In this document: in pieces, positions 1 through 64,000 of the stretch
Position numbering within the stretch: position 1 is the stretch's first letter
Layout of the letters: every line of letters begins with the position of its first letter
Assembly (NCBI GenBank): GCA_029225165.1
Contig: JAQXVY010000004.1
Coordinates: forward strand, 1 to 64,000
Direction: 5' to 3'
Source of the DNA: Oscillospiraceae bacterium
Lineage (GTDB): Bacteria > Bacillota > Clostridia > Oscillospirales > Acutalibacteraceae
DNA length: 64,000 bases
Notes under the pieces: model-generated
Database searches by the model: none
What the model saw: only the letters and a program-made list of their open reading frames with translations
What the model was told of the DNA's origin: nothing
Made by a program: the position numbers and the translations under genes

Positions 1-1
1 G

Positions 2-883
2 GGTATTATTTGGGGAATAATGGCACTTGGCGTTTACATCACCTTCAGATTGCTGGATGTTGCCGACCTTTCTGTTGACGGCACATTTGCAACAGGCGGA
101 GCAGTTACAGTTATGCTAAGGCTGGCCGGAATGCCAATATGGGCTTGCCTGTTGGTTGCTGTTCTGGCCGGTGTAATTGCTGGAACAATAACAGGTTTTT
201 TACATACAAAGCTGGGAATTCCTGCAATTCTGGCAGGTATTTTAACACAGCTGGGACTGTACTCAATTAACCTTAGAATTATGGATATGTCCGCAAACAA
301 ATCCTTTAACTTTGGGGAAAGCGGTCTGTATGTAACCTTGGGTAAAATTCCACAGTCAATTATTGTTTCTGCAATTTTTGCAGCTGTAATTATTATTTTG
401 CTCTATTGGTACTTTGGCACAGAGCAAGGCTCGGCGCTTAGGGCAACAGGCAGTAACCACAGTATGAGCAGTGCTCAGGGTATCAACATAAACACTATGA
501 AGGTTATCGGACTTGCACTTTCCAACGGTATTGTTGCACTGTCAGGGGGACTTTTTGCACAGTATCAGGGTAATGCTGATGTTAATATGGGTCGTGGAGC
601 TATCGTTATCGGCTTGGCGGCTGTTATCATAGGCGAAGTGCTTGGTATGGCATTTTTGGGCAAAAGGCTCAACTTTGTTGGCAAGCTTTTGTTTGTAATT
701 GTGGGCGGTATTGTTTACTACATTGTTTTGTCCATAGTTTTGTGGTTAAAGCTGAACTCTCAGGACTTAAAGCTGTTCACAGCAGTCATTGTTGCAGTGT
801 TCCTTGCAATTCCATACCTAAAGTCACAAAGCAAAAACTCCTTTAAGAAAGCAAAGAAGAAAGGAGAAAAACAGGATGCTTAA
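2..883 (+). CDS. ABC transporter permease (5' truncated by window edge)
   Basis: Multi-TM protein; frame open upstream of the listed ATG (GIIWGIMALGVYITFRLLDVADLSVDG); overlaps a downstream ABC ATPase by 8 nt. Confidence 0.85.
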   Translation, partial: GIIWGIMALGVYITFRLLDVADLSVDGTFATGGAVTVMLRLAGMPIWACLLVAVLAGVIAGTITGFLHTKLGIPAILAGILTQLGLYSINLRIMDMSANKSFNFGESGLYVTLGKIPQSIIVSAIFAAVIIILLYWYFGTEQGSALRATGSNHSMSSAQGININTMKVIGLALSNGIVALSGGLFAQYQGNADVNMGRGAIVIGLAAVIIGEVLGMAFLGKRLNFVGKLLFVIVGGIVYYIVLSIVLWLKLNSQDLKLFTAVIVAVFLAIPYLKSQSKNSFKKAKKKGEKQDA

Positions 884-1670
884 AGTAAACAACATTGCAA
901 AGACCTTTAATCCCGGCACAATAAATGAAAAGAAAGCGCTTGACGGTGTTTCTCTCCACCTTAACCCCGGTGATTTTGTAACAATTATCGGCGGTAACGG
1001 AGCAGGTAAATCAACCCTTATGAACGCTATCACAGGTGTTTGGCCTGTGGATAACGGAAGTATTATCCTTGACGGAACAAATGTTACAGGTATGCCTGAA
1101 TACAAAAGGGCAAAATTCATCGGCAGAGTTTTTCAGGACCCAATGATGGGTACTGCTCCCGATATGCAGATTATAGAAAACTTAGCTTTAGCTTACAGAA
1201 GAGGCAAAAAGAGAACCCTTAGATGGGGCATTACAAAAAAGGAAAGGGAGCTTTACCACGAAAAGCTGAAAATCTTGGGACTTGGCTTGGAGGACAGAAT
1301 GACCTCAAAGGTTGGACTGCTCTCCGGCGGACAAAGACAGGCACTCACATTGCTTATGGCATCCCTCCAAAGACCAAAGCTTTTGCTACTTGACGAGCAT
1401 ACTGCGGCACTTGACCCCACAACAGCGGCAAAGGTGCTTGAAATTTCGGAGGAAATAATAAGTGAAAACAACCTTACAGCAATGATGATTACCCACAATA
1501 TGCACGACGCTATTGCCCACGGCAACAGGCTGATTATGATGAACGAGGGCAAAATCATCTATGATGTTCAGGGTGAGGAAAAGAAAAACCTGACAAAAGC
1601 AGACCTTATGGCAAAGTTTGCCGAGATTGCAGGACATCAGGTTGAGTCGGATAAAATGCTATTATCCTGA
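876..1670 (+). CDS. ABC transporter ATP-binding protein
   Basis: Walker A GGNGAGKST, signature LSGGQRQAL, Walker B LLLLDEHTAALD. Confidence 0.95.
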   Translation: MLKVNNIAKTFNPGTINEKKALDGVSLHLNPGDFVTIIGGNGAGKSTLMNAITGVWPVDNGSIILDGTNVTGMPEYKRAKFIGRVFQDPMMGTAPDMQIIENLALAYRRGKKRTLRWGITKKERELYHEKLKILGLGLEDRMTSKVGLLSGGQRQALTLLMASLQRPKLLLLDEHTAALDPTTAAKVLEISEEIISENNLTAMMITHNMHDAIAHGNRLIMMNEGKIIYDVQGEEKKNLTKADLMAKFAEIAGHQVESDKMLLS

Positions 1671-1697
1671 TTTGATAAAAATTCAGAAACCTTTAGG

Positions 1698-1724
1698 CGG
1701 TACAGCTTTGGCTGTGCCGTTTTT
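1698..1724 (+). terminator. Rho-independent terminator after ABC operon
   Basis: cggtacagc-tttg-gctgtgccg followed by gtttttgtt. Confidence 0.75.
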
Positions 1725-1755
1725 GTTAGGGAAGGTTTATTCAATTATAAAAAAA

Positions 1756-1797
1756 CCGGTGAGTTGTGGCGATAGAATCACAACTCATCGGCTTTTG
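1756..1797. terminator. Hairpin between convergent ABC operon and spoIIID
   Basis: ccg-g-tgagttgtg...cacaactca-t-cgg with A-tract upstream and ctttt downstream, so plausibly bidirectional. Confidence 0.65.
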
Positions 1798-1824
1798 TAA
1801 CGGAAAAAAGATTGATATGTATAA

Positions 1825-2097
1825 TTACTCGATATGTTTTTTTTGCTGTCTAAGTAGCAGATATTTGTTTTTTGTAGCCATTCCGCCCCTTATGTGGCGT
1901 TCGCACTTGTTGATTTCCAGCACCTTTTTAACCTCTGTGTAAAGAGAAGGATTTATCTTTTTCAGCCGTGAGCTGACATCCTTGTGAACGGTGCTTTTGC
2001 TTATTCCGTATTTTTTGGCGGTCTGACGCACAGTATCTCCGCTTTCTGCAATATGTGTTCCCAGTGTAACAGCTCGTTCTTCCACAATTCCTTTCAC
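1825..2097 (-). CDS. spoIIID: Stage III sporulation transcriptional regulator SpoIIID
   Basis: ~90 aa, HTH GDTVRQTAKKYGISKSTVHKDVSSRLKKINPSLYTEVKKVLEINKCERHIRGG. Confidence 0.93.
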   Translation of the reverse strand: MKGIVEERAVTLGTHIAESGDTVRQTAKKYGISKSTVHKDVSSRLKKINPSLYTEVKKVLEINKCERHIRGGMATKNKYLLLRQQKKHIE

Positions 2098-2199
2098 ACA
2101 TTAACCCTCCCTTTAAGGATAGTTAATGATATGCAGGGGATTTTGCGGATAGTACTTTATATTTGGGAATAGTTATTTTTTAAGGAAATCCATCACATT

Positions 2200-2405
2200 G
2201 TCATTCCGAGCTTGTCGAGGAATCCCCTGCCTATACCACTCATTTTGTTAGGGAAATCACACTTTCCTATAACCTGATAGTGTCGATTTATGCACTACTG
2301 CTATCCTTTCAGATTCGACCGTCGCTTTGCTCCCTCAGAATGACAGGTGGGGTGTTTTGCCCTTCGGAATGACAGGGCAGTATATTATGTTTCCTCGGAA
2401 CGACA
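2200..2405 (+). repeat. Dispersed repeat family A, copy 1 (with extra terminal units)
   Basis: tgtcattccgagcttgtcgaggaatcccctgcc...ataacctgatagtgtcgatttatgcactactgctatcctttcagattc...ctcagaatgacag; extra ttcggaatgacag-type units after 2346. Confidence 0.92.
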
Positions 2406-2449
2406 AACCAAAATAAGAATGTTGTTGAAAAAATCAGTATATTATAGTT

Positions 2450-3343
2450 TTATTTGCCCTTTAGTGTGATTACCGTAACATCAAGGGGATTAAAAAGTCT
2501 TGGAATATTTTGTGAATTATTTAGTCCTGCGGAGATTAGCATATTTGCATTTCCGTTTGTGTAATAACCCTTTGAATACTTTGGCATAAAGCCCTGTTCA
2601 GGTGCATAAACTCCGCCCACAAAGGGAATTCTGAAAAGTCCTCCGTGGGTGTGACCGCATACCATAAGGTCAATGTTATACTTATCAAAGCCCCACACAT
2701 AGGTTTCGGGATAGTGGCACATCAGTATGGAAAAGTGACTTTCGTCCTCTTGTTTTAAATATTTTTGAAAAAGCCTGTTTTCCTCATTGTCGTAGTTCGG
2801 TGCGTCATAATCAAAGAATGGGTACCTTTTCAGTCCGGCTATGGTGATTTTGTCGCCGTCCTTTGTTGTAAAGTCGGTCATTTCATTTATGAGCATAGTT
2901 GCACCGGTGTTGTCTATTGCGTTTTTAAGATTTTTAAGATACATGCCCTGTTCACTTTCGCTAAAGCTTAACTCGTGATTGCCAAGGGCGTAGTAGACAG
3001 GAAAATCCTTTGTCAGTGTATTGCACAAATCCACAACGGCGGAGTAGTCACCCGTGTCGTTATCCACCATATCCCCCAGAATCATAACAAATTTCGGGTT
3101 AGCGTCCTTTACTTTTTCTGCCAGTCGGCTGTTATTTTCACCAAAAGACCTGCCCTCGGAGTCGGATATAGCAACAAAGTTTGTCTGCCCTTTAATTTTG
3201 GTGGTTTCAACTGTGTATTCATTATAGGTCAATATACAGTTGCTTACTATTATATTCACTGCAAAAAAGATAATTATTGCAGATAATATGCACAGCAATA
3301 CTGCCTTTGCCTTGTGCTTTTTAAAATACATTTTATCACCCAC
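2450..3343 (-). CDS. Membrane-anchored metallophosphoesterase
   Basis: N-terminal TM; motifs GDMVDND, LGNHE, CHYPE, CGHTHGG. Confidence 0.9.
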   Translation of the reverse strand: MGDKMYFKKHKAKAVLLCILSAIIIFFAVNIIVSNCILTYNEYTVETTKIKGQTNFVAISDSEGRSFGENNSRLAEKVKDANPKFVMILGDMVDNDTGDYSAVVDLCNTLTKDFPVYYALGNHELSFSESEQGMYLKNLKNAIDNTGATMLINEMTDFTTKDGDKITIAGLKRYPFFDYDAPNYDNEENRLFQKYLKQEDESHFSILMCHYPETYVWGFDKYNIDLMVCGHTHGGLFRIPFVGGVYAPEQGFMPKYSKGYYTNGNANMLISAGLNNSQNIPRLFNPLDVTVITLKGK

Positions 3344-3473
3344 ATCATATTAACATTATTTAAAATAATATGCAAATAATAAGCAAAATCTAAATAAATT
3401 TATGTGGTATTGGAGAAAGAAATGTGATATAATAATCTTTAAAGATTAAGACAAAGTGTTGTGCCAAAAGGGA

Positions 3474-3701
3474 AATGTCGTCAACTTAAGGAAAACCGCC
3501 ATTCTGTCATTCCGAGCTTGTCGAGGAATCCCCTACCTATATCACTTGCCTTGTTAGGGGAATCATACTTTCCTATAACCTGATAGTGTCGATTAAGGTG
3601 CTACTGCTATCCTTTCAGATTCTTCAGTCGCTATGCTCCCTCAGAATGACAGGGTGAGGATGCATACCGTTGTGTGTAAATAATCTTAATTTGACGACAT
3701 T
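3474..3701. mobile_element. MITE-like segment with flanking inverted repeats enclosing family A copy 2
   Basis: aatgtcgtcaa-c-ttaag at 3474-3490 versus cttaa-t-ttgacgacatt ending 3701; ccaaaaggg at 3464-3472 and again at 3704-3712. Confidence 0.5.
3504..3652 (+). repeat. Dispersed repeat family A, copy 2
   Basis: ctgtcattccgagcttgtcgaggaatcccctacc...ccctcagaatgacag. Confidence 0.92.
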
Positions 3702-3721
3702 GTCCAAAAGGGGGAATAACT

Positions 3722-4231
3722 GTGAATGAGCCTTTGGAGATAGAGAGAAAGTGGCTTATAGAGTATCCAAACATTAAGGAGCTTTCCAAAATGGATGGAT
3801 ACGACTACACAGAGATTTGGCAGACCTACACCGACTATATGGAGCATAATGCCTTTGGAAGAATCCGCAAAAGAGGAAAAAACGGTGAATACACCTACAC
3901 AAAGACATTTAAAAGGAAAATTTCCGACTTAACCCGTGTGGAGTACGAGGAGGAAATTACAAAGGCTGAGTACGACAAAATTATGAAGCATAGAAAAAAG
4001 GGGTATAATACCATAAACAAGGTAAGACACATCTTTATGTACAAGGGTTTTATGTACGAGGTGGATGTTTTTCCCTTTTGGAATGACAGAGCATTTTTGG
4101 AGTGTGAGGTTGACAGTGAGGACACAGAAATCCCCATTCCAAGCTGTGTTAGGATAATCAAAGAGGTTAGCTTTGACTCTCGTTACAAAAATTCCGTCCT
4201 TGCACAAAAGATTACAACAGAAAAATTATAA
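3722..4231 (+). CDS. CYTH-domain protein
   Basis: N-terminal EIERKWLI motif, acidic/basic alternation, ~170 aa. Confidence 0.88.
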   Translation: MNEPLEIERKWLIEYPNIKELSKMDGYDYTEIWQTYTDYMEHNAFGRIRKRGKNGEYTYTKTFKRKISDLTRVEYEEEITKAEYDKIMKHRKKGYNTINKVRHIFMYKGFMYEVDVFPFWNDRAFLECEVDSEDTEIPIPSCVRIIKEVSFDSRYKNSVLAQKITTEKL

Positions 4232-4294
4232 AAATTTTTAAATTGAATTTATATACCGTCTATGCGGTGACATATGGAAGAAAGTTGGTAGATT

Positions 4295-5149
4295 ATGAAA
4301 TTAAGTACATTATACAAAGAGGGCAAAACAGTCCTTTCCTTTGAGGTTTTTCCTCCAAAAAAGACAAGCACAGTTGAAACAGTTTACAAGGCACTTGACG
4401 AGTTAGCATCATTAAAGCCTGCCTATATTTCCGTTACATACGGTGCAGGCGGAACAGAGGCTAACAATACAGCGCTGATTGCATCAAAGGTAAAGTCCTT
4501 GGGCGTTGAGCCTTTGGCTCACCTTACCTGTGTGAACAACGACAGACAAACTGTTGAAAAAGAGTTAGAAATTTTTAAGGAAAAGGGCATTGAAAATATC
4601 CTTGCTCTCCGTGGCGACATTGTTCCCGACATTGAGCCGAAAAAGGATTTTCTCCACGCAAGCGACCTTTGCGAGTACATTCAGCAAAGGGGAGATTTTG
4701 AGCTTGCCGGTGCCTGTTACCCCGAAATGCACCTTGAGGCAGAGTCAATGGTTGAGGATATTCGCAACCTTAAAACAAAGGTTGAAAAGGGTGCAACTCA
4801 CCTTATTTCTCAACTTTTCTTTGATAATTCGGCATTTTACAGCTTTATGGATATGGTAAGATGTGCAGGTATTGATGTGCCTGTTTCAGCAGGAATTATG
4901 CCTGTTACAAACAAAAATCAGATTGAACGGATGGTGTCAATGTGCGGTGCAAGTCTGCCCTCAAAATTTTCAAAGATTATGCAGAGATATGAAAATAATC
5001 CCGATGCCCTAAGGGACGCCGGAATTGCCTACGCTGTGGAGCAGATTGTTGACCTTATGGCAAACGGTGTTGAAGGTATTCACCTTTACACAATGAACAA
5101 CCCCTATGTTGCAACAAAAATTACTGAAGCGATTGGAAGCTTGTTATGA
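4295..5149 (+). CDS. metF: 5,10-methylenetetrahydrofolate reductase
   Basis: LSFEVFPPKK, SVTYGAGGT, LALRGD, ISQLFFDN motifs. Confidence 0.95.
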   Translation: MKLSTLYKEGKTVLSFEVFPPKKTSTVETVYKALDELASLKPAYISVTYGAGGTEANNTALIASKVKSLGVEPLAHLTCVNNDRQTVEKELEIFKEKGIENILALRGDIVPDIEPKKDFLHASDLCEYIQQRGDFELAGACYPEMHLEAESMVEDIRNLKTKVEKGATHLISQLFFDNSAFYSFMDMVRCAGIDVPVSAGIMPVTNKNQIERMVSMCGASLPSKFSKIMQRYENNPDALRDAGIAYAVEQIVDLMANGVEGIHLYTMNNPYVATKITEAIGSLL

Positions 5150-5778
5150 TAACATTGTCATCTCTTGACAGAGCCGAGGCGCTCCGCTATATGGGGGGTT
5201 ACGGTGTAAATCCCGACAATATAACACAGGTGCTGATGGATAGGGCAGAGGAGGAAATCCTGAAAATCTGCCGACCTGTTTACACCTTTACCGAAATTCC
5301 CAAGGACAGTCCTGCCCTTGGTGGTGAGGATATAAAAAAGGTGATAGAAAAAAGCGAAAAGGTTGTGCTGATTGCCGCAACTCTTGGAATTTATGTGGAT
5401 AAGCTGATTCGCAAGGCGCAAATTACCGATATGGCACAGGCTGTTGTAATTGACGCTATGGCGTCAGTTGCCATTGAGCAGTTTATGGACAAAATCGAAC
5501 TTGAGCTTTCAAAGAGGTACAGCGGATATTACTTTACAAACAGATTCAGCCCCGGCTACGGGGACTATCCCCTTGAAAAGCAAAGGGAAATTGTACGGCT
5601 TTTAAATACCGAAAAAAAGCTTGGTCTTAACCTTACGGAAAGCCTTATGCTCAATCCCACAAAGTCGGTTACGGCAGTTATTGGCGTTGGGAAAGAAGAG
5701 GTTGAGGAAAAACGCTCCTGCACATCAAAGTGTTCAAGGTGCGGTAACAAAAATTGTCCTTACAGGAGGGCGGAATAA
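5146..5778 (+). CDS. Vitamin B12-dependent methionine synthase activation-domain protein (stand-alone)
   Basis: Located between metF and metH with ATGA overlap; RFSPGYGDYPLEKQ motif of the MetH activation domain. Confidence 0.88.
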   Translation: MITLSSLDRAEALRYMGGYGVNPDNITQVLMDRAEEEILKICRPVYTFTEIPKDSPALGGEDIKKVIEKSEKVVLIAATLGIYVDKLIRKAQITDMAQAVVIDAMASVAIEQFMDKIELELSKRYSGYYFTNRFSPGYGDYPLEKQREIVRLLNTEKKLGLNLTESLMLNPTKSVTAVIGVGKEEVEEKRSCTSKCSRCGNKNCPYRRAE

Positions 5779-8138
5779 TGGACTTTAAAACACTCTTAAA
5801 CAAAGAATTTATTATATATGACGGCGGAATGGGCACAATGCTCCAAAAGCGTGGACTGAAAATGGGAGATAACCCAAATGTGCTGAATATCACCCACCCA
5901 CAAACAATTGTTGATGTTCACAGGGAATATGTAGAAGCAGGTAGCGACATCATCTGTGCCAATACATTCTCCGCAAACAGGCACAAGCTGGAGGGGACAG
6001 GCTACGGTGTAAAGGAGATTGTAAGTTCCGCTATTGACTGCTGTAAAAAGGCGGTTGAGGGAACAGACACATTAATCGCCCTTGATATGGGTCCTATCGG
6101 ACAACTCCTTGAGCCAAACGGTACTCTTACCGTTGAGGAAGCCTATGATATTTTTAAAGAGGTTGTAACAGCTGACGACAGGTATGATGTTATAGCAATA
6201 GAAACTATGACAGACTTGCTGGAGATGAAAACGGCTCTCCTTGCCTGTAAGGAAAACAGCAACAAGCCTGTACTGTGTACAATGAGCTTTGAGGAAAACG
6301 GAAGAACATTTCAGGGCGTTTCTCCAAGTGCTATGGTGCTAACCCTTGAAGGACTTGGGGCTGACGCAATAGGTCTTAACTGCTCCCTTGGACCTGACGA
6401 GATTGAGCCTATGCTAAGAGAGATTTGCGAAAGGTGTAATGTTCCTGTTATTGCAAAGCCAAATGCAGGACTTCCCGACCCTGTAACCAACACCTACACA
6501 ATGGGAGCAGAGGAGTTTGCGAAGAAGATGGCTGAGCTTTCCTTATTGGGAGTTAAAATTTTAGGCGGTTGCTGTGGCACAACACCTGAATTTATAGAGA
6601 AGCTAAAGGATGAACTAAAGGACAAAACCTACAAGAAGAATGTTCACCCATATGTAACAGGAGTTTGCTCGGGAACAGCGGTTGTAAATGTTGACCAGCC
6701 GAGAATTATTGGAGAGAGAATTAACCCAACAGGCAAAAAGCTGTTTAAACAGGCACTTGTGAACAACGATATGGACTACATTTTGTCTCAGGCTATCAGT
6801 CAGGCAGAGGACGGAGCCGAAATCCTTGACATAAATGTAGGTCATCCCGAAATAGACGAAAAAGAAATGATGGTTAAGGTTGTTAAGGCTGTACAGGGCG
6901 TTGTTGATTTGCCGTTACAGCTTGATTCAACTAAACCTGAGGTACTTGAAGCAGGACTTAGAGTGTACAACGGACGAGCAATTGTGAACTCTGTAAACGG
7001 CGAAGAAAAGAGCCTGAATGAGATTTTGCCCATTGTTGCAAAGTACGGCGCTTCTGTTGTAGGACTTACCTTAGACGAGGACGGTATCCCCGAAACAACA
7101 GAAAAGCGACTTGAAATTGCGGAAAGAATCATAAATAGGGCAAAGTCCTTTGGCATTAGGGAAGAGGATATTTATATCGACTGCCTTACACTTACTGTTT
7201 CTGCCCAGCAAAGCGGTGCTGTGCAAACGCTACAGGCACTTGAAAAGGTTAAGGAAAAGTACAATGTAAAAACTGTCCTCGGTGTCAGCAATATCTCCTT
7301 TGGACTTCCCCAAAGACCACTTGTTAACCAAACCTTCCTTACAATGGCTTTGGAGCGTGGACTTGACTTGCCTATTATCAACCCCGGTGTATTCGGTATG
7401 GCAGGTGCTGTCCGTTCCTTTAGAGTGCTAAAGGGATATGACGAGGAAAGCCGTGACTACATCGCAAAGTACAGCGATTTTGTTGTGGAAACTGTAAGCC
7501 AAAGCCACGAGAATACCTTGGGGGAGGCGGTAATGAAAGGGCTTAAAAAGGAATGTCACGACATTACACTTAAAATGCTTGAAAATACCGACCCTATGGA
7601 AATAATAGACGGTGAGCTTATTCCGGCACTTGACAGGGTTGGCTCGTTGTTTGAACAGGGCAAGGTGTTCCTGCCGGGACTTTTGTCCTCCGCCACAGCC
7701 GCCCAACAGGCTTTTGAGATTATAAAGGAAAAACTTGCTGAAAGCAGCAGTGAAAGTGTATCAAAGGGCAAGATTATCCTTGCAACCGTCAAGGGTGATA
7801 TTCACGATATTGGAAAAAATATCGTTAAGGTACTCCTTGAAAATTACGGATATGATGTTATAGATTTGGGCAAGGATGTTGAGCCGTCTTTGGTTGTGGA
7901 AACCGCAAAAAGGGAAAATGTTACCCTTGTTGGACTGTCGGCACTTATGACCACAACCCTTAAAAGTATGGAGGATACAATAGCCCTAATTCACCAAACA
8001 CCGGGACTGGAAAACACACAAATTTTCGTTGGCGGTGCTGTTCTTACAGAGGAATATGCTATGAAAATTAAGGCTGACTACTACTGCAAAACAGCGGCAA
8101 TATCCGTTGAAACAGCACGAAAGGTGTTTGAAAATTAA
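5778..8138 (+). CDS. metH: Cobalamin-dependent methionine synthase (homocysteine, pterin and B12 domains)
   Basis: DGGMGTMLQKRG; GERINPTGKKLF; B12-binding KGDIHDIGKN; C-terminal activation domain absent. Start at ATG 5778 after aggaggg. Confidence 0.95.
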   Translation: MDFKTLLNKEFIIYDGGMGTMLQKRGLKMGDNPNVLNITHPQTIVDVHREYVEAGSDIICANTFSANRHKLEGTGYGVKEIVSSAIDCCKKAVEGTDTLIALDMGPIGQLLEPNGTLTVEEAYDIFKEVVTADDRYDVIAIETMTDLLEMKTALLACKENSNKPVLCTMSFEENGRTFQGVSPSAMVLTLEGLGADAIGLNCSLGPDEIEPMLREICERCNVPVIAKPNAGLPDPVTNTYTMGAEEFAKKMAELSLLGVKILGGCCGTTPEFIEKLKDELKDKTYKKNVHPYVTGVCSGTAVVNVDQPRIIGERINPTGKKLFKQALVNNDMDYILSQAISQAEDGAEILDINVGHPEIDEKEMMVKVVKAVQGVVDLPLQLDSTKPEVLEAGLRVYNGRAIVNSVNGEEKSLNEILPIVAKYGASVVGLTLDEDGIPETTEKRLEIAERIINRAKSFGIREEDIYIDCLTLTVSAQQSGAVQTLQALEKVKEKYNVKTVLGVSNISFGLPQRPLVNQTFLTMALERGLDLPIINPGVFGMAGAVRSFRVLKGYDEESRDYIAKYSDFVVETVSQSHENTLGEAVMKGLKKECHDITLKMLENTDPMEIIDGELIPALDRVGSLFEQGKVFLPGLLSSATAAQQAFEIIKEKLAESSSESVSKGKIILATVKGDIHDIGKNIVKVLLENYGYDVIDLGKDVEPSLVVETAKRENVTLVGLSALMTTTLKSMEDTIALIHQTPGLENTQIFVGGAVLTEEYAMKIKADYYCKTAAISVETARKVFEN

Positions 8139-8351
8139 AGGAAATTAATTTAACCAATAAATTCAAAATTAAAATAATAAATGCAAATATGGAAATATTC
8201 TATTGTAGGATATTACAAAAAAATAGGGGATAATTTGAGTATTATCATAGAAAAGGCTATTTTAATTGACTTTTTCACTATATAGTAATATAATTTATCC
8301 GTATAATATTTTAATTTTATTTTAATTTTTTATTAAACTTATGTTAAAATT

Positions 8352-10265
8352 TTGAGTGGTACTATGGGAAGACCGAATTTCAATTTCAGAAAGGTTATGC
8401 TCGGCATTGTAGATGCGTTTATCATTGCGTTGTGCGGAGTAGTAACCAACTTTATGCTTGAGGCATTTGACTTTCAGACAGGCTTTAAAAGTGTGGTTGA
8501 AACACCATATGTTGTGGTTTCAATTATCATAAATGTAATAGTTTGTCTTGTGGCACTTTGGATTTGCGGTGCATACAACAAAACATGGCGATTTTTTAAC
8601 ATCAGGGATTACCTTGACTGCATTGTTGCAATGTTTTTCGGCGTTGCAGTAAGCACCTTGATTTTGTCCCTGCGTTACAACACATTCAACTATGTATTGC
8701 CCTACACCCTTATAAGCGGTGCTATGTCAATTATCGGCATTGTAATGTTTAGGCTTATTTTTAAAAATGCCTTTATTAAAATCAGCGACTCCGAAAGAAT
8801 GAATCAGGGCGAAAGAACCCTTATTGTGGGTGCAGGTCATGCAGGCCGTATAATCTTAAACGATATTTTTGCCGCACAAAACGACAGCGGAAATCCCTCA
8901 AAAAATCTGTTTCCCATCGGCTTTGTTGACGACGAAAGAACACTTCGCAACACAATGGTTGACACCGTTAGGGTGCTTGGCACAACCTACGATATTCCCG
9001 AAATTTGTGCAAGTGAAAACATCAGCCTGATTATTTTTGCAATTCCCTCCTGTAGCGAAGAGGACAGAACAAGAATTTTGGATTTATGCTCAAAGACTGA
9101 GTGTAAAATCAAGATTATCCCACATTTCAGTCAGCTTTTGTTTGACGGTGACGAGGGTAAGCCTCAGCTTTTAAGTCAGGTTAAGGATATAAAAATTGAG
9201 GACTTGCTTGGCAGAAAGCCCATTACCTTTGACAAAGCCTCAGTAAAAGACCTTGTTAATAACAAGGTTTGTATGGTGACAGGGGGCGGTGGCTCAATAG
9301 GCTCCGAGCTTGTTCGCCAAATTGCAAATTACTCACCAAAGCAGATAATTATTGTTGATATATATGAAAATAACGCATACGATATACAGCAGGAGCTTAT
9401 CCTTGAACACGGAAATAAATTAAATCTTGCCACAGTTATAGCCTCTGTAAGAGATTATGACAAAATGGAGCAGGTTTTTAAGGAGTATAAGCCTGAGTTG
9501 GTGTGGCATGCCGCCGCCCACAAGCATGTTCCCCTGATGGAAACAGTTCCCTGTGAGGCGGTAAAGAACAACATCTTCGGAACATACAATGTTGCAACCT
9601 TGGCTCAAAAGTATGGAGTTAAGAAGTTTGTAATGATTAGCACAGACAAGGCTGTTAACCCCACAAATGTTATGGGTGCAACCAAAAGGTGCTGTGAGAT
9701 GATAATGCAGTATATGGGTCAAAATACAACAGGTACAGAATTTGTAACAACCCGATTTGGCAATGTACTTGGAAGTAACGGTTCTGTTATCCCTCTTTTC
9801 CGCCGACAGATAGAAAGCGGAAAGCCAATTACAGTAACTCACCCAGACATTATCCGCTACTTTATGACAATTCCCGAGGCTGTATCACTGGTGCTACAGG
9901 CGGCAGGTATGGCTAAGGGCGGCGAGATTTTCGTCCTTGATATGGGTAAGCCGGTAAAGATTACCACCCTTGCGGAAAATCTTTGCAGAATGTACGGCAA
10001 GGTGCCGTATAAGGATGTTGAAATTAAATTTACAGGACTTCGCCCCGGCGAAAAGCTGTTTGAGGAGCTTCTTATGGATGAAGAGGGACTAAAGCAGACA
10101 GCTAACGAAAAGATATTTATAGGAAATCAAATTGATATTGACAAAGAAACCCTCCTTGCCAAGCTTCAAAATCTTAGGGAATGTGCCGAAGATAATGATG
10201 ACGACAGGGCAGTAGAATTGTTGGCAGACATAGTGCCAACCTTTGACCATAAACTAAACAAATAA
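8352..10265 (+). CDS. Polysaccharide biosynthesis nucleotide-sugar epimerase/dehydratase (CapD/FlaA1-like), membrane
   Basis: N-terminal TM helices; two Rossmann motifs (VGAGHAGR, TGGGGSIGSE); MISTDKAVNPTNVMGATKR. TTG start at 8352 or ATG at 8364. Confidence 0.93.
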   Translation: MSGTMGRPNFNFRKVMLGIVDAFIIALCGVVTNFMLEAFDFQTGFKSVVETPYVVVSIIINVIVCLVALWICGAYNKTWRFFNIRDYLDCIVAMFFGVAVSTLILSLRYNTFNYVLPYTLISGAMSIIGIVMFRLIFKNAFIKISDSERMNQGERTLIVGAGHAGRIILNDIFAAQNDSGNPSKNLFPIGFVDDERTLRNTMVDTVRVLGTTYDIPEICASENISLIIFAIPSCSEEDRTRILDLCSKTECKIKIIPHFSQLLFDGDEGKPQLLSQVKDIKIEDLLGRKPITFDKASVKDLVNNKVCMVTGGGGSIGSELVRQIANYSPKQIIIVDIYENNAYDIQQELILEHGNKLNLATVIASVRDYDKMEQVFKEYKPELVWHAAAHKHVPLMETVPCEAVKNNIFGTYNVATLAQKYGVKKFVMISTDKAVNPTNVMGATKRCCEMIMQYMGQNTTGTEFVTTRFGNVLGSNGSVIPLFRRQIESGKPITVTHPDIIRYFMTIPEAVSLVLQAAGMAKGGEIFVLDMGKPVKITTLAENLCRMYGKVPYKDVEIKFTGLRPGEKLFEELLMDEEGLKQTANEKIFIGNQIDIDKETLLAKLQNLRECAEDNDDDRAVELLADIVPTFDHKLNK

Positions 10266-10282
10266 AGTATTGGAGAATTGTT

Positions 10283-12106
10283 ATGTGTGGTATTGTAGGT
10301 TATGTAGGACCGAGAGATTGCAGTGATGTACTTGTTTCAGCACTCACAAGGCTTGAATACAGGGGTTACGACTCCGCAGGTATTGCAGTTTTTGAGAACG
10401 GTAAAATAGAGGTTGCAAAGACTAAGGGCAGACTCTCAGACCTTTCTGAAAAGATGGAGAAGGAGGGCAAGCCTATGGGTCACGCAGGAATCGGTCACAC
10501 CCGTTGGGCTACTCACGGTCAGCCTTCATATGTAAATTCACACCCTCATTCGGGAAAAAGGGTGACTATTGTACATAACGGTATTATCGAAAATTATATT
10601 GAACTAAAGGAGTATTTGACTAAAAAGGGCAAGAACTTTTTGTCAGATACAGATACAGAGGTAGTGGCTCAGCTCCTTGACTTAAAGTATGACGGCGACC
10701 CTCTTGACACTATACATACGGTAATAAGAATGTTAAAGGGCTCCTTTGCCTTGGGAATAGTTTTTGCCGACTATCCCGACACAGTTTTTGCTGTTCGCAG
10801 AGAAAGTCCTTTGATTGTAGGTGTTGGAGATGATGAAAGCTTTATTGCCTCCGATGTTCCTGCAATACTCAACTACACCAAAAAATATTACCTTATGAAT
10901 CACGACGAGATTGTAAAACTCACCCACGATGGCGTTGAGTTTTTCGACAGTCATATGCTCCCCATTACAAAGGAGCTTCAGGAGGCTGACTGGGATATGG
11001 ACGCCGCTGAAAAGGGCGGTTATCCTCACTTTATGATTAAGGAAATTCACGAACAGCCTGAGGCTATCAAAAGGACTATTCTGCCGAGAATCCGTGACAA
11101 TATGCCTGACCTTTCCGAATGTGGAATTACCATAGACAGCATTAAGAACTTTAAGAATATTCACATTGTTGCCTGTGGTACTGCTATGCACGCAGGAATG
11201 GTTGGCAAATATGTTATTGAGGGTCTTGCAAGAGTGCCTGTAAATGTGGATATTGCCTCTGAATTTCGTTACAGAAATCCCCTTGTAGGCGAGGGCGACC
11301 TTGTAATTATTATTTCTCAAAGCGGAGAAACTGCCGACAGCAAGGCGGCTATGTCCCTTGCTAAGGAATACGGCGCAAAAACCCTTGCTATTGTTAACGC
11401 AAAGGGCAGTTCCATAGCAAGAGAGGCAGATATGCTGATTTACACCCATGCAGGTCCCGAAATTGCAGTTGCCTCCACTAAGGCGTATATGGTGCAGATT
11501 GCAGTTATGTACCTCTTTGCGTTCCAGCTTGCACTTGCCAAAGGAAGAATTACAGAGGACGAGTGTAAATCCCTGTTGTCCTCACTTATGGAAGTTCCTG
11601 ACAAGGTAGAGGAAACTCTTGAAAAGGTAATGGACGACTGCCAGTATGCAGGAAGCAGTCTTGTAAATGCAGACTCACTGCTGTATATCGGCAGAGGTCT
11701 TGACTATGCCCTTTCTATGGAGGGTTCATTGAAACTGAAAGAAATTTCATACATTCACAGCGAAAGCTATGCCGCAGGTGAGTTAAAGCACGGCACTATC
11801 TCACTTATCACAGAGGAAATGCCTGTTATTGCTGTGGCTACTCAAAATGCACTCTTTGAAAAAACCCTTTCAAATGTAAAAGAGGTTAGGTCAAGGGGAG
11901 CTTATGTAATCCTTGTGTGTGACGAGGAATGTCATATCGGCAGTGATGTGGCTGACCAGATTATAAGAGTACCGAAAATCCGTGAGGAGCTAATGCCGAT
12001 GCTGGCTATTGTTCCTTTACAGCTTATTGCCTACTACACATCCTTACACAGGGGTAACGATATTGACAAGCCGAGAAATCTGGCTAAGTCGGTTACAGTA
12101 GAATAA
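10283..12106 (+). CDS. glmS: Glutamine-fructose-6-phosphate aminotransferase
   Basis: MCGIVGYVG N-terminus; SIS domains; C-terminal DKPRNLAKSVTVE. Confidence 0.98.
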   Translation: MCGIVGYVGPRDCSDVLVSALTRLEYRGYDSAGIAVFENGKIEVAKTKGRLSDLSEKMEKEGKPMGHAGIGHTRWATHGQPSYVNSHPHSGKRVTIVHNGIIENYIELKEYLTKKGKNFLSDTDTEVVAQLLDLKYDGDPLDTIHTVIRMLKGSFALGIVFADYPDTVFAVRRESPLIVGVGDDESFIASDVPAILNYTKKYYLMNHDEIVKLTHDGVEFFDSHMLPITKELQEADWDMDAAEKGGYPHFMIKEIHEQPEAIKRTILPRIRDNMPDLSECGITIDSIKNFKNIHIVACGTAMHAGMVGKYVIEGLARVPVNVDIASEFRYRNPLVGEGDLVIIISQSGETADSKAAMSLAKEYGAKTLAIVNAKGSSIAREADMLIYTHAGPEIAVASTKAYMVQIAVMYLFAFQLALAKGRITEDECKSLLSSLMEVPDKVEETLEKVMDDCQYAGSSLVNADSLLYIGRGLDYALSMEGSLKLKEISYIHSESYAAGELKHGTISLITEEMPVIAVATQNALFEKTLSNVKEVRSRGAYVILVCDEECHIGSDVADQIIRVPKIREELMPMLAIVPLQLIAYYTSLHRGNDIDKPRNLAKSVTVE

Positions 12107-12116
12107 AAAATTATTA

Positions 12117-12150
12117 ATAAGTCGGGAAAACCTCCCGACTTATGCTTTTT
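12117..12150 (+). terminator. glmS terminator
   Basis: ataagtcggga-aaacc-tcccgacttat followed by gcttttt. Confidence 0.85.
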
Positions 12151-12154
12151 AATT

Positions 12155-12178
12155 GTGATTTATTCAGTGTTTCCTTAG
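12155..12178 (-). repeat. Solo end of repeat family B
   Basis: gtgatttattcagtgtttccttag, identical over 24 nt to 36512-36535. Confidence 0.8.
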
Positions 12179-12263
12179 TATTATTGACAATTATTTTTCC
12201 TAAGGTATAATATAGGAAAGACATAATATAGGAAACGAGATATACAGGAGAGGTGGGGAATAT

Positions 12264-14039
12264 ATGGATATACAATGGCTTCTTGACGCCGGAGTTGTGG
12301 CTGTAAGAATCCTTTTGCCCCTTTATGCTATAGTAATTATTTATTCAATATTTGCCTCAATGCACAGACACCGAAGGCAACAAAAACCACTGCTTACTTT
12401 GGAAAATATGGAAACAGGGGAGAAAATTCCCGTTCTTTTTTGGGAAAACTCCATCGGCAGAAGTCGTGGAAGTGACATAAGGGTAAACGACCCTGCTGTT
12501 TCCCGTGACCACTGTGTTCTGCTCAGAAGGCAAGAGGGCTGGATGATTACCGATGTGGGCAGTAAGTGCGGAACATATGTTAACGGAGAGAAAATCAAAA
12601 GTAATTCACCCTCAAGGAATAAGTCTTTCTTTGCAAGTATAATCAGCTCCTTTAAGGATAATTTGCAAAAGGGAATAAGGGCGGTTGACAACACCACACC
12701 TTACCGTACAAAGCTACTGATAGATGACGAAATTCAGGTTGGCTCTACCCTGTTCAGAGTTGAGCGAGGGGACGAATATGACGAGGAAGTTTGTCCTGAC
12801 AGATTTTTAAAACGAATCAGCAACAAGGCTTCTATGAAGCAGTACAAGCTGATGATTATGATAACTATTTTCCATTTTCTAATGGCGATAGAGGCGTCTT
12901 GGGACTACTACGCAAAGGACTTAAATCCATTTGTATACTGCGGTGTATTTACCGTTATAAGCTGGGGACTGTTCTTTGTTTCAACAAGAGTTATCAAAAG
13001 GACAAACTTTGAGCTTGAGGCTTTGGCGCTGTTTTTGACGGGACTTGGACTGATGCTACAGGTCAGGCAGTCGGACCGAATGGCGATAATGCAGATTGTC
13101 ACAGCCCTTGCGGGTATAATTGGATTTGTAATTATTGTAAAGCTCCTTGAAAGGCCTGACTGGGTGCAACGCTTTAGATTTTGGGGTATGATTGCCTCAA
13201 TAGCATTACTTGGCTTTAACCTTGTGTTTGGCAGCATCAAAAACGGTGCCGCCAACTGGATTACAATCGGCGGAATTTCAATTCAGCCATCTGAATTTGT
13301 AAAAATTCTCTATATTTTTGTGGGTGCAGGTACACTTGACGCAATTATGACAAGGAGAAACAAGATTGAGTTTATTGCTTTCTCCGCAATTTGCGTTGGC
13401 GAGCTTGCCCTTATGGGTGACTTTGGTACAGCCCTCATCTTCTTTGCAACATTCCTCTTTGTTGCATTTATGCGTTCAGGCGACATCAAGACGGTTCTCC
13501 TTGCCCTTGCAACTGCTGTTGGCGGCGGAGCCGTAATTCTTAAGATAAAGCCCTATGTTGCAAAGCGTTTTGAAACATGGGGACATGCCATTGAAAATTC
13601 CTCCGAGGGTGGTTTCCAACAGGCAAGGGTGCTGACATACCTTGCATCGGGAAGTCTTTTCGGTGTGGGAATAGGCAACGGATTTTTAAAGTATGTTATC
13701 GCCTCTGAAAGCGATTTGGTGTTTGGCATTGTGTGCGAAGAAATGGGCATTATCGTCGGCTTTGCACTAATTGCGGCTATACTTTGCCTTGCAATTTATT
13801 CAAGGGATATAGCAACAAGGAGCCGCAGCACATTCTACTCAATTTCCGCCTGCTGTGCAGCAGGACTGTTTATTGTGCAAATGGCTTTGAATGTTTTGGG
13901 CGCAACAGATGTTCTGCCACTTACAGGCGTTACATTCCCATTTGTATCTGCCGGAGGTTCATCAATGATTTCCTGTTGGGGACTTCTTGCATTTATCAAG
14001 GCGGCAGACGAAAGGACTTATTCTCAAAAGAGGGGATAA
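12264..14039 (+). CDS. FHA domain-FtsW/RodA/SpoVE fusion protein
   Basis: FHA motifs SIGRSRGSDIRVNDPAVSRDHC...GTYVNG, then polytopic SEDS domain with TFPFVSAGGSSMISCWG. Confidence 0.92.
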   Translation: MDIQWLLDAGVVAVRILLPLYAIVIIYSIFASMHRHRRQQKPLLTLENMETGEKIPVLFWENSIGRSRGSDIRVNDPAVSRDHCVLLRRQEGWMITDVGSKCGTYVNGEKIKSNSPSRNKSFFASIISSFKDNLQKGIRAVDNTTPYRTKLLIDDEIQVGSTLFRVERGDEYDEEVCPDRFLKRISNKASMKQYKLMIMITIFHFLMAIEASWDYYAKDLNPFVYCGVFTVISWGLFFVSTRVIKRTNFELEALALFLTGLGLMLQVRQSDRMAIMQIVTALAGIIGFVIIVKLLERPDWVQRFRFWGMIASIALLGFNLVFGSIKNGAANWITIGGISIQPSEFVKILYIFVGAGTLDAIMTRRNKIEFIAFSAICVGELALMGDFGTALIFFATFLFVAFMRSGDIKTVLLALATAVGGGAVILKIKPYVAKRFETWGHAIENSSEGGFQQARVLTYLASGSLFGVGIGNGFLKYVIASESDLVFGIVCEEMGIIVGFALIAAILCLAIYSRDIATRSRSTFYSISACCAAGLFIVQMALNVLGATDVLPLTGVTFPFVSAGGSSMISCWGLLAFIKAADERTYSQKRG

Positions 14040-14088
14040 CTACTCAAATTAGCCTTAAATTAGTTATGAAAAGGAGGAACTGTATCCA

Positions 14089-15522
14089 ATGAAAAGAACC
14101 TTGCGCAGAAGTGCTATGATTTTAATTGTTGTACTTCTTATAATCGGCGGTATGGGATACCTTTCCTATAACATAGTAACTGAATATAAAACATGGATGA
14201 ATATGGCCTATAACCGCCATATTTCCTCTGACGGAGGACTTACACAGGCAGGTACAATAACCGACAGAAACGGTGTTGAGCTGGCAAAGTCAGTAAACGG
14301 CGAGAGAGTCTATAACGAGGACAAAAGCGTTAGAAAAAGTATGCTCCACATTGTGGGTGACGACTCCATAAACATCGGCACATCAATCCAGTCTATGTAC
14401 AGAATGAACCTTACAGGCTACAATCCTCTGTTTGGATTGGGACTTCCCACATCACTTAAGCCAAACAGCGATATGAGGCTTACTGCTGACGCCAAGGTGT
14501 GTTCTCAGGTCTATCAAATGTTTGACGGTAGGGCAGGTGCCTGTGTCGTTTATAACTACGAAACAGGAGAAATCCTCTGTGATGTTTCAACACCTTCCTA
14601 CGACCCTAACGCACCGCCGGAAATTACAGCGGAAAATGAAGAAGAATACAGAGGCGTGTATGTGGACAACGCTGTTAGCAGCTCATACACCCCCGGCTCT
14701 ATTTTTAAGCTTGTAACCACAGCGGCGGCTCTGAAATATATTGATGATATTGAAACTCGTGAATGGTACTGCCAGGGTATTGAACGTGTTGGCGGAGATG
14801 ACGAAACCTGTGAGGTTTACTGTAACGACGGCTACGCCCACGGCAGTGAAAACCTGTCACAGGCTTTGGGGAATTCCTGCAACATAGTATTTGCCAAAAT
14901 TGCCGAGGAGCTTGGCATTGAAAAAATGACTGAGGTTGCAAACGAAATGGGCATAAACGGCTCATTTTCAATAGGTGATATTCCCCTTAAGGACGGCAAC
15001 TATGATGTAAGTGACGCCACAAAAAATCAGCTTGCTTGGTCAGGTGTGGGTCAGTATACCGACCTTGTTAACCCAATGCAGATGGCTATAATCTGTTCGG
15101 GAATAGCCAACGGCGGAAAGCCTGTTTTGCCTTACCTTATCGGCAGTGACGAAAGCATCCTTACAAAGCTTGGCATCACCACAGGCGGTGGTACAGGCTC
15201 AAGAATGATGGAAAGCGATGTTGCCGGCAAAATCGGGGAAATGATGCGTAACAATGTGGAAAACTACTACGGTGACGGAAATTTCCCTGCCGGTATGGAG
15301 GTTGCCGCAAAGACAGGAACGGGTGAAATCACAAAGTCAAGTGACGGCAGCGGAAGCGACAAGAACAACGCTTGGATTGTGGGATATTGTCAAAACGAAA
15401 AGTATCCCCTTGCATTTTCTGTTGTTGTAAATGATGTTGAGGGCTACGGCTCCCAAAACGCACAGCCTATCGCCTGTGAGGCGCTGTCTGCCTGCAAGGA
15501 ATCTATGGACAAAGCGGAATAA
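14089..15522 (+). CDS. Penicillin-binding protein (transpeptidase)
   Basis: N-terminal TM; SSYTPGSIFK catalytic motif; AKTGTGE KTG motif. Confidence 0.93.
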   Translation: MKRTLRRSAMILIVVLLIIGGMGYLSYNIVTEYKTWMNMAYNRHISSDGGLTQAGTITDRNGVELAKSVNGERVYNEDKSVRKSMLHIVGDDSINIGTSIQSMYRMNLTGYNPLFGLGLPTSLKPNSDMRLTADAKVCSQVYQMFDGRAGACVVYNYETGEILCDVSTPSYDPNAPPEITAENEEEYRGVYVDNAVSSSYTPGSIFKLVTTAAALKYIDDIETREWYCQGIERVGGDDETCEVYCNDGYAHGSENLSQALGNSCNIVFAKIAEELGIEKMTEVANEMGINGSFSIGDIPLKDGNYDVSDATKNQLAWSGVGQYTDLVNPMQMAIICSGIANGGKPVLPYLIGSDESILTKLGITTGGGTGSRMMESDVAGKIGEMMRNNVENYYGDGNFPAGMEVAAKTGTGEITKSSDGSGSDKNNAWIVGYCQNEKYPLAFSVVVNDVEGYGSQNAQPIACEALSACKESMDKAE

Positions 15523-15534
15523 ATCAACCCTCAT

Positions 15535-15702
15535 CTGTCATTCCGAGGGAGCAAAGCGACCGAGGAATCTTAAAGAAAAGCAGTAGTGCATAAATCCACA
15601 CTAACAGGTTAGATGAAAGTATGATTTTCCTAACAAAATGAGTGGTAGAGGCAGGGGATTCCTCGACAAGCTCGGAATGACAGTGCTGTAGCTCGGAATG
15701 AT
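15535..15702 (-). repeat. Dispersed repeat family A, copy 3 (inverted)
   Basis: ctgtcattccgagggagcaaagcgac...gcagtagtgcataaatc...ggggattcctcgacaagctcggaatgacag plus extra gctcggaatgat unit. Confidence 0.92.
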
Positions 15703-15721
15703 ATTGTGGTAATTTTTTAAT

Positions 15722-15760
15722 AAAGGGGAGGTGTTCGACATACTTCCCCTTTATTTTTTT
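15722..15760 (+). terminator. Terminator after PBP
   Basis: aaaggggag...cttccccttt followed by attttttt. Confidence 0.7.
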
Positions 15761-15833
15761 GGAAACCTGTGTTATAATGAACATTATAATAGGAAAATAT
15801 AGGCTAATGACATTAATATAATTTGAAAAAAGG

Positions 15834-18719
15834 ATGGTTATGATGAATCTTTTAAGAAAAATGTTCGGTTCTTACAGCAAGAAAGAACTTAAAAGAGTAG
15901 AGCCAATCACTCAAAAGGTACTTGCCCTTGAGGAAAAGTACTCCGCTATGAGTGAACAGGAGCTTAAAAATCAGACAACAATTTTAAAGGAAAGACTTGC
16001 CAACGGCGAAACAACTGACGACATTTTGCCTGAGGCTTTTGCAACTTGCCGAGAGGCTTCCTGGCGTGTGCTTGGTATGAAGCACTTCCCTGTACAGGTT
16101 ACAGGTGGTATTATTCTTCATCAGGGCAGAATTGCGGAAATGAAAACAGGTGAAGGTAAAACCTTGGTGGCTACACTTCCTGCATACCTGAATGCCCTTA
16201 CAGGTGAGGGTGTGCATGTTGTTACAGTAAATGACTACCTTGCTACCCGTGACAGCGAGTGGATGGGTAAGGTGTATAAGTACCTGGGTCTTACTGTTGG
16301 TCTTATCACCCAGGAAATGGAAAATGACCAGCGTCAGGAAATGTACGCCTGTGACATTACATACGGAACAAACAACCAGCTGGGCTTTGACTACCTGAGG
16401 GATAATATGGTGGTTTACAAGGAAAACAAGGTTCAGCGTGGACACGCTTTTGCCATTGTGGACGAGGTTGACTCAATCCTTATTGACGAAGCAAGAACAC
16501 CTCTTATCATTTCAGGTCAGGGCGACAAGTCCACAGACCTTTATTCAAGGGCAGACAAGCTGGCAAAATCCCTTAAAAAGTATGTTTTCACCGAGGTTGA
16601 CGCCAAGGAGGACAAAGAGGACTTCTATGCCGAAAACGGTATCGACTACATTGTTGACGAAAAGGCAAAGACTGCAACTCTTACACAGCTTGGTGTAAAA
16701 AAGGCAGAGGAATTTTTCAACCTTGAAAACCTTACCGACCCTGAAAACCTTACAATTCAGCACCACATCAATCAGGCTATCAAGGCAAACGGTGTTATGA
16801 AGAATGAGGTTGACTACATAGTAAAAGACGGCGAAATCATCATTGTTGACGAGTTCACAGGCCGTCAGATGATAGGCAGAAGATACAACGAGGGTCTGCA
16901 TCAGGCTATTGAGGCAAAAGAGGGTGTTGAGGTTCAGAACGAGAGCAAAACCCTTGCCACAATCACATTCCAAAACTACTTCAGACTTTACAAAAAGCTT
17001 TCGGGTATGACAGGTACAGCACTTACAGAGGAACAGGAATTTCAGGAAATCTACAAGCTGGATGTTGTTGAAGTTCCAACAAACAAGCCTCTTATGCGTA
17101 AGGATTTGCCTGATGTTATCTTCCCAACAGAGATGGGCAAGTTTAACGCAATTATCGAGGATATTATCAAGTGCCACGAAAAGGGACAGCCTGTTCTTGT
17201 TGGTACAGTTTCCATTGAAAAGTCGGAAAAGCTTTCAAAAATGCTGAAAAGACGTGGAGTTAAGCACAATGTCCTCAACGCAAAGCACCACGAAAAGGAA
17301 GCGGAAATTGTTGCACAGGCAGGTAAGCTTGGGGCAGTAACAATCGCCACAAATATGGCGGGTCGTGGTACCGATATTGTACTTGGCGGTAACGCCGAGT
17401 TTATGGCTAAGAGCCAAATGAAGAAAATGAAGTTCTCCGATGAGCTTATTGCCGAGGCTGACGCACATTCCGAAACCGAGGACAAGGATATCTTGTTTGC
17501 AAGACAAACCTTTAACGAGCTCCTTGAGGAATACAAGGAGGAAATTAAGGAGGAGGCAGACAAGGTTCGTGAGGCAGGCGGTCTTTGCATTATGGGTACA
17601 GAACGCCACGAGTCCCGCCGAATCGACAATCAGCTCCGTGGTCGTTCAGGCCGTCAGGGTGACCCGGGACAGAGCCAGTTCTACCTTTCCACCGAGGACG
17701 ACCTTATGCGTCTGTTCGGCGGTGACAGAATGAAGTCAATTATGACAACATTAAAGGTATCTGACGACACACCAATCGAAAACAAGATGCTTTCAAATAT
17801 TATTGAGTCATCACAGGAAAAGGTTGAAACAAGGAACTTTGGTATCCGTAAAAATGTTCTCCAGTACGACGATGTTATGAACCGTCAGAGAGAAATTATC
17901 TACGGACAGAGGGATCAGGTGCTTGACGGTGAGGATGTTCACGACACCGTTATCAAGATGCTGAAGGATACTATTGAGGAGAATGTAAGCCTTTATGTAA
18001 ACGACTCAATTCTCCGCGAATCCTGGAACCTTTCTTCCCTGAGGGAAAGCTACAAGTGGCTTGTTCCCGACAAGGATTTCTTAAAGTTCACAGATGAAGA
18101 GCTTGACAAGCTGGACAAAAAGGATATTGTTGACATCATCACAAACAAGGCGCTTGATATGTACAAGGAAAATGAGCAAATCCTTGACGAAGAAACAATG
18201 CGTGAGATGGAGAGAGTTTATCTCCTAAAGTCAGTTGATACCCACTGGATGGATCACATTGACGCAATGGAACAATTAAAGCAGTCAATTCACCTTGCCG
18301 CATACGGTCAAAAGGACCCTGTTGTTGAATACAAGCTTGTTGGCTTTGATATGTTTGACGAGATGATTGCCACAATCCGTGAGGATACAGTTAAGCTTTG
18401 CCTCCTCCAGCCAAGGAGAATTGCAGCCTTTAAGGCACAGCAGGAGGAAATTGCCGCCCGCAGAGCAGAGGAAGAGAAAAGGGCAGCTCAGGCACATCAG
18501 GTTATCCTTGACAAGCAGAGCAACGCTCCAATGCCAAGCCCCATAAACCTTGCCCTTAAGCGTGAGCAGGTTGCAGTTCCTACAAGTGCAGGAGTGTCTG
18601 AAAACGGCGAAAAGCCAAAGAAAAAGCCAATCGTTAAAAAGCAAAAGATAGGCAGAAACGACCCATGCCCTTGCGGTTCAGGTAAAAAGTACAAAAAGTG
18701 CTGTGGAATGAACGAATAA
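15834..18719 (+). CDS. secA: Preprotein translocase ATPase SecA
   Basis: [29 protein letters not shown]-terminal zinc motif [19 protein letters not shown]; start could be ATG 15834, 15840 or 15843. Confidence 0.98.
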
Positions 18720-18738
18720 TTTGCTTACAACAAAAATT

Positions 18739-18764
18739 ACCCCAAGACAATTTTGTCTTGGGGT
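18739..18764 (+). terminator. secA terminator hairpin
   Basis: accccaagacaa/ttgtcttggggt near-perfect hairpin; weak T-tract. Confidence 0.65.
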
Positions 18765-18794
18765 GTAATATTATTATTTGAAAGGTGTGTTATT

Positions 18795-18971
18795 ATGCTT
18801 TCTTGGATAATTGAAAATCTCGCAACAATTATTGTGGGTCTTGTTGTGCTTGCTGTACTTGTGGCACTTGTGATAAGAATGATAAAGAATAAGAAAAAAG
18901 GAAAAACCTCCTGCTCCTGTGGTTGCTCCGGGTGTCCTATGAGTGGTAGCTGTCATAAAGAAGAAAAGTAG
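18795..18971 (+). CDS. FeoB-associated Cys-rich membrane protein-like
   Basis: One TM helix then KKGKTSCSCGCSGCPMSGSCHKEEK; RBS gaaaggtg upstream of ATG 18795. Confidence 0.8.
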   Translation: MLSWIIENLATIIVGLVVLAVLVALVIRMIKNKKKGKTSCSCGCSGCPMSGSCHKEEK

Positions 18972-18978
18972 GAAATGC

Positions 18979-19000
18979 CTACATTGGACAATCAATGTAG
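18979..19000 (+). terminator. Hairpin downstream of Cys-rich membrane protein
   Basis: ctacattg-gacaat-caatgtag; no T-tract. Confidence 0.4.
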
Positions 19001-19045
19001 TAACTTAATGAAAAATTCACACCCTGTAATTCCCAGCCCACCATT

Positions 19046-19194
19046 CTGTCATTCCGAGCGTAGTGAGGAATCCCCTGCCTTTACCACCAATTTTGTTAGT
19101 GAAATCATACTTTCATATAACCTATTAGTGTCGATTAATGCACTACTGCTTTCCTTTCAGATTCCTCGGTCACTTCGTTTCCTCGGAATGACAG
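19046..19194 (+). repeat. Dispersed repeat family A, copy 4
   Basis: ctgtcattccgagcgtagtgaggaatcccctgcc...cctcggaatgacag. Confidence 0.92.
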
Positions 19195-19255
19195 GGGGGA
19201 GAGATGTTTACTTGGAATGAAGTGAGTGTTGAATGACCGAATATAGCAAAAGAAT

Positions 19256-19286
19256 CGCCCCCTCGTTGTGAGGGGGCGTTGGTTTT
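19256..19286. terminator. GC-rich hairpin
   Basis: cgccccctc-gttgt-gagggggcg followed by ttggtttt. Confidence 0.6.
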
Positions 19287-19322
19287 ACTCCATAGAGTGA
19301 CAGAATAACCTTTTACATTTAA

Positions 19323-20474
19323 CTAAATTGCAACGAACTTAAAGCCGTTTTTCTTGGCGTACTTGTGGGCGGTTGAGCCTTTTTTGCCTTTGATTGTAAA
19401 GCCTTTAATTTTTTCATATCCGTCATATCCGTCGTCGGTATAGCCAAAGGCTTTTTCTTCAATACAGGTTACAGTTTTGGGAATTGTCACAGTTTTAAGT
19501 TCCAAACAACCTAAAAACTCAAATGCTTTTATTGTTTTTACATTTGCAGGTATTGTTATCTTTTCAAGCCAACCGCAATAGGCAAATACCCCATCTTCAT
19601 ACACTTTTGGAACTACTAATTTTTCAACATAGTTACAATTTGCAAATGCCCAGTTGTATATTTTAAGATTTTTATTTGCATCAATATTAATCTTCTCCAC
19701 GTTTTCGCAACCTGAAAAAGCGCTTTTACCAATTTTCACAATATTTTTTGGTATATTTATAGTTTTTAACTCCTTACAATCTGTAAAAGCAAAAGTTCCA
19801 ATGTTTCTTAAATTACCTGAAAAATCAACTTTTTCAAGGCGGGTTGAATAAGCAAATGCCGAATTGCCGATAGATGTTAGTGTCTTTGGAAATTTGACTT
19901 CTTTTAGATATTTATTTCCGTAAAATGTTCGTGTTGCAGTGGCTTTTACACCCTTTGGAATAGTATAGCTTGAACCCTTTTTTTCCTTCGGATAAAGCAT
20001 AATCTTATCCATAGATTTTGTGAACAAAACTCCGGATTTACTTGTGAAGTATTTGTTATTCTTTGGAACTTTTATTTTATCGCAAACGATACCTTCACGC
20101 AAGGGTGTATTGCTTATATACCTGACATTATCACCAAAGCGGAATTCTTTGATTTTACATTCCAAAAATGCATCTCTTCCTATTGTCACTATGGTGTTTG
20201 AAATTACTACACTGTCAAATTTGTTCAATAAGGCAAAACCTCTTGGAGAAAAAGCATAGTTGCTGATTTTTGTAACCTTATTGCCGTCAATTTCCTCCGG
20301 TAATTTCAGGTCTTTGTCCTTGCCGTAATATCTTGTAATAGAAATTGTACCGTCATCAAGAAACTTGTATGAGTAGTCCCCGCTACGGATTTCCTTAGCC
20401 GATGCCGTAGGTACAATAATAATTGCAGATAGTAACATAATGGTTGATAATAAAATAGATAACAGTTTTTTCAT
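19323..20474 (-). CDS. Secreted BspA-type leucine-rich repeat (LRR_5) protein
   Basis: Signal peptide MKKLLSILLSTIMLLSAIIIVPTASA; repeats of the form LKTINIPKNIVKIGKSAFSGCENVEKI. Confidence 0.9.
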   Translation of the reverse strand: MKKLLSILLSTIMLLSAIIIVPTASAKEIRSGDYSYKFLDDGTISITRYYGKDKDLKLPEEIDGNKVTKISNYAFSPRGFALLNKFDSVVISNTIVTIGRDAFLECKIKEFRFGDNVRYISNTPLREGIVCDKIKVPKNNKYFTSKSGVLFTKSMDKIMLYPKEKKGSSYTIPKGVKATATRTFYGNKYLKEVKFPKTLTSIGNSAFAYSTRLEKVDFSGNLRNIGTFAFTDCKELKTINIPKNIVKIGKSAFSGCENVEKINIDANKNLKIYNWAFANCNYVEKLVVPKVYEDGVFAYCGWLEKITIPANVKTIKAFEFLGCLELKTVTIPKTVTCIEEKAFGYTDDGYDGYEKIKGFTIKGKKGSTAHKYAKKNGFKFVAI

Positions 20475-20511
20475 AGTAAGACCTCCTTTAAGGCGAGAAT
20501 AAATCTTATGG

Positions 20512-21579
20512 TCACAGAGTAATTGACTTTACCTCTGACCATTTGCCGTAGTATCTTTTCAAGCCGGACATATACACATAATAGTCCTTATCTTTTTTGC
20601 TATAACCTACACTTAAATGCTGGGTATCAATATAGTTTGCTACACGAAAGTAGTAGGTTTTGCCCGGCTCCAAGCCTGTTACTGTTTGGCCAAAATACTT
20701 TGTGGTTGTCAGACATTTTTTAGTTTTAAAGCTACTGTCGGTGCTGTACTGTATCATTTTTGGAGGACTGTTAAAATCATTGCTTTTGTACTTGCATTTA
20801 ACACTGTCAACACCGCTAATTTCAAGTGATGTTATCCGTGCCTGAGCAGGAATAATTGTAAAATCAAGTATGATTTCGCCCCAAAAATTACCCCTTCCCT
20901 TAACAAGAACAGAAGCATTGCCAACAGCATAATTATTCAAATTCTCCACCACAAAATCTCTGCCCTCTTTTAATTTAAAATCACCTTTCATGATTTTAAA
21001 AGAAGGTTTAATGGACTTGGATGTATAAACCATTGTGGGTAATATATATGCTGAGTCATTTTTTGAATTATTAAGCCTGTAACCATAGTGATGCCATAAA
21101 GAATATAAATCACCGTATGTTTTCCCTGAGATAATGTAGTTAATTTTATTTTTAATTGCATATTTGTGGGCAAAGGAATTTTTACTGCACACAATCATAA
21201 CATCATTGTCATCACCGTAAAATCCCCGTCTTTGGAGCTTTACAAATGTTTTAAGTGACTTTGTAATTGACTTAACCGAATTTGGTATCTTTATTTTCAC
21301 TATGTTATCATGTAGAATAACCATATCATCATCAGTCTTAATGGCGATTTTTACAACCTTATGACCATCTAATTTTGACGGTATTTTCCAGTAAGACGGT
21401 GTTTTCCAGTAATCACCCTTATAGTAGTTACTGACTACTGTTGCCTCGCCCTTGCTGTTAAGAGTGTAGATGCAATTTTTGCTTTTATATTCCTTATCCT
21501 TTGCACTTGCTGTTGGAATAACTGTAAATGCAGATAGCACCATAATTATTGTTAATGTGATTGATATTAGTTTTTTCAT
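20512..21579 (-). CDS. Secreted protein with LRR-like N-terminal part and fibronectin type III-like C-terminus
   Basis: Signal peptide; GLEPGKTYYFRVANYID FnIII-like motif; degenerate LRR_5 segment. Confidence 0.65.
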   Translation of the reverse strand: MKKLISITLTIIMVLSAFTVIPTASAKDKEYKSKNCIYTLNSKGEATVVSNYYKGDYWKTPSYWKIPSKLDGHKVVKIAIKTDDDMVILHDNIVKIKIPNSVKSITKSLKTFVKLQRRGFYGDDNDVMIVCSKNSFAHKYAIKNKINYIISGKTYGDLYSLWHHYGYRLNNSKNDSAYILPTMVYTSKSIKPSFKIMKGDFKLKEGRDFVVENLNNYAVGNASVLVKGRGNFWGEIILDFTIIPAQARITSLEISGVDSVKCKYKSNDFNSPPKMIQYSTDSSFKTKKCLTTTKYFGQTVTGLEPGKTYYFRVANYIDTQHLSVGYSKKDKDYYVYMSGLKRYYGKWSEVKSITL

Positions 21580-21760
21580 AGTAAGACCTCCTTGCTGTAT
21601 AACATTTATTTCAATAATTTACCAAAATTAATTATGCCATCGGAAACGCTCCTTTTATAAAACGGTGAAAAATTAACCCTTTCACTATATACAACAAAGG
21701 AAATTCAAAAAATAGGACAGATTTTTGAAAAATTTTTAAAAATTTTTTCTGTGGGTCTTT

Positions 21761-22591
21761 CTACCTACTCACATATGCTATTCCGCAGGAGTTTGTTCCT
21801 ATGTGACTTCCTATTACTGCTCCGGCATTTACAAGGCTGTGGTTGTTGATGTTGTACCCGGCTTCTATAAGTGATTCTTTCAGCACAACTCCTTGGTGGT
21901 GAATGTGGGTGTACATTATGTGGAATGGGTATTTTAGGTCGGGCTTGTTGTGGTTAAGCCTGTGTATGATGTAGTTCATTCCCCTTTTCATACCAATGCT
22001 TTTGTGGGTCAAAACCACCTTGCCGTCTTCCATAGTGATAACAGGCTTGATGTTGGCAACAGAGCCGATTTTTGCCTTTTGGGAGGATATTCTTCCGCCC
22101 CTTTGCAGAAAATCTATGTTGTCTATACAGGCATACAGCTTGATTTTGTGCTTTAGATTTTCAAGGCGGTTAAAAATTTCTGACCCGCATTTCCCCTCAT
22201 TTCGCATTTTTACCGCCTCCTCCACCAAAATTCTCTCTCCGGCAGAGGCGCTGTGACTGTCAATAATATAGCAATTGTTGCGGTTTCTTGAAAAATATTT
22301 TACACTCTGATATGTTCCGCTTAGGTGTGAGGACAGAAAAATCCCTACAATTTGGTCGTTTGGCGGGATTTTGTTAAATGTATCCTCAATCAGCTTTGGC
22401 GAGGGCAGGGATGTCTTTGGGTGAGCGTCCTGCATTGTCAGAAGATTGTAAAAAATCCTCTTTGTCAAATTCACATTCTCCTTGTAGTGGACATTGCCAA
22501 AGGAAACAGTCAGGGGTATAGCTTCAATGTCCAGCAGAGATATTTCAAGGGGTTCAAAATCGGCGGCAGAATCGGTTATTATCCTTACCAT
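21761..22591 (-). CDS. DegV family (fatty-acid binding) protein
   Basis: MVRIITDSAADFEP start; SSHLSGTYQS; LQRGGRIS motif; ATG at 22591 preferred over the longer ORF. Confidence 0.92.
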   Translation of the reverse strand: MVRIITDSAADFEPLEISLLDIEAIPLTVSFGNVHYKENVNLTKRIFYNLLTMQDAHPKTSLPSPKLIEDTFNKIPPNDQIVGIFLSSHLSGTYQSVKYFSRNRNNCYIIDSHSASAGERILVEEAVKMRNEGKCGSEIFNRLENLKHKIKLYACIDNIDFLQRGGRISSQKAKIGSVANIKPVITMEDGKVVLTHKSIGMKRGMNYIIHRLNHNKPDLKYPFHIMYTHIHHQGVVLKESLIEAGYNINNHSLVNAGAVIGSHIGTNSCGIAYVSR

Positions 22592-22650
22592 AAAGTTCCT
22601 CCAAAAAAGTGTTCTGTATATTATATTGCCCCGAAAAATCACCAATAATC

Positions 22651-22682
22651 AAAAAGCCTTGACCGTCAAGTCAAGGCTTTTG
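22651..22682. terminator. Hairpin between nadE and degV-like gene
   Basis: aaaaagccttga-ccg-tcaaggctttt. Confidence 0.75.
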
Positions 22683-22701
22683 AGTTACTTTATTAAAGTT
22701 T

Positions 22702-24678
22702 TTACAGCTTTTCTACCTCATCAAGCCAGATTCTTGCACTGGAATCTGTTGGCATTCGCCAGTCGCCCCTTGGAGAAAGGCATACAGAGCCAACCTTTAC
22801 GCCGTCAGGCAGACAGCTGCGTTTAAACTGCTGTGTGAAAAATCTTCTGTAAAATGTTTTCAGCCATTTTTTAATGGTGTCCTTGTCAAATTCGCCCTGA
22901 AAGGCGGTACAGGCAAGGCTGAAAATCTTTTCGGGCTTAAAGCCAAAGCGGAGAACATAGTACAGGAAGAAGTCGTGTAGGATATACGGACCGACCTTTT
23001 CTTCTGTCTTTTGTGCTATTTTTCCGTCCTTTGTAGGTGGCAAAAGCTCGGGGGAGATAGGTGTGTCAATAATATCCTCCAAAATTTCCGTACCCTCTGC
23101 AAAGATGTTGTTCTTTGCAACAGCGTCAATCATCCACTTGATAAGTGTTTTTGGTATAGAGGCATTCACACCGTACATTGACATATGGTCGGCATTGTAG
23201 GTGCACCAGCCAAGGGCAAGCTCAGAAAGGTCGCCTGTACCAACAACAATTCCTCCAACCTTGTTGGCTACATCCATAAGCACCTGTGTTCTTTCCCTTG
23301 CCTGAACATTCTCGTAGGTGATGTCGTGTACATTTTCGTCGTGACCTATGTCCTTCATATGCTGACGACAACTGTCGGCTATGGGGATTTCCATTGATGT
23401 GACGCCAAGGGCTTTCATTAGGCTGATTGAGTTGTTGTAGGTGCGGTCGGTTGTGCCAAAGCAGGGCATTGTAACTCCCACAACATCTGTCATTGGCTTG
23501 TTCATTCTCTTTGCAGTTTCGGCGCATACAAGGAGAGCAAGGGTTGAGTCCAGTCCTCCGCTTACCCCAACAACCATTTTTCCGCCGATTACGGAAATTC
23601 TCTTTTTCAGTCCCTCAACCTGCATTGAGAAGATTTCCATACATCTCTTTAGCTTTTTGCTGTTGTCGGCAGGTACGAAAGGAGTTTTGTATACAGGGTA
23701 GTATTCGCCGTTTGACACAGAATCCTTTATTGGTTTATCTGTTTCGTCAATGTAAAATTCTCTTTTTTCATTAACAAAATTTGTATAGATATCTTCGTTG
23801 AATTTTTTGTAATATACCTGACAGTCCTTAAAGGACTTGTTTTTTCTGCGGTCTGCTCTTATTTTGCCAAGGTCTGTGTCGCATATTAACAGGTAGTCGT
23901 TGTCGATAGTCTTTTGGTTTTCTTTTAGAATAGTTCCGTTTTCGCTGATGATGGAGTGTCCGCTGTAAATCAGGTCTTGGGTGCTTTCTCCTGCACCTGC
24001 CGAGCAGTAAACATAGGTGCAGATGTTGCTTCCGCTATACTGCTTTACCATTGAACGGAGATATTCACCCTTGCCGATTGTTGCGTTGCTGGCGGATAGG
24101 TTCAGTATGATTTCCGCACCTGAAAGTGAAAGCATTGCCGAGGGTGGCACAGGCGCCCACAAATCCTCGCAGATTTCCACACCAAATTTGCAGTAGTCGT
24201 TGTCAAAAATCATATTTCCGAAGCCTATGCACTTATAGCCGGCAAAGCTCATAACTTCAAAGGGCTGATTATTCAGGTCGGTGTTTGAACTGAACCACCT
24301 TTTTTCGTAAAACTCGTTGTAATTTGGCAAAAAGGTCTTTGGCACAATGCCCACAATGTCGCCCCTTGTAATTACAACACCGCAGTTGTAAAGCTGACCT
24401 TTATATTCTACGGGACAGCCAACAATAAATGTTCCGTACAGTTTTTTTGATGTTTCTGTAATGATTCTTACGCCATCTTCTGCGTTTTCAAGCAGTTCCT
24501 GCTGAAAGAACAAATCCTGACAGGTGTAGCCTGTTACGGAAAGCTCGGGAAATACGGTGATGTCTACATTTTCCCTGTCTGCCATTTTCATCATTTTGAT
24601 GTGTTCTTCAACATTCTTTTTGGTGTCTGCAACGGTTGTGTTAATCACAGCCGAGGCTACCCTTACAAAATCGTTCAT
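22702..24678 (-). CDS. nadE: NAD+ synthase (glutamine-hydrolysing)
   Basis: N-terminal nitrilase domain (FPELSVTGY, EICEDLW) and C-terminal synthetase VVGVSGGLDSTLAL, GTGDLSELALGWCTYN. Confidence 0.96.
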   Translation of the reverse strand: MNDFVRVASAVINTTVADTKKNVEEHIKMMKMADRENVDITVFPELSVTGYTCQDLFFQQELLENAEDGVRIITETSKKLYGTFIVGCPVEYKGQLYNCGVVITRGDIVGIVPKTFLPNYNEFYEKRWFSSNTDLNNQPFEVMSFAGYKCIGFGNMIFDNDYCKFGVEICEDLWAPVPPSAMLSLSGAEIILNLSASNATIGKGEYLRSMVKQYSGSNICTYVYCSAGAGESTQDLIYSGHSIISENGTILKENQKTIDNDYLLICDTDLGKIRADRRKNKSFKDCQVYYKKFNEDIYTNFVNEKREFYIDETDKPIKDSVSNGEYYPVYKTPFVPADNSKKLKRCMEIFSMQVEGLKKRISVIGGKMVVGVSGGLDSTLALLVCAETAKRMNKPMTDVVGVTMPCFGTTDRTYNNSISLMKALGVTSMEIPIADSCRQHMKDIGHDENVHDITYENVQARERTQVLMDVANKVGGIVVGTGDLSELALGWCTYNADHMSMYGVNASIPKTLIKWMIDAVAKNNIFAEGTEILEDIIDTPISPELLPPTKDGKIAQKTEEKVGPYILHDFFLYYVLRFGFKPEKIFSLACTAFQGEFDKDTIKKWLKTFYRRFFTQQFKRSCLPDGVKVGSVCLSPRGDWRMPTDSSARIWLDEVEKL

Positions 24679-24733
24679 ATTTACCCTTTCAAATTTTTTA
24701 ACATTATTATTGTCAGTTCTAATTGTTTTATTA

Positions 24734-24756
24734 AAGGGGCAGAAAAACTGCCCCTT
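24734..24756 (-). terminator. Hairpin downstream of YARHG lipoprotein
   Basis: aaggggcag-aaaaa-ctgcccctt. Confidence 0.6.
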
Positions 24757-24785
24757 ATAATTACATATTTGTACTACATAAAAAC

Positions 24786-25361
24786 TTATCTGTAATGTGA
24801 CAGGAAGTTTTTGTTGTAGTTTTCGTAGTCGTTAAAGCTTTTTTCTGCCTCGCTTTGGCTGCTTACTGTACCCTTGTACCAGGACTGGCTTTCGTAATAA
24901 GCCTGAATTGAGGCTGTTTTGAAGATATAGCCGTGGTGAGCGTAGATGTCGTTGATAACGCTTTGTACTGTGTCGGAAGAAAGACCTACTACATCACTTT
25001 CGTCAAAGTATCTTGTTGATGCTCCGCTGTAGTCAATGTAACCCACAGGAGCCTGTGTTTCAGGCTCATAGTACTGAGTTGTCGGCTCATAATAAACGGT
25101 AGTAGGCTCATAATATACTGTGGTGGTAGGTGCCTTTGTTGCCTTTTTCTTTGTAGCAGAAGGCGCAGTTGCCTTTTTGGTGGTAGAGGTTTTATCTCTG
25201 AATGAAAATGTTACTGATTCCGAAATTGAAACGGTAGGCTCCTTAAAGGTTGCCTGTGTGGTGGATTCTGAATCTGTTTTGCTTATAAAGTCACATCCTA
25301 CAAATGTAAGGAGTGTAACAAATACCAGTAGTATTGGGAGCGTTGTAAATATTTTTCTCAT
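24786..25361 (-). CDS. Lipoprotein with YYEPTT repeats and C-terminal YARHG-like domain
   Basis: LTFVGCDF lipobox-like; repeated TTVYYEPTTVYYEPTTQYYEPET; C-terminal INDIYAHHGYIFKTASIQAYYESQSWYKG. Confidence 0.8.
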   Translation of the reverse strand: MRKIFTTLPILLVFVTLLTFVGCDFISKTDSESTTQATFKEPTVSISESVTFSFRDKTSTTKKATAPSATKKKATKAPTTTVYYEPTTVYYEPTTQYYEPETQAPVGYIDYSGASTRYFDESDVVGLSSDTVQSVINDIYAHHGYIFKTASIQAYYESQSWYKGTVSSQSEAEKSFNDYENYNKNFLSHYR

Positions 25362-25559
25362 AGTGACCTCCTATATAATTAATGGGTAATTAGTGTTATG
25401 ACAAATTTCTACACCTTTACTTTACCAAATAACAATTATTTAGTCAATATTTAAAGATAATTATTCCAAAAATGTAATTAACCCTTGTAATTTATACCCA
25501 AAATGTATTAAAATCATATCAGTTATATTTTACTCAAGGATATACGGGAGGAAACAAAT

Positions 25560-26915
25560 ATGCATGTGGTTGTTATCGGTGGCGGTAAGATAGGAAAGTT
25601 CCTTATCAGCAGTCTTAGAGAAGAAGGCCATGATGTTGTTGTAGTTGATATTGACGAGCAAAGAGTTGACAGAATTGTTGAGGAACAGGATGTTAACGGA
25701 ATTTGCGGCAACGGAACACATTACGATGTGCTTAGGGAGGCAAATATTCAAAATGCTTACCTTGTTATAGCCACCACACTTTCCGATGAGATAAACATAC
25801 TCTCTTGTCTTATAGCCAGAAAAATGGGCGCAAGACACGCTATTGCAAGAGTTCGTGGGCCTGAATATGTCAATCAGATTGACTTTATGAAGAACGAATT
25901 ACGAATATCAATGATGGTTAACCCCGATATGAGCGTTGCAAATGAAATATCCCGTATTTTGAAATTCCCTGCCGCCACAAATTACGAAACCTTTGCAAAC
26001 GGCAGAATTGATATGATTGAGGTTCAGGTCAAGGGCGACAACAACATTATTGACAAGCCTATATACGAAATTTCCCGTATGTACGGCAATCAGTTTTTGA
26101 TTTGTGCCGTTCGCCGAAATGAGGATGTGTTTATCCCAAACGGTAATTTTGTTATCCGTGAAAAGGACAGCATCTACATCTGCGGTTCTCACAAAACCAT
26201 TGAAAATATCCTGAAGGGAATGAAAATCCTCAAGCACAGGATAAAAAATGTTATGATAATAGGCGGTTCACGAATTGCCCACTACCTTACAATGATGCTT
26301 ATGAAAATGGGTATGAATGTGACTGTAATTGAGAAAAATAGAGAAAGGTGCAAGTTCCTTGCAGACCATTTGCCTGACGCAAGAATTGTCCTTGGCAACT
26401 CCGCCGACCACAATCTGCTTATAGAAGAGGGTATTGCAAGATGTGACGCTGTGGTAAATGTTACCGACAGTGACGAGGGCAATTTCCTTGTGGCTATGTA
26501 CGCCCAAAGCTTTAATGTGAAAAAACTGGTGACAAAGATAAACGAGCCTGAATTTTATCAGTTATACAACAAAATTATGGGTGAAAGTGCCATATCAATG
26601 AGCCAGATTACATCTTCAATAATTGTAAAATATATGAGGGCAAAGCTGAATGCAGAGGGAGAGGAAATCAAAAATCTGTATAAGCTGATGGACGGCAGAA
26701 TTGAGGCAATAGAATTTGTTGCACAGGGCAATAAGGACTATATCGGAGTTCCCATAAAGGAGCTTAAATTCAAAAAGGATATACTTATAGCCGCAATCAG
26801 CAGAAAAAGGAAGATTATTTTCCCCACAGGTGACGATACAATACAGGAGAATGACTCTGTAATTGTTGTTACAAAGGGTAAGGCTATTCGTTCGTTAGAG
26901 GATATATTTGTATGA
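25560..26915 (+). CDS. trkA: Trk/Ktr K+ uptake regulatory subunit (two TrkA-N/TrkA-C modules)
   Basis: GGGKIGKFL and GGSRIAHYL nucleotide-binding motifs; paired with membrane subunit. Confidence 0.94.
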   Translation: MHVVVIGGGKIGKFLISSLREEGHDVVVVDIDEQRVDRIVEEQDVNGICGNGTHYDVLREANIQNAYLVIATTLSDEINILSCLIARKMGARHAIARVRGPEYVNQIDFMKNELRISMMVNPDMSVANEISRILKFPAATNYETFANGRIDMIEVQVKGDNNIIDKPIYEISRMYGNQFLICAVRRNEDVFIPNGNFVIREKDSIYICGSHKTIENILKGMKILKHRIKNVMIIGGSRIAHYLTMMLMKMGMNVTVIEKNRERCKFLADHLPDARIVLGNSADHNLLIEEGIARCDAVVNVTDSDEGNFLVAMYAQSFNVKKLVTKINEPEFYQLYNKIMGESAISMSQITSSIIVKYMRAKLNAEGEEIKNLYKLMDGRIEAIEFVAQGNKDYIGVPIKELKFKKDILIAAISRKRKIIFPTGDDTIQENDSVIVVTKGKAIRSLEDIFV

Positions 26916-28360
26916 ACTATCGTGCAGTAATTAATATTTTAGGCAAAATTATGTTCCTTGAGGGGGCGCTTATGACTCTGCCCCTGATAGTAGCCATAAT
27001 TTACGGAGAAACAAGTACATACATTTCGTTTGTTATTCCCATTTGTATTCTGCTTGGTATAGGGTTGATTTTCGGAATAAAAAAGCCGAAAAATACTATG
27101 CTCCTTGCAAGAGAAGGACTGGCAATCTGCGGTCTTGCCTGGATTTTTATGTCACTTTTCGGATGTTTGCCATTTGTTATTTCGGGAATGATACCAAACT
27201 ATTTGGACGCATTTTTTGAAACTGTGTCGGGATTTACCACCACAGGCTCAACCGTTATGACAAAAATTGAGGGCAACCCCCTTGGACTGCTGTTTTGGAG
27301 GAGCTTTACCCACTGGATTGGCGGTATGGGTGTTCTCACATTTTTAATGGCAGTTGTGCCACAGGGTGACGGTCAGTCAATGCACCTTATGCGTGCAGAG
27401 GTGCCGGGGCCTAAGGCAGGTAAAATTGTGAGCAAAATGACTGACACGGTGAGGATTCTCTATGTCCTTTACTTCATCCTAACCGTTGCGGAAATTGTTT
27501 TCCTTATGTTCTCAGGCATTGGCTTTTACAACAGCGTTGTCACAGCCTTGGCTACAGCAGGTACAGGAGGCTTTTCCGTAAAGGACGCATCTATTGCAGG
27601 GTACAACAGTCCGTATGTTGAATATGTTGTAGCGTCATTTATGATGCTGTTCGGCGTAAACTTTAACCTGTATTTCTTCCTGATTATGAGGAAGTTTGGT
27701 GCTGTGTTTAAGGACGAGGAGTTCAGAGCTTACATCTGCATAGTAGCATCAAGTGTTGGGTTAATTGCCGTTAATCTCCTCACAACCTCTCAGGTTGCCT
27801 TTGAAAAGGCTTTCAGAGATTCCTTCTTTACCGTCACATCAATTATAAGTACCACAGGCTTTGTAACGGCGGATTTTGAACAGTGGTCAATTTTTGCCAA
27901 GATAATCCTTGTTTTGCTTATGTTTGTAGGCTCAATGGCAGGCTCAACAGGTGGCGGAATTAAGGTCAGCCGACTAATCATTTATTTTAAGCAGATGATT
28001 AACGATTTAAGGCAGATGATTCGTCCCCGTCAGGTTATGAGCGTCAGGCTGAACAAAAAAAGTGTTGACAACAGCATACTAAAGGGCATCAACACCTATC
28101 TTGTTATCTATGTTTTTATTATCATTACAAGCGTTTTGCTTGTCAGCATAGAGGGTGAAAGTCTGGTTACAACCTTTACCTCCGTTGTTGCCTGCTTTAA
28201 CAACATAGGCCCCGGTATGGAGGATGTTGGTGCAACGGCAAACTTTGCCCATATGAGTGTGCTGAGCAAAATTGTCCTTAGCTTTGATATGCTTGCCGGC
28301 AGACTTGAAATTTTCCCAATGATGATACTGTTTATACCGTCACTGTGGAAGAGGCATTGA
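26912..28360 (+). CDS. trkH: Trk/Ktr K+ uptake membrane subunit
   Basis: VSGFTTTGSTV, THWIGGMG, GSMAGSTGGGIKVSR; 4-nt overlap with trkA. Confidence 0.94.
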   Translation: MNYRAVINILGKIMFLEGALMTLPLIVAIIYGETSTYISFVIPICILLGIGLIFGIKKPKNTMLLAREGLAICGLAWIFMSLFGCLPFVISGMIPNYLDAFFETVSGFTTTGSTVMTKIEGNPLGLLFWRSFTHWIGGMGVLTFLMAVVPQGDGQSMHLMRAEVPGPKAGKIVSKMTDTVRILYVLYFILTVAEIVFLMFSGIGFYNSVVTALATAGTGGFSVKDASIAGYNSPYVEYVVASFMMLFGVNFNLYFFLIMRKFGAVFKDEEFRAYICIVASSVGLIAVNLLTTSQVAFEKAFRDSFFTVTSIISTTGFVTADFEQWSIFAKIILVLLMFVGSMAGSTGGGIKVSRLIIYFKQMINDLRQMIRPRQVMSVRLNKKSVDNSILKGINTYLVIYVFIIITSVLLVSIEGESLVTTFTSVVACFNNIGPGMEDVGATANFAHMSVLSKIVLSFDMLAGRLEIFPMMILFIPSLWKRH

Positions 28361-28380
28361 TAAAAAATGATAAAAATAAC

Positions 28381-28420
28381 GGCTGTGAAATTGTTAATTC
28401 AATCTCACAGCCTGTTTTTT
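28381..28420 (+). terminator. Terminator after trk operon
   Basis: ggctgtga...tcacagcc followed by tgttttttt. Confidence 0.8.
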
Positions 28421-28440
28421 TGCCTAAAGCAAATCGCTGA

Positions 28441-29082
28441 TTACAGAGTATTAGCACCTAAAATCCTCTTTGTCACGTCTGTCAGCTTTTCCTCAAATTC
28501 ATTGTCCTCACTGCAAACAGAAAGCTGATAGCCCTCTACATTGTATTCCTTAAAGTAATATGGGTTGTTGTTGATGTTTTGCTCTACCCTAATGTCACCG
28601 CCGTTAAGGTTAATGCTTGTTTTGCGAAGATTTCTTCCAATACCGGTGCCGATACATTTCAGGAAAGCCTCTTTCAGCGTCCACAGCCTTGTAAAGGTTC
28701 TGTCGGGGTCGTAGCTTTGGTCTATCTGTATGTTTTCCTCAAGTGTAAAGAATTTTGAGGCTATCTTCCTTCTGCCCCTTTGCAAAAGCTCAATGTCAAC
28801 TCCCACAGGCTCGTTAGAAACGGAAAGCACTACATATCTTCCGCTGTGGCTGATGTTAAACTGTGTTTCCAAAGCCTGTGGCTTTCCGCCTATTCCGTAG
28901 GAGGTTATCTCCCCGATAAAGGTTTTTATCAGAAGTCCTGCCCCAAGGGATTGCTTTTGCGGGGTGTTCTTTGGAAGTCTTAAAATCTTTTTTCTCCGCT
29001 CCTTGTCAACGGTTTCAAGCTTCTTTTCAAAAAGCTCCCTGTTGTCAAGGGCGTCTGTGTTTAATATATAAGTCTTAATCAT
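28441..29082 (-). CDS. 4'-phosphopantetheinyl transferase (Sfp-type)
   Basis: FNISHSGRYVV, VGVDIE, FTRLWTLKEAFLKCIGTGI motifs. Confidence 0.92.
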   Translation of the reverse strand: MIKTYILNTDALDNRELFEKKLETVDKERRKKILRLPKNTPQKQSLGAGLLIKTFIGEITSYGIGGKPQALETQFNISHSGRYVVLSVSNEPVGVDIELLQRGRRKIASKFFTLEENIQIDQSYDPDRTFTRLWTLKEAFLKCIGTGIGRNLRKTSINLNGGDIRVEQNINNNPYYFKEYNVEGYQLSVCSEDNEFEEKLTDVTKRILGANTL

Positions 29083-29106
29083 AAAAAAATCACGCCTTTG
29101 TGAAAT

Positions 29107-29580
29107 TTATTCTTTCTCATCAGATTTTTTCGAGAGTCCGCTGAATGTTGGTATTGTCATTTCATACATACCGTTTGACCTTTTGATTAGTATAGCCAGT
29201 AAAAATATAATTTTAAAGAATAAAAAAACAGCTGCACCAATCATAACGCACCAACCCCACAGGTGGTCAATGTTGCCGAAACCCACAGTAATTACAAGTG
29301 CAAAACCGATTACGAGAAATTCCGTAACAGACGCTGCCTTTGGAGCAAAAATCAACAGCACAAGAAACGCCGGCCAAAATACAAAATCCAAGTATTTTGC
29401 CGGTGGCCCGAAGAGCCATCCGCATACTTGATCAATGGGGATAAATGTAGCTAAAAAGGGAATTATTATCTTGAAAATAATTCCAAAGCTGTTCCCGAAT
29501 TTTTTTCCGATAAAATCAAAAAATTTAACCAGTGTCATCCTTAAAATCCTATCACAATTAGTATATTTGAATTTTATCAC
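29107..29580 (-). CDS. Hypothetical membrane protein
   Basis: Several hydrophobic segments; upstream of Sfp gene on same strand. Confidence 0.65.
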   Translation of the reverse strand: MIKFKYTNCDRILRMTLVKFFDFIGKKFGNSFGIIFKIIIPFLATFIPIDQVCGWLFGPPAKYLDFVFWPAFLVLLIFAPKAASVTEFLVIGFALVITVGFGNIDHLWGWCVMIGAAVFLFFKIIFLLAILIKRSNGMYEMTIPTFSGLSKKSDEKE

Positions 29581-29719
29581 ATTAATAAGTGAATGTCGAG
29601 TTGTTTTTTTGTTATTCTGTTTCTTTTATTAAAGATTTATTCTGCAAAAGTGCAAATACTTGATTATTCTAAATGCAAAAGGTATAATATATGGGAAATA
29701 AACGAAAAGAAGTGTTACT

Positions 29720-30889
29720 ATGCAGGAATATATGCGTGTAAGGGCAGAAGTAGACCTTGATGCAATACATCACAACCTGTCACTTGCAAAAAGCGTTATT
29801 AACAAGGATACTCAGCTTATGGCTGTTATCAAGGCTGACGGATACGGTCACGGTGCAAATCAAATTGCAAAGTACTGTGATGATGTTATCGACAGATATG
29901 CAGTTGCTATCCCCGAGGAGGGCATAGACCTTAGAAAAGCAGATTTTACAAAGCCCATAAACCTTTTGGGCTACACACATCCTACCCAGTATGAGGATGT
30001 AATAAACTACGATTTAATCCCTGCAATTTTTACCCTTGATATGGCTAAAAGGCTTTCCGATACGGCAATTTCTATGAAAAAAACCGTAAAAATACATATA
30101 AAGGTTGATACGGGAATGAGCCGAATAGGCTTTGCCGACAATGACGAAAGTGTTGATGTAATTAAGGAAATCAGCCTGTTGCCTAATTTGGAGATAGACG
30201 GAATATTTACCCATTTTGCAAGGGCAGACGAAAAGGATAAATCTGTTGCAAAGAGTCAGTTTGAAAGATTTACAAATTTTGTAAATAAGCTGAAGTCAAA
30301 AGGACTTAAAATTCCAAACTGTCACATAAGCAATTCTGCCGCAATTATGGAGCTTTCCCATATGAATTTGCAGATTGTAAGAAGCGGAATTATCACCTAC
30401 GGTCTTTATCCAAGTGAGGAGATGGTCAAGGAAAATTTCAAAATTATCCCGGCAATGGAGCTGAAGTCACAGGTGTCATTTGTAAAAACACTAAAGGCAG
30501 GAACTCCCGTTGGGTACGGCGGTACATATGTGACAGATAAGGAAACTGTAATTGCCACCATACCTGTGGGCTATGCCGACGGCTATCCTCGTTCTCTTAG
30601 CAACAAGGGCAGAGTGCTTATAAAAGGACAGTCTGCACCTATTGTCGGCAGGGTTTGTATGGATCAGTTTATGGTTGATGTAACCTGTATTGAGGGAGTT
30701 AAGCAGGGGGACACAGTAACCCTTATGGGAAAAGACGGTGAGGAATTTATCAGCTGTGAGGAGCTTTCAGACCTTTCAGGAAGTTTTAATTACGAATTTG
30801 TGTGCGACATCAGCAAGAGAGTTCCAAGGGTTTACTTTAGGGACGGAAATATTGTGGATGTTGTAAAATATGTAGGCAAAGGACTATAA
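29720..30889 (+). CDS. alr: Alanine racemase
   Basis: VIKADGYGHG PLP-lysine motif; KVDTGMSRIGF; GRVCMDQFMVDVT. Confidence 0.97.
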   Translation: MQEYMRVRAEVDLDAIHHNLSLAKSVINKDTQLMAVIKADGYGHGANQIAKYCDDVIDRYAVAIPEEGIDLRKADFTKPINLLGYTHPTQYEDVINYDLIPAIFTLDMAKRLSDTAISMKKTVKIHIKVDTGMSRIGFADNDESVDVIKEISLLPNLEIDGIFTHFARADEKDKSVAKSQFERFTNFVNKLKSKGLKIPNCHISNSAAIMELSHMNLQIVRSGIITYGLYPSEEMVKENFKIIPAMELKSQVSFVKTLKAGTPVGYGGTYVTDKETVIATIPVGYADGYPRSLSNKGRVLIKGQSAPIVGRVCMDQFMVDVTCIEGVKQGDTVTLMGKDGEEFISCEELSDLSGSFNYEFVCDISKRVPRVYFRDGNIVDVVKYVGKGL

Positions 30890-30898
30890 AATTATAGG

Positions 30899-30931
30899 GG
30901 GCTGTTGTTTATAAAACAACAGTCCTTTTTT
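30899..30931 (+). terminator. alr terminator
   Basis: ctgttgttt-ata-aaacaacag followed by tcctttttt. Confidence 0.85.
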
Positions 30932-31130
30932 AAAAAATTTACAATGAAAACGCTATGAAAGATAAGTCCTATAATTCGTCAAAGTTTAGTATTTATCCCT
31001 TATTTTATAACATTATTTGTCGAATTATTCCATTGAACAGAAAACCTGTTTGAAGTATAATGTTTATGAAGTGTGTTATATAGAAAGTTATATAACCATA
31101 AGAAAAGAAAAAGGGGTATTAAGGGAGAAT

Positions 31131-32582
31131 ATGTACAAAAAGAGTTATCAAAGCTGGCGAAAACACTTTGACTTTTTGCTTTTGGATGTTTTGTGCCTGC
31201 ATATTTCTTATATTTGTGCCTTTTGGATGTTTAACGGCTGGGGAAACCCTTATGGCGTAAGCTTGTACAGAATTTGTGTTTTGATGGCAACCCTGGTAGA
31301 GGTGCTTGTGGCAATATTTTTTGAATCCTACAAGCATATTTTACAGCGAGGGAAATACAGGGAATTTGTTGCAGTTCTAAAGCACTACGCACTGTGCACC
31401 TTGAATTTTGTTTTACTGTTGTTCTTTTTGCAAAACGAGAATAAGGTTGACAGACCGTTTCTTTTGATTTGGCTGGGCGTTGCATTTGTTGTTACATATT
31501 TTGAGAGATTTTTCTGGAAAATTTTACTGACTAAAAGGGCAGACGCCTCAGGTAAAAGGGCAATGCTTGTTGTAACAACAGGCGATCGAATGACATCTGT
31601 TATAAATAATATCAAAAACAACAATTATGTTCGATACAAAATTATGGGTATTTCCGTAATTGACCAAGACCTAAAGGGTCAGCATATTGACGGAATAAGT
31701 ATTGTTGCCAACAGCGATGATATTTGTGAATTTGTCTGCAAAAACTGGGTTGACGAGGTATTTATTGACCTTGGAGACGAAGGCTTTACCCCTGACTTTT
31801 TGATTGAACAGTTTGAATCTATGGGGGTTGTTACCCATATTAATCTTCTTAACGACAAGAGTGTTTTGGGCAGGAGGCAGTTTATTGAGCGTGTTGCAGG
31901 CTACACAGTGCTTACCACATCCATAAACTATGCAAGTCCTGCAAGTCTTTTTGTTAAGCGTACCATTGACATTATAGCAGGAATATTCGGTTGTATATTA
32001 ACCGGCTTGCTTTTCCTAATCTTTGCACCGATGATTTATAAAGAATCTCCCGGTCCAATATTCTTTTCACAAGAGCGTGTAGGTAAAAACGGAAAAACCT
32101 TTAAGATTTATAAATTCAGAAGTATGTACCTTGACGCTGAGGAAAGGAAAAAGGAGCTTGAGTCACAAAATGCCATTGAGGGCGGACTTATGTTCAAAAT
32201 GGAGGATGACCCAAGAATTATCGGCTACAAAAAGTTGCCTGACGGCTCCTTTAAAAAGGGAATCGGTCACTTCCTAAGGCGTACAAGCGTTGACGAATTT
32301 CCTCAGTTTTTGAATGTTTTATTAGGGGATATGAGCCTTGTAGGTACTCGTCCTCCAACTGTTGACGAATGGCAGAAGTATGAGCTTCACCACAGAGCAA
32401 GGCTTTCCACAAAGCCGGGCATTACAGGACTTTGGCAGGTTAGCGGCAGAAGTGAGATTACCGATTTTGAAGAAATTGTTAACCTTGACAGGGAATATAT
32501 CCGCAACTGGTCAATAGGAAACGATATAAAAATCCTCCTTAAAACGGTTAAGGTCGTTTTGAGGGGCGAGGGTTCAATGTAA
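31131..32582 (+). CDS. Undecaprenyl-phosphate sugar phosphotransferase (WbaP/EpsL-like)
   Basis: TM N-terminus; KFRSMYLDAEERK; RRTSVDEFPQFLNVLLGDMSLVGTRPP; GLWQVSGRSE; RBS agggag before ATG 31131. Confidence 0.93.
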   Translation: MYKKSYQSWRKHFDFLLLDVLCLHISYICAFWMFNGWGNPYGVSLYRICVLMATLVEVLVAIFFESYKHILQRGKYREFVAVLKHYALCTLNFVLLLFFLQNENKVDRPFLLIWLGVAFVVTYFERFFWKILLTKRADASGKRAMLVVTTGDRMTSVINNIKNNNYVRYKIMGISVIDQDLKGQHIDGISIVANSDDICEFVCKNWVDEVFIDLGDEGFTPDFLIEQFESMGVVTHINLLNDKSVLGRRQFIERVAGYTVLTTSINYASPASLFVKRTIDIIAGIFGCILTGLLFLIFAPMIYKESPGPIFFSQERVGKNGKTFKIYKFRSMYLDAEERKKELESQNAIEGGLMFKMEDDPRIIGYKKLPDGSFKKGIGHFLRRTSVDEFPQFLNVLLGDMSLVGTRPPTVDEWQKYELHHRARLSTKPGITGLWQVSGRSEITDFEEIVNLDREYIRNWSIGNDIKILLKTVKVVLRGEGSM

Positions 32583-32609
32583 TACTATTATAATTATAGG
32601 AGTAGCATT

Positions 32610-33506
32610 ATGAAGGGAATTATACTTGCCGGAGGCTCCGGCACAAGACTTTATCCGCTTACAAAGGTAACTTCAAAGCAGTTGTTGCCAATTTACGACA
32701 AGCCTATGATTTACTATCCTATGTCTGTGCTTATGAATGCAGGCATTCGTGACATTCTCATCATCTCAACACCACAGGATACACCAAGGTTTGAGTCGCT
32801 TTTAGGGGACGGTCATCAGTTCGGGGTAAACCTTTCATACAAGGTTCAGCCATCTCCTGACGGACTTGCACAGGCATTTATCATTGGTGAGGAATTTATC
32901 GGTGACGATACTGTGGCAATGGTTTTGGGTGACAATATTTTTGCAGGTCACGGACTTAAAAACAGGCTTTTATCTGCTGTTGAAAACGCAGAGCAGGGCA
33001 GAGGCGCAACCGTGTTCGGCTACTATGTTGATGACCCCGAGCGTTTCGGTATTGTTGAATTTGACAAGGACGGCAGAGCAATTTCCATTGAGGAAAAGCC
33101 CGAAAAGCCAAAGAGCAACTACTGTGTAACAGGACTTTATTTCTACGATAACCGTGTTGTTGAGTATGCAAAAAATCTAAAGCCCTCTGCAAGAGGCGAA
33201 TTGGAAATCACAGACCTTAACAGGATTTACCTTGAAAATAAGGAGCTTAATGTTGAACTTTTGGGACAGGGCTTTACTTGGCTGGACACAGGAACACACG
33301 AAAGCCTTGTGGAGGCAACAAACTTTGTTATGACTATTGAAGGTCATCAACACCGCAAGATAGCCTGTCTTGAGGAGATTGCCTATCTAAACGGATGGAT
33401 TTCCAAGGAAGAAGTACTTAAGGTTTACGAAGAGCTGAAGAAAAATCAGTACGGACAGTACCTTAAGGATGTTATTGACGGAAAATATATTGACGCCAAC
33501 AACTGA
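32610..33506 (+). CDS. rmlA: Glucose-1-phosphate thymidylyltransferase
   Basis: [16 protein letters not shown]; first gene of rmlABDC cluster. Confidence 0.97.
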
Positions 33507-33551
33507 TAATTATAAAAATAAACAAGAAGTACATAAAGTGAGGAGTTTACT

Positions 33552-34571
33552 ATGAATATTATTGTAACCGGCGGAGCAGGATTTATCGGGTCAAACTTTG
33601 TTTTTCATATGCTGAAAAAGTATCCCGATTACAGAATAATTTGTCTTGACAAGCTGACATATGCAGGTAATTTGTCAACCCTGGCACCTGTTATGGACAA
33701 CCCGAATTTCCGCTTTGTAAAGGCTGACATCTGCGACAGAGAAGCAGTTTACAACCTTTTTGAGGAGGAAAAGCCTGATATGGTGGTTAACTTTGCGGCG
33801 GAAAGCCATGTTGACCGTTCCATTGAAAACCCTGACATCTTCCTGAAAACTAACATTATGGGTACAGCAGTTCTTATGGACGCTTGTCGCAAGTACGGAA
33901 TTACCCGTTACCATCAGGTTTCCACAGATGAGGTTTACGGAGATTTGCCACTTGACAGACCTGACCTTTTCTTTACAGAGGAAACACCGATACACACAAG
34001 CAGTCCGTATTCATCATCAAAGGCAGGAGCAGATTTGCTTGTTCTTGCATACCACAGAACCTACGGTTTGCCTGTTACAATCAGCCGTTGCTCCAACAAC
34101 TACGGTCCTTATCACTTCCCTGAAAAGCTGATTCCCCTTATGATAGCAAATGCCCTTAACGACAAGCCTTTGCCTGTTTACGGAGAAGGTCTTAATGTTC
34201 GTGACTGGCTCTATGTTGAGGACCACTGCAAGGCTATCGACCTGATTATCCACAAGGGTAAGGTTGGCGAGGTTTACAATATCGGCGGTCATAACGAGAT
34301 GAAGAACATTGATATTGTTAAAATAATCTGCAAGGAGCTTAACAAGCCCGAGAGCCTTATCACATATGTTACAGACCGTAAGGGTCACGATATGCGTTAT
34401 GCTATTGACCCAACAAAAATCCACAATGAGCTTGGCTGGCTCCCTGAAACAATGTTTAAGGACGGCATCAAAAAGACAATTCAGTGGTACCTTGACAACC
34501 GTGAATGGTGGGAAACAATCATCAGCGGAGAATACCAAAACTACTACGAAAAAATGTACGGTGACAGATAA
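33552..34571 (+). CDS. rmlB: dTDP-glucose 4,6-dehydratase
   Basis: VTGGAGFIGSNF; VSTDEVYGDL; NNYGPYHFPEKLIP. Confidence 0.97.
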   Translation: MNIIVTGGAGFIGSNFVFHMLKKYPDYRIICLDKLTYAGNLSTLAPVMDNPNFRFVKADICDREAVYNLFEEEKPDMVVNFAAESHVDRSIENPDIFLKTNIMGTAVLMDACRKYGITRYHQVSTDEVYGDLPLDRPDLFFTEETPIHTSSPYSSSKAGADLLVLAYHRTYGLPVTISRCSNNYGPYHFPEKLIPLMIANALNDKPLPVYGEGLNVRDWLYVEDHCKAIDLIIHKGKVGEVYNIGGHNEMKNIDIVKIICKELNKPESLITYVTDRKGHDMRYAIDPTKIHNELGWLPETMFKDGIKKTIQWYLDNREWWETIISGEYQNYYEKMYGDR

Positions 34572-35503
34572 TGAAGGTTTTAGTTACAGGTGTTGCAGGT
34601 CAGCTTGGACACGATGTGATGAACGAGCTTTATAAAAGGGGTTATGAGGGCGTTGGCTCCGATATAGCGCCCTCTTACAGCGGAAATGAGGACGACACAC
34701 CGGTTACAACAATGGAGTATGTTCCAATGGACATTACAGACGAATCTGTTGTAAAAAAGGTTGTTGCAGAGGTTAACCCCGATGTAGTAGTTCACTGTGC
34801 CGCTTGGACTGCTGTTGACAATGCAGAGGATGAGGAAAACCTTGACAAGGTTATGACCATCAATGTTAAGGGAACAGAAAATCTTGCAAAATCCTGCAAA
34901 GAAAATGACTGCAAAATGGTGTACATCAGCACCGACTATGTCTTTGACGGACAGGGCGAAAAGCCTTGGGAGGAGGACTGCAAGGATTATGCACCGCTCA
35001 ATGTTTACGGAAAGTCAAAGCTCCTTGGGGAACAGGCAGTAAGCTCTGTTCTGGACAAGTACTTTATTGTCCGTATAGCTTGGGTGTTTGGCACAAATGG
35101 AGGAAACTTCATCAAAACTATGCTCAATGTGGGCAAAAGGTTTGATACATTAAAGGTTGTGAACGACCAGATAGGCACACCTACATATACATTCGATTTG
35201 TCACGACTTCTTGTTGATATGCTTGAAACAGACAAGTACGGATATTACCACGCAACAAATGAGGGTGGATATATATCCTGGTATGACTTTGCCTGTGAAA
35301 TTTTCCGTCAGGCGTCACAGTACGATTCTGCTTACGGCAAGGTGAAGGTTTTGCCTGTTACCACAGAGGAATACGGCGTTTCAAAGGCAGCCCGTCCATT
35401 TAACAGCAGACTTAGTAAGGCAAAGCTAAAGGAAAAGGGTTTTGCTCCTTTACCCCTATGGCAGGACGCACTTAGCAGATATTTAAAGGAAATTGAATTT
35501 TAA
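34571..35503 (+). CDS. rmlD: dTDP-4-dehydrorhamnose reductase
   Basis: VTGVAGQLGHDV; YISTDYVFDG; NVYGKSKLLGE. Confidence 0.96.
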   Translation: MKVLVTGVAGQLGHDVMNELYKRGYEGVGSDIAPSYSGNEDDTPVTTMEYVPMDITDESVVKKVVAEVNPDVVVHCAAWTAVDNAEDEENLDKVMTINVKGTENLAKSCKENDCKMVYISTDYVFDGQGEKPWEEDCKDYAPLNVYGKSKLLGEQAVSSVLDKYFIVRIAWVFGTNGGNFIKTMLNVGKRFDTLKVVNDQIGTPTYTFDLSRLLVDMLETDKYGYYHATNEGGYISWYDFACEIFRQASQYDSAYGKVKVLPVTTEEYGVSKAARPFNSRLSKAKLKEKGFAPLPLWQDALSRYLKEIEF

Positions 35504-35519
35504 AAAAGAGGATTTTGTT

Positions 35520-36122
35520 ATGTCACAGATTAAGGTTACAAAATGTCCTATTGAGGGACTTTACATCATTGAACCGGCAGTTCACGGTGACAGCCGAGGA
35601 TATTTTATGGAAACATACAACAAAAAGGATATGGAAGAATGTGGTCTGAATATGGACTTCGTTCAGGACAATCAAAGTATGTCCACCAAGGGTGTGCTTA
35701 GAGGACTTCACTTCCAAAAGGAATATCCACAGGGCAAGCTTGTTCGTGCAATCAAGGGCAGTGTTTTTGATGTTGCGGTTGACCTCCGTTCAGGCAGTGA
35801 AACCTACGGAAAGTGGTTTGGCGTTGAGCTTACCGAGGAAAACAAAAAGCAGTTTTATATCTCAGAAGGCTTTGCCCACGGATTTCTTGTACTTTCCGAA
35901 ACAGCAGAATTTTGCTACAAGGTAACTGACTTTTACCACCCCGGTGACGAGGGCGGACTTGCATGGAACGACCCTGAAATCGGCATTGAGTGGCCAAGCC
36001 TTGTAGGTGAATACAAGGGCAGTGCCGACTCGGAGGGCTACACCCTTGAGGACGGAACTCCACTTAACCTTAGTGACAAGGACAAAAAGTGGCTTGGGCT
36101 AAAGGACACATTTAAATTTTAA
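35520..36122 (+). CDS. rmlC: dTDP-4-dehydrorhamnose 3,5-epimerase
   Basis: GVLRGLHFQ; GKLVRAIKGSVFDVAVDLR; EGFAHGFLVLSE; ATG at 35520. Confidence 0.96.
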   Translation: MSQIKVTKCPIEGLYIIEPAVHGDSRGYFMETYNKKDMEECGLNMDFVQDNQSMSTKGVLRGLHFQKEYPQGKLVRAIKGSVFDVAVDLRSGSETYGKWFGVELTEENKKQFYISEGFAHGFLVLSETAEFCYKVTDFYHPGDEGGLAWNDPEIGIEWPSLVGEYKGSADSEGYTLEDGTPLNLSDKDKKWLGLKDTFKF

Positions 36123-36143
36123 GAGTTTTTTGGAGGTGTTAAT

Positions 36144-36323
36144 ATGGCAAAATCAAATTGCGATATGTGCGCGCATTATATCTATGATGAAGAATTTGAC
36201 TATTACACCTGTGATATTAATTTAGACGAGGACGAGGCGGTCAGATTTATGCAGGGCAATTTTGACAATTGTTCATTTTACGACCCCTATGATGAATATA
36301 AAATCGTAAGAAAGCAGAACTAA
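36144..36323 (+). CDS. Small Cys-containing conserved protein (DUF6472-like), 59 aa; below the ORF-track cutoff
   Basis: Manual translation MAKSNCDMCAHYIYDEEFDYYTCDINLDEDEAVRFMQGNFDNCSFYDPYDEYKIVRKQN; RBS ggaggtg upstream. Confidence 0.82.
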   Translation: MAKSNCDMCAHYIYDEEFDYYTCDINLDEDEAVRFMQGNFDNCSFYDPYDEYKIVRKQN

Positions 36324-36369
36324 TGTTGAAAATATGCTCCCGTGGTTTCACAGGAGCATTTTATTCATT

Positions 36370-36535
36370 TAGGGAAACACTGATTAAATCATTTGCACAG
36401 ATTGTGCAGTCAGATTTTTTGTCGGTATGTTCAAAAAACCGTAGGAATACTGACGTATTGCGAGGATTTTTTGGGCATACCGACGGAAAATATGCAAACA
36501 AGATGTGTAAAGTGATTTATTCAGTGTTTCCTTAG
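36370..36535. mobile_element. MITE-like inverted-repeat element, family B
   Basis: Terminal repeats gggaaacactgattaaatca / tgatttattcagtgtttcct; internal hairpin gtcggtatg...cataccgac around core ggaatactgacgtattgcgagga. Confidence 0.75.
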
Positions 36536-36805
36536 TTATACTATGCCGTTGATAAAAAATCTGGCATATTTTGTAATATACAGGTATAATAAGACAGTTT
36601 TTGTCCTGTAATTTTGCACAAATAAATTTTCAAAAAATGCTTTCTGAATATGCACAAAATGGAAAATTGAGTTTTAAGAAAATAACTGTGCAAAAAAATT
36701 GTTTCATTATAAAATATGTGATATAATCCTATAGTCAGAAAATATAATTAAAGGGTTAGAATAAAACACAGTTTTATGTTACTAATCAGATTTTGGAGGT
36801 AAAGT

Positions 36806-37603
36806 ATGATTTGTAAAAATTGCGGTAAAGAAATTGCGGATAACTCCCGTTTTTGCACACTTTGCGGTGCAAAGCAGGATGAACAAAGTGCACCTGTACA
36901 GCAGACTGCTCCCGTTCAGAATGAAACACCTGTTTCAAACGAAGTTCCGCCACAGGGAACAGCCCCTGTTGAAAATGCAGTGCCTACACAGACAACTGTT
37001 GACCCGGCCGGTCAGCCCACAGGAGTACCTTATCAGCCAACAGCTCCCGTTGCAAAGAAGTTTGACTTTAAGAAGTATCTTCCCATGCTAATTGCCATTG
37101 CCGGTGGAGTAGTAGCAGTTATCATTGTTATTTGTGTTGTTGTGAACATTGTATCCAACAGCGGTGTTAAGGGTGTTGTTAACCGTATGGAAGACGCTGT
37201 CAACGACAGGGATATTGATAAGTTTAAGGAACTATATCCTGATTTCGTTGTTGAGGAAATGGATATTGACGAGGAAACAATGGAAAGCGCTTTCGGCTTG
37301 ATTGACGGCTTTGATTTTGATGTTGACTTTGAAGTTGTTGACGAAGAGGATATTACAGACGAGGACTATGAGTATGATGACTCTATGACTTGGGCTGAAT
37401 ATATTCAGGAAAATTATGCCGACAACTATATTGAATATGATGACGAAGAAGTTGACGCAGTTAGTAAGGTTACTGTTAAAATGGAAATGGACTTTGACAA
37501 CGGTATTGCAAACGCACTTGCAGATGCTTTAACCGATTCTGTTGAGGAAAAGGAAATAACCTGTGTTAAGGTTGACGGCGACTGGTACATTTATGAAAAT
37601 TAA
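36806..37603 (+). CDS. Zinc-ribbon membrane protein with acidic extracytoplasmic domain
   Basis: MICKNCGKEIADNSRFCTLCGAKQ zinc ribbon; Pro/Thr linker; one TM; Asp/Glu-rich C-terminal region. Confidence 0.85.
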   Translation: MICKNCGKEIADNSRFCTLCGAKQDEQSAPVQQTAPVQNETPVSNEVPPQGTAPVENAVPTQTTVDPAGQPTGVPYQPTAPVAKKFDFKKYLPMLIAIAGGVVAVIIVICVVVNIVSNSGVKGVVNRMEDAVNDRDIDKFKELYPDFVVEEMDIDEETMESAFGLIDGFDFDVDFEVVDEEDITDEDYEYDDSMTWAEYIQENYADNYIEYDDEEVDAVSKVTVKMEMDFDNGIANALADALTDSVEEKEITCVKVDGDWYIYEN

Positions 37604-37622
37604 TTAATCAAACTTCACCACA

Positions 37623-37650
37623 AAGCTCCCGTAATAGGGAGCTTTTCTTA
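37623..37650. terminator. Hairpin between convergent genes
   Basis: aagctccc-gtaata-gggagctttt. Confidence 0.7.
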
Positions 37651-37658
37651 TGTGATAG

Positions 37659-38591
37659 TTATTGCAGAAAAATACCAAACAATAAGGGAATTGTCACAAT
37701 GCACATCAGCTGGCTGACAAGTGCAAGGCTACCTCCCAGCTTTGGGTCTTTTCCGTATGCCGAGGGGATAATAACTGTGTTAAGTCCCAACGGCATTGCG
37801 TTGGCACAAAGGGCAACGCTTACAATATCCTTTGGAGTGTTAAGTAAGTTAAGAATCACCACAATTAGAAGGGGCATAACAAAAATCCTTGCAACTGCAA
37901 TGATATATACCTTGTAGTTTTTCAGCTGACTTAAAATAGGATAACTGCCGATTACAAAGCCTGTAAGTATCATAGCCATAGGGGACATTGCCTTTGATGC
38001 TCCGCCTATGATAGAGGGCAAAAAGTTTAGCTGTGCAGGAATATACCTAAGTGCATTTGTAAGCCCCATAACAGCACCTATAAGCAGGGATATGCATATT
38101 GGGTTAAGGAAACTTTTAAAGGAAAAACTCCTGTTGCCCTCAGTTGGAATAAGCCAAGCAACTCCCAAGGAAAATGTATATAGGTTTAGAGGGAGAATAA
38201 ACAGCAGATAGTCAAACAGCAGCTCAGGTGCAACGCCCTCAACGAAAGCAATTCCCAAAAAGGCAAAATTGCACACAGTAAAGGAGTAGCGGTATATCCG
38301 CTGAATGTATGGGTCTTTGTGAAAAAATCTACCGAATAAAAGCCCTACAATAATGCAAAAAAGCAAAATTACAGAGGAATACAGCATAATATGCCATTTG
38401 CTCACAAAATTCTCCACAGTACATTTGTCCATAAAGGTGTTAATAATGGTTGCCGGCATAAGTATATAGTTTAAAAGTCTGGATATTACCGTTGGAGTAT
38501 TTTCAGGCAAAAATTTTCCCCTACACAGGAAAAATCCCATACCCATATACCCAAACAGAATAAGTATTTGATTAATTGTGGTCAAAAGCAT
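37659..38591 (-). CDS. AEC (auxin efflux carrier) family transporter
   Basis: ~10 hydrophobic helices; AEC-like MPLGLNTVIIPSAYGKDPKLGGSLALVSQLMCIVTIPLLF C-terminus. Confidence 0.88.
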   Translation of the reverse strand: MLLTTINQILILFGYMGMGFFLCRGKFLPENTPTVISRLLNYILMPATIINTFMDKCTVENFVSKWHIMLYSSVILLFCIIVGLLFGRFFHKDPYIQRIYRYSFTVCNFAFLGIAFVEGVAPELLFDYLLFILPLNLYTFSLGVAWLIPTEGNRSFSFKSFLNPICISLLIGAVMGLTNALRYIPAQLNFLPSIIGGASKAMSPMAMILTGFVIGSYPILSQLKNYKVYIIAVARIFVMPLLIVVILNLLNTPKDIVSVALCANAMPLGLNTVIIPSAYGKDPKLGGSLALVSQLMCIVTIPLLFGIFLQ

Positions 38592-38691
38592 AAAATCCCC
38601 CTAAGGTATTGTTAGAAAAACAGAAAGTATTATTCCTGTTTTTTGAATTTATCCCATTATCCATACAATAATGTCATTCATAGCCACCACT

Positions 38692-38852
38692 CTGTCATTC
38701 CGAGCTTGTCGAGGAATCTGAAAGGAAAGCAGTCGTGCATAAAGCGACACTATCAGGTTATATGAAAATATTATTTCTCTAACAAAATCGGTGACAGAGG
38801 AAGGGGATTCCTCGCTACGCTCGGAATGACAGGGTGTTGTGCGGAATGACAG
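38692..38852 (-). repeat. Dispersed repeat family A, copy 5 (inverted)
   Basis: ctgtcattccgagcttgtcgaggaatctgaaaggaaagcagtcgtgcataaag...ggggattcctcgctacgctcggaatgacag plus extra gcggaatgacag. Confidence 0.9.
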
Positions 38853-38928
38853 GCGGATGGGCTTTTATTTCTTGACCTTGTGTTTGATTAATGATAGAAT
38901 TATCGTATAACATTACAGGAGTTTAGTT

Positions 38929-40215
38929 TTGGAAAGAGTAAAAAATCAATCGGACAAAAATATAAATAAAGAAAAAACACCCATCAGCATAATCAGGGTG
39001 ACAGTAGGTGCATCAATAGGTGTTTGCGTTCTTGTACTTCTTTGGCTTTTTGTGTACTATACAGGAATTTTTGATGTATCCCCAAGTGGCTTTGAGGTGA
39101 ATATGAGGGGTAGCGGTATGGAGATTGTAAGCTATACCGGAGAAGAAAAAAATCTCAAAATTCCCAAAACTATCAACGGTCACAAGGTGGTTTATATAGG
39201 TGAAAAAGCCTTTTACAAAAATGACACCGTGGAAAAGCTTGTGTTGCCCTCAACAGTAAAAGAGGTTGGCAAACAGGCCTTTGCCGATACAAAATCACTA
39301 AAAGAGATTGAATTTTCCTCAAAATACACCCAGTTTGGTGAGGGTGCTTTTGAAAATTCCTCTGTTGTAAAGGCAAAGCTTCCTACAAGACTGCAAAAAA
39401 TCAGCGATTGTATGTTCAAAAATTGCAAAAGTGTTACAAATGTGTCCTTTCCTGATGACCTGAAAAGCATAGGTGATGAGGCTTTTTCGGGATGTTCCTC
39501 CCTGAAATCAATGACCATAGGTGACGAGGTCCTAAAAATCGGAAAGGATGCCTTTGCCAACGAGCAAACAGGCTTTACACTAAACAGTATTATCGGCAGT
39601 GAAACAGAAAACTATGCCAGAGATAACGGAATTGAGTATGTTCCCTGCAACTCCTATTATGAGGCTTATACAAAATATAGTTTACACTACGGCAAAAACA
39701 GCCTTAACACCCAACAGGTTTCCGAGGGCAGAAGAGGAATCCTGTCTTTCTTCCCAAGTGCAACAGGCTACTACCGAATTACCCTTGAGGGCAAGGGCGT
39801 TAGCTTTTTTGTTACAGACGCAATCAAGGATAACCAAGTTTGTCCCTCAATAAAGGGTGACGAAAGCGACTTTATCGGTTATTATCAGCAGGGAAAGGAG
39901 TACTTTTTCCCTGTTCGTTCCGACGGATTTGTAAACTATGAAGTAAATGTTGCAAAAACGGACAAGGACATTGCCTCTATGTACAAAAAGGGAGAAAATC
40001 TGCTGAAAGGCAAGGGCAAGTGCAGTCTTGACAGCGGTTCTTCTCTGTATAAAAACCACAGCACAAATTCGGAAAATGTAGCGCAGGTTAATTCCGACAT
40101 TATGCTTACAAAGGTGCTTGACTACTATATCGAGGACAGCAAACACATATGGTATCAAATCAACGCCAATGTGGGCGGAGCAGGCAAGCAGGATTTGTGG
40201 TTTAGGAGTAAATAG
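38929..40215 (+). CDS. Membrane-anchored LRR_5 (BspA-type) protein
   Basis: N-terminal TM; repeats KLVLPSTVKEVGKQAFADTKSLKEIEF, NVSFPDDLKSIGDEAFSGCSSLKSMTI; TTG start at 38929. Confidence 0.85.
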   Translation: MERVKNQSDKNINKEKTPISIIRVTVGASIGVCVLVLLWLFVYYTGIFDVSPSGFEVNMRGSGMEIVSYTGEEKNLKIPKTINGHKVVYIGEKAFYKNDTVEKLVLPSTVKEVGKQAFADTKSLKEIEFSSKYTQFGEGAFENSSVVKAKLPTRLQKISDCMFKNCKSVTNVSFPDDLKSIGDEAFSGCSSLKSMTIGDEVLKIGKDAFANEQTGFTLNSIIGSETENYARDNGIEYVPCNSYYEAYTKYSLHYGKNSLNTQQVSEGRRGILSFFPSATGYYRITLEGKGVSFFVTDAIKDNQVCPSIKGDESDFIGYYQQGKEYFFPVRSDGFVNYEVNVAKTDKDIASMYKKGENLLKGKGKCSLDSGSSLYKNHSTNSENVAQVNSDIMLTKVLDYYIEDSKHIWYQINANVGGAGKQDLWFRSK

Positions 40216-40232
40216 GGTTTTCACCACTACCT

Positions 40233-40415
40233 CTGTCATTCCGAGCTTGTCGAGGAATCCCCTTCCTCTATCACTCATTTTGTTAGAGAAATCATACTTT
40301 TATATAACCTATTGGTGTCGATTAATGCACTACTGCTTTCCTTTCAGATTCTTCGGTCGTTTCACTTCCTTAGAATGACAGGGAGAGAAGTTTCACCCCC
40401 CCTCAGAATGACAAG
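40233..40415 (+). repeat. Dispersed repeat family A, copy 6
   Basis: ctgtcattccgagcttgtcgaggaatccccttcc...cttagaatgacag plus extra cctcagaatgacaag. Confidence 0.9.
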
Positions 40416-40440
40416 ATGAGTGGCATAAGGCGAAAAAAAC

Positions 40441-40490
40441 AAAAAATGGTCTGTCGCAAATCTAAGAATTTAGCGATAGACCATTTTGTC
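40441..40490. terminator. Hairpin downstream of LOG-family gene
   Basis: aaaatggtctgtcgc...gcgatagaccatttt. Confidence 0.75.
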
Positions 40491-40525
40491 ATATTATTTT
40501 GTAATTATAATTTTTGCAAACTTCC

Positions 40526-41107
40526 TCAATTCCTCTTCAGGTCGTCCAAGCTCCACTTTGTGCCTGTGTCGTGTTCAATATAGTCAAGGAGCTTGTCGCT
40601 GTCGTCAAAATATCTGTAAAGGTCACTGCATTTTTCCCTTACAAAGCCCTCACGCATTGAATGTTCCATCATTTCTTCCATACTGTCGTAATATCCGTTG
40701 ATGTTGTAAACTGCTATTGGCTTGTTGTGTCTGCCAAGCTGTTTAAGGGTGACAATCTCAAAAAATTCTTCAAAGGTACCAACACCGCCGGGTACAATGA
40801 TAAAGGCGTCTGCCATATCCTCCATTTTTGCCTTTCTTTCCCTCATTGTATCTGTGGTGAAAAGCTCTGTACATTCCTCAAAAAGTCCCTCAATGCCCTC
40901 TTCAACAAAGAATTTCGGCACAACGCCGTAGATTTCTCCGCCGGCTTTCTTCATACCTCTTGCAGAGGCACCCATAAGTCCTTCGCCTCCTGCACCGAAA
41001 ACAAGCTGATGATTCCTTTTACCCATCTCATATGCAAATTCCTCAACAGTTTTGATGTAGTTTTCGTTTATTATATTACTGGCTGAGCCAAAAACACATA
41101 TTTTCAT
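40526..41107 (-). CDS. LOG/TIGR00730-family Rossmann-fold protein
   Basis: FGAGGEGLMGASARG; VPGGVGTFEEFFE motif. Confidence 0.93.
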   Translation of the reverse strand: MKICVFGSASNIINENYIKTVEEFAYEMGKRNHQLVFGAGGEGLMGASARGMKKAGGEIYGVVPKFFVEEGIEGLFEECTELFTTDTMRERKAKMEDMADAFIIVPGGVGTFEEFFEIVTLKQLGRHNKPIAVYNINGYYDSMEEMMEHSMREGFVREKCSDLYRYFDDSDKLLDYIEHDTGTKWSLDDLKRN

Positions 41108-41248
41108 ATTGATACCTCTTTTTATATATCTTTTTTCTGAATATATTATATATTATATTTTAACTTTTATCAATAAATAACTGTGTTGTAAATGGGATTT
41201 TATAGTAGTATAATTTATATATAGTCTTTTTTTAAAAGGTGAAAGGTT

Positions 41249-41851
41249 ATGTCGTATATTTGCTTAATCGGAAATGAATATGGTATAGTTGCCGCCTCGG
41301 ATTCAAGAGAAACTGTGGGTAATGGAAAATATTTTGACAATCGGCAAAAGGTATTTTGCGACAAAAAGCAGGGGCTTATTTGGGCTTGTTGCGGAATTAC
41401 AAAGCATTTGGGCAAGGATTATCTTCGTCTTGTGGAATTTATTATGAGGGACAGCAAAACTACCTTTGACCAAAAGCTTGATTACCTTGAAAAGAGCATA
41501 TGCAAGGTTACTGCACAGGCTGTTGACGACTTAGGCTCAAAAAGTGCTATGGATATTCTTGTGGGTAAGGTGGACAAACGCACAATGATGATAAGAATGA
41601 ACTTCGCTATGGGGAATATGGACAGAAAGGTGTTCTTTTCGCCCTTAGCCTTAGAGGGCGGATGCGGAAAATTGCTGTGTCCCAAGATGAAGTTAAAGGA
41701 ATACAAAGATCTTTTGCTGCCCGACCTAAAGAAATATGCTCATAATCGTGTTGAAAGCGTAATATATAAAGATAGAGAATTATCGGCAAATTGCCCGTCA
41801 AGAGAAAATTCCGTTGGCGGAAGAGTACTTTGTGAGTGTATAAAAAGGTAA
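41249..41851 (+). CDS. Proteasome-subunit/Ntn-hydrolase-fold-like protein (putative)
   Basis: MSYICLIGNEYGIVAASDSRETVGNGKYFDNRQKVFCDKKQGLIWACCGIT resembles proteasome beta G-I-V-A-A-D-S-R ... N-x-x-K pattern. Confidence 0.6.
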   Translation: MSYICLIGNEYGIVAASDSRETVGNGKYFDNRQKVFCDKKQGLIWACCGITKHLGKDYLRLVEFIMRDSKTTFDQKLDYLEKSICKVTAQAVDDLGSKSAMDILVGKVDKRTMMIRMNFAMGNMDRKVFFSPLALEGGCGKLLCPKMKLKEYKDLLLPDLKKYAHNRVESVIYKDRELSANCPSRENSVGGRVLCECIKR

Positions 41852-42043
41852 ATTTAGGTATTTTAATCCCGTATTAAAGAATTGTTAATAATTTGTTCAT
41901 AAAATTTATGCTTTTTTAATAGTTTTTTCAAAATAAAGTTATGGAAAGTGAGAATAGTTTATTATTCGGCAATTTGGTATAATCAAATATAGTTAGACTG
42001 ATAGATTGAGAATAGATTATTTTTAGAAAGAGGGTTCTTATTT

Positions 42044-45000
42044 ATGAGAAAAATATGTAAACCATTATCAATGCTGTTGGCGCTTGTTTTGCTGGCTACA
42101 ACTGCAACATTCTCAGTTCTTTCTGCAACAAATGATTACAATTCGAGTGGGGCTGATATTGAAGTGGAAGCAACATCTGCATACACAAATTCAGGCGAAA
42201 GCTACAATACTTACAGCGGAAACGACCTTGGTGCGGTTTATTCCAAGGACTCCACAACATTTAAGGTGTGGGCTCCGTCTGCTACAAAGGTACAGCTAAA
42301 GCTGTACAACACAGGTTCCGACAGCGAAACAGGAGCCGGTGTAATCGGTACATACGATATGTCCAAGGACAGTACAAACGGCGTTTGGTCAATTACCCAA
42401 AGCGGTGACCTTAACGGTAAGTACTACACATATCTTGTAACCGTTAACGGTACAACAAAGGAAACCCGTGATGTATATGCCAATGCCGCCGGTGTAAACG
42501 GTAGGCGTTCAATGGTTGTTGACCTTAGCAGTACCAATCCTGACGGCTGGTCAAACGACAGGCATATTCTCTTTGACAATGCTCCCGAGGCTGCAGTTTG
42601 GGAGGTTTCCGTAAGGGACTTTTCCATTGACAGTACATCAGGTGTGGACGCTGACAAGCGTGGTAAATATATGGCGTTTACACAGCACGGAACAACCCTC
42701 AACGGTGCCGGTGTTCTCAAGACAGGTATAGATTACCTTATTGAAAACAATATTAACTGTGTTCAGATTATGCCAATGTACGACTTTGGCTCTGTTGACG
42801 AAACAAAGGGCGGACAAAACTGGGGATATGACCCAATGAACTACAATGTTCCCGAGGGCTCCTTCTCCTCAAACCCATATGACGGTGCTGTTAGAATCAA
42901 AGAGCTTAAATCTATGATTAAGGCACTTCACGATGCAGGCATTTCCGTAATTATGGATGTTGTTTACAACCATACCTACAACACAAGCGACTCTGCATTT
43001 GAAAACACTGTTCCGGGCTACTACTACAGAATGAACGGAAGTACATTCTTAAACGGCTCAGGCTGTGGAAATGTTACAGCATCTGACAAAACAATGTACA
43101 GAAAGTATATGATTGATTCTGTAAAATACTGGGCAAACGAGTACCATATTGACGGTTTCCGTTTTGACCTTATGGGCTGTCACGACTATACTACAATGAA
43201 CAACATCCGTGCAGAGCTTGACAAGATTGACAAGCGAATCATTATGTACGGTGAGCCTTGGATGGCTGACTGGGGTGGCGGAAACGGTATTGCAAATTCC
43301 TCTGCTGCTATTATGGATAATGCAAGCAAGTTAAATCCAAGGGTAGGATGCTTTAACGATAAGATGAGAAATGCCCTGAAGGGTGGCACAAGCGACAAAT
43401 CCTCAGGTTTTATTCAGGGTTCAACCTCAAGCACAGCAGATGTTAAAGCCGGTTGTATGGCTCATACATCATCAATTCTTGGTAAGTGGTCACAAGCTCC
43501 AAGCCAGACAGTAACCTACAACTCCTGTCACGATAACCTTACCCTTTGGGATAAGATTTTGTATTCACAGGGAAGCACAGATTACAACGGTTCCAACGGA
43601 ACATTCCTTGCAATGAACAAACTTTCTGCGGCTCTTGTTCTCACTTCACAGGGAGTTGCCTTTACACAGGCAGGTGAAGAATTTGCAAGAACCAAAAGAG
43701 GTGACGAGAACTCCTACAACACAGGTGACGCTGTAAACAAAATTGACTGGACACGAATTTCACAGTATTCAAGCCTTAGGGAATACTACAAGGGTCTTAG
43801 ATTAATCAGACAGGTTTACAGTCCGTTTACAGACGGAACAAACACATCTGTTGGACAGTCATACTTTTCAGGCTCAAACTCCGTAATTGCATACACAATG
43901 CAGAACAAAACTGCAAACGCCGCTAACGAGTGGGGAACAGTTGCTGTTATTGCAAACAACAGCGCCTCTACTCAGTCTGTAACACTAAAGGCAAGTACAA
44001 CACTTCCAACCTCTTGGGCAACAATAGTTAACGGTTCAAGTGCAGGACTTAAGAACTTGGGCACTGTAACAGGCACAACAATCTCTGTTCCGGGAAGAAC
44101 AGCAATGGTGCTTGTTGACTTGGCGTCCTTTAACGAAAAGAATATTCAGGGACCAACTACAACTGTTCCGACTACTTCTACACCGGCTAACGGAACTGTT
44201 ACTTGGAATACAACAAAGATCAAAGGCTTTGCTGACGGTGTAGCGTATGAGGATTTGGCAGGTTCAACATCAAGAATTACAAAGACAGTTGTTCCTGAGG
44301 ACGGATACGAGATTGCATATGTAAAGGTTGTTACAGGCGGTGCAGATGTTACATCAACTGCATACAATTCTGCAACAGGTATAATCGACTTTACCCGTAA
44401 CGGCAACGCAGAGATTACCTTGATTGCAACAAAAATTCCATCTACTCATCTTTACGGGGATACTAACGAGGACGGAAAAATCAATGTTAGAGATGTAACA
44501 ACTATCCAAAAGTATATTTGCAACCCTGACGACTCCTTAAGTGATGTTGGAAAGAAAGCATCAAATGTTAACGGTGACGAGGGAATAGATGTTCAGGACG
44601 CAACTGTTCTGCAAAAGTATATCGCCAAGGTTATCACTTCACTTCCTGTTGGCGACTCTTTCTCTGATGAAAAACCAACATTTACAATTCCAACAGAAAC
44701 AACAACTTCTACAACAGCTACCGTTCCTACAAGCACACAAACATCACCAACAAATCCTTCCGGTTCAATTACAGTCAACTTTGTATCAAATGTTGACAAT
44801 GGTAATGAAAGATGGGCTGCATATTGCTGGACAGACACAAACAATATGTGGTTTGATGTAGTTAACGGACAGGTTACTGTTCCAAGCAGTATGGAGAATA
44901 TTATCTTTGTAAGATTTGACGGCACCTCCACAGAGAATAAGTGGGATGAAGAGGGCGCAACAGTTAAATATGTTTGGAATCAGACTGACGACTTATTACT

Positions 45001-45076
45001 CGGCTCGGGTTCAACCTACACAGTTACCGGCTGGGGCGACGGCTGGGGTGCACCCCTTGAAGGCTCTTGGTCATAA
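42044..45076 (+). CDS. Secreted type I pullulanase (CBM48-GH13) with dockerin and C-terminal putative carbohydrate-binding module
   Basis: Signal peptide; KVWAPSATKVQLKLY (CBM48-like); QNWGYDPMNYNVPEGSFS pullulanase signature; GFRFDLMGCHD; dockerin DTNEDGKINVRDVTTIQKY / NVNGDEGIDVQDATVLQKY. Confidence 0.93.
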   Translation: MRKICKPLSMLLALVLLATTATFSVLSATNDYNSSGADIEVEATSAYTNSGESYNTYSGNDLGAVYSKDSTTFKVWAPSATKVQLKLYNTGSDSETGAGVIGTYDMSKDSTNGVWSITQSGDLNGKYYTYLVTVNGTTKETRDVYANAAGVNGRRSMVVDLSSTNPDGWSNDRHILFDNAPEAAVWEVSVRDFSIDSTSGVDADKRGKYMAFTQHGTTLNGAGVLKTGIDYLIENNINCVQIMPMYDFGSVDETKGGQNWGYDPMNYNVPEGSFSSNPYDGAVRIKELKSMIKALHDAGISVIMDVVYNHTYNTSDSAFENTVPGYYYRMNGSTFLNGSGCGNVTASDKTMYRKYMIDSVKYWANEYHIDGFRFDLMGCHDYTTMNNIRAELDKIDKRIIMYGEPWMADWGGGNGIANSSAAIMDNASKLNPRVGCFNDKMRNALKGGTSDKSSGFIQGSTSSTADVKAGCMAHTSSILGKWSQAPSQTVTYNSCHDNLTLWDKILYSQGSTDYNGSNGTFLAMNKLSAALVLTSQGVAFTQAGEEFARTKRGDENSYNTGDAVNKIDWTRISQYSSLREYYKGLRLIRQVYSPFTDGTNTSVGQSYFSGSNSVIAYTMQNKTANAANEWGTVAVIANNSASTQSVTLKASTTLPTSWATIVNGSSAGLKNLGTVTGTTISVPGRTAMVLVDLASFNEKNIQGPTTTVPTTSTPANGTVTWNTTKIKGFADGVAYEDLAGSTSRITKTVVPEDGYEIAYVKVVTGGADVTSTAYNSATGIIDFTRNGNAEITLIATKIPSTHLYGDTNEDGKINVRDVTTIQKYICNPDDSLSDVGKKASNVNGDEGIDVQDATVLQKYIAKVITSLPVGDSFSDEKPTFTIPTETTTSTTATVPTSTQTSPTNPSGSITVNFVSNVDNGNERWAAYCWTDTNNMWFDVVNGQVTVPSSMENIIFVRFDGTSTENKWDEEGATVKYVWNQTDDLLLGSGSTYTVTGWGDGWGAPLEGSWS

Positions 45077-45121
45077 TTGGCTTATTTCGCAGAAAATCGA
45101 AATAGAAAAATAATAAAATTT

Positions 45122-45155
45122 GGGCGTACCCATATGGGTGCGTCCTTTTTTGCAT
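45122..45155 (+). terminator. Terminator after pullulanase
   Basis: gggcgtaccca-tat-gggtgcgtcc followed by ttttttgc. Confidence 0.75.
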
Positions 45156-45192
45156 ATAGCTTTCTCTGTAATTCCGAGGATACCCTCTCATC

Positions 45193-45372
45193 CTGTCATT
45201 CCGAGTTTGTCGAGGAATCCCCTACCTTTACCACCGACTATGTTAGGGAAATCATACTTTCATCTAACCTGTCAGTGTCGATTTATGCACTACTGCTATC
45301 CTTTCAGATTCTTCAGTCGCTTTGCTCCCTCAGAATGACAGAGAGGAAAAATTTGCTCCCTCAGAATGACAG
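45193..45372 (+). repeat. Dispersed repeat family A, copy 7
   Basis: ctgtcattccgagtttgtcgaggaatcccctacc...ccctcagaatgacag plus second ctccctcagaatgacag. Confidence 0.92.
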
Positions 45373-45630
45373 AGAAGATGAATTTCATTTCCACCACATT
45401 TTTTTGTATAAGTTTTATAAAAATAACCATTTTACTTGTGAAGTATTTATTTTCGTTGTAAATATGAACAAAATATTAACATAAGATTTGGTGATGATTA
45501 CCATTTATTTCTATTTGTACTTATGATAGACTAAATTAAAACGTTTTATTTATATACTGTTAACATTTTGATAGTATATATTTAATATAAGAACATATAA
45601 CAAAACAAAATTTTAGGAAGGAGAACAATT

Positions 45631-48600
45631 TTGAAAAAAGGTAAGTTGACAAAATTAATGGCAAGGGCATCAACTGCTGTTATTTTGGCGTTTATGACTG
45701 CTATATCCTGCTTTTCTGTTATTGCTGTAAATACAGAAAATGCGGATACCGGCGCTAATTCAGACTTAGTAGAATCCGGTGAACAGCTTACACAGAATAA
45801 GGACTATTACCTTATCGGTACCTTTAACAACTGGGCAAAGAGTGACCCCGACTGGAAGTTGACAGGAGATAGTTACGGTAACTGTTATACCGGCACTTTT
45901 ACGCTTACAGGCTCCGAAACTAATTACCAATTCAAGGTATATAACAGTGACGGAAACTACTACTCTGCAAAAGGTCACTGTTTTAACAGTAGTAATACTG
46001 TTAAAACAGGACTCGTTTCAGGTGCCAATAATGACCAGATTGAGTGTATTGCTACCTCAGGTTCAATTACCCTTAATGTAAAGCTCTACTGTGAGTACAG
46101 CGGTGACAGCCGTCTTGAAATCAAACAGAGCATATCAGGAAGCGGTGGGGTTACTGAAATTACCAAGGGAAATACCACAGATTCCGGGGTGTACAGTGCA
46201 AATATTGACATTGAAAACCAAACCGGCGGTACAGAGATTATTTCTGTAAACGGTTCGTTCTATGACTACTATATGGACGAGGAAATAAGGAATGGCGGAC
46301 GCTGGCGCAGTAGTCTGACAGGCTATTACAGGTCTGTTGAAAACGGCAACGAGGCTGCCGCCCGTGAGCCTTTTGAATGCTTTAACAAGGCTTTAGGTGA
46401 GTATAGTTCCCTTAACAGCGATTGGAACTATCCGCTTTACTTTGGTAACTTCTATAACAAACCTGATGATTATACAGGCAGAGGATTGGGTGGACTGAAA
46501 AAGTTTAAAATAATACCAAACGATTCAAATGCCACAACATCAACAGTTAACGGCTCTGTTTCTGCTCTTGTTGACACCACCCTTAACAGTGACGGTATGC
46601 TTACTGCAAACGGAGTTACACTCCCTTACTTTAACGCCAAATGGCTTAAAGATAACGGATACGGCACAGTCATTAACTCGCCTTTCCCAATGAGGAAGTC
46701 CCAGACTGCAAAGGGCAACGATTACTTTGAGTTTGACAGTAACAATGGTAAGGATAACTGCTACTTTAGCGGTTACTCCACAAACCAGTACACAATGAAC
46801 TACGCCTACAATTTAAACGAGTACAAGGTTAAGGACGCACTAAGCGGATTTTCAGACGAAGGTGACGGATACGGATTTTTCCCATTTGACCGTTCAACCG
46901 AGCATAACGGAAATGCCTATGACTTTGGCTTTGGTATGCGACTTGACATTGACTTTACCCTTGGTGAAAACGGCACAATCGGCAGTGGTGCAAATAAAGA
47001 GAATACACAGTTTAAATTTTCAGGTGACGACGACCTTTGGGTATATCTTGACGGTGTACTTGTCCTTGATATGGGCGGTGACCACAAAAAGTCCGGCGGC
47101 TTAATTGACTTTGCCAAAAAGAAGTCCTATGTAAACAACATAGACACTTCCTACCAGGAAGATAAAGAAAACGCTTTGAATTATGTTGAAGACACAAGTG
47201 TTTCAGGCTACGGATGTTCAGCAGAGTTCCCACAGCTTTTTGCAAACAATGCAAACACAACAAGCACCTATGCTTTGGGTACTTCAGAATTTGACAATAA
47301 CAACCCTAATGTAAAGCATACCCTTACAGTTTTCTATATGGAAAGAGGTATGATTGAGTCAAACCTTAGTGTTGGCTTTAACTTTGTTCCTGCAAAGGAC
47401 TCCCTAAAGGTAACTAAAACCGTTGACACATCGGAAGTTAACCCTCGCCTTGCTGACAAGGTTGAGAATTTAGATTCCTTTGGCTATGCAGTAAAGAACG
47501 CACCTGCTTTGGATGGTGTTCCTACAGATATTTCAAACAAAAACTATACCTTTAACGACAGCTCAGACGGACACAGCTACTATGCTGTTACAGGCGGTAA
47601 TTCATTCTCCTTGGCAAACGGCGATAGTGCTGTTTTCAGCGAACAGTTTGTTCCCGGTTCGTATATTCAGGTTACCGAGAATGACTCTCCAAAGGATACA
47701 ATTGTTACATTAAACCAAGACAGACTGCTTTTCTTTGACCCGTCAGGATGTACATGGTTCGGTGACAGCGGTGCTGTTCCTGCAATAGCACAGAATTATG
47801 ACGGTACAACACCTTCTAATTACAGTTTGATGTCATCCTATAAGGTTGACGGAAAAACATATTACTACTACCCGATTTCCGACACCACAACTACATTTAC
47901 CATAGCAAGAAAAACTACAAATGGTATATACAACAGATTTAAGTTTGATGTTGAGGCTGATGATAACGGAAAACTAACAAGTAACTATATTAAAGCCGGT
48001 AGTGTATGGAACGGAGATACCGAGGGACAAAACACCTGCCAAACATATTCTTCAACCGACACAAAGGGCATTACATACACAAAGTTTACTAACGCCTATC
48101 CCGACACAACCCAAAGTGTGATTAAGACAAGCAACAGAAGTAAAATTGCTTACAGTCCTTCTTGGAGTCTTTACGATATTTCTGCAAGTAACGAAACTTC
48201 TGAATCTAACTTAGTTGAGTCAGGCACAGGAGAAGAATCGTCACTATTCCAATATATCAACAAGTCTAATGACGAAATGCTTTCTACACATATGCTGTTG
48301 TCATATGTAAACACAGTATATACAAACGATATTACCGTTAACAAAACAGTTGTTGACAAGGACGAAAAAGTACTTTCCGATGACAATACAGAATTTACCG
48401 TAAAGCTCCTTGTTGACCTTGATGATGACGATATATACGAGGACTACGGATTAACCGGAACAATCAGTCAAAATAATCCTTATGTATTCAGGGGTATTCC
48501 ACAGGGTGTTGACTATCAGATTGTTGAGGAAGATTCGTACGGATACACCAACTTAACGGATGTAATTGAAGGTACTCTTGGCAAAGAAAGTGCCCGACAC

Positions 48601-49608
48601 ACCTTTACAAACCGTAAGGAAGAGGCAAAGTACACTCCTGCTGTGACCAAGACTCTTGACGGTGAAAACTACTATGGTGAAAAATTCACATTCACCTTAG
48701 AGGGTATGGAGTCAATCGTCCTTGGCAATGATGAAACACTGGACACAACGGAAATTGGAAGTCAAACAGTTACAAAGATTCCGTCAGAAACTCCCGGCAA
48801 GGTCACTTTTGAAAGCATTACATATGACGGAGAGGGTACTTACCTTTACAAAATCACAGAGGGAAGCGTAAACGACACTGACTATCAGACTGACAGTGAT
48901 GCAATTATCCTAAAGGTTGTAGTAAGCCGAAATAACGACAATACCCTTAGTCTGACTCCTACATATTACAAGGGAAATCTTAACGATTACTTGGTTGATT
49001 CAGAGAACGGCGACTTTGTAACATTTGACTATGAATCATTTATGGATAGAAATGCAACCGATACCCCAACCTTTGAAAATGTTTCCACACCCGGCTCTGT
49101 TACAATAAACAAAACAGACGGTGAGGGAAATGCCCTTGGTGATGTTACTTTTGCCCTTTACAAGGTCAGCGGTGACGGTGCTGATGTTTCCGGATTAACA
49201 TCAACAGGCGAAACCACTTCCAACGAAAACGGTGTAGCACAATTTAATAACCTTGCTATTTTTACTGACGACAGCAAAACCAGTAACGAAAGCGGTATTA
49301 CCGACTATACTAAGGAATACCAATGGTATTGTGTGAAAGAGGTTTCAACTAAGGAAGGTCATATTAAAGACCCGGAGATGCAGTACTTCTGCCTGCCTAT
49401 GGCAGACTCAACCACAGGGGAGATGAAGTACAGCATTACTCTTGATTATGTTAACCCTGTTATTACAGTACCTATGGCAAGCGGTACTCCAACAACATTC
49501 TTTATGATTTTAGGAATGTGCATTGTGGGCTTGTCACTATTCTCGGGCGGATGCTACATAGTTGGCACAAGGAGAAGAAAATCCGTAAACTGTCGCCACG
49601 GCAGATAA
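45631..49608 (+). CDS. Large secreted pilus tip-like adhesin (starch-binding-like, fibro-slime and Cna-B/SpaA-like domains; C-terminal membrane anchor)
   Basis: TTG start; signal peptide; YYLIGTFNNWAK; fibro-slime-like FKFSGDDDLWVYLDGVLVLDMGG; SVTINKTDGEGNALGDVTFALYKV; C-terminal hydrophobic helix + RRRK. Confidence 0.85.
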   Translation: MKKGKLTKLMARASTAVILAFMTAISCFSVIAVNTENADTGANSDLVESGEQLTQNKDYYLIGTFNNWAKSDPDWKLTGDSYGNCYTGTFTLTGSETNYQFKVYNSDGNYYSAKGHCFNSSNTVKTGLVSGANNDQIECIATSGSITLNVKLYCEYSGDSRLEIKQSISGSGGVTEITKGNTTDSGVYSANIDIENQTGGTEIISVNGSFYDYYMDEEIRNGGRWRSSLTGYYRSVENGNEAAAREPFECFNKALGEYSSLNSDWNYPLYFGNFYNKPDDYTGRGLGGLKKFKIIPNDSNATTSTVNGSVSALVDTTLNSDGMLTANGVTLPYFNAKWLKDNGYGTVINSPFPMRKSQTAKGNDYFEFDSNNGKDNCYFSGYSTNQYTMNYAYNLNEYKVKDALSGFSDEGDGYGFFPFDRSTEHNGNAYDFGFGMRLDIDFTLGENGTIGSGANKENTQFKFSGDDDLWVYLDGVLVLDMGGDHKKSGGLIDFAKKKSYVNNIDTSYQEDKENALNYVEDTSVSGYGCSAEFPQLFANNANTTSTYALGTSEFDNNNPNVKHTLTVFYMERGMIESNLSVGFNFVPAKDSLKVTKTVDTSEVNPRLADKVENLDSFGYAVKNAPALDGVPTDISNKNYTFNDSSDGHSYYAVTGGNSFSLANGDSAVFSEQFVPGSYIQVTENDSPKDTIVTLNQDRLLFFDPSGCTWFGDSGAVPAIAQNYDGTTPSNYSLMSSYKVDGKTYYYYPISDTTTTFTIARKTTNGIYNRFKFDVEADDNGKLTSNYIKAGSVWNGDTEGQNTCQTYSSTDTKGITYTKFTNAYPDTTQSVIKTSNRSKIAYSPSWSLYDISASNETSESNLVESGTGEESSLFQYINKSNDEMLSTHMLLSYVNTVYTNDITVNKTVVDKDEKVLSDDNTEFTVKLLVDLDDDDIYEDYGLTGTISQNNPYVFRGIPQGVDYQIVEEDSYGYTNLTDVIEGTLGKESARHTFTNRKEEAKYTPAVTKTLDGENYYGEKFTFTLEGMESIVLGNDETLDTTEIGSQTVTKIPSETPGKVTFESITYDGEGTYLYKITEGSVNDTDYQTDSDAIILKVVVSRNNDNTLSLTPTYYKGNLNDYLVDSENGDFVTFDYESFMDRNATDTPTFENVSTPGSVTINKTDGEGNALGDVTFALYKVSGDGADVSGLTSTGETTSNENGVAQFNNLAIFTDDSKTSNESGITDYTKEYQWYCVKEVSTKEGHIKDPEMQYFCLPMADSTTGEMKYSITLDYVNPVITVPMASGTPTTFFMILGMCIVGLSLFSGGCYIVGTRRRKSVNCRHGR

Positions 49609-49620
49609 ATGATTCAGTTT

Positions 49621-49790
49621 ATTAGGGCTTGTTTAATAAATGACAAAACGCCCAGAAAAGCGGATATTTTTCCGCAATACTGCGTTATTTTTCCTCGAAA
49701 TACGCCAGTATTCCATCGAAAAAATGCCTTGTCTTGCGAAAAAATCTCTCGCTTTTTGTGCATTCCGCTATTTATTAAACAAGCCCTAAT
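49621..49790. mobile_element. MITE-like inverted-repeat element, family C
   Basis: Perfect 21-bp terminal inverted repeats attagggcttgtttaataaat / atttattaaacaagccctaat; internal palindrome; core shared with family B. Confidence 0.85.
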
Positions 49791-49823
49791 TAAAAAATAT
49801 ATATTTAAAAGGAGAAAAAAGAA

Positions 49824-51206
49824 ATGAAAAAGACATTTATGAAAATTATGGCAGCTGTTCTTGCTGTATTGATTATGGCTGTTGCTATACCATTCGGCGC
49901 AGGCGCAGCCCTCACAAGCGGAAACAGTTATATTTTTACACTCAAGTGTGACAAGACAGACTTTGGCTTCACAGTTTATCAGCTTGCAACTATCGACACA
50001 ACAACCGGTGATGTAACAGTTACCGACGGTGTTGCTGACGCTGTTAAAACGGCTATCGAAAACGGTAGCTCAGCTTCTGCAATTATCAGCGCCGCTGACG
50101 CAACAGAATCACTTGGCTCTGTTTCCGACACATTCCAGCCTACAGATGCAAGCACAACAAAGGATTTTAGCACAGTTCCCGGTTACTACTATGTAAAGTG
50201 CACACGTATGCCACAGGGTGCCTCTGCTGCATCTTCACTTATTGTAACACAGTATGAGAACAATGCTTGGGTTGAAAATGCCGGCACTATTGATGTAGGC
50301 GGTAAGGTTGGTACTGTCAGCCTTGACAAGAAGATTGTTGAAAATAATAAGGAAGTAAAATACACATCTGCAAGTGTTGGCGAAACAGTAACATTTAAGC
50401 TCAAGGCTTCTGTTCCCAGCAATGTTTCCGAAAAACTTACAGAAATGACTATCACAGATACAATGGAAGCAGGTCTTTCTGCAACAGATGTAAATATTGT
50501 ATCAGTTAAGCAGGGTACAGCAGACATTAAATACTCAAAGGTTGATGTTCAGGACGCAACATTCGGTATCAAGATTGACAGCAATGTACTTACAAAGGAT
50601 TCCTTCTACCAGAATGGTGATGTAGTTGTAACATTTACAACTATGGTTACTCCTCAGGCAACTGTTGGTCGTGACAGCAACGACAACACAGTTGGTATTC
50701 AGTATAAGACAACCGGAAATGTTAAAACTCAACAGGGTCCTACTGTTCAGGTGTTTACATTTAATGTAGAGGTAATTAAGGTTGACTCAAATAGCAACAA
50801 GCTTCAGGGTGCAAAATTTGGTCTTTACAGCCAAAGAGATTGCAGTGATAACAGTAAGCTTGCAGAGGCAACAACAGACAGAGCGGGTACAACAAACTTT
50901 GGCGGAAAACAGCTAAAGGCAGGTACATACTATGTAAAAGAGCTTGAGGCTCCAAAGGGTTATATCCTTGATTCAACTGCTTATCCTGTAACTATCGAAC
51001 CTAACTACGATACAACAGGTGGCACGGTAACAGTAAGAGATTATCAGGCAAATTCAGACGGAAAAATCACAGTTGAGAACATCAAGATTTCTGCTCCACA
51101 GACAGGTGGTATGGGCACAATGATGTTCACAATCGGCGGTGCAGCTCTTATCGCAGCAGCAGGCGTAATGTTTGTTATGCTTAAGAGAAAAAAGACTTCC
51201 AAGTAA
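49824..51206 (+). CDS. SpaA-type major pilin / isopeptide-forming pilin-like protein with LPXTG-like sorting signal
   Basis: Signal peptide; Cna-B E-box-like TYYVKELEAPKGYIL; C-terminal SAPQTGGMGTMMFTIGGAALIAAAGVMFVMLKRKK. Confidence 0.92.
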   Translation: MKKTFMKIMAAVLAVLIMAVAIPFGAGAALTSGNSYIFTLKCDKTDFGFTVYQLATIDTTTGDVTVTDGVADAVKTAIENGSSASAIISAADATESLGSVSDTFQPTDASTTKDFSTVPGYYYVKCTRMPQGASAASSLIVTQYENNAWVENAGTIDVGGKVGTVSLDKKIVENNKEVKYTSASVGETVTFKLKASVPSNVSEKLTEMTITDTMEAGLSATDVNIVSVKQGTADIKYSKVDVQDATFGIKIDSNVLTKDSFYQNGDVVVTFTTMVTPQATVGRDSNDNTVGIQYKTTGNVKTQQGPTVQVFTFNVEVIKVDSNSNKLQGAKFGLYSQRDCSDNSKLAEATTDRAGTTNFGGKQLKAGTYYVKELEAPKGYILDSTAYPVTIEPNYDTTGGTVTVRDYQANSDGKITVENIKISAPQTGGMGTMMFTIGGAALIAAAGVMFVMLKRKKTSK

Positions 51207-51234
51207 TTAAACATTAATGATAAGTAATAGTTTC

Positions 51235-51262
51235 GGGATGCGGGCAACCGCATCCCTTATCT
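51235..51262 (+). terminator. Hairpin downstream of pilin
   Basis: gggatgcgg-gcaa-ccgcatccc followed by ttatcttta. Confidence 0.65.
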
Positions 51263-51345
51263 TTATAATTGCAACAGTTCTTGAAATATACGGCAGTTTA
51301 CCTTATAATTAAAGGTGATGAACGCATTTATTTAAGGAAGATTTT

Positions 51346-52245
51346 ATGAAGAAAAAAATTGGACTGATTTTTGTAATTCTTTTGTTTGTCGTTGGCATCG
51401 GAATAATGTCCTACCCAATGATAAGCGCAATGATTAACAACCACGCCCTTGCACAGGAGAGCCGGGTTTATTATAATACCGTAAAAAATATGGATAATAA
51501 GAGGTACAGGGAACTGCTTTCACAGGCGAAAAGCTACAACGAAAGCCTTACCGACAATGTTATTATCACCGACCCGTTTGATGAAGAGGCATACAGAAAA
51601 ATCGGCGCAAACTACGAAAAAACCTTAGATGTTGACGGTAAGGGTCTAATCGGCTATGTTGAAATTCCAAAGATTAGCGTTAATCTTCCTATCTATCACG
51701 GTACTTCCGAAAAAATCCTGCAAAAGGGAGCAGGTCATCTCCAAAATACATCTCTGCCTATTGGTGGAAAAAGCACTCATTCGGTAATTTCTGCCCATAC
51801 GGGAATGCCCACAGCCACAATGTTTGATTACCTGACAGAAATGAAAAAGGGAGATGCCTTTTACATCCGTGTTATCGGCAAAACTTTAAAATATCAGGTT
51901 GACCAAATCAAGGTTGTACTTCCGGAGAAAACACAGGATTTGCACATCGTCAAAGGTGAGGACCACATAACATTGCTCACCTGTACACCTTACGGACTTA
52001 ACACCCACAGGCTACTTGTCCGTGGAGTGAGAGTGCCTATGGATAAAAGTGATGATGAGCAAACTGTTCAGCAGGCAACCTTTAGGGACGGATATATGTA
52101 CCTCTTTGGCTACCGTATTCCTTATTGGGTTGTGACAATAGTGATTGTGGGCTTTGTAATCCTTGTAGCAACTATTGTTTTTGCTGTGGTGAGGAAGAAT
52201 AAAAAGAAACTTCAAACATCAGTTGACATCAACGGTAGTGAGTAA
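51346..52245 (+). CDS. Class C-like sortase
   Basis: Lid-like TDPFDEEAY; ISAHTG His motif; TLLTCTPYGLNTHRLLVRGVR; C-terminal TM. Confidence 0.92.
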   Translation: MKKKIGLIFVILLFVVGIGIMSYPMISAMINNHALAQESRVYYNTVKNMDNKRYRELLSQAKSYNESLTDNVIITDPFDEEAYRKIGANYEKTLDVDGKGLIGYVEIPKISVNLPIYHGTSEKILQKGAGHLQNTSLPIGGKSTHSVISAHTGMPTATMFDYLTEMKKGDAFYIRVIGKTLKYQVDQIKVVLPEKTQDLHIVKGEDHITLLTCTPYGLNTHRLLVRGVRVPMDKSDDEQTVQQATFRDGYMYLFGYRIPYWVVTIVIVGFVILVATIVFAVVRKNKKKLQTSVDINGSE

Positions 52246-52257
52246 GGGGGCAAAGGA

Positions 52258-53046
52258 GTGAAAAATAAAAAAGTACGAGTGACATTTACAATTATTGCAA
52301 CTGTTATGCTTATTGCAGGGATAGGACTGATTTTGTTCCCGACCATTTCCAACTGGTACGGAAAAAGTGTGGCTAAGGATATTTCAAACACCTTTGACCA
52401 AAGCACAAGTAATCAAATGGATGGTTCCTTTAGGGAAGCAAAAAAGAAGGGCATTGTTGATGATGAGGGATACCTTAAAGACGGTTCCTCGGACTACCCC
52501 ATATATTTCAAGGCAGATATTGAAAGGTTAAAGCGTGACAGCATAGAGTATAACGAAATGCTGAAAACAAAGCAAAGGGAAAAGCTGACAGACGAAATTG
52601 CCTATGAACAGCCCTCCCTAAAGCTTAGTGAATATGGAATTTTTAACGGTGTTTACGGCTATGTTGAGGCACCTGCCATTGATATGAAACTGCCGATTTA
52701 CTTGGGCACAGGCAGAAATCATATGGAGTATGGCTCGGCACACCTGACATATACATCACTGCCTATCGGCGGTAAGGACACAAACTGCGTACTTGCAGGA
52801 CACACAGGATATGTGGGCAGAATATTCTTCGATAACATCCGAAATTTGAAAATCGGAGATGAAATTAAGGTTAAAAATTACTGGTCAACGCTAAAATATT
52901 CTGTAACAGAAACGAAAGTAATTACACCAAAACAGATGGATGACATTTTCCTTAAAGAGGGTAAGGATATGCTGATTTTGATGACCTGTATTAAGACAGA
53001 CGGCAGTGGATTTGACAGATATTTGGTATTTTGCGAAAGGAAGTAA
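52258..53046 (+). CDS. Second sortase
   Basis: GYVEAPAIDMKLPIYLG; LAGHTG His motif; LILMTCIKTDGSGFDRYLVF Cys/Arg motif; GTG start. Confidence 0.9.
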   Translation: MKNKKVRVTFTIIATVMLIAGIGLILFPTISNWYGKSVAKDISNTFDQSTSNQMDGSFREAKKKGIVDDEGYLKDGSSDYPIYFKADIERLKRDSIEYNEMLKTKQREKLTDEIAYEQPSLKLSEYGIFNGVYGYVEAPAIDMKLPIYLGTGRNHMEYGSAHLTYTSLPIGGKDTNCVLAGHTGYVGRIFFDNIRNLKIGDEIKVKNYWSTLKYSVTETKVITPKQMDDIFLKEGKDMLILMTCIKTDGSGFDRYLVFCERK

Positions 53047-53048
53047 TT

Positions 53049-53426
53049 ATGGATAAGGAACTTAACAGATTGCAAAGGGAAGAGGCAGGAAAAAGGCTGA
53101 AAATTTTGGGATACCCACAGGATGTTTGCCAAAAATATAAGGACAAATCTTTTATGCTAAAATTACAAGAGGCAGACAGCGGAGATGTCCCCGAAGAAAT
53201 TAATATTGCACCGTTCCTAAAAATGGAGCAGGACGAAAACATATTTACCTACCTTTACAGATATTCTGTAACAGAAGATGGAAAATTGCAGTTAAGACTG
53301 TTTTTCGTCACAGACAAGGTGGATGAGTGGGAAAAGGACAGAGAAACCTTGTGCAGTGCAATGGAAAAGGGAATAGATACGAAAGACGCAAAATCAATAT
53401 TCCGTACATTTGTCCGCCCAATGTGA
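53049..53426 (+). CDS. Hypothetical protein, probably co-transcribed with sortases
   Basis: ATG 2 nt after sortase stop; RBS aaaggaag within sortase 3' end. Confidence 0.7.
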   Translation: MDKELNRLQREEAGKRLKILGYPQDVCQKYKDKSFMLKLQEADSGDVPEEINIAPFLKMEQDENIFTYLYRYSVTEDGKLQLRLFFVTDKVDEWEKDRETLCSAMEKGIDTKDAKSIFRTFVRPM

Positions 53427-53566
53427 TGTTTTCCCTGATATTATCCGCAATAAAAACGATAAAGCAAATAAATACAAAAAATAATATATTTTTGCAATTA
53501 TTTTTCAAAAAGCTATTGACAATTCACCATAACTTATTATATAATAATCAGGCACGAAAATTAAAA

Positions 53567-53643
53567 CGAGGTGTAACTCAGTTTGGTAGAGTGCTTGGTT
53601 TGGGACCAAGATGCCGCAGGTTCGAGTCCTGTCACCTCGACCA
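53567..53643 (+). tRNA. tRNA-Pro (anticodon TGG)
   Basis: cgaggtg...cttgg-tttggga-ccaag...ggttcgagtcc...cacctcg-acca; CCA encoded. Confidence 0.96.
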
Positions 53644-53726
53644 TAAATTCAGCATACAGATGTGTGCTGAATTTTTGCTATTTAGTTTTATCACAAGAAT
53701 GTGACAAAACAGGACAAATTCCATAA

Positions 53727-53803
53727 CGAGGTGTGGCTCAGTTTGGTAGAGCGCTGCGTTCGGGACGCAGAGGCCGCAGGTTCGACTCCTGTCACCTCGA
53801 CCA
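53727..53803 (+). tRNA. tRNA-Pro (anticodon CGG)
   Basis: cgaggtg...ctgcg-ttcggga-cgcag...ggttcgactcc...cacctcg-acca; CCA encoded. Confidence 0.96.
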
Positions 53804-53805
53804 TT

Positions 53806-53841
53806 AAAACAGGTAATGCATCGGCATTACCTGTTTTAATT
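53806..53841 (+). terminator. Terminator after tRNA-Pro pair
   Basis: aaaacaggtaatgc-atcg-gcattacctgtttt followed by aattt. Confidence 0.75.
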
Positions 53842-53853
53842 TTAAACAAGCAA

Positions 53854-53872
53854 CGAGGTGACAGGAGTCGAA
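53854..53872 (-). repeat. Inverted copy of tRNA-Pro 3' end
   Basis: cgaggtgacaggagtcgaa is the reverse complement of 53781-53799 ttcgactcctgtcacctcg. Confidence 0.85.
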
Positions 53873-53995
53873 GGTGACGAGTACGACCGCCGCCAGTGGC
53901 GGAGGAAGGGAGTACGAGGAAGAGCCGCAACAAGGAGTTTGAGGAAGTGCATTTATGCACGACGCTAAACGACTATGTTGCAATCGGAGTAAAGA

Positions 53996-54019
53996 AAACA
54001 GTCCTGTGGACTGTTTTTG
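53996..54019 (+). terminator. Hairpin with T-tract
   Basis: aaaacagtcc-tgt-ggactgttttt. Confidence 0.65.
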
Positions 54020-54177
54020 GGGAGAGTGTAGAAGATACTATTGTAGGAAATAGTGTTTCTTCTTTGTATATAATATATCGCCTATTCTTATAAATTAATT
54101 GCAAAACATTTACTAAAATGATATGATATTTTTAGGAAATTAACTGTATAGGAATAGGAGGGGGTTATGTCCTTTCA

Positions 54178-54297
54178 ATGTCAGTAGCAGATGAAAGAAA
54201 TTCTGACTTGGTTGGTACATTTCATATTACTTCAACATGGAAAAAGTCAGAAAATACATACAAGCTTATTTTTAATATGGATTCAAGAATTATGTGA
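54178..54297 (+). pseudogene. Short coding-like fragment (39 aa), possible gene remnant
   Basis: Translation MSVADERNSDLVGTFHITSTWKKSENTYKLIFNMDSRIM; no full-length ORF around it. Confidence 0.3.
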
Positions 54298-54305
54298 GGT
54301 GCAAA

Positions 54306-54560
54306 ATGGATAAAATATGTCAAAGTTGTGGTATGCCTATTACTTCTAATGAGCAGTTAGGCACAGAAAATGATGGAAAAATAAATAACGACTACTGTAA
54401 ATACTGTTACGAAAAAGGTGAATTTATTGACAAGGTGACAATGGAAGAATACATAGAAATGTGTTCACAATACGGTTCACAGGCAGGAATGACAAATGAA
54501 GAAATGAAAGAGCATTGTGAAAAGCTTTTCCCTACATTAAAAAGGTGGAAAGCGGAATGA
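54306..54560 (+). CDS. Small putative zinc-ribbon protein
   Basis: MDKICQSCGMPI...NDYCKYCYEKGEFIDKVTMEEYIE; two CxxC pairs. Confidence 0.88.
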   Translation: MDKICQSCGMPITSNEQLGTENDGKINNDYCKYCYEKGEFIDKVTMEEYIEMCSQYGSQAGMTNEEMKEHCEKLFPTLKRWKAE

Positions 54561-54604
54561 TTAGTATTGGCAAATAATGATTTGTATTTATGGTGGTGTG
54601 CGTT

Positions 54605-56179
54605 ATGAATGAAGAAACAAATAAGGGGTTGACCCTGCTGAAAAAAGGGCAGAAAGGACTGCTTCACCTGATTTTCAGCCGATTGGGACTGATTTTGCTG
54701 CTGTTGGCAGTTCAGATTTTTGTTATGTTCGGTGTATTCTATTGGTTTGCAGAGTTTCTCCCTCATATCTATGGCGGAATGATACTATTTATGGCGGTTA
54801 TGGTGCTATATCTCATTAACAGTCGTATGGACGCATCGGCAAAGCTTACTTGGATGATGGTTATTATGCTGTTGCCTGTATTCGGAGCGTTGCTGTTTTG
54901 GTACACTCAAAGGGACTTGGGGAATCGCACCCTGAAAAAGCGTATGAATTGGCTGATTGACCATACAAGAAAGAGTATTCCTCAATCCCAAAAGCTGATG
55001 GAAAATCTGGACAAGGAGGCTCCGGAGGTTTCGGCACTTACCCGATATTTAGGTCGTACCGGGTGCTATCCTGTCTATGAAAACACTGATGTAACATATT
55101 TTCCATTGGGAGAAAATATGTGGGAGGAAATGCTTAAGCAACTGGAACAGGCAGAGCATTTTATCTTTTTGGAATATTTCATTGTAGATGAAGGTCTGAT
55201 GTGGGGCAAAATATTGGAGATTTTGGCTCGGAAAGCCAAGCAGGGTGTTGAGGTTCGTGTAATGTACGACGGCACCTGTGAATTCTCAACACTGCCACAC
55301 GATTATCCAAAGCGATTGAAGGAGCTGGGTATTCAGTGCAAAATGTTTTCCCCTGTGACTCCCTTTCTTTCCACTCACTATAATTATAGGGATCACAGAA
55401 AAATTATGGTGATTGACGGACACACAGCCTTTACAGGAGGTGTGAATTTGGCAGATGAATACATAAATCATAACAGCAAATACGGTCATTGGAAGGATGT
55501 AGGTGTTATGCTTAAGGGCGATGCAGTAAAAAGCTTTACCTTGATGTCATTGCAGAGCTGGAACATTGATGAAAAACATCCTGAGTTCCAAAAGTATTTG
55601 GACTATCCGACTTTTGTACCTGACAATACTTCAGGATATGTAATTCCATATGGTGATTGCCCTCTTGATCAGGACAAGGTGGGCGAGCGTATTTATATGG
55701 ATATTCTGAACAGGGCGCAGAGGTATGTTCATATTATGACGCCCTATCTGATAATGGACAACGAAATGGAAACAGCGCTGAAATTCGCTTCAGAGCGTGG
55801 AGTGGAAGTGTCTTTAATTCTCCCGGGAGTGACTGACAGTGCAGCCGCTCACGGCTTGGCATGGACTCACTATGCCTCGTTGCTGGAGTCGGGCGTGAAA
55901 ATCTACGAATACACACCGGGATTTGTTCACGCAAAGGTATTTGTCAGCGATGACAGAGAAGCGGTGGTAGGCACCATCAATATGGATTACAGGAGCCTTT
56001 ATCATCACTTTGAGTGCGCAACCTATTTGTACAAAACCGCCTGTATAACAGATATTGCAGAGGATTATAAGGAAACTCTTTCAAAGTGCGTTGAGATAAC
56101 ACCTCGGTCACAAAAAAAGGTGAAATTAAGCCGTAAGGTGATAGGTATCCTCCTAAAAATTTTTGCTCCTTTGATGTAA
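54605..56179 (+). CDS. cls: Cardiolipin synthase (phospholipase D family)
   Basis: Two PLD-type motifs: HYNYRDHRKIMVIDGHTAFTGGVNL and FVHAKVFVSDDREAVVGTINMD. Confidence 0.95.
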   Translation: MNEETNKGLTLLKKGQKGLLHLIFSRLGLILLLLAVQIFVMFGVFYWFAEFLPHIYGGMILFMAVMVLYLINSRMDASAKLTWMMVIMLLPVFGALLFWYTQRDLGNRTLKKRMNWLIDHTRKSIPQSQKLMENLDKEAPEVSALTRYLGRTGCYPVYENTDVTYFPLGENMWEEMLKQLEQAEHFIFLEYFIVDEGLMWGKILEILARKAKQGVEVRVMYDGTCEFSTLPHDYPKRLKELGIQCKMFSPVTPFLSTHYNYRDHRKIMVIDGHTAFTGGVNLADEYINHNSKYGHWKDVGVMLKGDAVKSFTLMSLQSWNIDEKHPEFQKYLDYPTFVPDNTSGYVIPYGDCPLDQDKVGERIYMDILNRAQRYVHIMTPYLIMDNEMETALKFASERGVEVSLILPGVTDSAAAHGLAWTHYASLLESGVKIYEYTPGFVHAKVFVSDDREAVVGTINMDYRSLYHHFECATYLYKTACITDIAEDYKETLSKCVEITPRSQKKVKLSRKVIGILLKIFAPLM

Positions 56180-56200
56180 ATGAAATTATTTCCGTTTTTT

Positions 56201-56220
56201 AGGAAACGCTGATAAATAAG
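56201..56220 (+). repeat. Solo end of repeat family B (diverged)
   Basis: aggaaacgctgataaataag. Confidence 0.5.
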
Positions 56221-56227
56221 GCATTTT

Positions 56228-56260
56228 AAAAGGCTCAAGTTCATTTGAACTTGAGCCTTT
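56228..56260. terminator. Perfect 15-bp stem bidirectional terminator between cls and Big_2 surface protein
   Basis: aaaggctcaagttca-tt-tgaacttgagccttt. Confidence 0.85.
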
Positions 56261-56263
56261 GAC

Positions 56264-56287
56264 TTAGGGAAATACTGAATAAATCAC
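56264..56287 (+). repeat. Solo end of repeat family B overlapping the stop codon of the surface-protein gene
   Basis: ttagggaaatactgaataaatcac; close to 36370-36390. Confidence 0.6.
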
Positions 56288-58314
56288 TTTACATTAACTT
56301 TCAGATTAAGGGTTTTTACGCCATTAACCTTGATTTTCAGGGTTGTTGTTCCCTTTTTAAGTCCTTTGATTTTTAGAACCGATGTACTTACCTTTGAATT
56401 AATTTTTGCAATCTTTGTGTTTGTGTACTTATTGTCTATGGTTGCAACCTTACCGCTGATTAATACTGTGGCAGTACCGCCCTTTTTCACCTTAACTGTT
56501 GTTTTTGTGAGCCTTGGTGCTGTTGCAACAACTACCTTGCAAGTCAGCTTTTTGCCTGTTGTAAGTGTGGCTGTAACCGTTGCTGTTCCTTTGCTAAGTG
56601 CTGTTATCTTACCGTCCTTAACTGTGGCAACATTTTTGTTTGATGTTGTCCAGGACCTTACTGTTCCGCCAACAGCCTTTATGGTTTTGCTTCCACCTGA
56701 CTTTAGGATAACCTTTGACAATGTCAGCTTTGGTGAGGTTACAACAGTTACCTTACAGGTGAGCTTTTCCCCTGTTGTTAAAGTTGCGGTGATTGTTGCA
56801 GTGCCTTTGCCCACCGCTGTCACCTTTCCGTTATTAACAGTCGCAACATTTTTGTTTGAGGTTTCCCAGGCTTTTGCTGTGCCGTCTGTAACCTTTAAAA
56901 TCTTAGTATCACCGGCTTTAAGGGTTAATTTTGATTCAGAAAGCTTTGCCTGATTCTGAATTTTCCTGACTTCGCCCTCAAGTAGTACCTGCTCACCCCA
57001 AGCTTTTACAAGATACTCATTTTTATCAGCTTTTTCAACCGAGTATTCAGATATTTTATATTCTCCTGTATCATAATTCAAATATCTTCTTTTTGGTGTT
57101 ACAGATACTATTTCATATCCATAATCGGGGATAATCTGAAAATAAAAGGAATAATCATAATTAACAATTTGACTTTCAATTGGGTAACTATAACTTGGAG
57201 TTGTTCCATCTCCGGGGATATATTGGTATAAAGATACATGTTCCAAATTTGTTGTAAAAGAGCAAAGTGAGCCTATTCCGTGAACTGTATGTGCAGAACT
57301 ATTAGTTAAGGCTCCTATTGTAATATCTCCGGTAACACAAGGAATATCAATAGTGTATGTGTATTCATCAACCTCTATCGGATCAATAAAAGTGTCTTTG
57401 CCCATTACAACACCTATATCACTAATTATGTCATAAGCAAGGGTTTCCTTGCCTTTTACCGTAGTAGTAAAACTACTTCCATATTTACAGTAATTAGGCT
57501 TGTAAGAGAAATTTAATTCATCTCCATCACAGGCATATAAGTAATTTACCTTTACATATCCGTCTTTATCTTGGTTTGTTGCCTTTTTCTCTGCAACTAC
57601 TTTAACAAACATACTTCCCGACGGCATATACCTAAGTGTATAAGAGCCGTCCTCATTTTTTGTCAATGTATCAGCAGACTCACCGTCAAGCATATCCTGC
57701 TCACGATAATCATAACCCTTGGCAAGTGGTTCACCGTAATAATTTACAGTATCGTAAAGATAAGCACAGGTGTTAACTGCCTTAATTTCCTTTATTTCGT
57801 AACCCTCTTTTGGTGTGAAGGTTTCTTCAAAATAGAAAGAACCGTTTGGCAAATAATAATCCTCACAGCCGTAGTACTTAACATTAGGCATATCGGACAC
57901 TACATTTTCTAATACCCTGACAATTTCACCGTAACCGCTACTTCCGACTTGAACCGCACCGGTCTTTGACGCAGTATATGCAGAGATATACAGATTTCCT
58001 GTAACCTTAGGAATGTCAACGGACAAGGTGTAGTCGTCAACAGCCTTTGGCTCAACTATGGTGCCGTCATCCATAATTACTCCAACCTTAATCTCGCCCA
58101 TTTCTTCTTTGTTTTTAATTGAGATTGTTGTGGAGTAGCTGTCGCCCTTTTTCACTTCAAGAGAAGTGTTGCTGATAACAGCTTCTGTTTTGTTGAGTAT
58201 GGTAACAGCATATGTATCTGCCCCGGTTGTTTCGGCACTAACCGCAGGTAATGCAGTGACAATCATAGACAGCATTAACACCATAGAAAGTGTGATTGAC
58301 AATAGCTTTTTCAT
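56284..58314 (-). CDS. Secreted protein with C-terminal Ig-like (Big_2-type) repeats
   Basis: Signal peptide; tandem AWETSNKNVATVNNGKVTAVGKGTATITATL / SWTTSNKNVATVKDGKITALSKGTATVTATL. Confidence 0.9.
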   Translation of the reverse strand: MKKLLSITLSMVLMLSMIVTALPAVSAETTGADTYAVTILNKTEAVISNTSLEVKKGDSYSTTISIKNKEEMGEIKVGVIMDDGTIVEPKAVDDYTLSVDIPKVTGNLYISAYTASKTGAVQVGSSGYGEIVRVLENVVSDMPNVKYYGCEDYYLPNGSFYFEETFTPKEGYEIKEIKAVNTCAYLYDTVNYYGEPLAKGYDYREQDMLDGESADTLTKNEDGSYTLRYMPSGSMFVKVVAEKKATNQDKDGYVKVNYLYACDGDELNFSYKPNYCKYGSSFTTTVKGKETLAYDIISDIGVVMGKDTFIDPIEVDEYTYTIDIPCVTGDITIGALTNSSAHTVHGIGSLCSFTTNLEHVSLYQYIPGDGTTPSYSYPIESQIVNYDYSFYFQIIPDYGYEIVSVTPKRRYLNYDTGEYKISEYSVEKADKNEYLVKAWGEQVLLEGEVRKIQNQAKLSESKLTLKAGDTKILKVTDGTAKAWETSNKNVATVNNGKVTAVGKGTATITATLTTGEKLTCKVTVVTSPKLTLSKVILKSGGSKTIKAVGGTVRSWTTSNKNVATVKDGKITALSKGTATVTATLTTGKKLTCKVVVATAPRLTKTTVKVKKGGTATVLISGKVATIDNKYTNTKIAKINSKVSTSVLKIKGLKKGTTTLKIKVNGVKTLNLKVNVK

Positions 58315-58497
58315 TCTAAACTCTCCTTTTACTAATAAATTTTGCTTTGCAAAAACTTATTTAACCATTTTTATCACCTTATTTGATTAGAAAAGTATTT
58401 AATTGGTTTATATCCATATTTTAGCACTTTGAGACAACAAAGTAAAGATAATTAATGTATAAATGACGAACTTTTTGTTAATTATGCAAAAATGTAA

Positions 58498-58845
58498 TAC
58501 GGCTTTGCGCCAACATGCTATGATGACAACGGGGATATTTATTCTGTTACAAAGTCAGAAAACGGAGATATTTTCACCTTTGACTGTTCCTACAACAATT
58601 TGGAGATTTCCTTTGGCAAGGTGCAGGATTTAAATGAGGTATGGGAACGGTTTACAGAATATATCGAATTTTCCAATGACTATTTAAAGCCCTATAACAC
58701 CTTGCTCACAGGCTTTGGAATAAATCCCTACAGACAGTATAACAACAACATTCCTATTCCAAACGGCAGATACAGAATGCTTTTTAATTACCTCAACTCC
58801 TACAAGGAGCATCAGCCTGAAAAGCAGTTTTTTCATCATAATTAA
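58498..58845 (+). pseudogene. 5'-truncated coding remnant
   Basis: Frame open from stop at 58495-58497: YGFAPTCYDDNGDIYSVTKSENGDIFTFDCSYNNLEISFGKV...QFFHHN*; protein-like composition but no good start or RBS. Confidence 0.55.
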
Positions 58846-59042
58846 AATACAGTTGTATAATTTTGACAAATAATGCCTCAATTTTCTATGACTTGTTACA
58901 AATAGATTGATGTTTTCAACAAAATATATTGTGTTTTTTTGACGATAATGCTAATTTATTATTTATAGCAAAAATTGTATAATGTATGTAAGAATTAGTA
59001 ATATGTAAATTATAATTCGGAAATCAACAGGAGGAATATTTT

Positions 59043-60176
59043 ATGAAAAAAATAATATCAGCGGTACTGACCCTTGCAATGTTGATAACAATGTTTGTTG
59101 TTCCCGTAACAGGGACATCGGCAAAAACAACTAAAAAAGTGCCTACTACCTATATTGCAACAAATAGAAGTTATGCAGTAAAGAATGGTTCTGTGTTCTG
59201 TTTTGACAAGGGAAAACTCCAGTACAGAACTAAACAGGGCAAAACAAAAACCCTTGCAAAGTTTTCTGATCTTTACACTTGTAAGTATTATGTAAGGAGT
59301 AATACTGTTTACTATAATACCAATAACCAAAAGTCCCACTGCCTTATGCAGGTTGGCTTAAACGGAAAGAATAAAAAGAAGCTTTACAGCAGTAAAAATT
59401 CAGTTGTAATGGTAATCGGCGGATACGGCTCAAGTGTTATTTTCCAATGCGGAGAAAAGATTTGCAGGTATAAGGACGGCAAGGTAAAAACACTTGTTAA
59501 AACCGATGACGGTGGCTTGCTTTCTTCACTCACGCAGATATTTAACGGAAAAATTTACTATAATAACAAATCCTATGATTTAGCAACAGGTAAGACAAAA
59601 ACTTTCATGGCGGATTTTACTTATTCAACAAAGAATTATCTGTACTTTGTAAACAGTAAAATGGATTTGAAAAGGCTTGATAAGTCCGGCAAAATCAATA
59701 CTGTAGCTACAAGGATTACCGACCTGAACTATGCTGACGGTGATACGGTTTGTTTCAGTAAGAAGAACAGTAATAATAAAGAGGTATTTTACAGAAGAAC
59801 AGGCGTAAAGAATAAGGCAGTACAGCTTTGTACATGGAATGATATTTATAGTAAGATTAAAAATAAGGACGATTTAAAGTCAAGCTCAATGCATTCTGTT
59901 ACTATGGAGATAGCAGGAGGCAAGGTGTACTTATCTCCTCTCGTTATGGGTGGTATGGAGTATGACGAAAAGACCGGTACATTCAGTGACTTTATATTCC
60001 GTCAGTCACTCCTTTCTGTTCCTGTAAAGGGCGGTACACCGAAGATGGTTTACGAATGCAAGGGTTATGACGGTATAAAAGTTATGACAATTAACAATAA
60101 ACTGCAATATAAGGTGATTAAAAACCTGTACGACCTAAAAAATAATTTATATGAAGATGTTTTTTCAATGATGTAA
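59043..60176 (+). CDS. Secreted protein with propeller-like repeats (DUF5050-like)
   Basis: Signal peptide MKKIISAVLTLAMLITMFVVPVTGTSA; repeated YYNTNNQKSHCLMQVGLNGKNKKKLY-type motifs. Confidence 0.7.
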   Translation: MKKIISAVLTLAMLITMFVVPVTGTSAKTTKKVPTTYIATNRSYAVKNGSVFCFDKGKLQYRTKQGKTKTLAKFSDLYTCKYYVRSNTVYYNTNNQKSHCLMQVGLNGKNKKKLYSSKNSVVMVIGGYGSSVIFQCGEKICRYKDGKVKTLVKTDDGGLLSSLTQIFNGKIYYNNKSYDLATGKTKTFMADFTYSTKNYLYFVNSKMDLKRLDKSGKINTVATRITDLNYADGDTVCFSKKNSNNKEVFYRRTGVKNKAVQLCTWNDIYSKIKNKDDLKSSSMHSVTMEIAGGKVYLSPLVMGGMEYDEKTGTFSDFIFRQSLLSVPVKGGTPKMVYECKGYDGIKVMTINNKLQYKVIKNLYDLKNNLYEDVFSMM

Positions 60177-60193
60177 ATTACTGAAAAAATTTG

Positions 60194-60228
60194 GCTGTGA
60201 CGAGTGAAAAATTCGTCACAGCTTTTTT
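60194..60228 (+). terminator. Terminator before mraZ
   Basis: gctgtgacga-gtgaaaaat-tcgtcacagc followed by tttttta. Confidence 0.85.
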
Positions 60229-60308
60229 ATTTTTATTAATTTTTCAACCCTTTAAGTCAGAAAATAAATTCAGCGTAAAATTTAGTTGAATAAATTGTTA
60301 CAAATTCC

Positions 60309-60337
60309 TTGCAAAATTTTAACCTATGGTATATAAT
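60309..60337 (+). promoter_or_regulatory. Sigma-A-type promoter of dcw cluster
   Basis: ttgcaa (60309-60314), 17-nt spacer, tataat (60332-60337). Confidence 0.7.
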
Positions 60338-60439
60338 AGTGTTTGTTAAGTGGCATTCCGTGTCAATTCGTGACACTAAGTGTTGAAGGATGATAGGCGA
60401 ATGTCATTTTTATTCTGAATTTGGAGGTGGCAGATAAAT

Positions 60440-60856
60440 ATGTTCTCGGGTATGTCGGTTCATTCCGTTGACGCTAAGGGCAGAATTGTTCTGCCACAAA
60501 GATTCAGGGAGGCTCTTGGTGAGGAATTTTATGTTACCAACGGCTTTTCCAGCAATATTCAGATTATGTCAGTTGAAGAATTCAACCGCCTAAAGGATCA
60601 AATTCGTGAGCTTCCTGCAAAGAGTGCTTTGGCGCTCCAGTATGTTCTTTTATCTGCCGCAACCCTTGTGAGCCCTAACTCACAGGGCAGAATTCAGTTA
60701 CCCCAAAAACTGCGTGAGGACAGTGCCATTGAGGGCGAGGCTGTTGTTGTGGGTATGGATACAAGAATTGAAGTTTGGAACAAGGAACGGTTTGACCAAT
60801 TTATTGACGACAAGAAGAAAGATTTGGACGACGCTCTGAGTCTTTTAAGGATTTAA
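60440..60856 (+). CDS. mraZ: Division/cell wall cluster transcriptional regulator MraZ
   Basis: MFSGMSVHSVDAKGRIVLPQRFREAL; AbrB-like repeats; followed by rsmH. Confidence 0.96.
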   Translation: MFSGMSVHSVDAKGRIVLPQRFREALGEEFYVTNGFSSNIQIMSVEEFNRLKDQIRELPAKSALALQYVLLSAATLVSPNSQGRIQLPQKLREDSAIEGEAVVVGMDTRIEVWNKERFDQFIDDKKKDLDDALSLLRI

Positions 60857-60862
60857 TCCAAG

Positions 60863-61795
60863 ATGAGCTTTAATCATATTCCCGTGTTGCTCAAGGAGTG
60901 CATTGAGGGGCTTAATATAAAAGAAAACGGAATTTATGTTGATGGCACAGCAGGCGGTGGAGGTCATTCGGCAGAAATTCTCAAACATTTAAAGTGCGGT
61001 AAGCTGTTTTCCATTGACAGGGATCCTGACGCAATCAGAACAGTTACGGAGAGGTTTAAGGATGAGCCTAATTCCATAATAATCAAGGGTTGCTTTGGAG
61101 ATATGAAGTCCCTGTTAAAGGACAGAGGAGTAAATCAGGTTGACGGAGTTTTACTGGACATTGGCGTCAGCTCACATCAGCTTGATACAGAGTCAAGGGG
61201 CTTTAGCTTTCACAAGGACGCTCCCCTTGATATGAGAATGAGCCAAAGCGGTACAACGGCCGCCGACCTTGTTAATAACCTTAGCTATGAAGAGCTTAGA
61301 GATATAATCTACCGCTATGGCGAGGACAAGTACGCACCATCCATAGCAAAAGGCATCGTAAAGGCAAGGGAAGAGGGAAAAATCGAAACCACCCTTCAGC
61401 TTGCAGAAATTATAAAGTCAAGTGTGCCTCAAAAGGTAAGGAGAGAGGGACATCCTGCCCGAAAAACCTTTCAGGCACTTAGAATAGAAGTAAACGGTGA
61501 ATTAACCCAGCTTGAAAATGGCTTGGAGGACGCATTTGATATGCTTGCTTTCGGTGGCAGGCTTGCAGTAATCACATTCCACTCCTTAGAGGACAGAATT
61601 GTCAAGAAGAAAATGGCGTCCTGGTGTCAGGGCTGTACCTGTCCAAAGGACTTTCCTGTGTGTGTTTGTGGAAATTCACCAAAGGCAAGGCTTGTAAACC
61701 GCAAGCCAATAGAGGCTGAAATTTCCGAATTGGAAAATAACGCCCGTAGCCGAAGTGCAAAGCTGAGAATTTGCGAAAAAATTTATGTAAAATGA
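60863..61795 (+). CDS. rsmH: 16S rRNA (cytosine(1402)-N4)-methyltransferase
   Basis: HIPVLLKECIEGL; VDGTAGGGGHS; PARKTFQALRIEVN. Confidence 0.97.
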   Translation: MSFNHIPVLLKECIEGLNIKENGIYVDGTAGGGGHSAEILKHLKCGKLFSIDRDPDAIRTVTERFKDEPNSIIIKGCFGDMKSLLKDRGVNQVDGVLLDIGVSSHQLDTESRGFSFHKDAPLDMRMSQSGTTAADLVNNLSYEELRDIIYRYGEDKYAPSIAKGIVKAREEGKIETTLQLAEIIKSSVPQKVRREGHPARKTFQALRIEVNGELTQLENGLEDAFDMLAFGGRLAVITFHSLEDRIVKKKMASWCQGCTCPKDFPVCVCGNSPKARLVNRKPIEAEISELENNARSRSAKLRICEKIYVK

Positions 61796-62028
61796 CAATT
61801 TTGTATTATTTGACTGGACAAATCACACTATATGTAGTAAAATATTTCAGTAGTGTAATTAAGGTTACAAAAACACAATCGATTGTGTTACAAATCGGTT
61901 GCAAATAAATACATATAGTATTTTCTTATTTTTCTTTATTTGAATTTTTGGTGAGATAACGAACCTATATATCACAATATGTAGATTGTTGTCTTTTTGG
62001 TATATAAGATATTGCAGGGAAGTTTAAT

Positions 62029-62547
62029 ATGACATTTTTTAAAGACAATAATGCATATGATATATCGTTCTTTGATACGGACAGCACAGCAAGGGATATT
62101 TCCTATAGCCCTGAGCCTGTTCGTAAGAAAAAGGGCAAAGTGGTTAGAATGCCACGCAGAAAAAGAGAACAGAATAGACGACGCAAGCACAATCCTCTTA
62201 AGTTAGCTGTTGGATTTGCACTTTCTGCTATTGTTGTTGCTGTTGTTGCCACCATGATCTATGGTCAGGTACAGCTTACCGAGCTTAATCAAAATATTGC
62301 CGATGCTCAGGATATGCTGGAGAACAGCCAAAGCGAGTACACTCAAATGCAGATGAAAGTTGACGCAAAGTACACAACTGCTATTGTAGAGGAGTATGCA
62401 CAGGACAAGCTGGGAATGTACAAGGCTTCCAACAGTCAAAAGGAATTTGTGGATCTTTCCAGCGGAGATAAAGCAGAGGTTGTGTCCGATGCTGATAAAA
62501 GTATCTTTGATACTATTGCGGATGCAATATCCTCTCTGTGGTCATAA
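62029..62547 (+). CDS. FtsL-like septum protein
   Basis: Basic N-terminus, single TM, coiled coil; YAQDKLGMYKASNSQKEFVDL; position between rsmH and PBP. Confidence 0.82.
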   Translation: MTFFKDNNAYDISFFDTDSTARDISYSPEPVRKKKGKVVRMPRRKREQNRRRKHNPLKLAVGFALSAIVVAVVATMIYGQVQLTELNQNIADAQDMLENSQSEYTQMQMKVDAKYTTAIVEEYAQDKLGMYKASNSQKEFVDLSSGDKAEVVSDADKSIFDTIADAISSLWS

Positions 62548-62649
62548 GTGGGACAGTTATGTAATAAGATTATAGAGGGTAACAAGAGTTGAGATTAGGC
62601 GAATCTTAACTCTTTTTCCGTATTTATTGAAAAGAAAGGAGCAGATAAA

Positions 62650-64000
62650 ATGTCAAAGCCAAAGCCGGGTGCAGCCCAAACACTTAGCCGAAGGTCTGCC
62701 TTACTGCTCATTATTCTTATATTGTTAGGTTTTGGAGCGGCAATTTGCCGTATTGCATTTTTGCAGATTGTAAAGGGCGAGGAGCTTAGCCAAAAGGCTG
62801 TTGAGCAACAGCTTCACGACACAGAAATATCTGCAAAAAGAGGTACAATTTACGACAGAAACGGAAAGCCACTTGCACAGAGTGCCTCTGTGTGGAGGGT
62901 TGTAATGGCTCCTGCATATTTTGAAGAAGATGAACAGAGGGAGTATGTTGCCGAGAATCTTGCAAAAATCCTTGACCTTAACTATGAGGATGTTTTAGAG
63001 GAAACAAAGCAAAATTCCTACTATGTCAATGTTAAGAGAAAGATTGAAAGTGAAGAAAGGGAGCAAATCCTAAAGCTTCAGGATAAGATTGAAGAAGAAT
63101 ACGGCATAAAAAATGTAATAGATTTGCTTGATGATTACAAAAGATATTACCCATACAACGAACTTGCATCTTCCGTAATCGGTTTTACCGGTGCGGACGA
63201 CCAAGGTCTTGAGGGAGTTGAATATCAGTACAACAAGTACCTCTCCGGTACAAAGGGCAGACTTGTTTCTGCAAGGAACTCAAGGGGTGCGGATATGCCC
63301 TTTGAGTATGAACAGAATATTGAGGCAGAGGACGGAAATAATATTGTTCTCACAATAGACGAAACTGTTCAGGCTATCTGCGAAAAATATATGGCTCAAA
63401 ATATACAGGACTTTAATGTATATAACCGTGGCTGTGCAATAATGATGGATGTAAATACCGGTGAAATTATTGCAATGGCAACTGTGGGAGGCTTTGACCT
63501 TAACGAGCCATACACCATTGCAGATAAGGAAACGAAGAAAGAGATTGACGCAATAACCGACGAAAAAAAGAAGAATAAAGCCATTAGCGAGGCACTTACA
63601 AAGCAATGGAGAAACAAGGCAATTTCCGACACCTATTATCCCGGTTCTGTATTTAAGATAATCACATCTTCAATGGGACTTGAGGAGGGCGTAATCTCCA
63701 CAGACGACACCTTCTTCTGCTCAGGCGGAATGACTGTGGGCGACAGGGAAATCCACTGTCACGATACTAACGGTCACGGCACACAAACCTTTGAACAGGC
63801 TATTATCAACTCCTGTAACCCTGCATTTATGCAGATTGGCGCAAAGATTGGTGCAGAAAAGTTTTGGGAGTATTATCAGGCTTTCGGCTTTTCTGAATTG
63901 ACAGGAATTGACCTGCCAGGCGAAAGTGACGACATATTCTTCTCCCAAGACGGTTCAATGCTTGTAACCGACCTTGCAGTTGCATCCTTTGGTCAGAACT
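62650..64000 (+). CDS. Penicillin-binding protein (FtsI/SpoVD-like), truncated at window end
   Basis: Absent from the ORF track because it runs off the window; manual translation MSKPKPGAAQTLSRRSALLLIILILLGFGAAICRIAFLQIVKGEEL...AKRGTIYDRNGKPLA...TYYPGSVFKI. Confidence 0.93.
   Translation, partial: MSKPKPGAAQTLSRRSALLLIILILLGFGAAICRIAFLQIVKGEELSQKAVEQQLHDTEISAKRGTIYDRNGKPLAQSASVWRVVMAPAYFEEDEQREYVAENLAKILDLNYEDVLEETKQNSYYVNVKRKIESEEREQILKLQDKIEEEYGIKNVIDLLDDYKRYYPYNELASSVIGFTGADDQGLEGVEYQYNKYLSGTKGRLVSARNSRGADMPFEYEQNIEAEDGNNIVLTIDETVQAICEKYMAQNIQDFNVYNRGCAIMMDVNTGEIIAMATVGGFDLNEPYTIADKETKKEIDAITDEKKKNKAISEALTKQWRNKAISDTYYPGSVFKIITSSMGLEEGVISTDDTFFCSGGMTVGDREIHCHDTNGHGTQTFEQAIINSCNPAFMQIGAKIGAEKFWEYYQAFGFSELTGIDLPGESDDIFFSQDGSMLVTDLAVASFGQN

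Follow-up and report, generated by a model that had tools for sequence, protein, structure and literature searches.

The 64,000-nucleotide stretch of Oscillospiraceae DNA analysed here (the window) carries a gene for a dockerin pullulanase followed by a sortase pilus locus, which raises the question of whether the pilus could hold the starch that the enzyme debranches. Resistant starch has its keystone degraders in bacteria of the Ruminococcus bromii type, whose attachment to granules is believed to rest on amylosome proteins such as Sas6, Sas20 and Sca5. Pili with starch-binding tips, if real, would be a further adhesion organelle, so far left out of consideration, and a starch-tipped pilus could explain the first capture of granules by cells. 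In the literature searched, essentially open-licence papers, no description was found of a sortase pilus whose tip binds starch. The idea is directly testable in the cultured type strain Ruminococcus bovis JE7A12, which has the entire locus.

Organisation of the locus

The initial annotation had described a secreted pullulanase with a dockerin and an extra C-terminal domain, followed on the same strand by an adhesin with a fibro-slime domain, a SpaA-type pilin and two sortases. All of these genes were confirmed, on one strand and with unchanged coordinates (Table 1). The region as first delimited does enclose the pilus genes, but its end at 53426 also takes in a small ORF; this ORF likewise trails the pilus genes in the sister genome SUG987, in R. 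bovis and in G221, and a tRNA-Pro(TGG) occurs at the equivalent position in SUG987 and R. bovis. A search of the genome contigs with the adhesin as query returned one locus.

The pullulanase scored 638 bits against TIGR02104 (type I pullulanase, cut-off 504.5). Its N-terminus, judged by eye, is signal-like, and this feature together with a dockerin on a starch enzyme predicts that it is an amylosome-type component. Two cohesin matches over the cut-off were obtained in a six-frame search of the genome, which is 88% complete, while hmmscan of the ORFs reported neither. The C-terminal accessory domain, whose AF2 model had a pLDDT of 68, has relatives in one pilus adhesin (L167) and four large CBM26 proteins (L114, L120, L123 and L132). 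A CBM41 identity for this domain (2j71, E 0.043, TM 0.38) was dropped, unrelated cytolysin domains ranking higher.

The genes downstream are, as predicted from their class C sortases, isopeptide domains, E-box and LPXTG-like signal, a SpaA-type sortase pilus locus. The TTG start of the tip adhesin is preceded by GGAAGGAGAACAA, its fibro-slime domain scored 42.8 bits with TIGR02148, slightly below the cut-off of 45, and motifs equivalent to its putative sorting motif are present in the homologous tips. The backbone pilin scored 120.2 bits with NF033902, above the cut-off, and also matched TIGR04226; its candidate pilin-motif region reads WVENAGTIDVGGKVG and holds a lysine whose context diverges from YPK.

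Table 1. Features of the pullulanase-pilus region (window coordinates)
Feature	Position	Strand	Details
Secreted type I pullulanase	42044..45076	+	1010 aa; CBM48 (residues 62-146, profile match), GH13, dockerin, C-terminal accessory domain
Dockerin type I of pullulanase	44453..44623	+	Residues 804-860; PF00404, 41.1 bits
C-terminal accessory domain of pullulanase	44759..45073	+	Residues 906-1010; WNQT motif
Intrinsic-terminator-like hairpin	45122..45145	+	Pullulanase-pilus gap; 10-bp stem then T-run
Dispersed repeat copy	45193..45360	+	Pullulanase-pilus gap; 168 nt
Pilus tip adhesin	45631..49608	+	1325 aa; TTG start; C-terminal sorting signal
X25/CBM48-like module of tip	45781..46146	+	Residues 51-172; GTFNNW
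Fibro-slime (PA14-related) domain of tip	46996..47409	+	Residues 456-593; TIGR02148 and in-house profile
FctA/Spy0128-like isopeptide pilin domain of tip	48640..49020	+	Residues 1004-1130; PF12892, 43.9 bits, above cut-off
Exchanged shaft cassette	49081..53040	+	Last ~175 aa of tip, backbone pilin, both sortases; divergent from SUG987
Putative tip sorting motif	49468..49485	+	VPMASG, then hydrophobic stretch and basic tail
SpaH/EbpB-type backbone pilin	49824..51206	+	SpaA domain; E-box ELEAPKGY (residue 373); APQTGG sorting signal
Class C sortase 1	51346..52245	+	NF033745, 290.6 bits, over class C cut-off
Class C-like sortase 2	52258..53046	+	NF033745, 158.5 bits (cut-off 160)
Small ORF, function unassigned	53031..53426	+	No Pfam match
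tRNA-Pro pair (TGG, CGG)	53567..53803	+	Directly downstream of pilus locus

Comparison with SUG987 gave a new observation: the shaft cassette diverges between conserved flanks, a pattern indicating that between the window and its sister the tip head is retained and the shaft cassette exchanged.

The tip module

From its GTFNNW motif, the N-terminal part of the tip adhesin had been likened to CBM48/CBM20 modules, and relatives of the module support this. The SUG987 module is 79% identical to it, and those of two other genomes are 38-48% identical. Positions G13, W18, Y61 and S62 are invariant in this four-sequence alignment, the first two also across 15 diverse modules; GTFNNW is not a chance motif, since the module is conserved in relatives with invariant positions, and an invariant tyrosine appears to occupy the second aromatic position. 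With a profile of the four sequences, modules of this type were found in 42 of 100 genomes of the genus, and 17 of the 20 module-bearing proteins examined that are not pilus tips also carry CBM26 and/or a dockerin (8 checked by Pfam). The closest of these non-pilus relatives (L194) has an AMPK1_CBM match (0.0054), and an adhesin from another genus (G030), with a SpaA pilin downstream, combines CBM26 with the same module type.

Against the PDB, the narrow four-sequence profile gave nothing significant. A profile widened to a hand-picked alignment of 15 sequences was needed for the match to SusF (4fe9, 1.4e-8); with it, the glycogen-binding domains of AMPK-beta were matched at about 1e-3. Searched alone against Pfam, the window module had no match with an E-value of 5 or less to any family, CBM_48, X25_BaPul_like, CBM_20 and AMPK1_CBM included. 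Structure prediction, proposed initially as a check, spoke neither for nor against such a fold (AlphaFold from two sequences, pLDDT 51.5; no Foldseek match below 0.001), and it is the sequence profiles by themselves that contradict the absence of a CBM-like fold. An accessory region of an amylase (8dge), found by single-sequence phmmer at E 2.4e-4, was discarded as a relative when the four-sequence profile failed to reproduce it. Judged on its profile relations, the segment formed by tip residues 51-172 is an X25/CBM48-type module, one that may bind starch. The X25 modules of Sas20 and Sca5 bind starch, and isolated single X25 lobes of Sca5 showed no binding (PMC9112005).

Tip heads in related genomes

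CBM26 (PF16738) was found on 20 of 44 pilus-linked tip adhesins, being the commonest recognised head module among them, and on none of 27 sampled fibro-slime proteins of other genera (Fisher 8e-6, with a control set partly truncated at the N-terminus and species that are not independent samples). PA14-type domains occur on 13 of the 44 tips and eight tips carry no module profiled; PF16738 is absent from the window's own tip. These counts support the proposal of a starch-type pilus tip, and the genus-wide generalisation is stronger than the claim made originally. We put at about even the chance that the Ruminococcus bromii/bovis group as a whole has starch-adhesion pili with exchangeable starch-binding heads (CBM26, X25/CBM48-like and a further N-terminal module) and an independently swapped shaft cassette, which would give the cell a second, long-range hold on granules beside the amylosome.

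Linkage of pullulanase and pilus

The proposed coupling of the pullulanase to the pilus held only in part when neighbourhoods were compared. The window shares the linkage with SUG987 and with R. bovis, the latter in the gene order pullulanase-adhesin-pilin-sortases, but it is absent in two of the five resolvable genomes (G245 and G221), where the pilus lies away from the orthologous pulA and the neighbours 41249 and 40526 remain. In the window, the two genes are probably separate transcription units because a strong terminator-like stem with a T-run lies in the 555 bp between them. The same gap contains a copy of a dispersed repeat that recurs as a direct copy at 40233-40400 and as an inverted one at about 38710-38836. 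A conserved pullulanase-pilus operon was rejected on account of the terminator and the arrangement in G245 and G221. The pullulanase tree does not resolve the branching of the orthologues and so gives the change in linkage no direction, whether gain or loss. On this comparison of genomes the pullulanase neighbourhood is a lineage feature and not an obligatory operon.

Alternative explanations

The starch adhesion could be real and the pullulanase neighbourhood fortuitous, the pilus locus having moved once beside pulA in genomes dense in dockerin genes, a possibility that we regard as evenly poised. The terminator and the two genomes in which pulA keeps its other neighbours agree with it, as does the abundance of dockerins (8-75 per genome, about 40 per 2 Mb). 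Yet in R. bovis the linkage persists at 64% pulA and 43% adhesin identity and has therefore held over a long divergence, G290 has another, distinct pullulanase with a dockerin and five CBM26 next to a pilus locus, and pilus loci have a threefold excess of dockerin genes in the 2 kb around them (9 observed, 2.7 expected).

The target itself may also be questioned, since the class C pili of Gram-positive bacteria in gut and mouth usually bind host tissue. The tip head would then be a protein-protein or host-mucus adhesin, its E-set module merely a structural or mucin-binding beta-sandwich, and its fibro-slime/PA14-like domain would bind host or plant cell-wall glycans and not starch. The PA14-type domains of homologous tips and the lack of a significant single-family match for the module fit this reading, which nonetheless seems unlikely given the co-occurrence of module relatives with CBM26 and dockerins and the prominence of CBM26 on homologous heads when the sampled proteins of other genera have none. 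Far less probable still is that the pilus serves as the amylosome scaffold, with enzymes docking onto its subunits: a dockerin pullulanase does adjoin it, and the sortase-anchored scaffoldins Sca2 and Sca5 of R. bromii bear cohesins (PMC5814915, PMC9112005), but no Pfam cohesin was found on the first 900 residues of the 44 tips or on the window's pilin, and this role was rejected.

Proposed function

The explanation we favour, and hold to be somewhat more likely than not, is that an amylolytic member of Ruminococcus (R. bovis/R. bromii group) has a starch-adhesion pilus next to a debranching enzyme docked to the cell. Class C sortases would polymerise the SpaH-type pilin into a fibre tipped by the adhesin, whose head would bind the alpha-glucan of starch or glycogen, so that the cell could attach to granules at pilus length. 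The pullulanase, probably made from its own transcription unit, would use its dockerin to attach to a cohesin scaffold and would remove alpha-1,6 branches from the held substrate. Since tips across the genus would carry interchangeable heads of glycan type, most often CBM26, a starch-adhesion pilus may be general there, with the window pilus as one of its alleles.

Comparison with known systems

The window enzyme resembles the R. bromii amylosome pullulanases Amy10 and Amy12 in being a secreted CBM48-GH13 pullulanase with a dockerin, and differs in having no CBM26, another C-terminal domain and an adjoining pilus locus; the account of that amylosome leaves pili unmentioned (PMC5814915). With the X25/SusE/SusF and CBM48 modules, including those of Sas20 and Sca5, the tip module shares a GxFNxW-type signature, the SusF profile match and relatives that occur beside CBM26 and dockerins, whereas it is single, N-terminal on a pilus tip and too diverged for Pfam (PMC9112005). 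In bifidobacteria, pilus genes are reported to be induced on starch (PMC11286577), and growth on starch is likewise linked to pilus genes or pilin-related proteins; this link rests on expression, and the parts of these reports that concern it do not describe a starch-binding tip module (PMC11286577, PMC13271388). Fibro-slime proteins of Fibrobacter succinogenes have likewise been implicated in adhesion to insoluble polysaccharide, there cellulose and without a sortase pilus, the domain being here on a Gram-positive pilus tip (PMC4668043). With SpaA/SpaH-type Gram-positive pili, the locus shares the order tip-pilin-sortase C-sortase C, the isopeptide domains, the E-box and the sorting signals; unlike them, it has its candidate pilin lysine in IDVGGK and not in YPK, a non-canonical putative tip motif (VPMASG), and a tip head made of an X25/CBM48-like module and a fibro-slime domain.

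The pullulanase and pilus genes of the window

The window covers bases 1-64000 of contig 4. All genes named in the initial annotation were found on one strand and with the same coordinates (see the table), in a genome of 1.97 Mb that is 88% complete and belongs to a genus including Ruminococcus bovis. At the sequence level, they form a complete class C pilus locus whose tip head is predicted to be of the alpha-glucan-binding type, adjoined by a dockerin-bearing debranching enzyme with predicted secretion. Transcription of the pullulanase and pilus genes as one unit is unlikely because a strong terminator-like hairpin (45122-45145) lies immediately 3' of the pullulanase gene and the 555 bp that separate it from the adhesin gene contain a copy of a dispersed repeat. 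This MITE-like repeat of ca. 125-170 nt carries terminal inverted repeats (TGTCATTCCGAG...) and occurs in three copies of 82-87% identity within 7 kb (38690-38839, 40233-40400 and 45193-45360). The pullulanase C-terminus (44759-45073) corresponds to a WNQT-type domain also found in one pilus tip adhesin (L167) and in large CBM26 proteins (L123, L132, L120 and L114); this domain, for which no significant Pfam match was found, is possibly a new starch-associated module.

Features of the pullulanase-pilus region
Feature	Position	Strand	Evidence
Type I pullulanase	42044-45076	+	TIGR02104 (638 bits), CBM48, dockerin
Adhesin, 1325 residues	45631-49608	+	Fibro-slime domain (42.8 bits, slightly below cut-off), FctA isopeptide domain
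SpaH/EbpB-type pilin	49824-51206	+	Profile match
Class C type sortase 1	51346-52245	+	
Class C type sortase 2	52258-53046	+	
Probably exchanged shaft cassette (C-terminal part of the tip, backbone pilin and both sortases)	49081-53040 (L057, sister genome: 13450-17544)		Sharp breakpoint near adhesin residue 1150

The N-terminal module of the adhesin

The module at residues 51-172 of the adhesin (YYLIGTFNNW...), hereafter the GTFNNW module, matched no Pfam family when searched alone, even at an E value of 5. A single phmmer match to the accessory region of the GH13 amylase 8dge (2.4e-4) was lost with a profile of four close relatives and was discarded. The structure prediction proposed in the initial annotation was run, and the AlphaFold model built from two sequences (pLDDT 51.5) was too low in confidence to provide a usable fold. 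Three other lines point to the CBM48/CBM20-like nature that had been suggested for this module. With the four-sequence profile, modules of this type were detected in 42 of the 100 genus genomes, and CBM26 and/or a dockerin also occurs on 17 of 20 such proteins that were inspected outside pilus tips (8 of them Pfam-checked). A 15-module profile matched SusF (4fe9; 1.4e-8) and the AMPK-beta glycogen-binding domain (ca. 1e-3). Since this profile was hand-assembled and just five of its members are closely related to the module of the window, the relation has good support at the level of the class and applies to this module by extension. Finally, the nearest non-pilus relative (L194) displays a weak AMPK1_CBM match. 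In R. bromii Sas20 and Sca5, X25 modules bind starch, and single lobes did not (PMC9112005); we infer that the module of the window adhesin would bind starch. Another genome encodes a candidate Sas20-like protein, in which a dockerin is combined with at least four X25-like modules in tandem (L214, in G251).

Tip adhesins across the genus

Fibro-slime genes were searched in 100 genus genomes, of which 70 had at least one, and the surroundings of the matches were examined. With a SpaA-type pilin close downstream as criterion, 44 tips were retained: those of the window, its sister genome SUG987, 41 sampled genus genomes and G030, which belongs to another genus. Pfam CBM26 occurs in the first 900 residues of 20 tips, and an in-house CBM26 profile run over the whole length matched 24. 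The GTFNNW module is present on the tips of the window, SUG987, R. bovis and G030, the last combining it with CBM26 on one protein, and another conserved N-terminal module is found on nine of the 44. The in-house module profiles gave no matches to shuffled versions of the proteins. Pfam CBM26 was detected in none of 27 fibro-slime proteins of other genera, in sequences truncated ca. 500 residues upstream of the fibro-slime match (Fisher, 8e-6 vs 20 of 44 tips; 3e-4 when the one other-genus CBM26 adhesin is counted on the other side).

The other N-terminal module, of ca. 140 aa and ending near NCIKITGWDNS, was seen on tips L063, L074, L075, L128, L133-L135, L141, L142 and L166, and had no Pfam match in L063, the tip tested. 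Giant fibro-slime proteins of 3500-4000 aa with 5-7 CBM26 each (L113-L118, L120, L121), next to which neither pilin nor sortase was detected, may be free or surface starch-binding proteins. At seven loci (L123, L124, L126, L129, L130, L132, L138), the gene of a fibro-slime protein of 1650-2860 aa, with CBM26 on most, forms a recurrent pair with one for a dockerin-matching protein of ca. 300-360 aa, which lies ca. 70-220 bp further downstream. R. bovis has a second fibro-slime protein (L150; 1965 aa, with SpaA domains) away from its pilus locus, and relatives of it occur in several genomes (L147, L149, L151, L154).

Linkage in relatives and probable exchange of the pilus shaft

Pullulanase orthologues, aligned over almost their full length (61-98% identity), were found in SUG987 and in four of 100 genus genomes. 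The linkage with the pilus holds in SUG987 and in G264, taken as the R. bovis type strain JE7A12, where the order pullulanase, adhesin, pilin, two sortases and a small ORF (53031-53426 in the window) is retained and followed by tRNA-Pro. It does not hold in G245 and G221, which retain the upstream neighbours of the pullulanase and have the pilus elsewhere; in G218, the contig ends. The tree leaves the lineage order open, so that gain and loss of the linkage are not separable. Within 2 kb of 42 pilus loci, nine dockerin genes were observed vs 2.7 expected from the dockerin density of each genome (P ca. 0.002, the true significance being lower because the genomes are related). In G290, a different dockerin pullulanase (L072, 4211-9136), composed of CBM48, GH13, MucBP and five CBM26, directly adjoins the pilus sortases.

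Between the window and SUG987, the pullulanase is 98% identical and the flanks 92-98%. In 50-residue bins, the adhesins share mostly 72-98% identity up to ca. residue 1150, with two lower bins of 54 and 60%, and only 20-36% from there to the C-terminus; the backbone pilin (35%) and the sortases (58 and 63%) are likewise divergent, beyond which identity returns to 92-95%. In exactly this stretch, SUG987 resembles R. bovis more than it does the window, with identities to R. bovis of 69% for the pilin and of 82 and 88% for the sortases. A divergent cassette between near-identical flanks, with SUG987 nearer to R. bovis, argues for recombination in the window, which probably gained a different shaft cassette and kept the head, with breakpoints most likely within the tip gene and behind the second sortase. 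No close donor was found among the 100 genomes, the best pilin match being 42%.

Proposed functioning and comparison with known systems

The sortases would assemble a pilus with the adhesin at its end, and the tip head would hold starch. The pullulanase would work while docked to a cohesin scaffold on the cell surface and not from the pilus, because no cohesin was detected by Pfam on the pilus proteins (first 900 residues of the 44 tips, and the window's pilin). In the genome of the window, 18 dockerins and 14 CBM26 matches were counted, along with two cohesin matches that the genome search gave and hmmscan of the ORFs did not. At L001 (1396-2358), a small single-cohesin-like protein with an Asn/Gly-rich linker and a C-terminal membrane anchor might tether dockerin enzymes to the cell surface.

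Previously known elements include sortase pili, fibro-slime adhesins, the starch modules X25 and CBM26, and dockerin pullulanases. A starch-binding pilus tip was not found in the open-licence literature, and a survey of the R. bromii amylosome does not mention pili (PMC5814915). Fibro-slime adhesins have been implicated in holding cellulose (PMC4668043) and, in bifidobacteria, two reports describe pilus genes up on starch (PMC11286577) and pilin-related proteins linked to starch (PMC13271388). The starch pilus proposed here would be broad across the genus, is easily testable and is linked to a cultured type strain.
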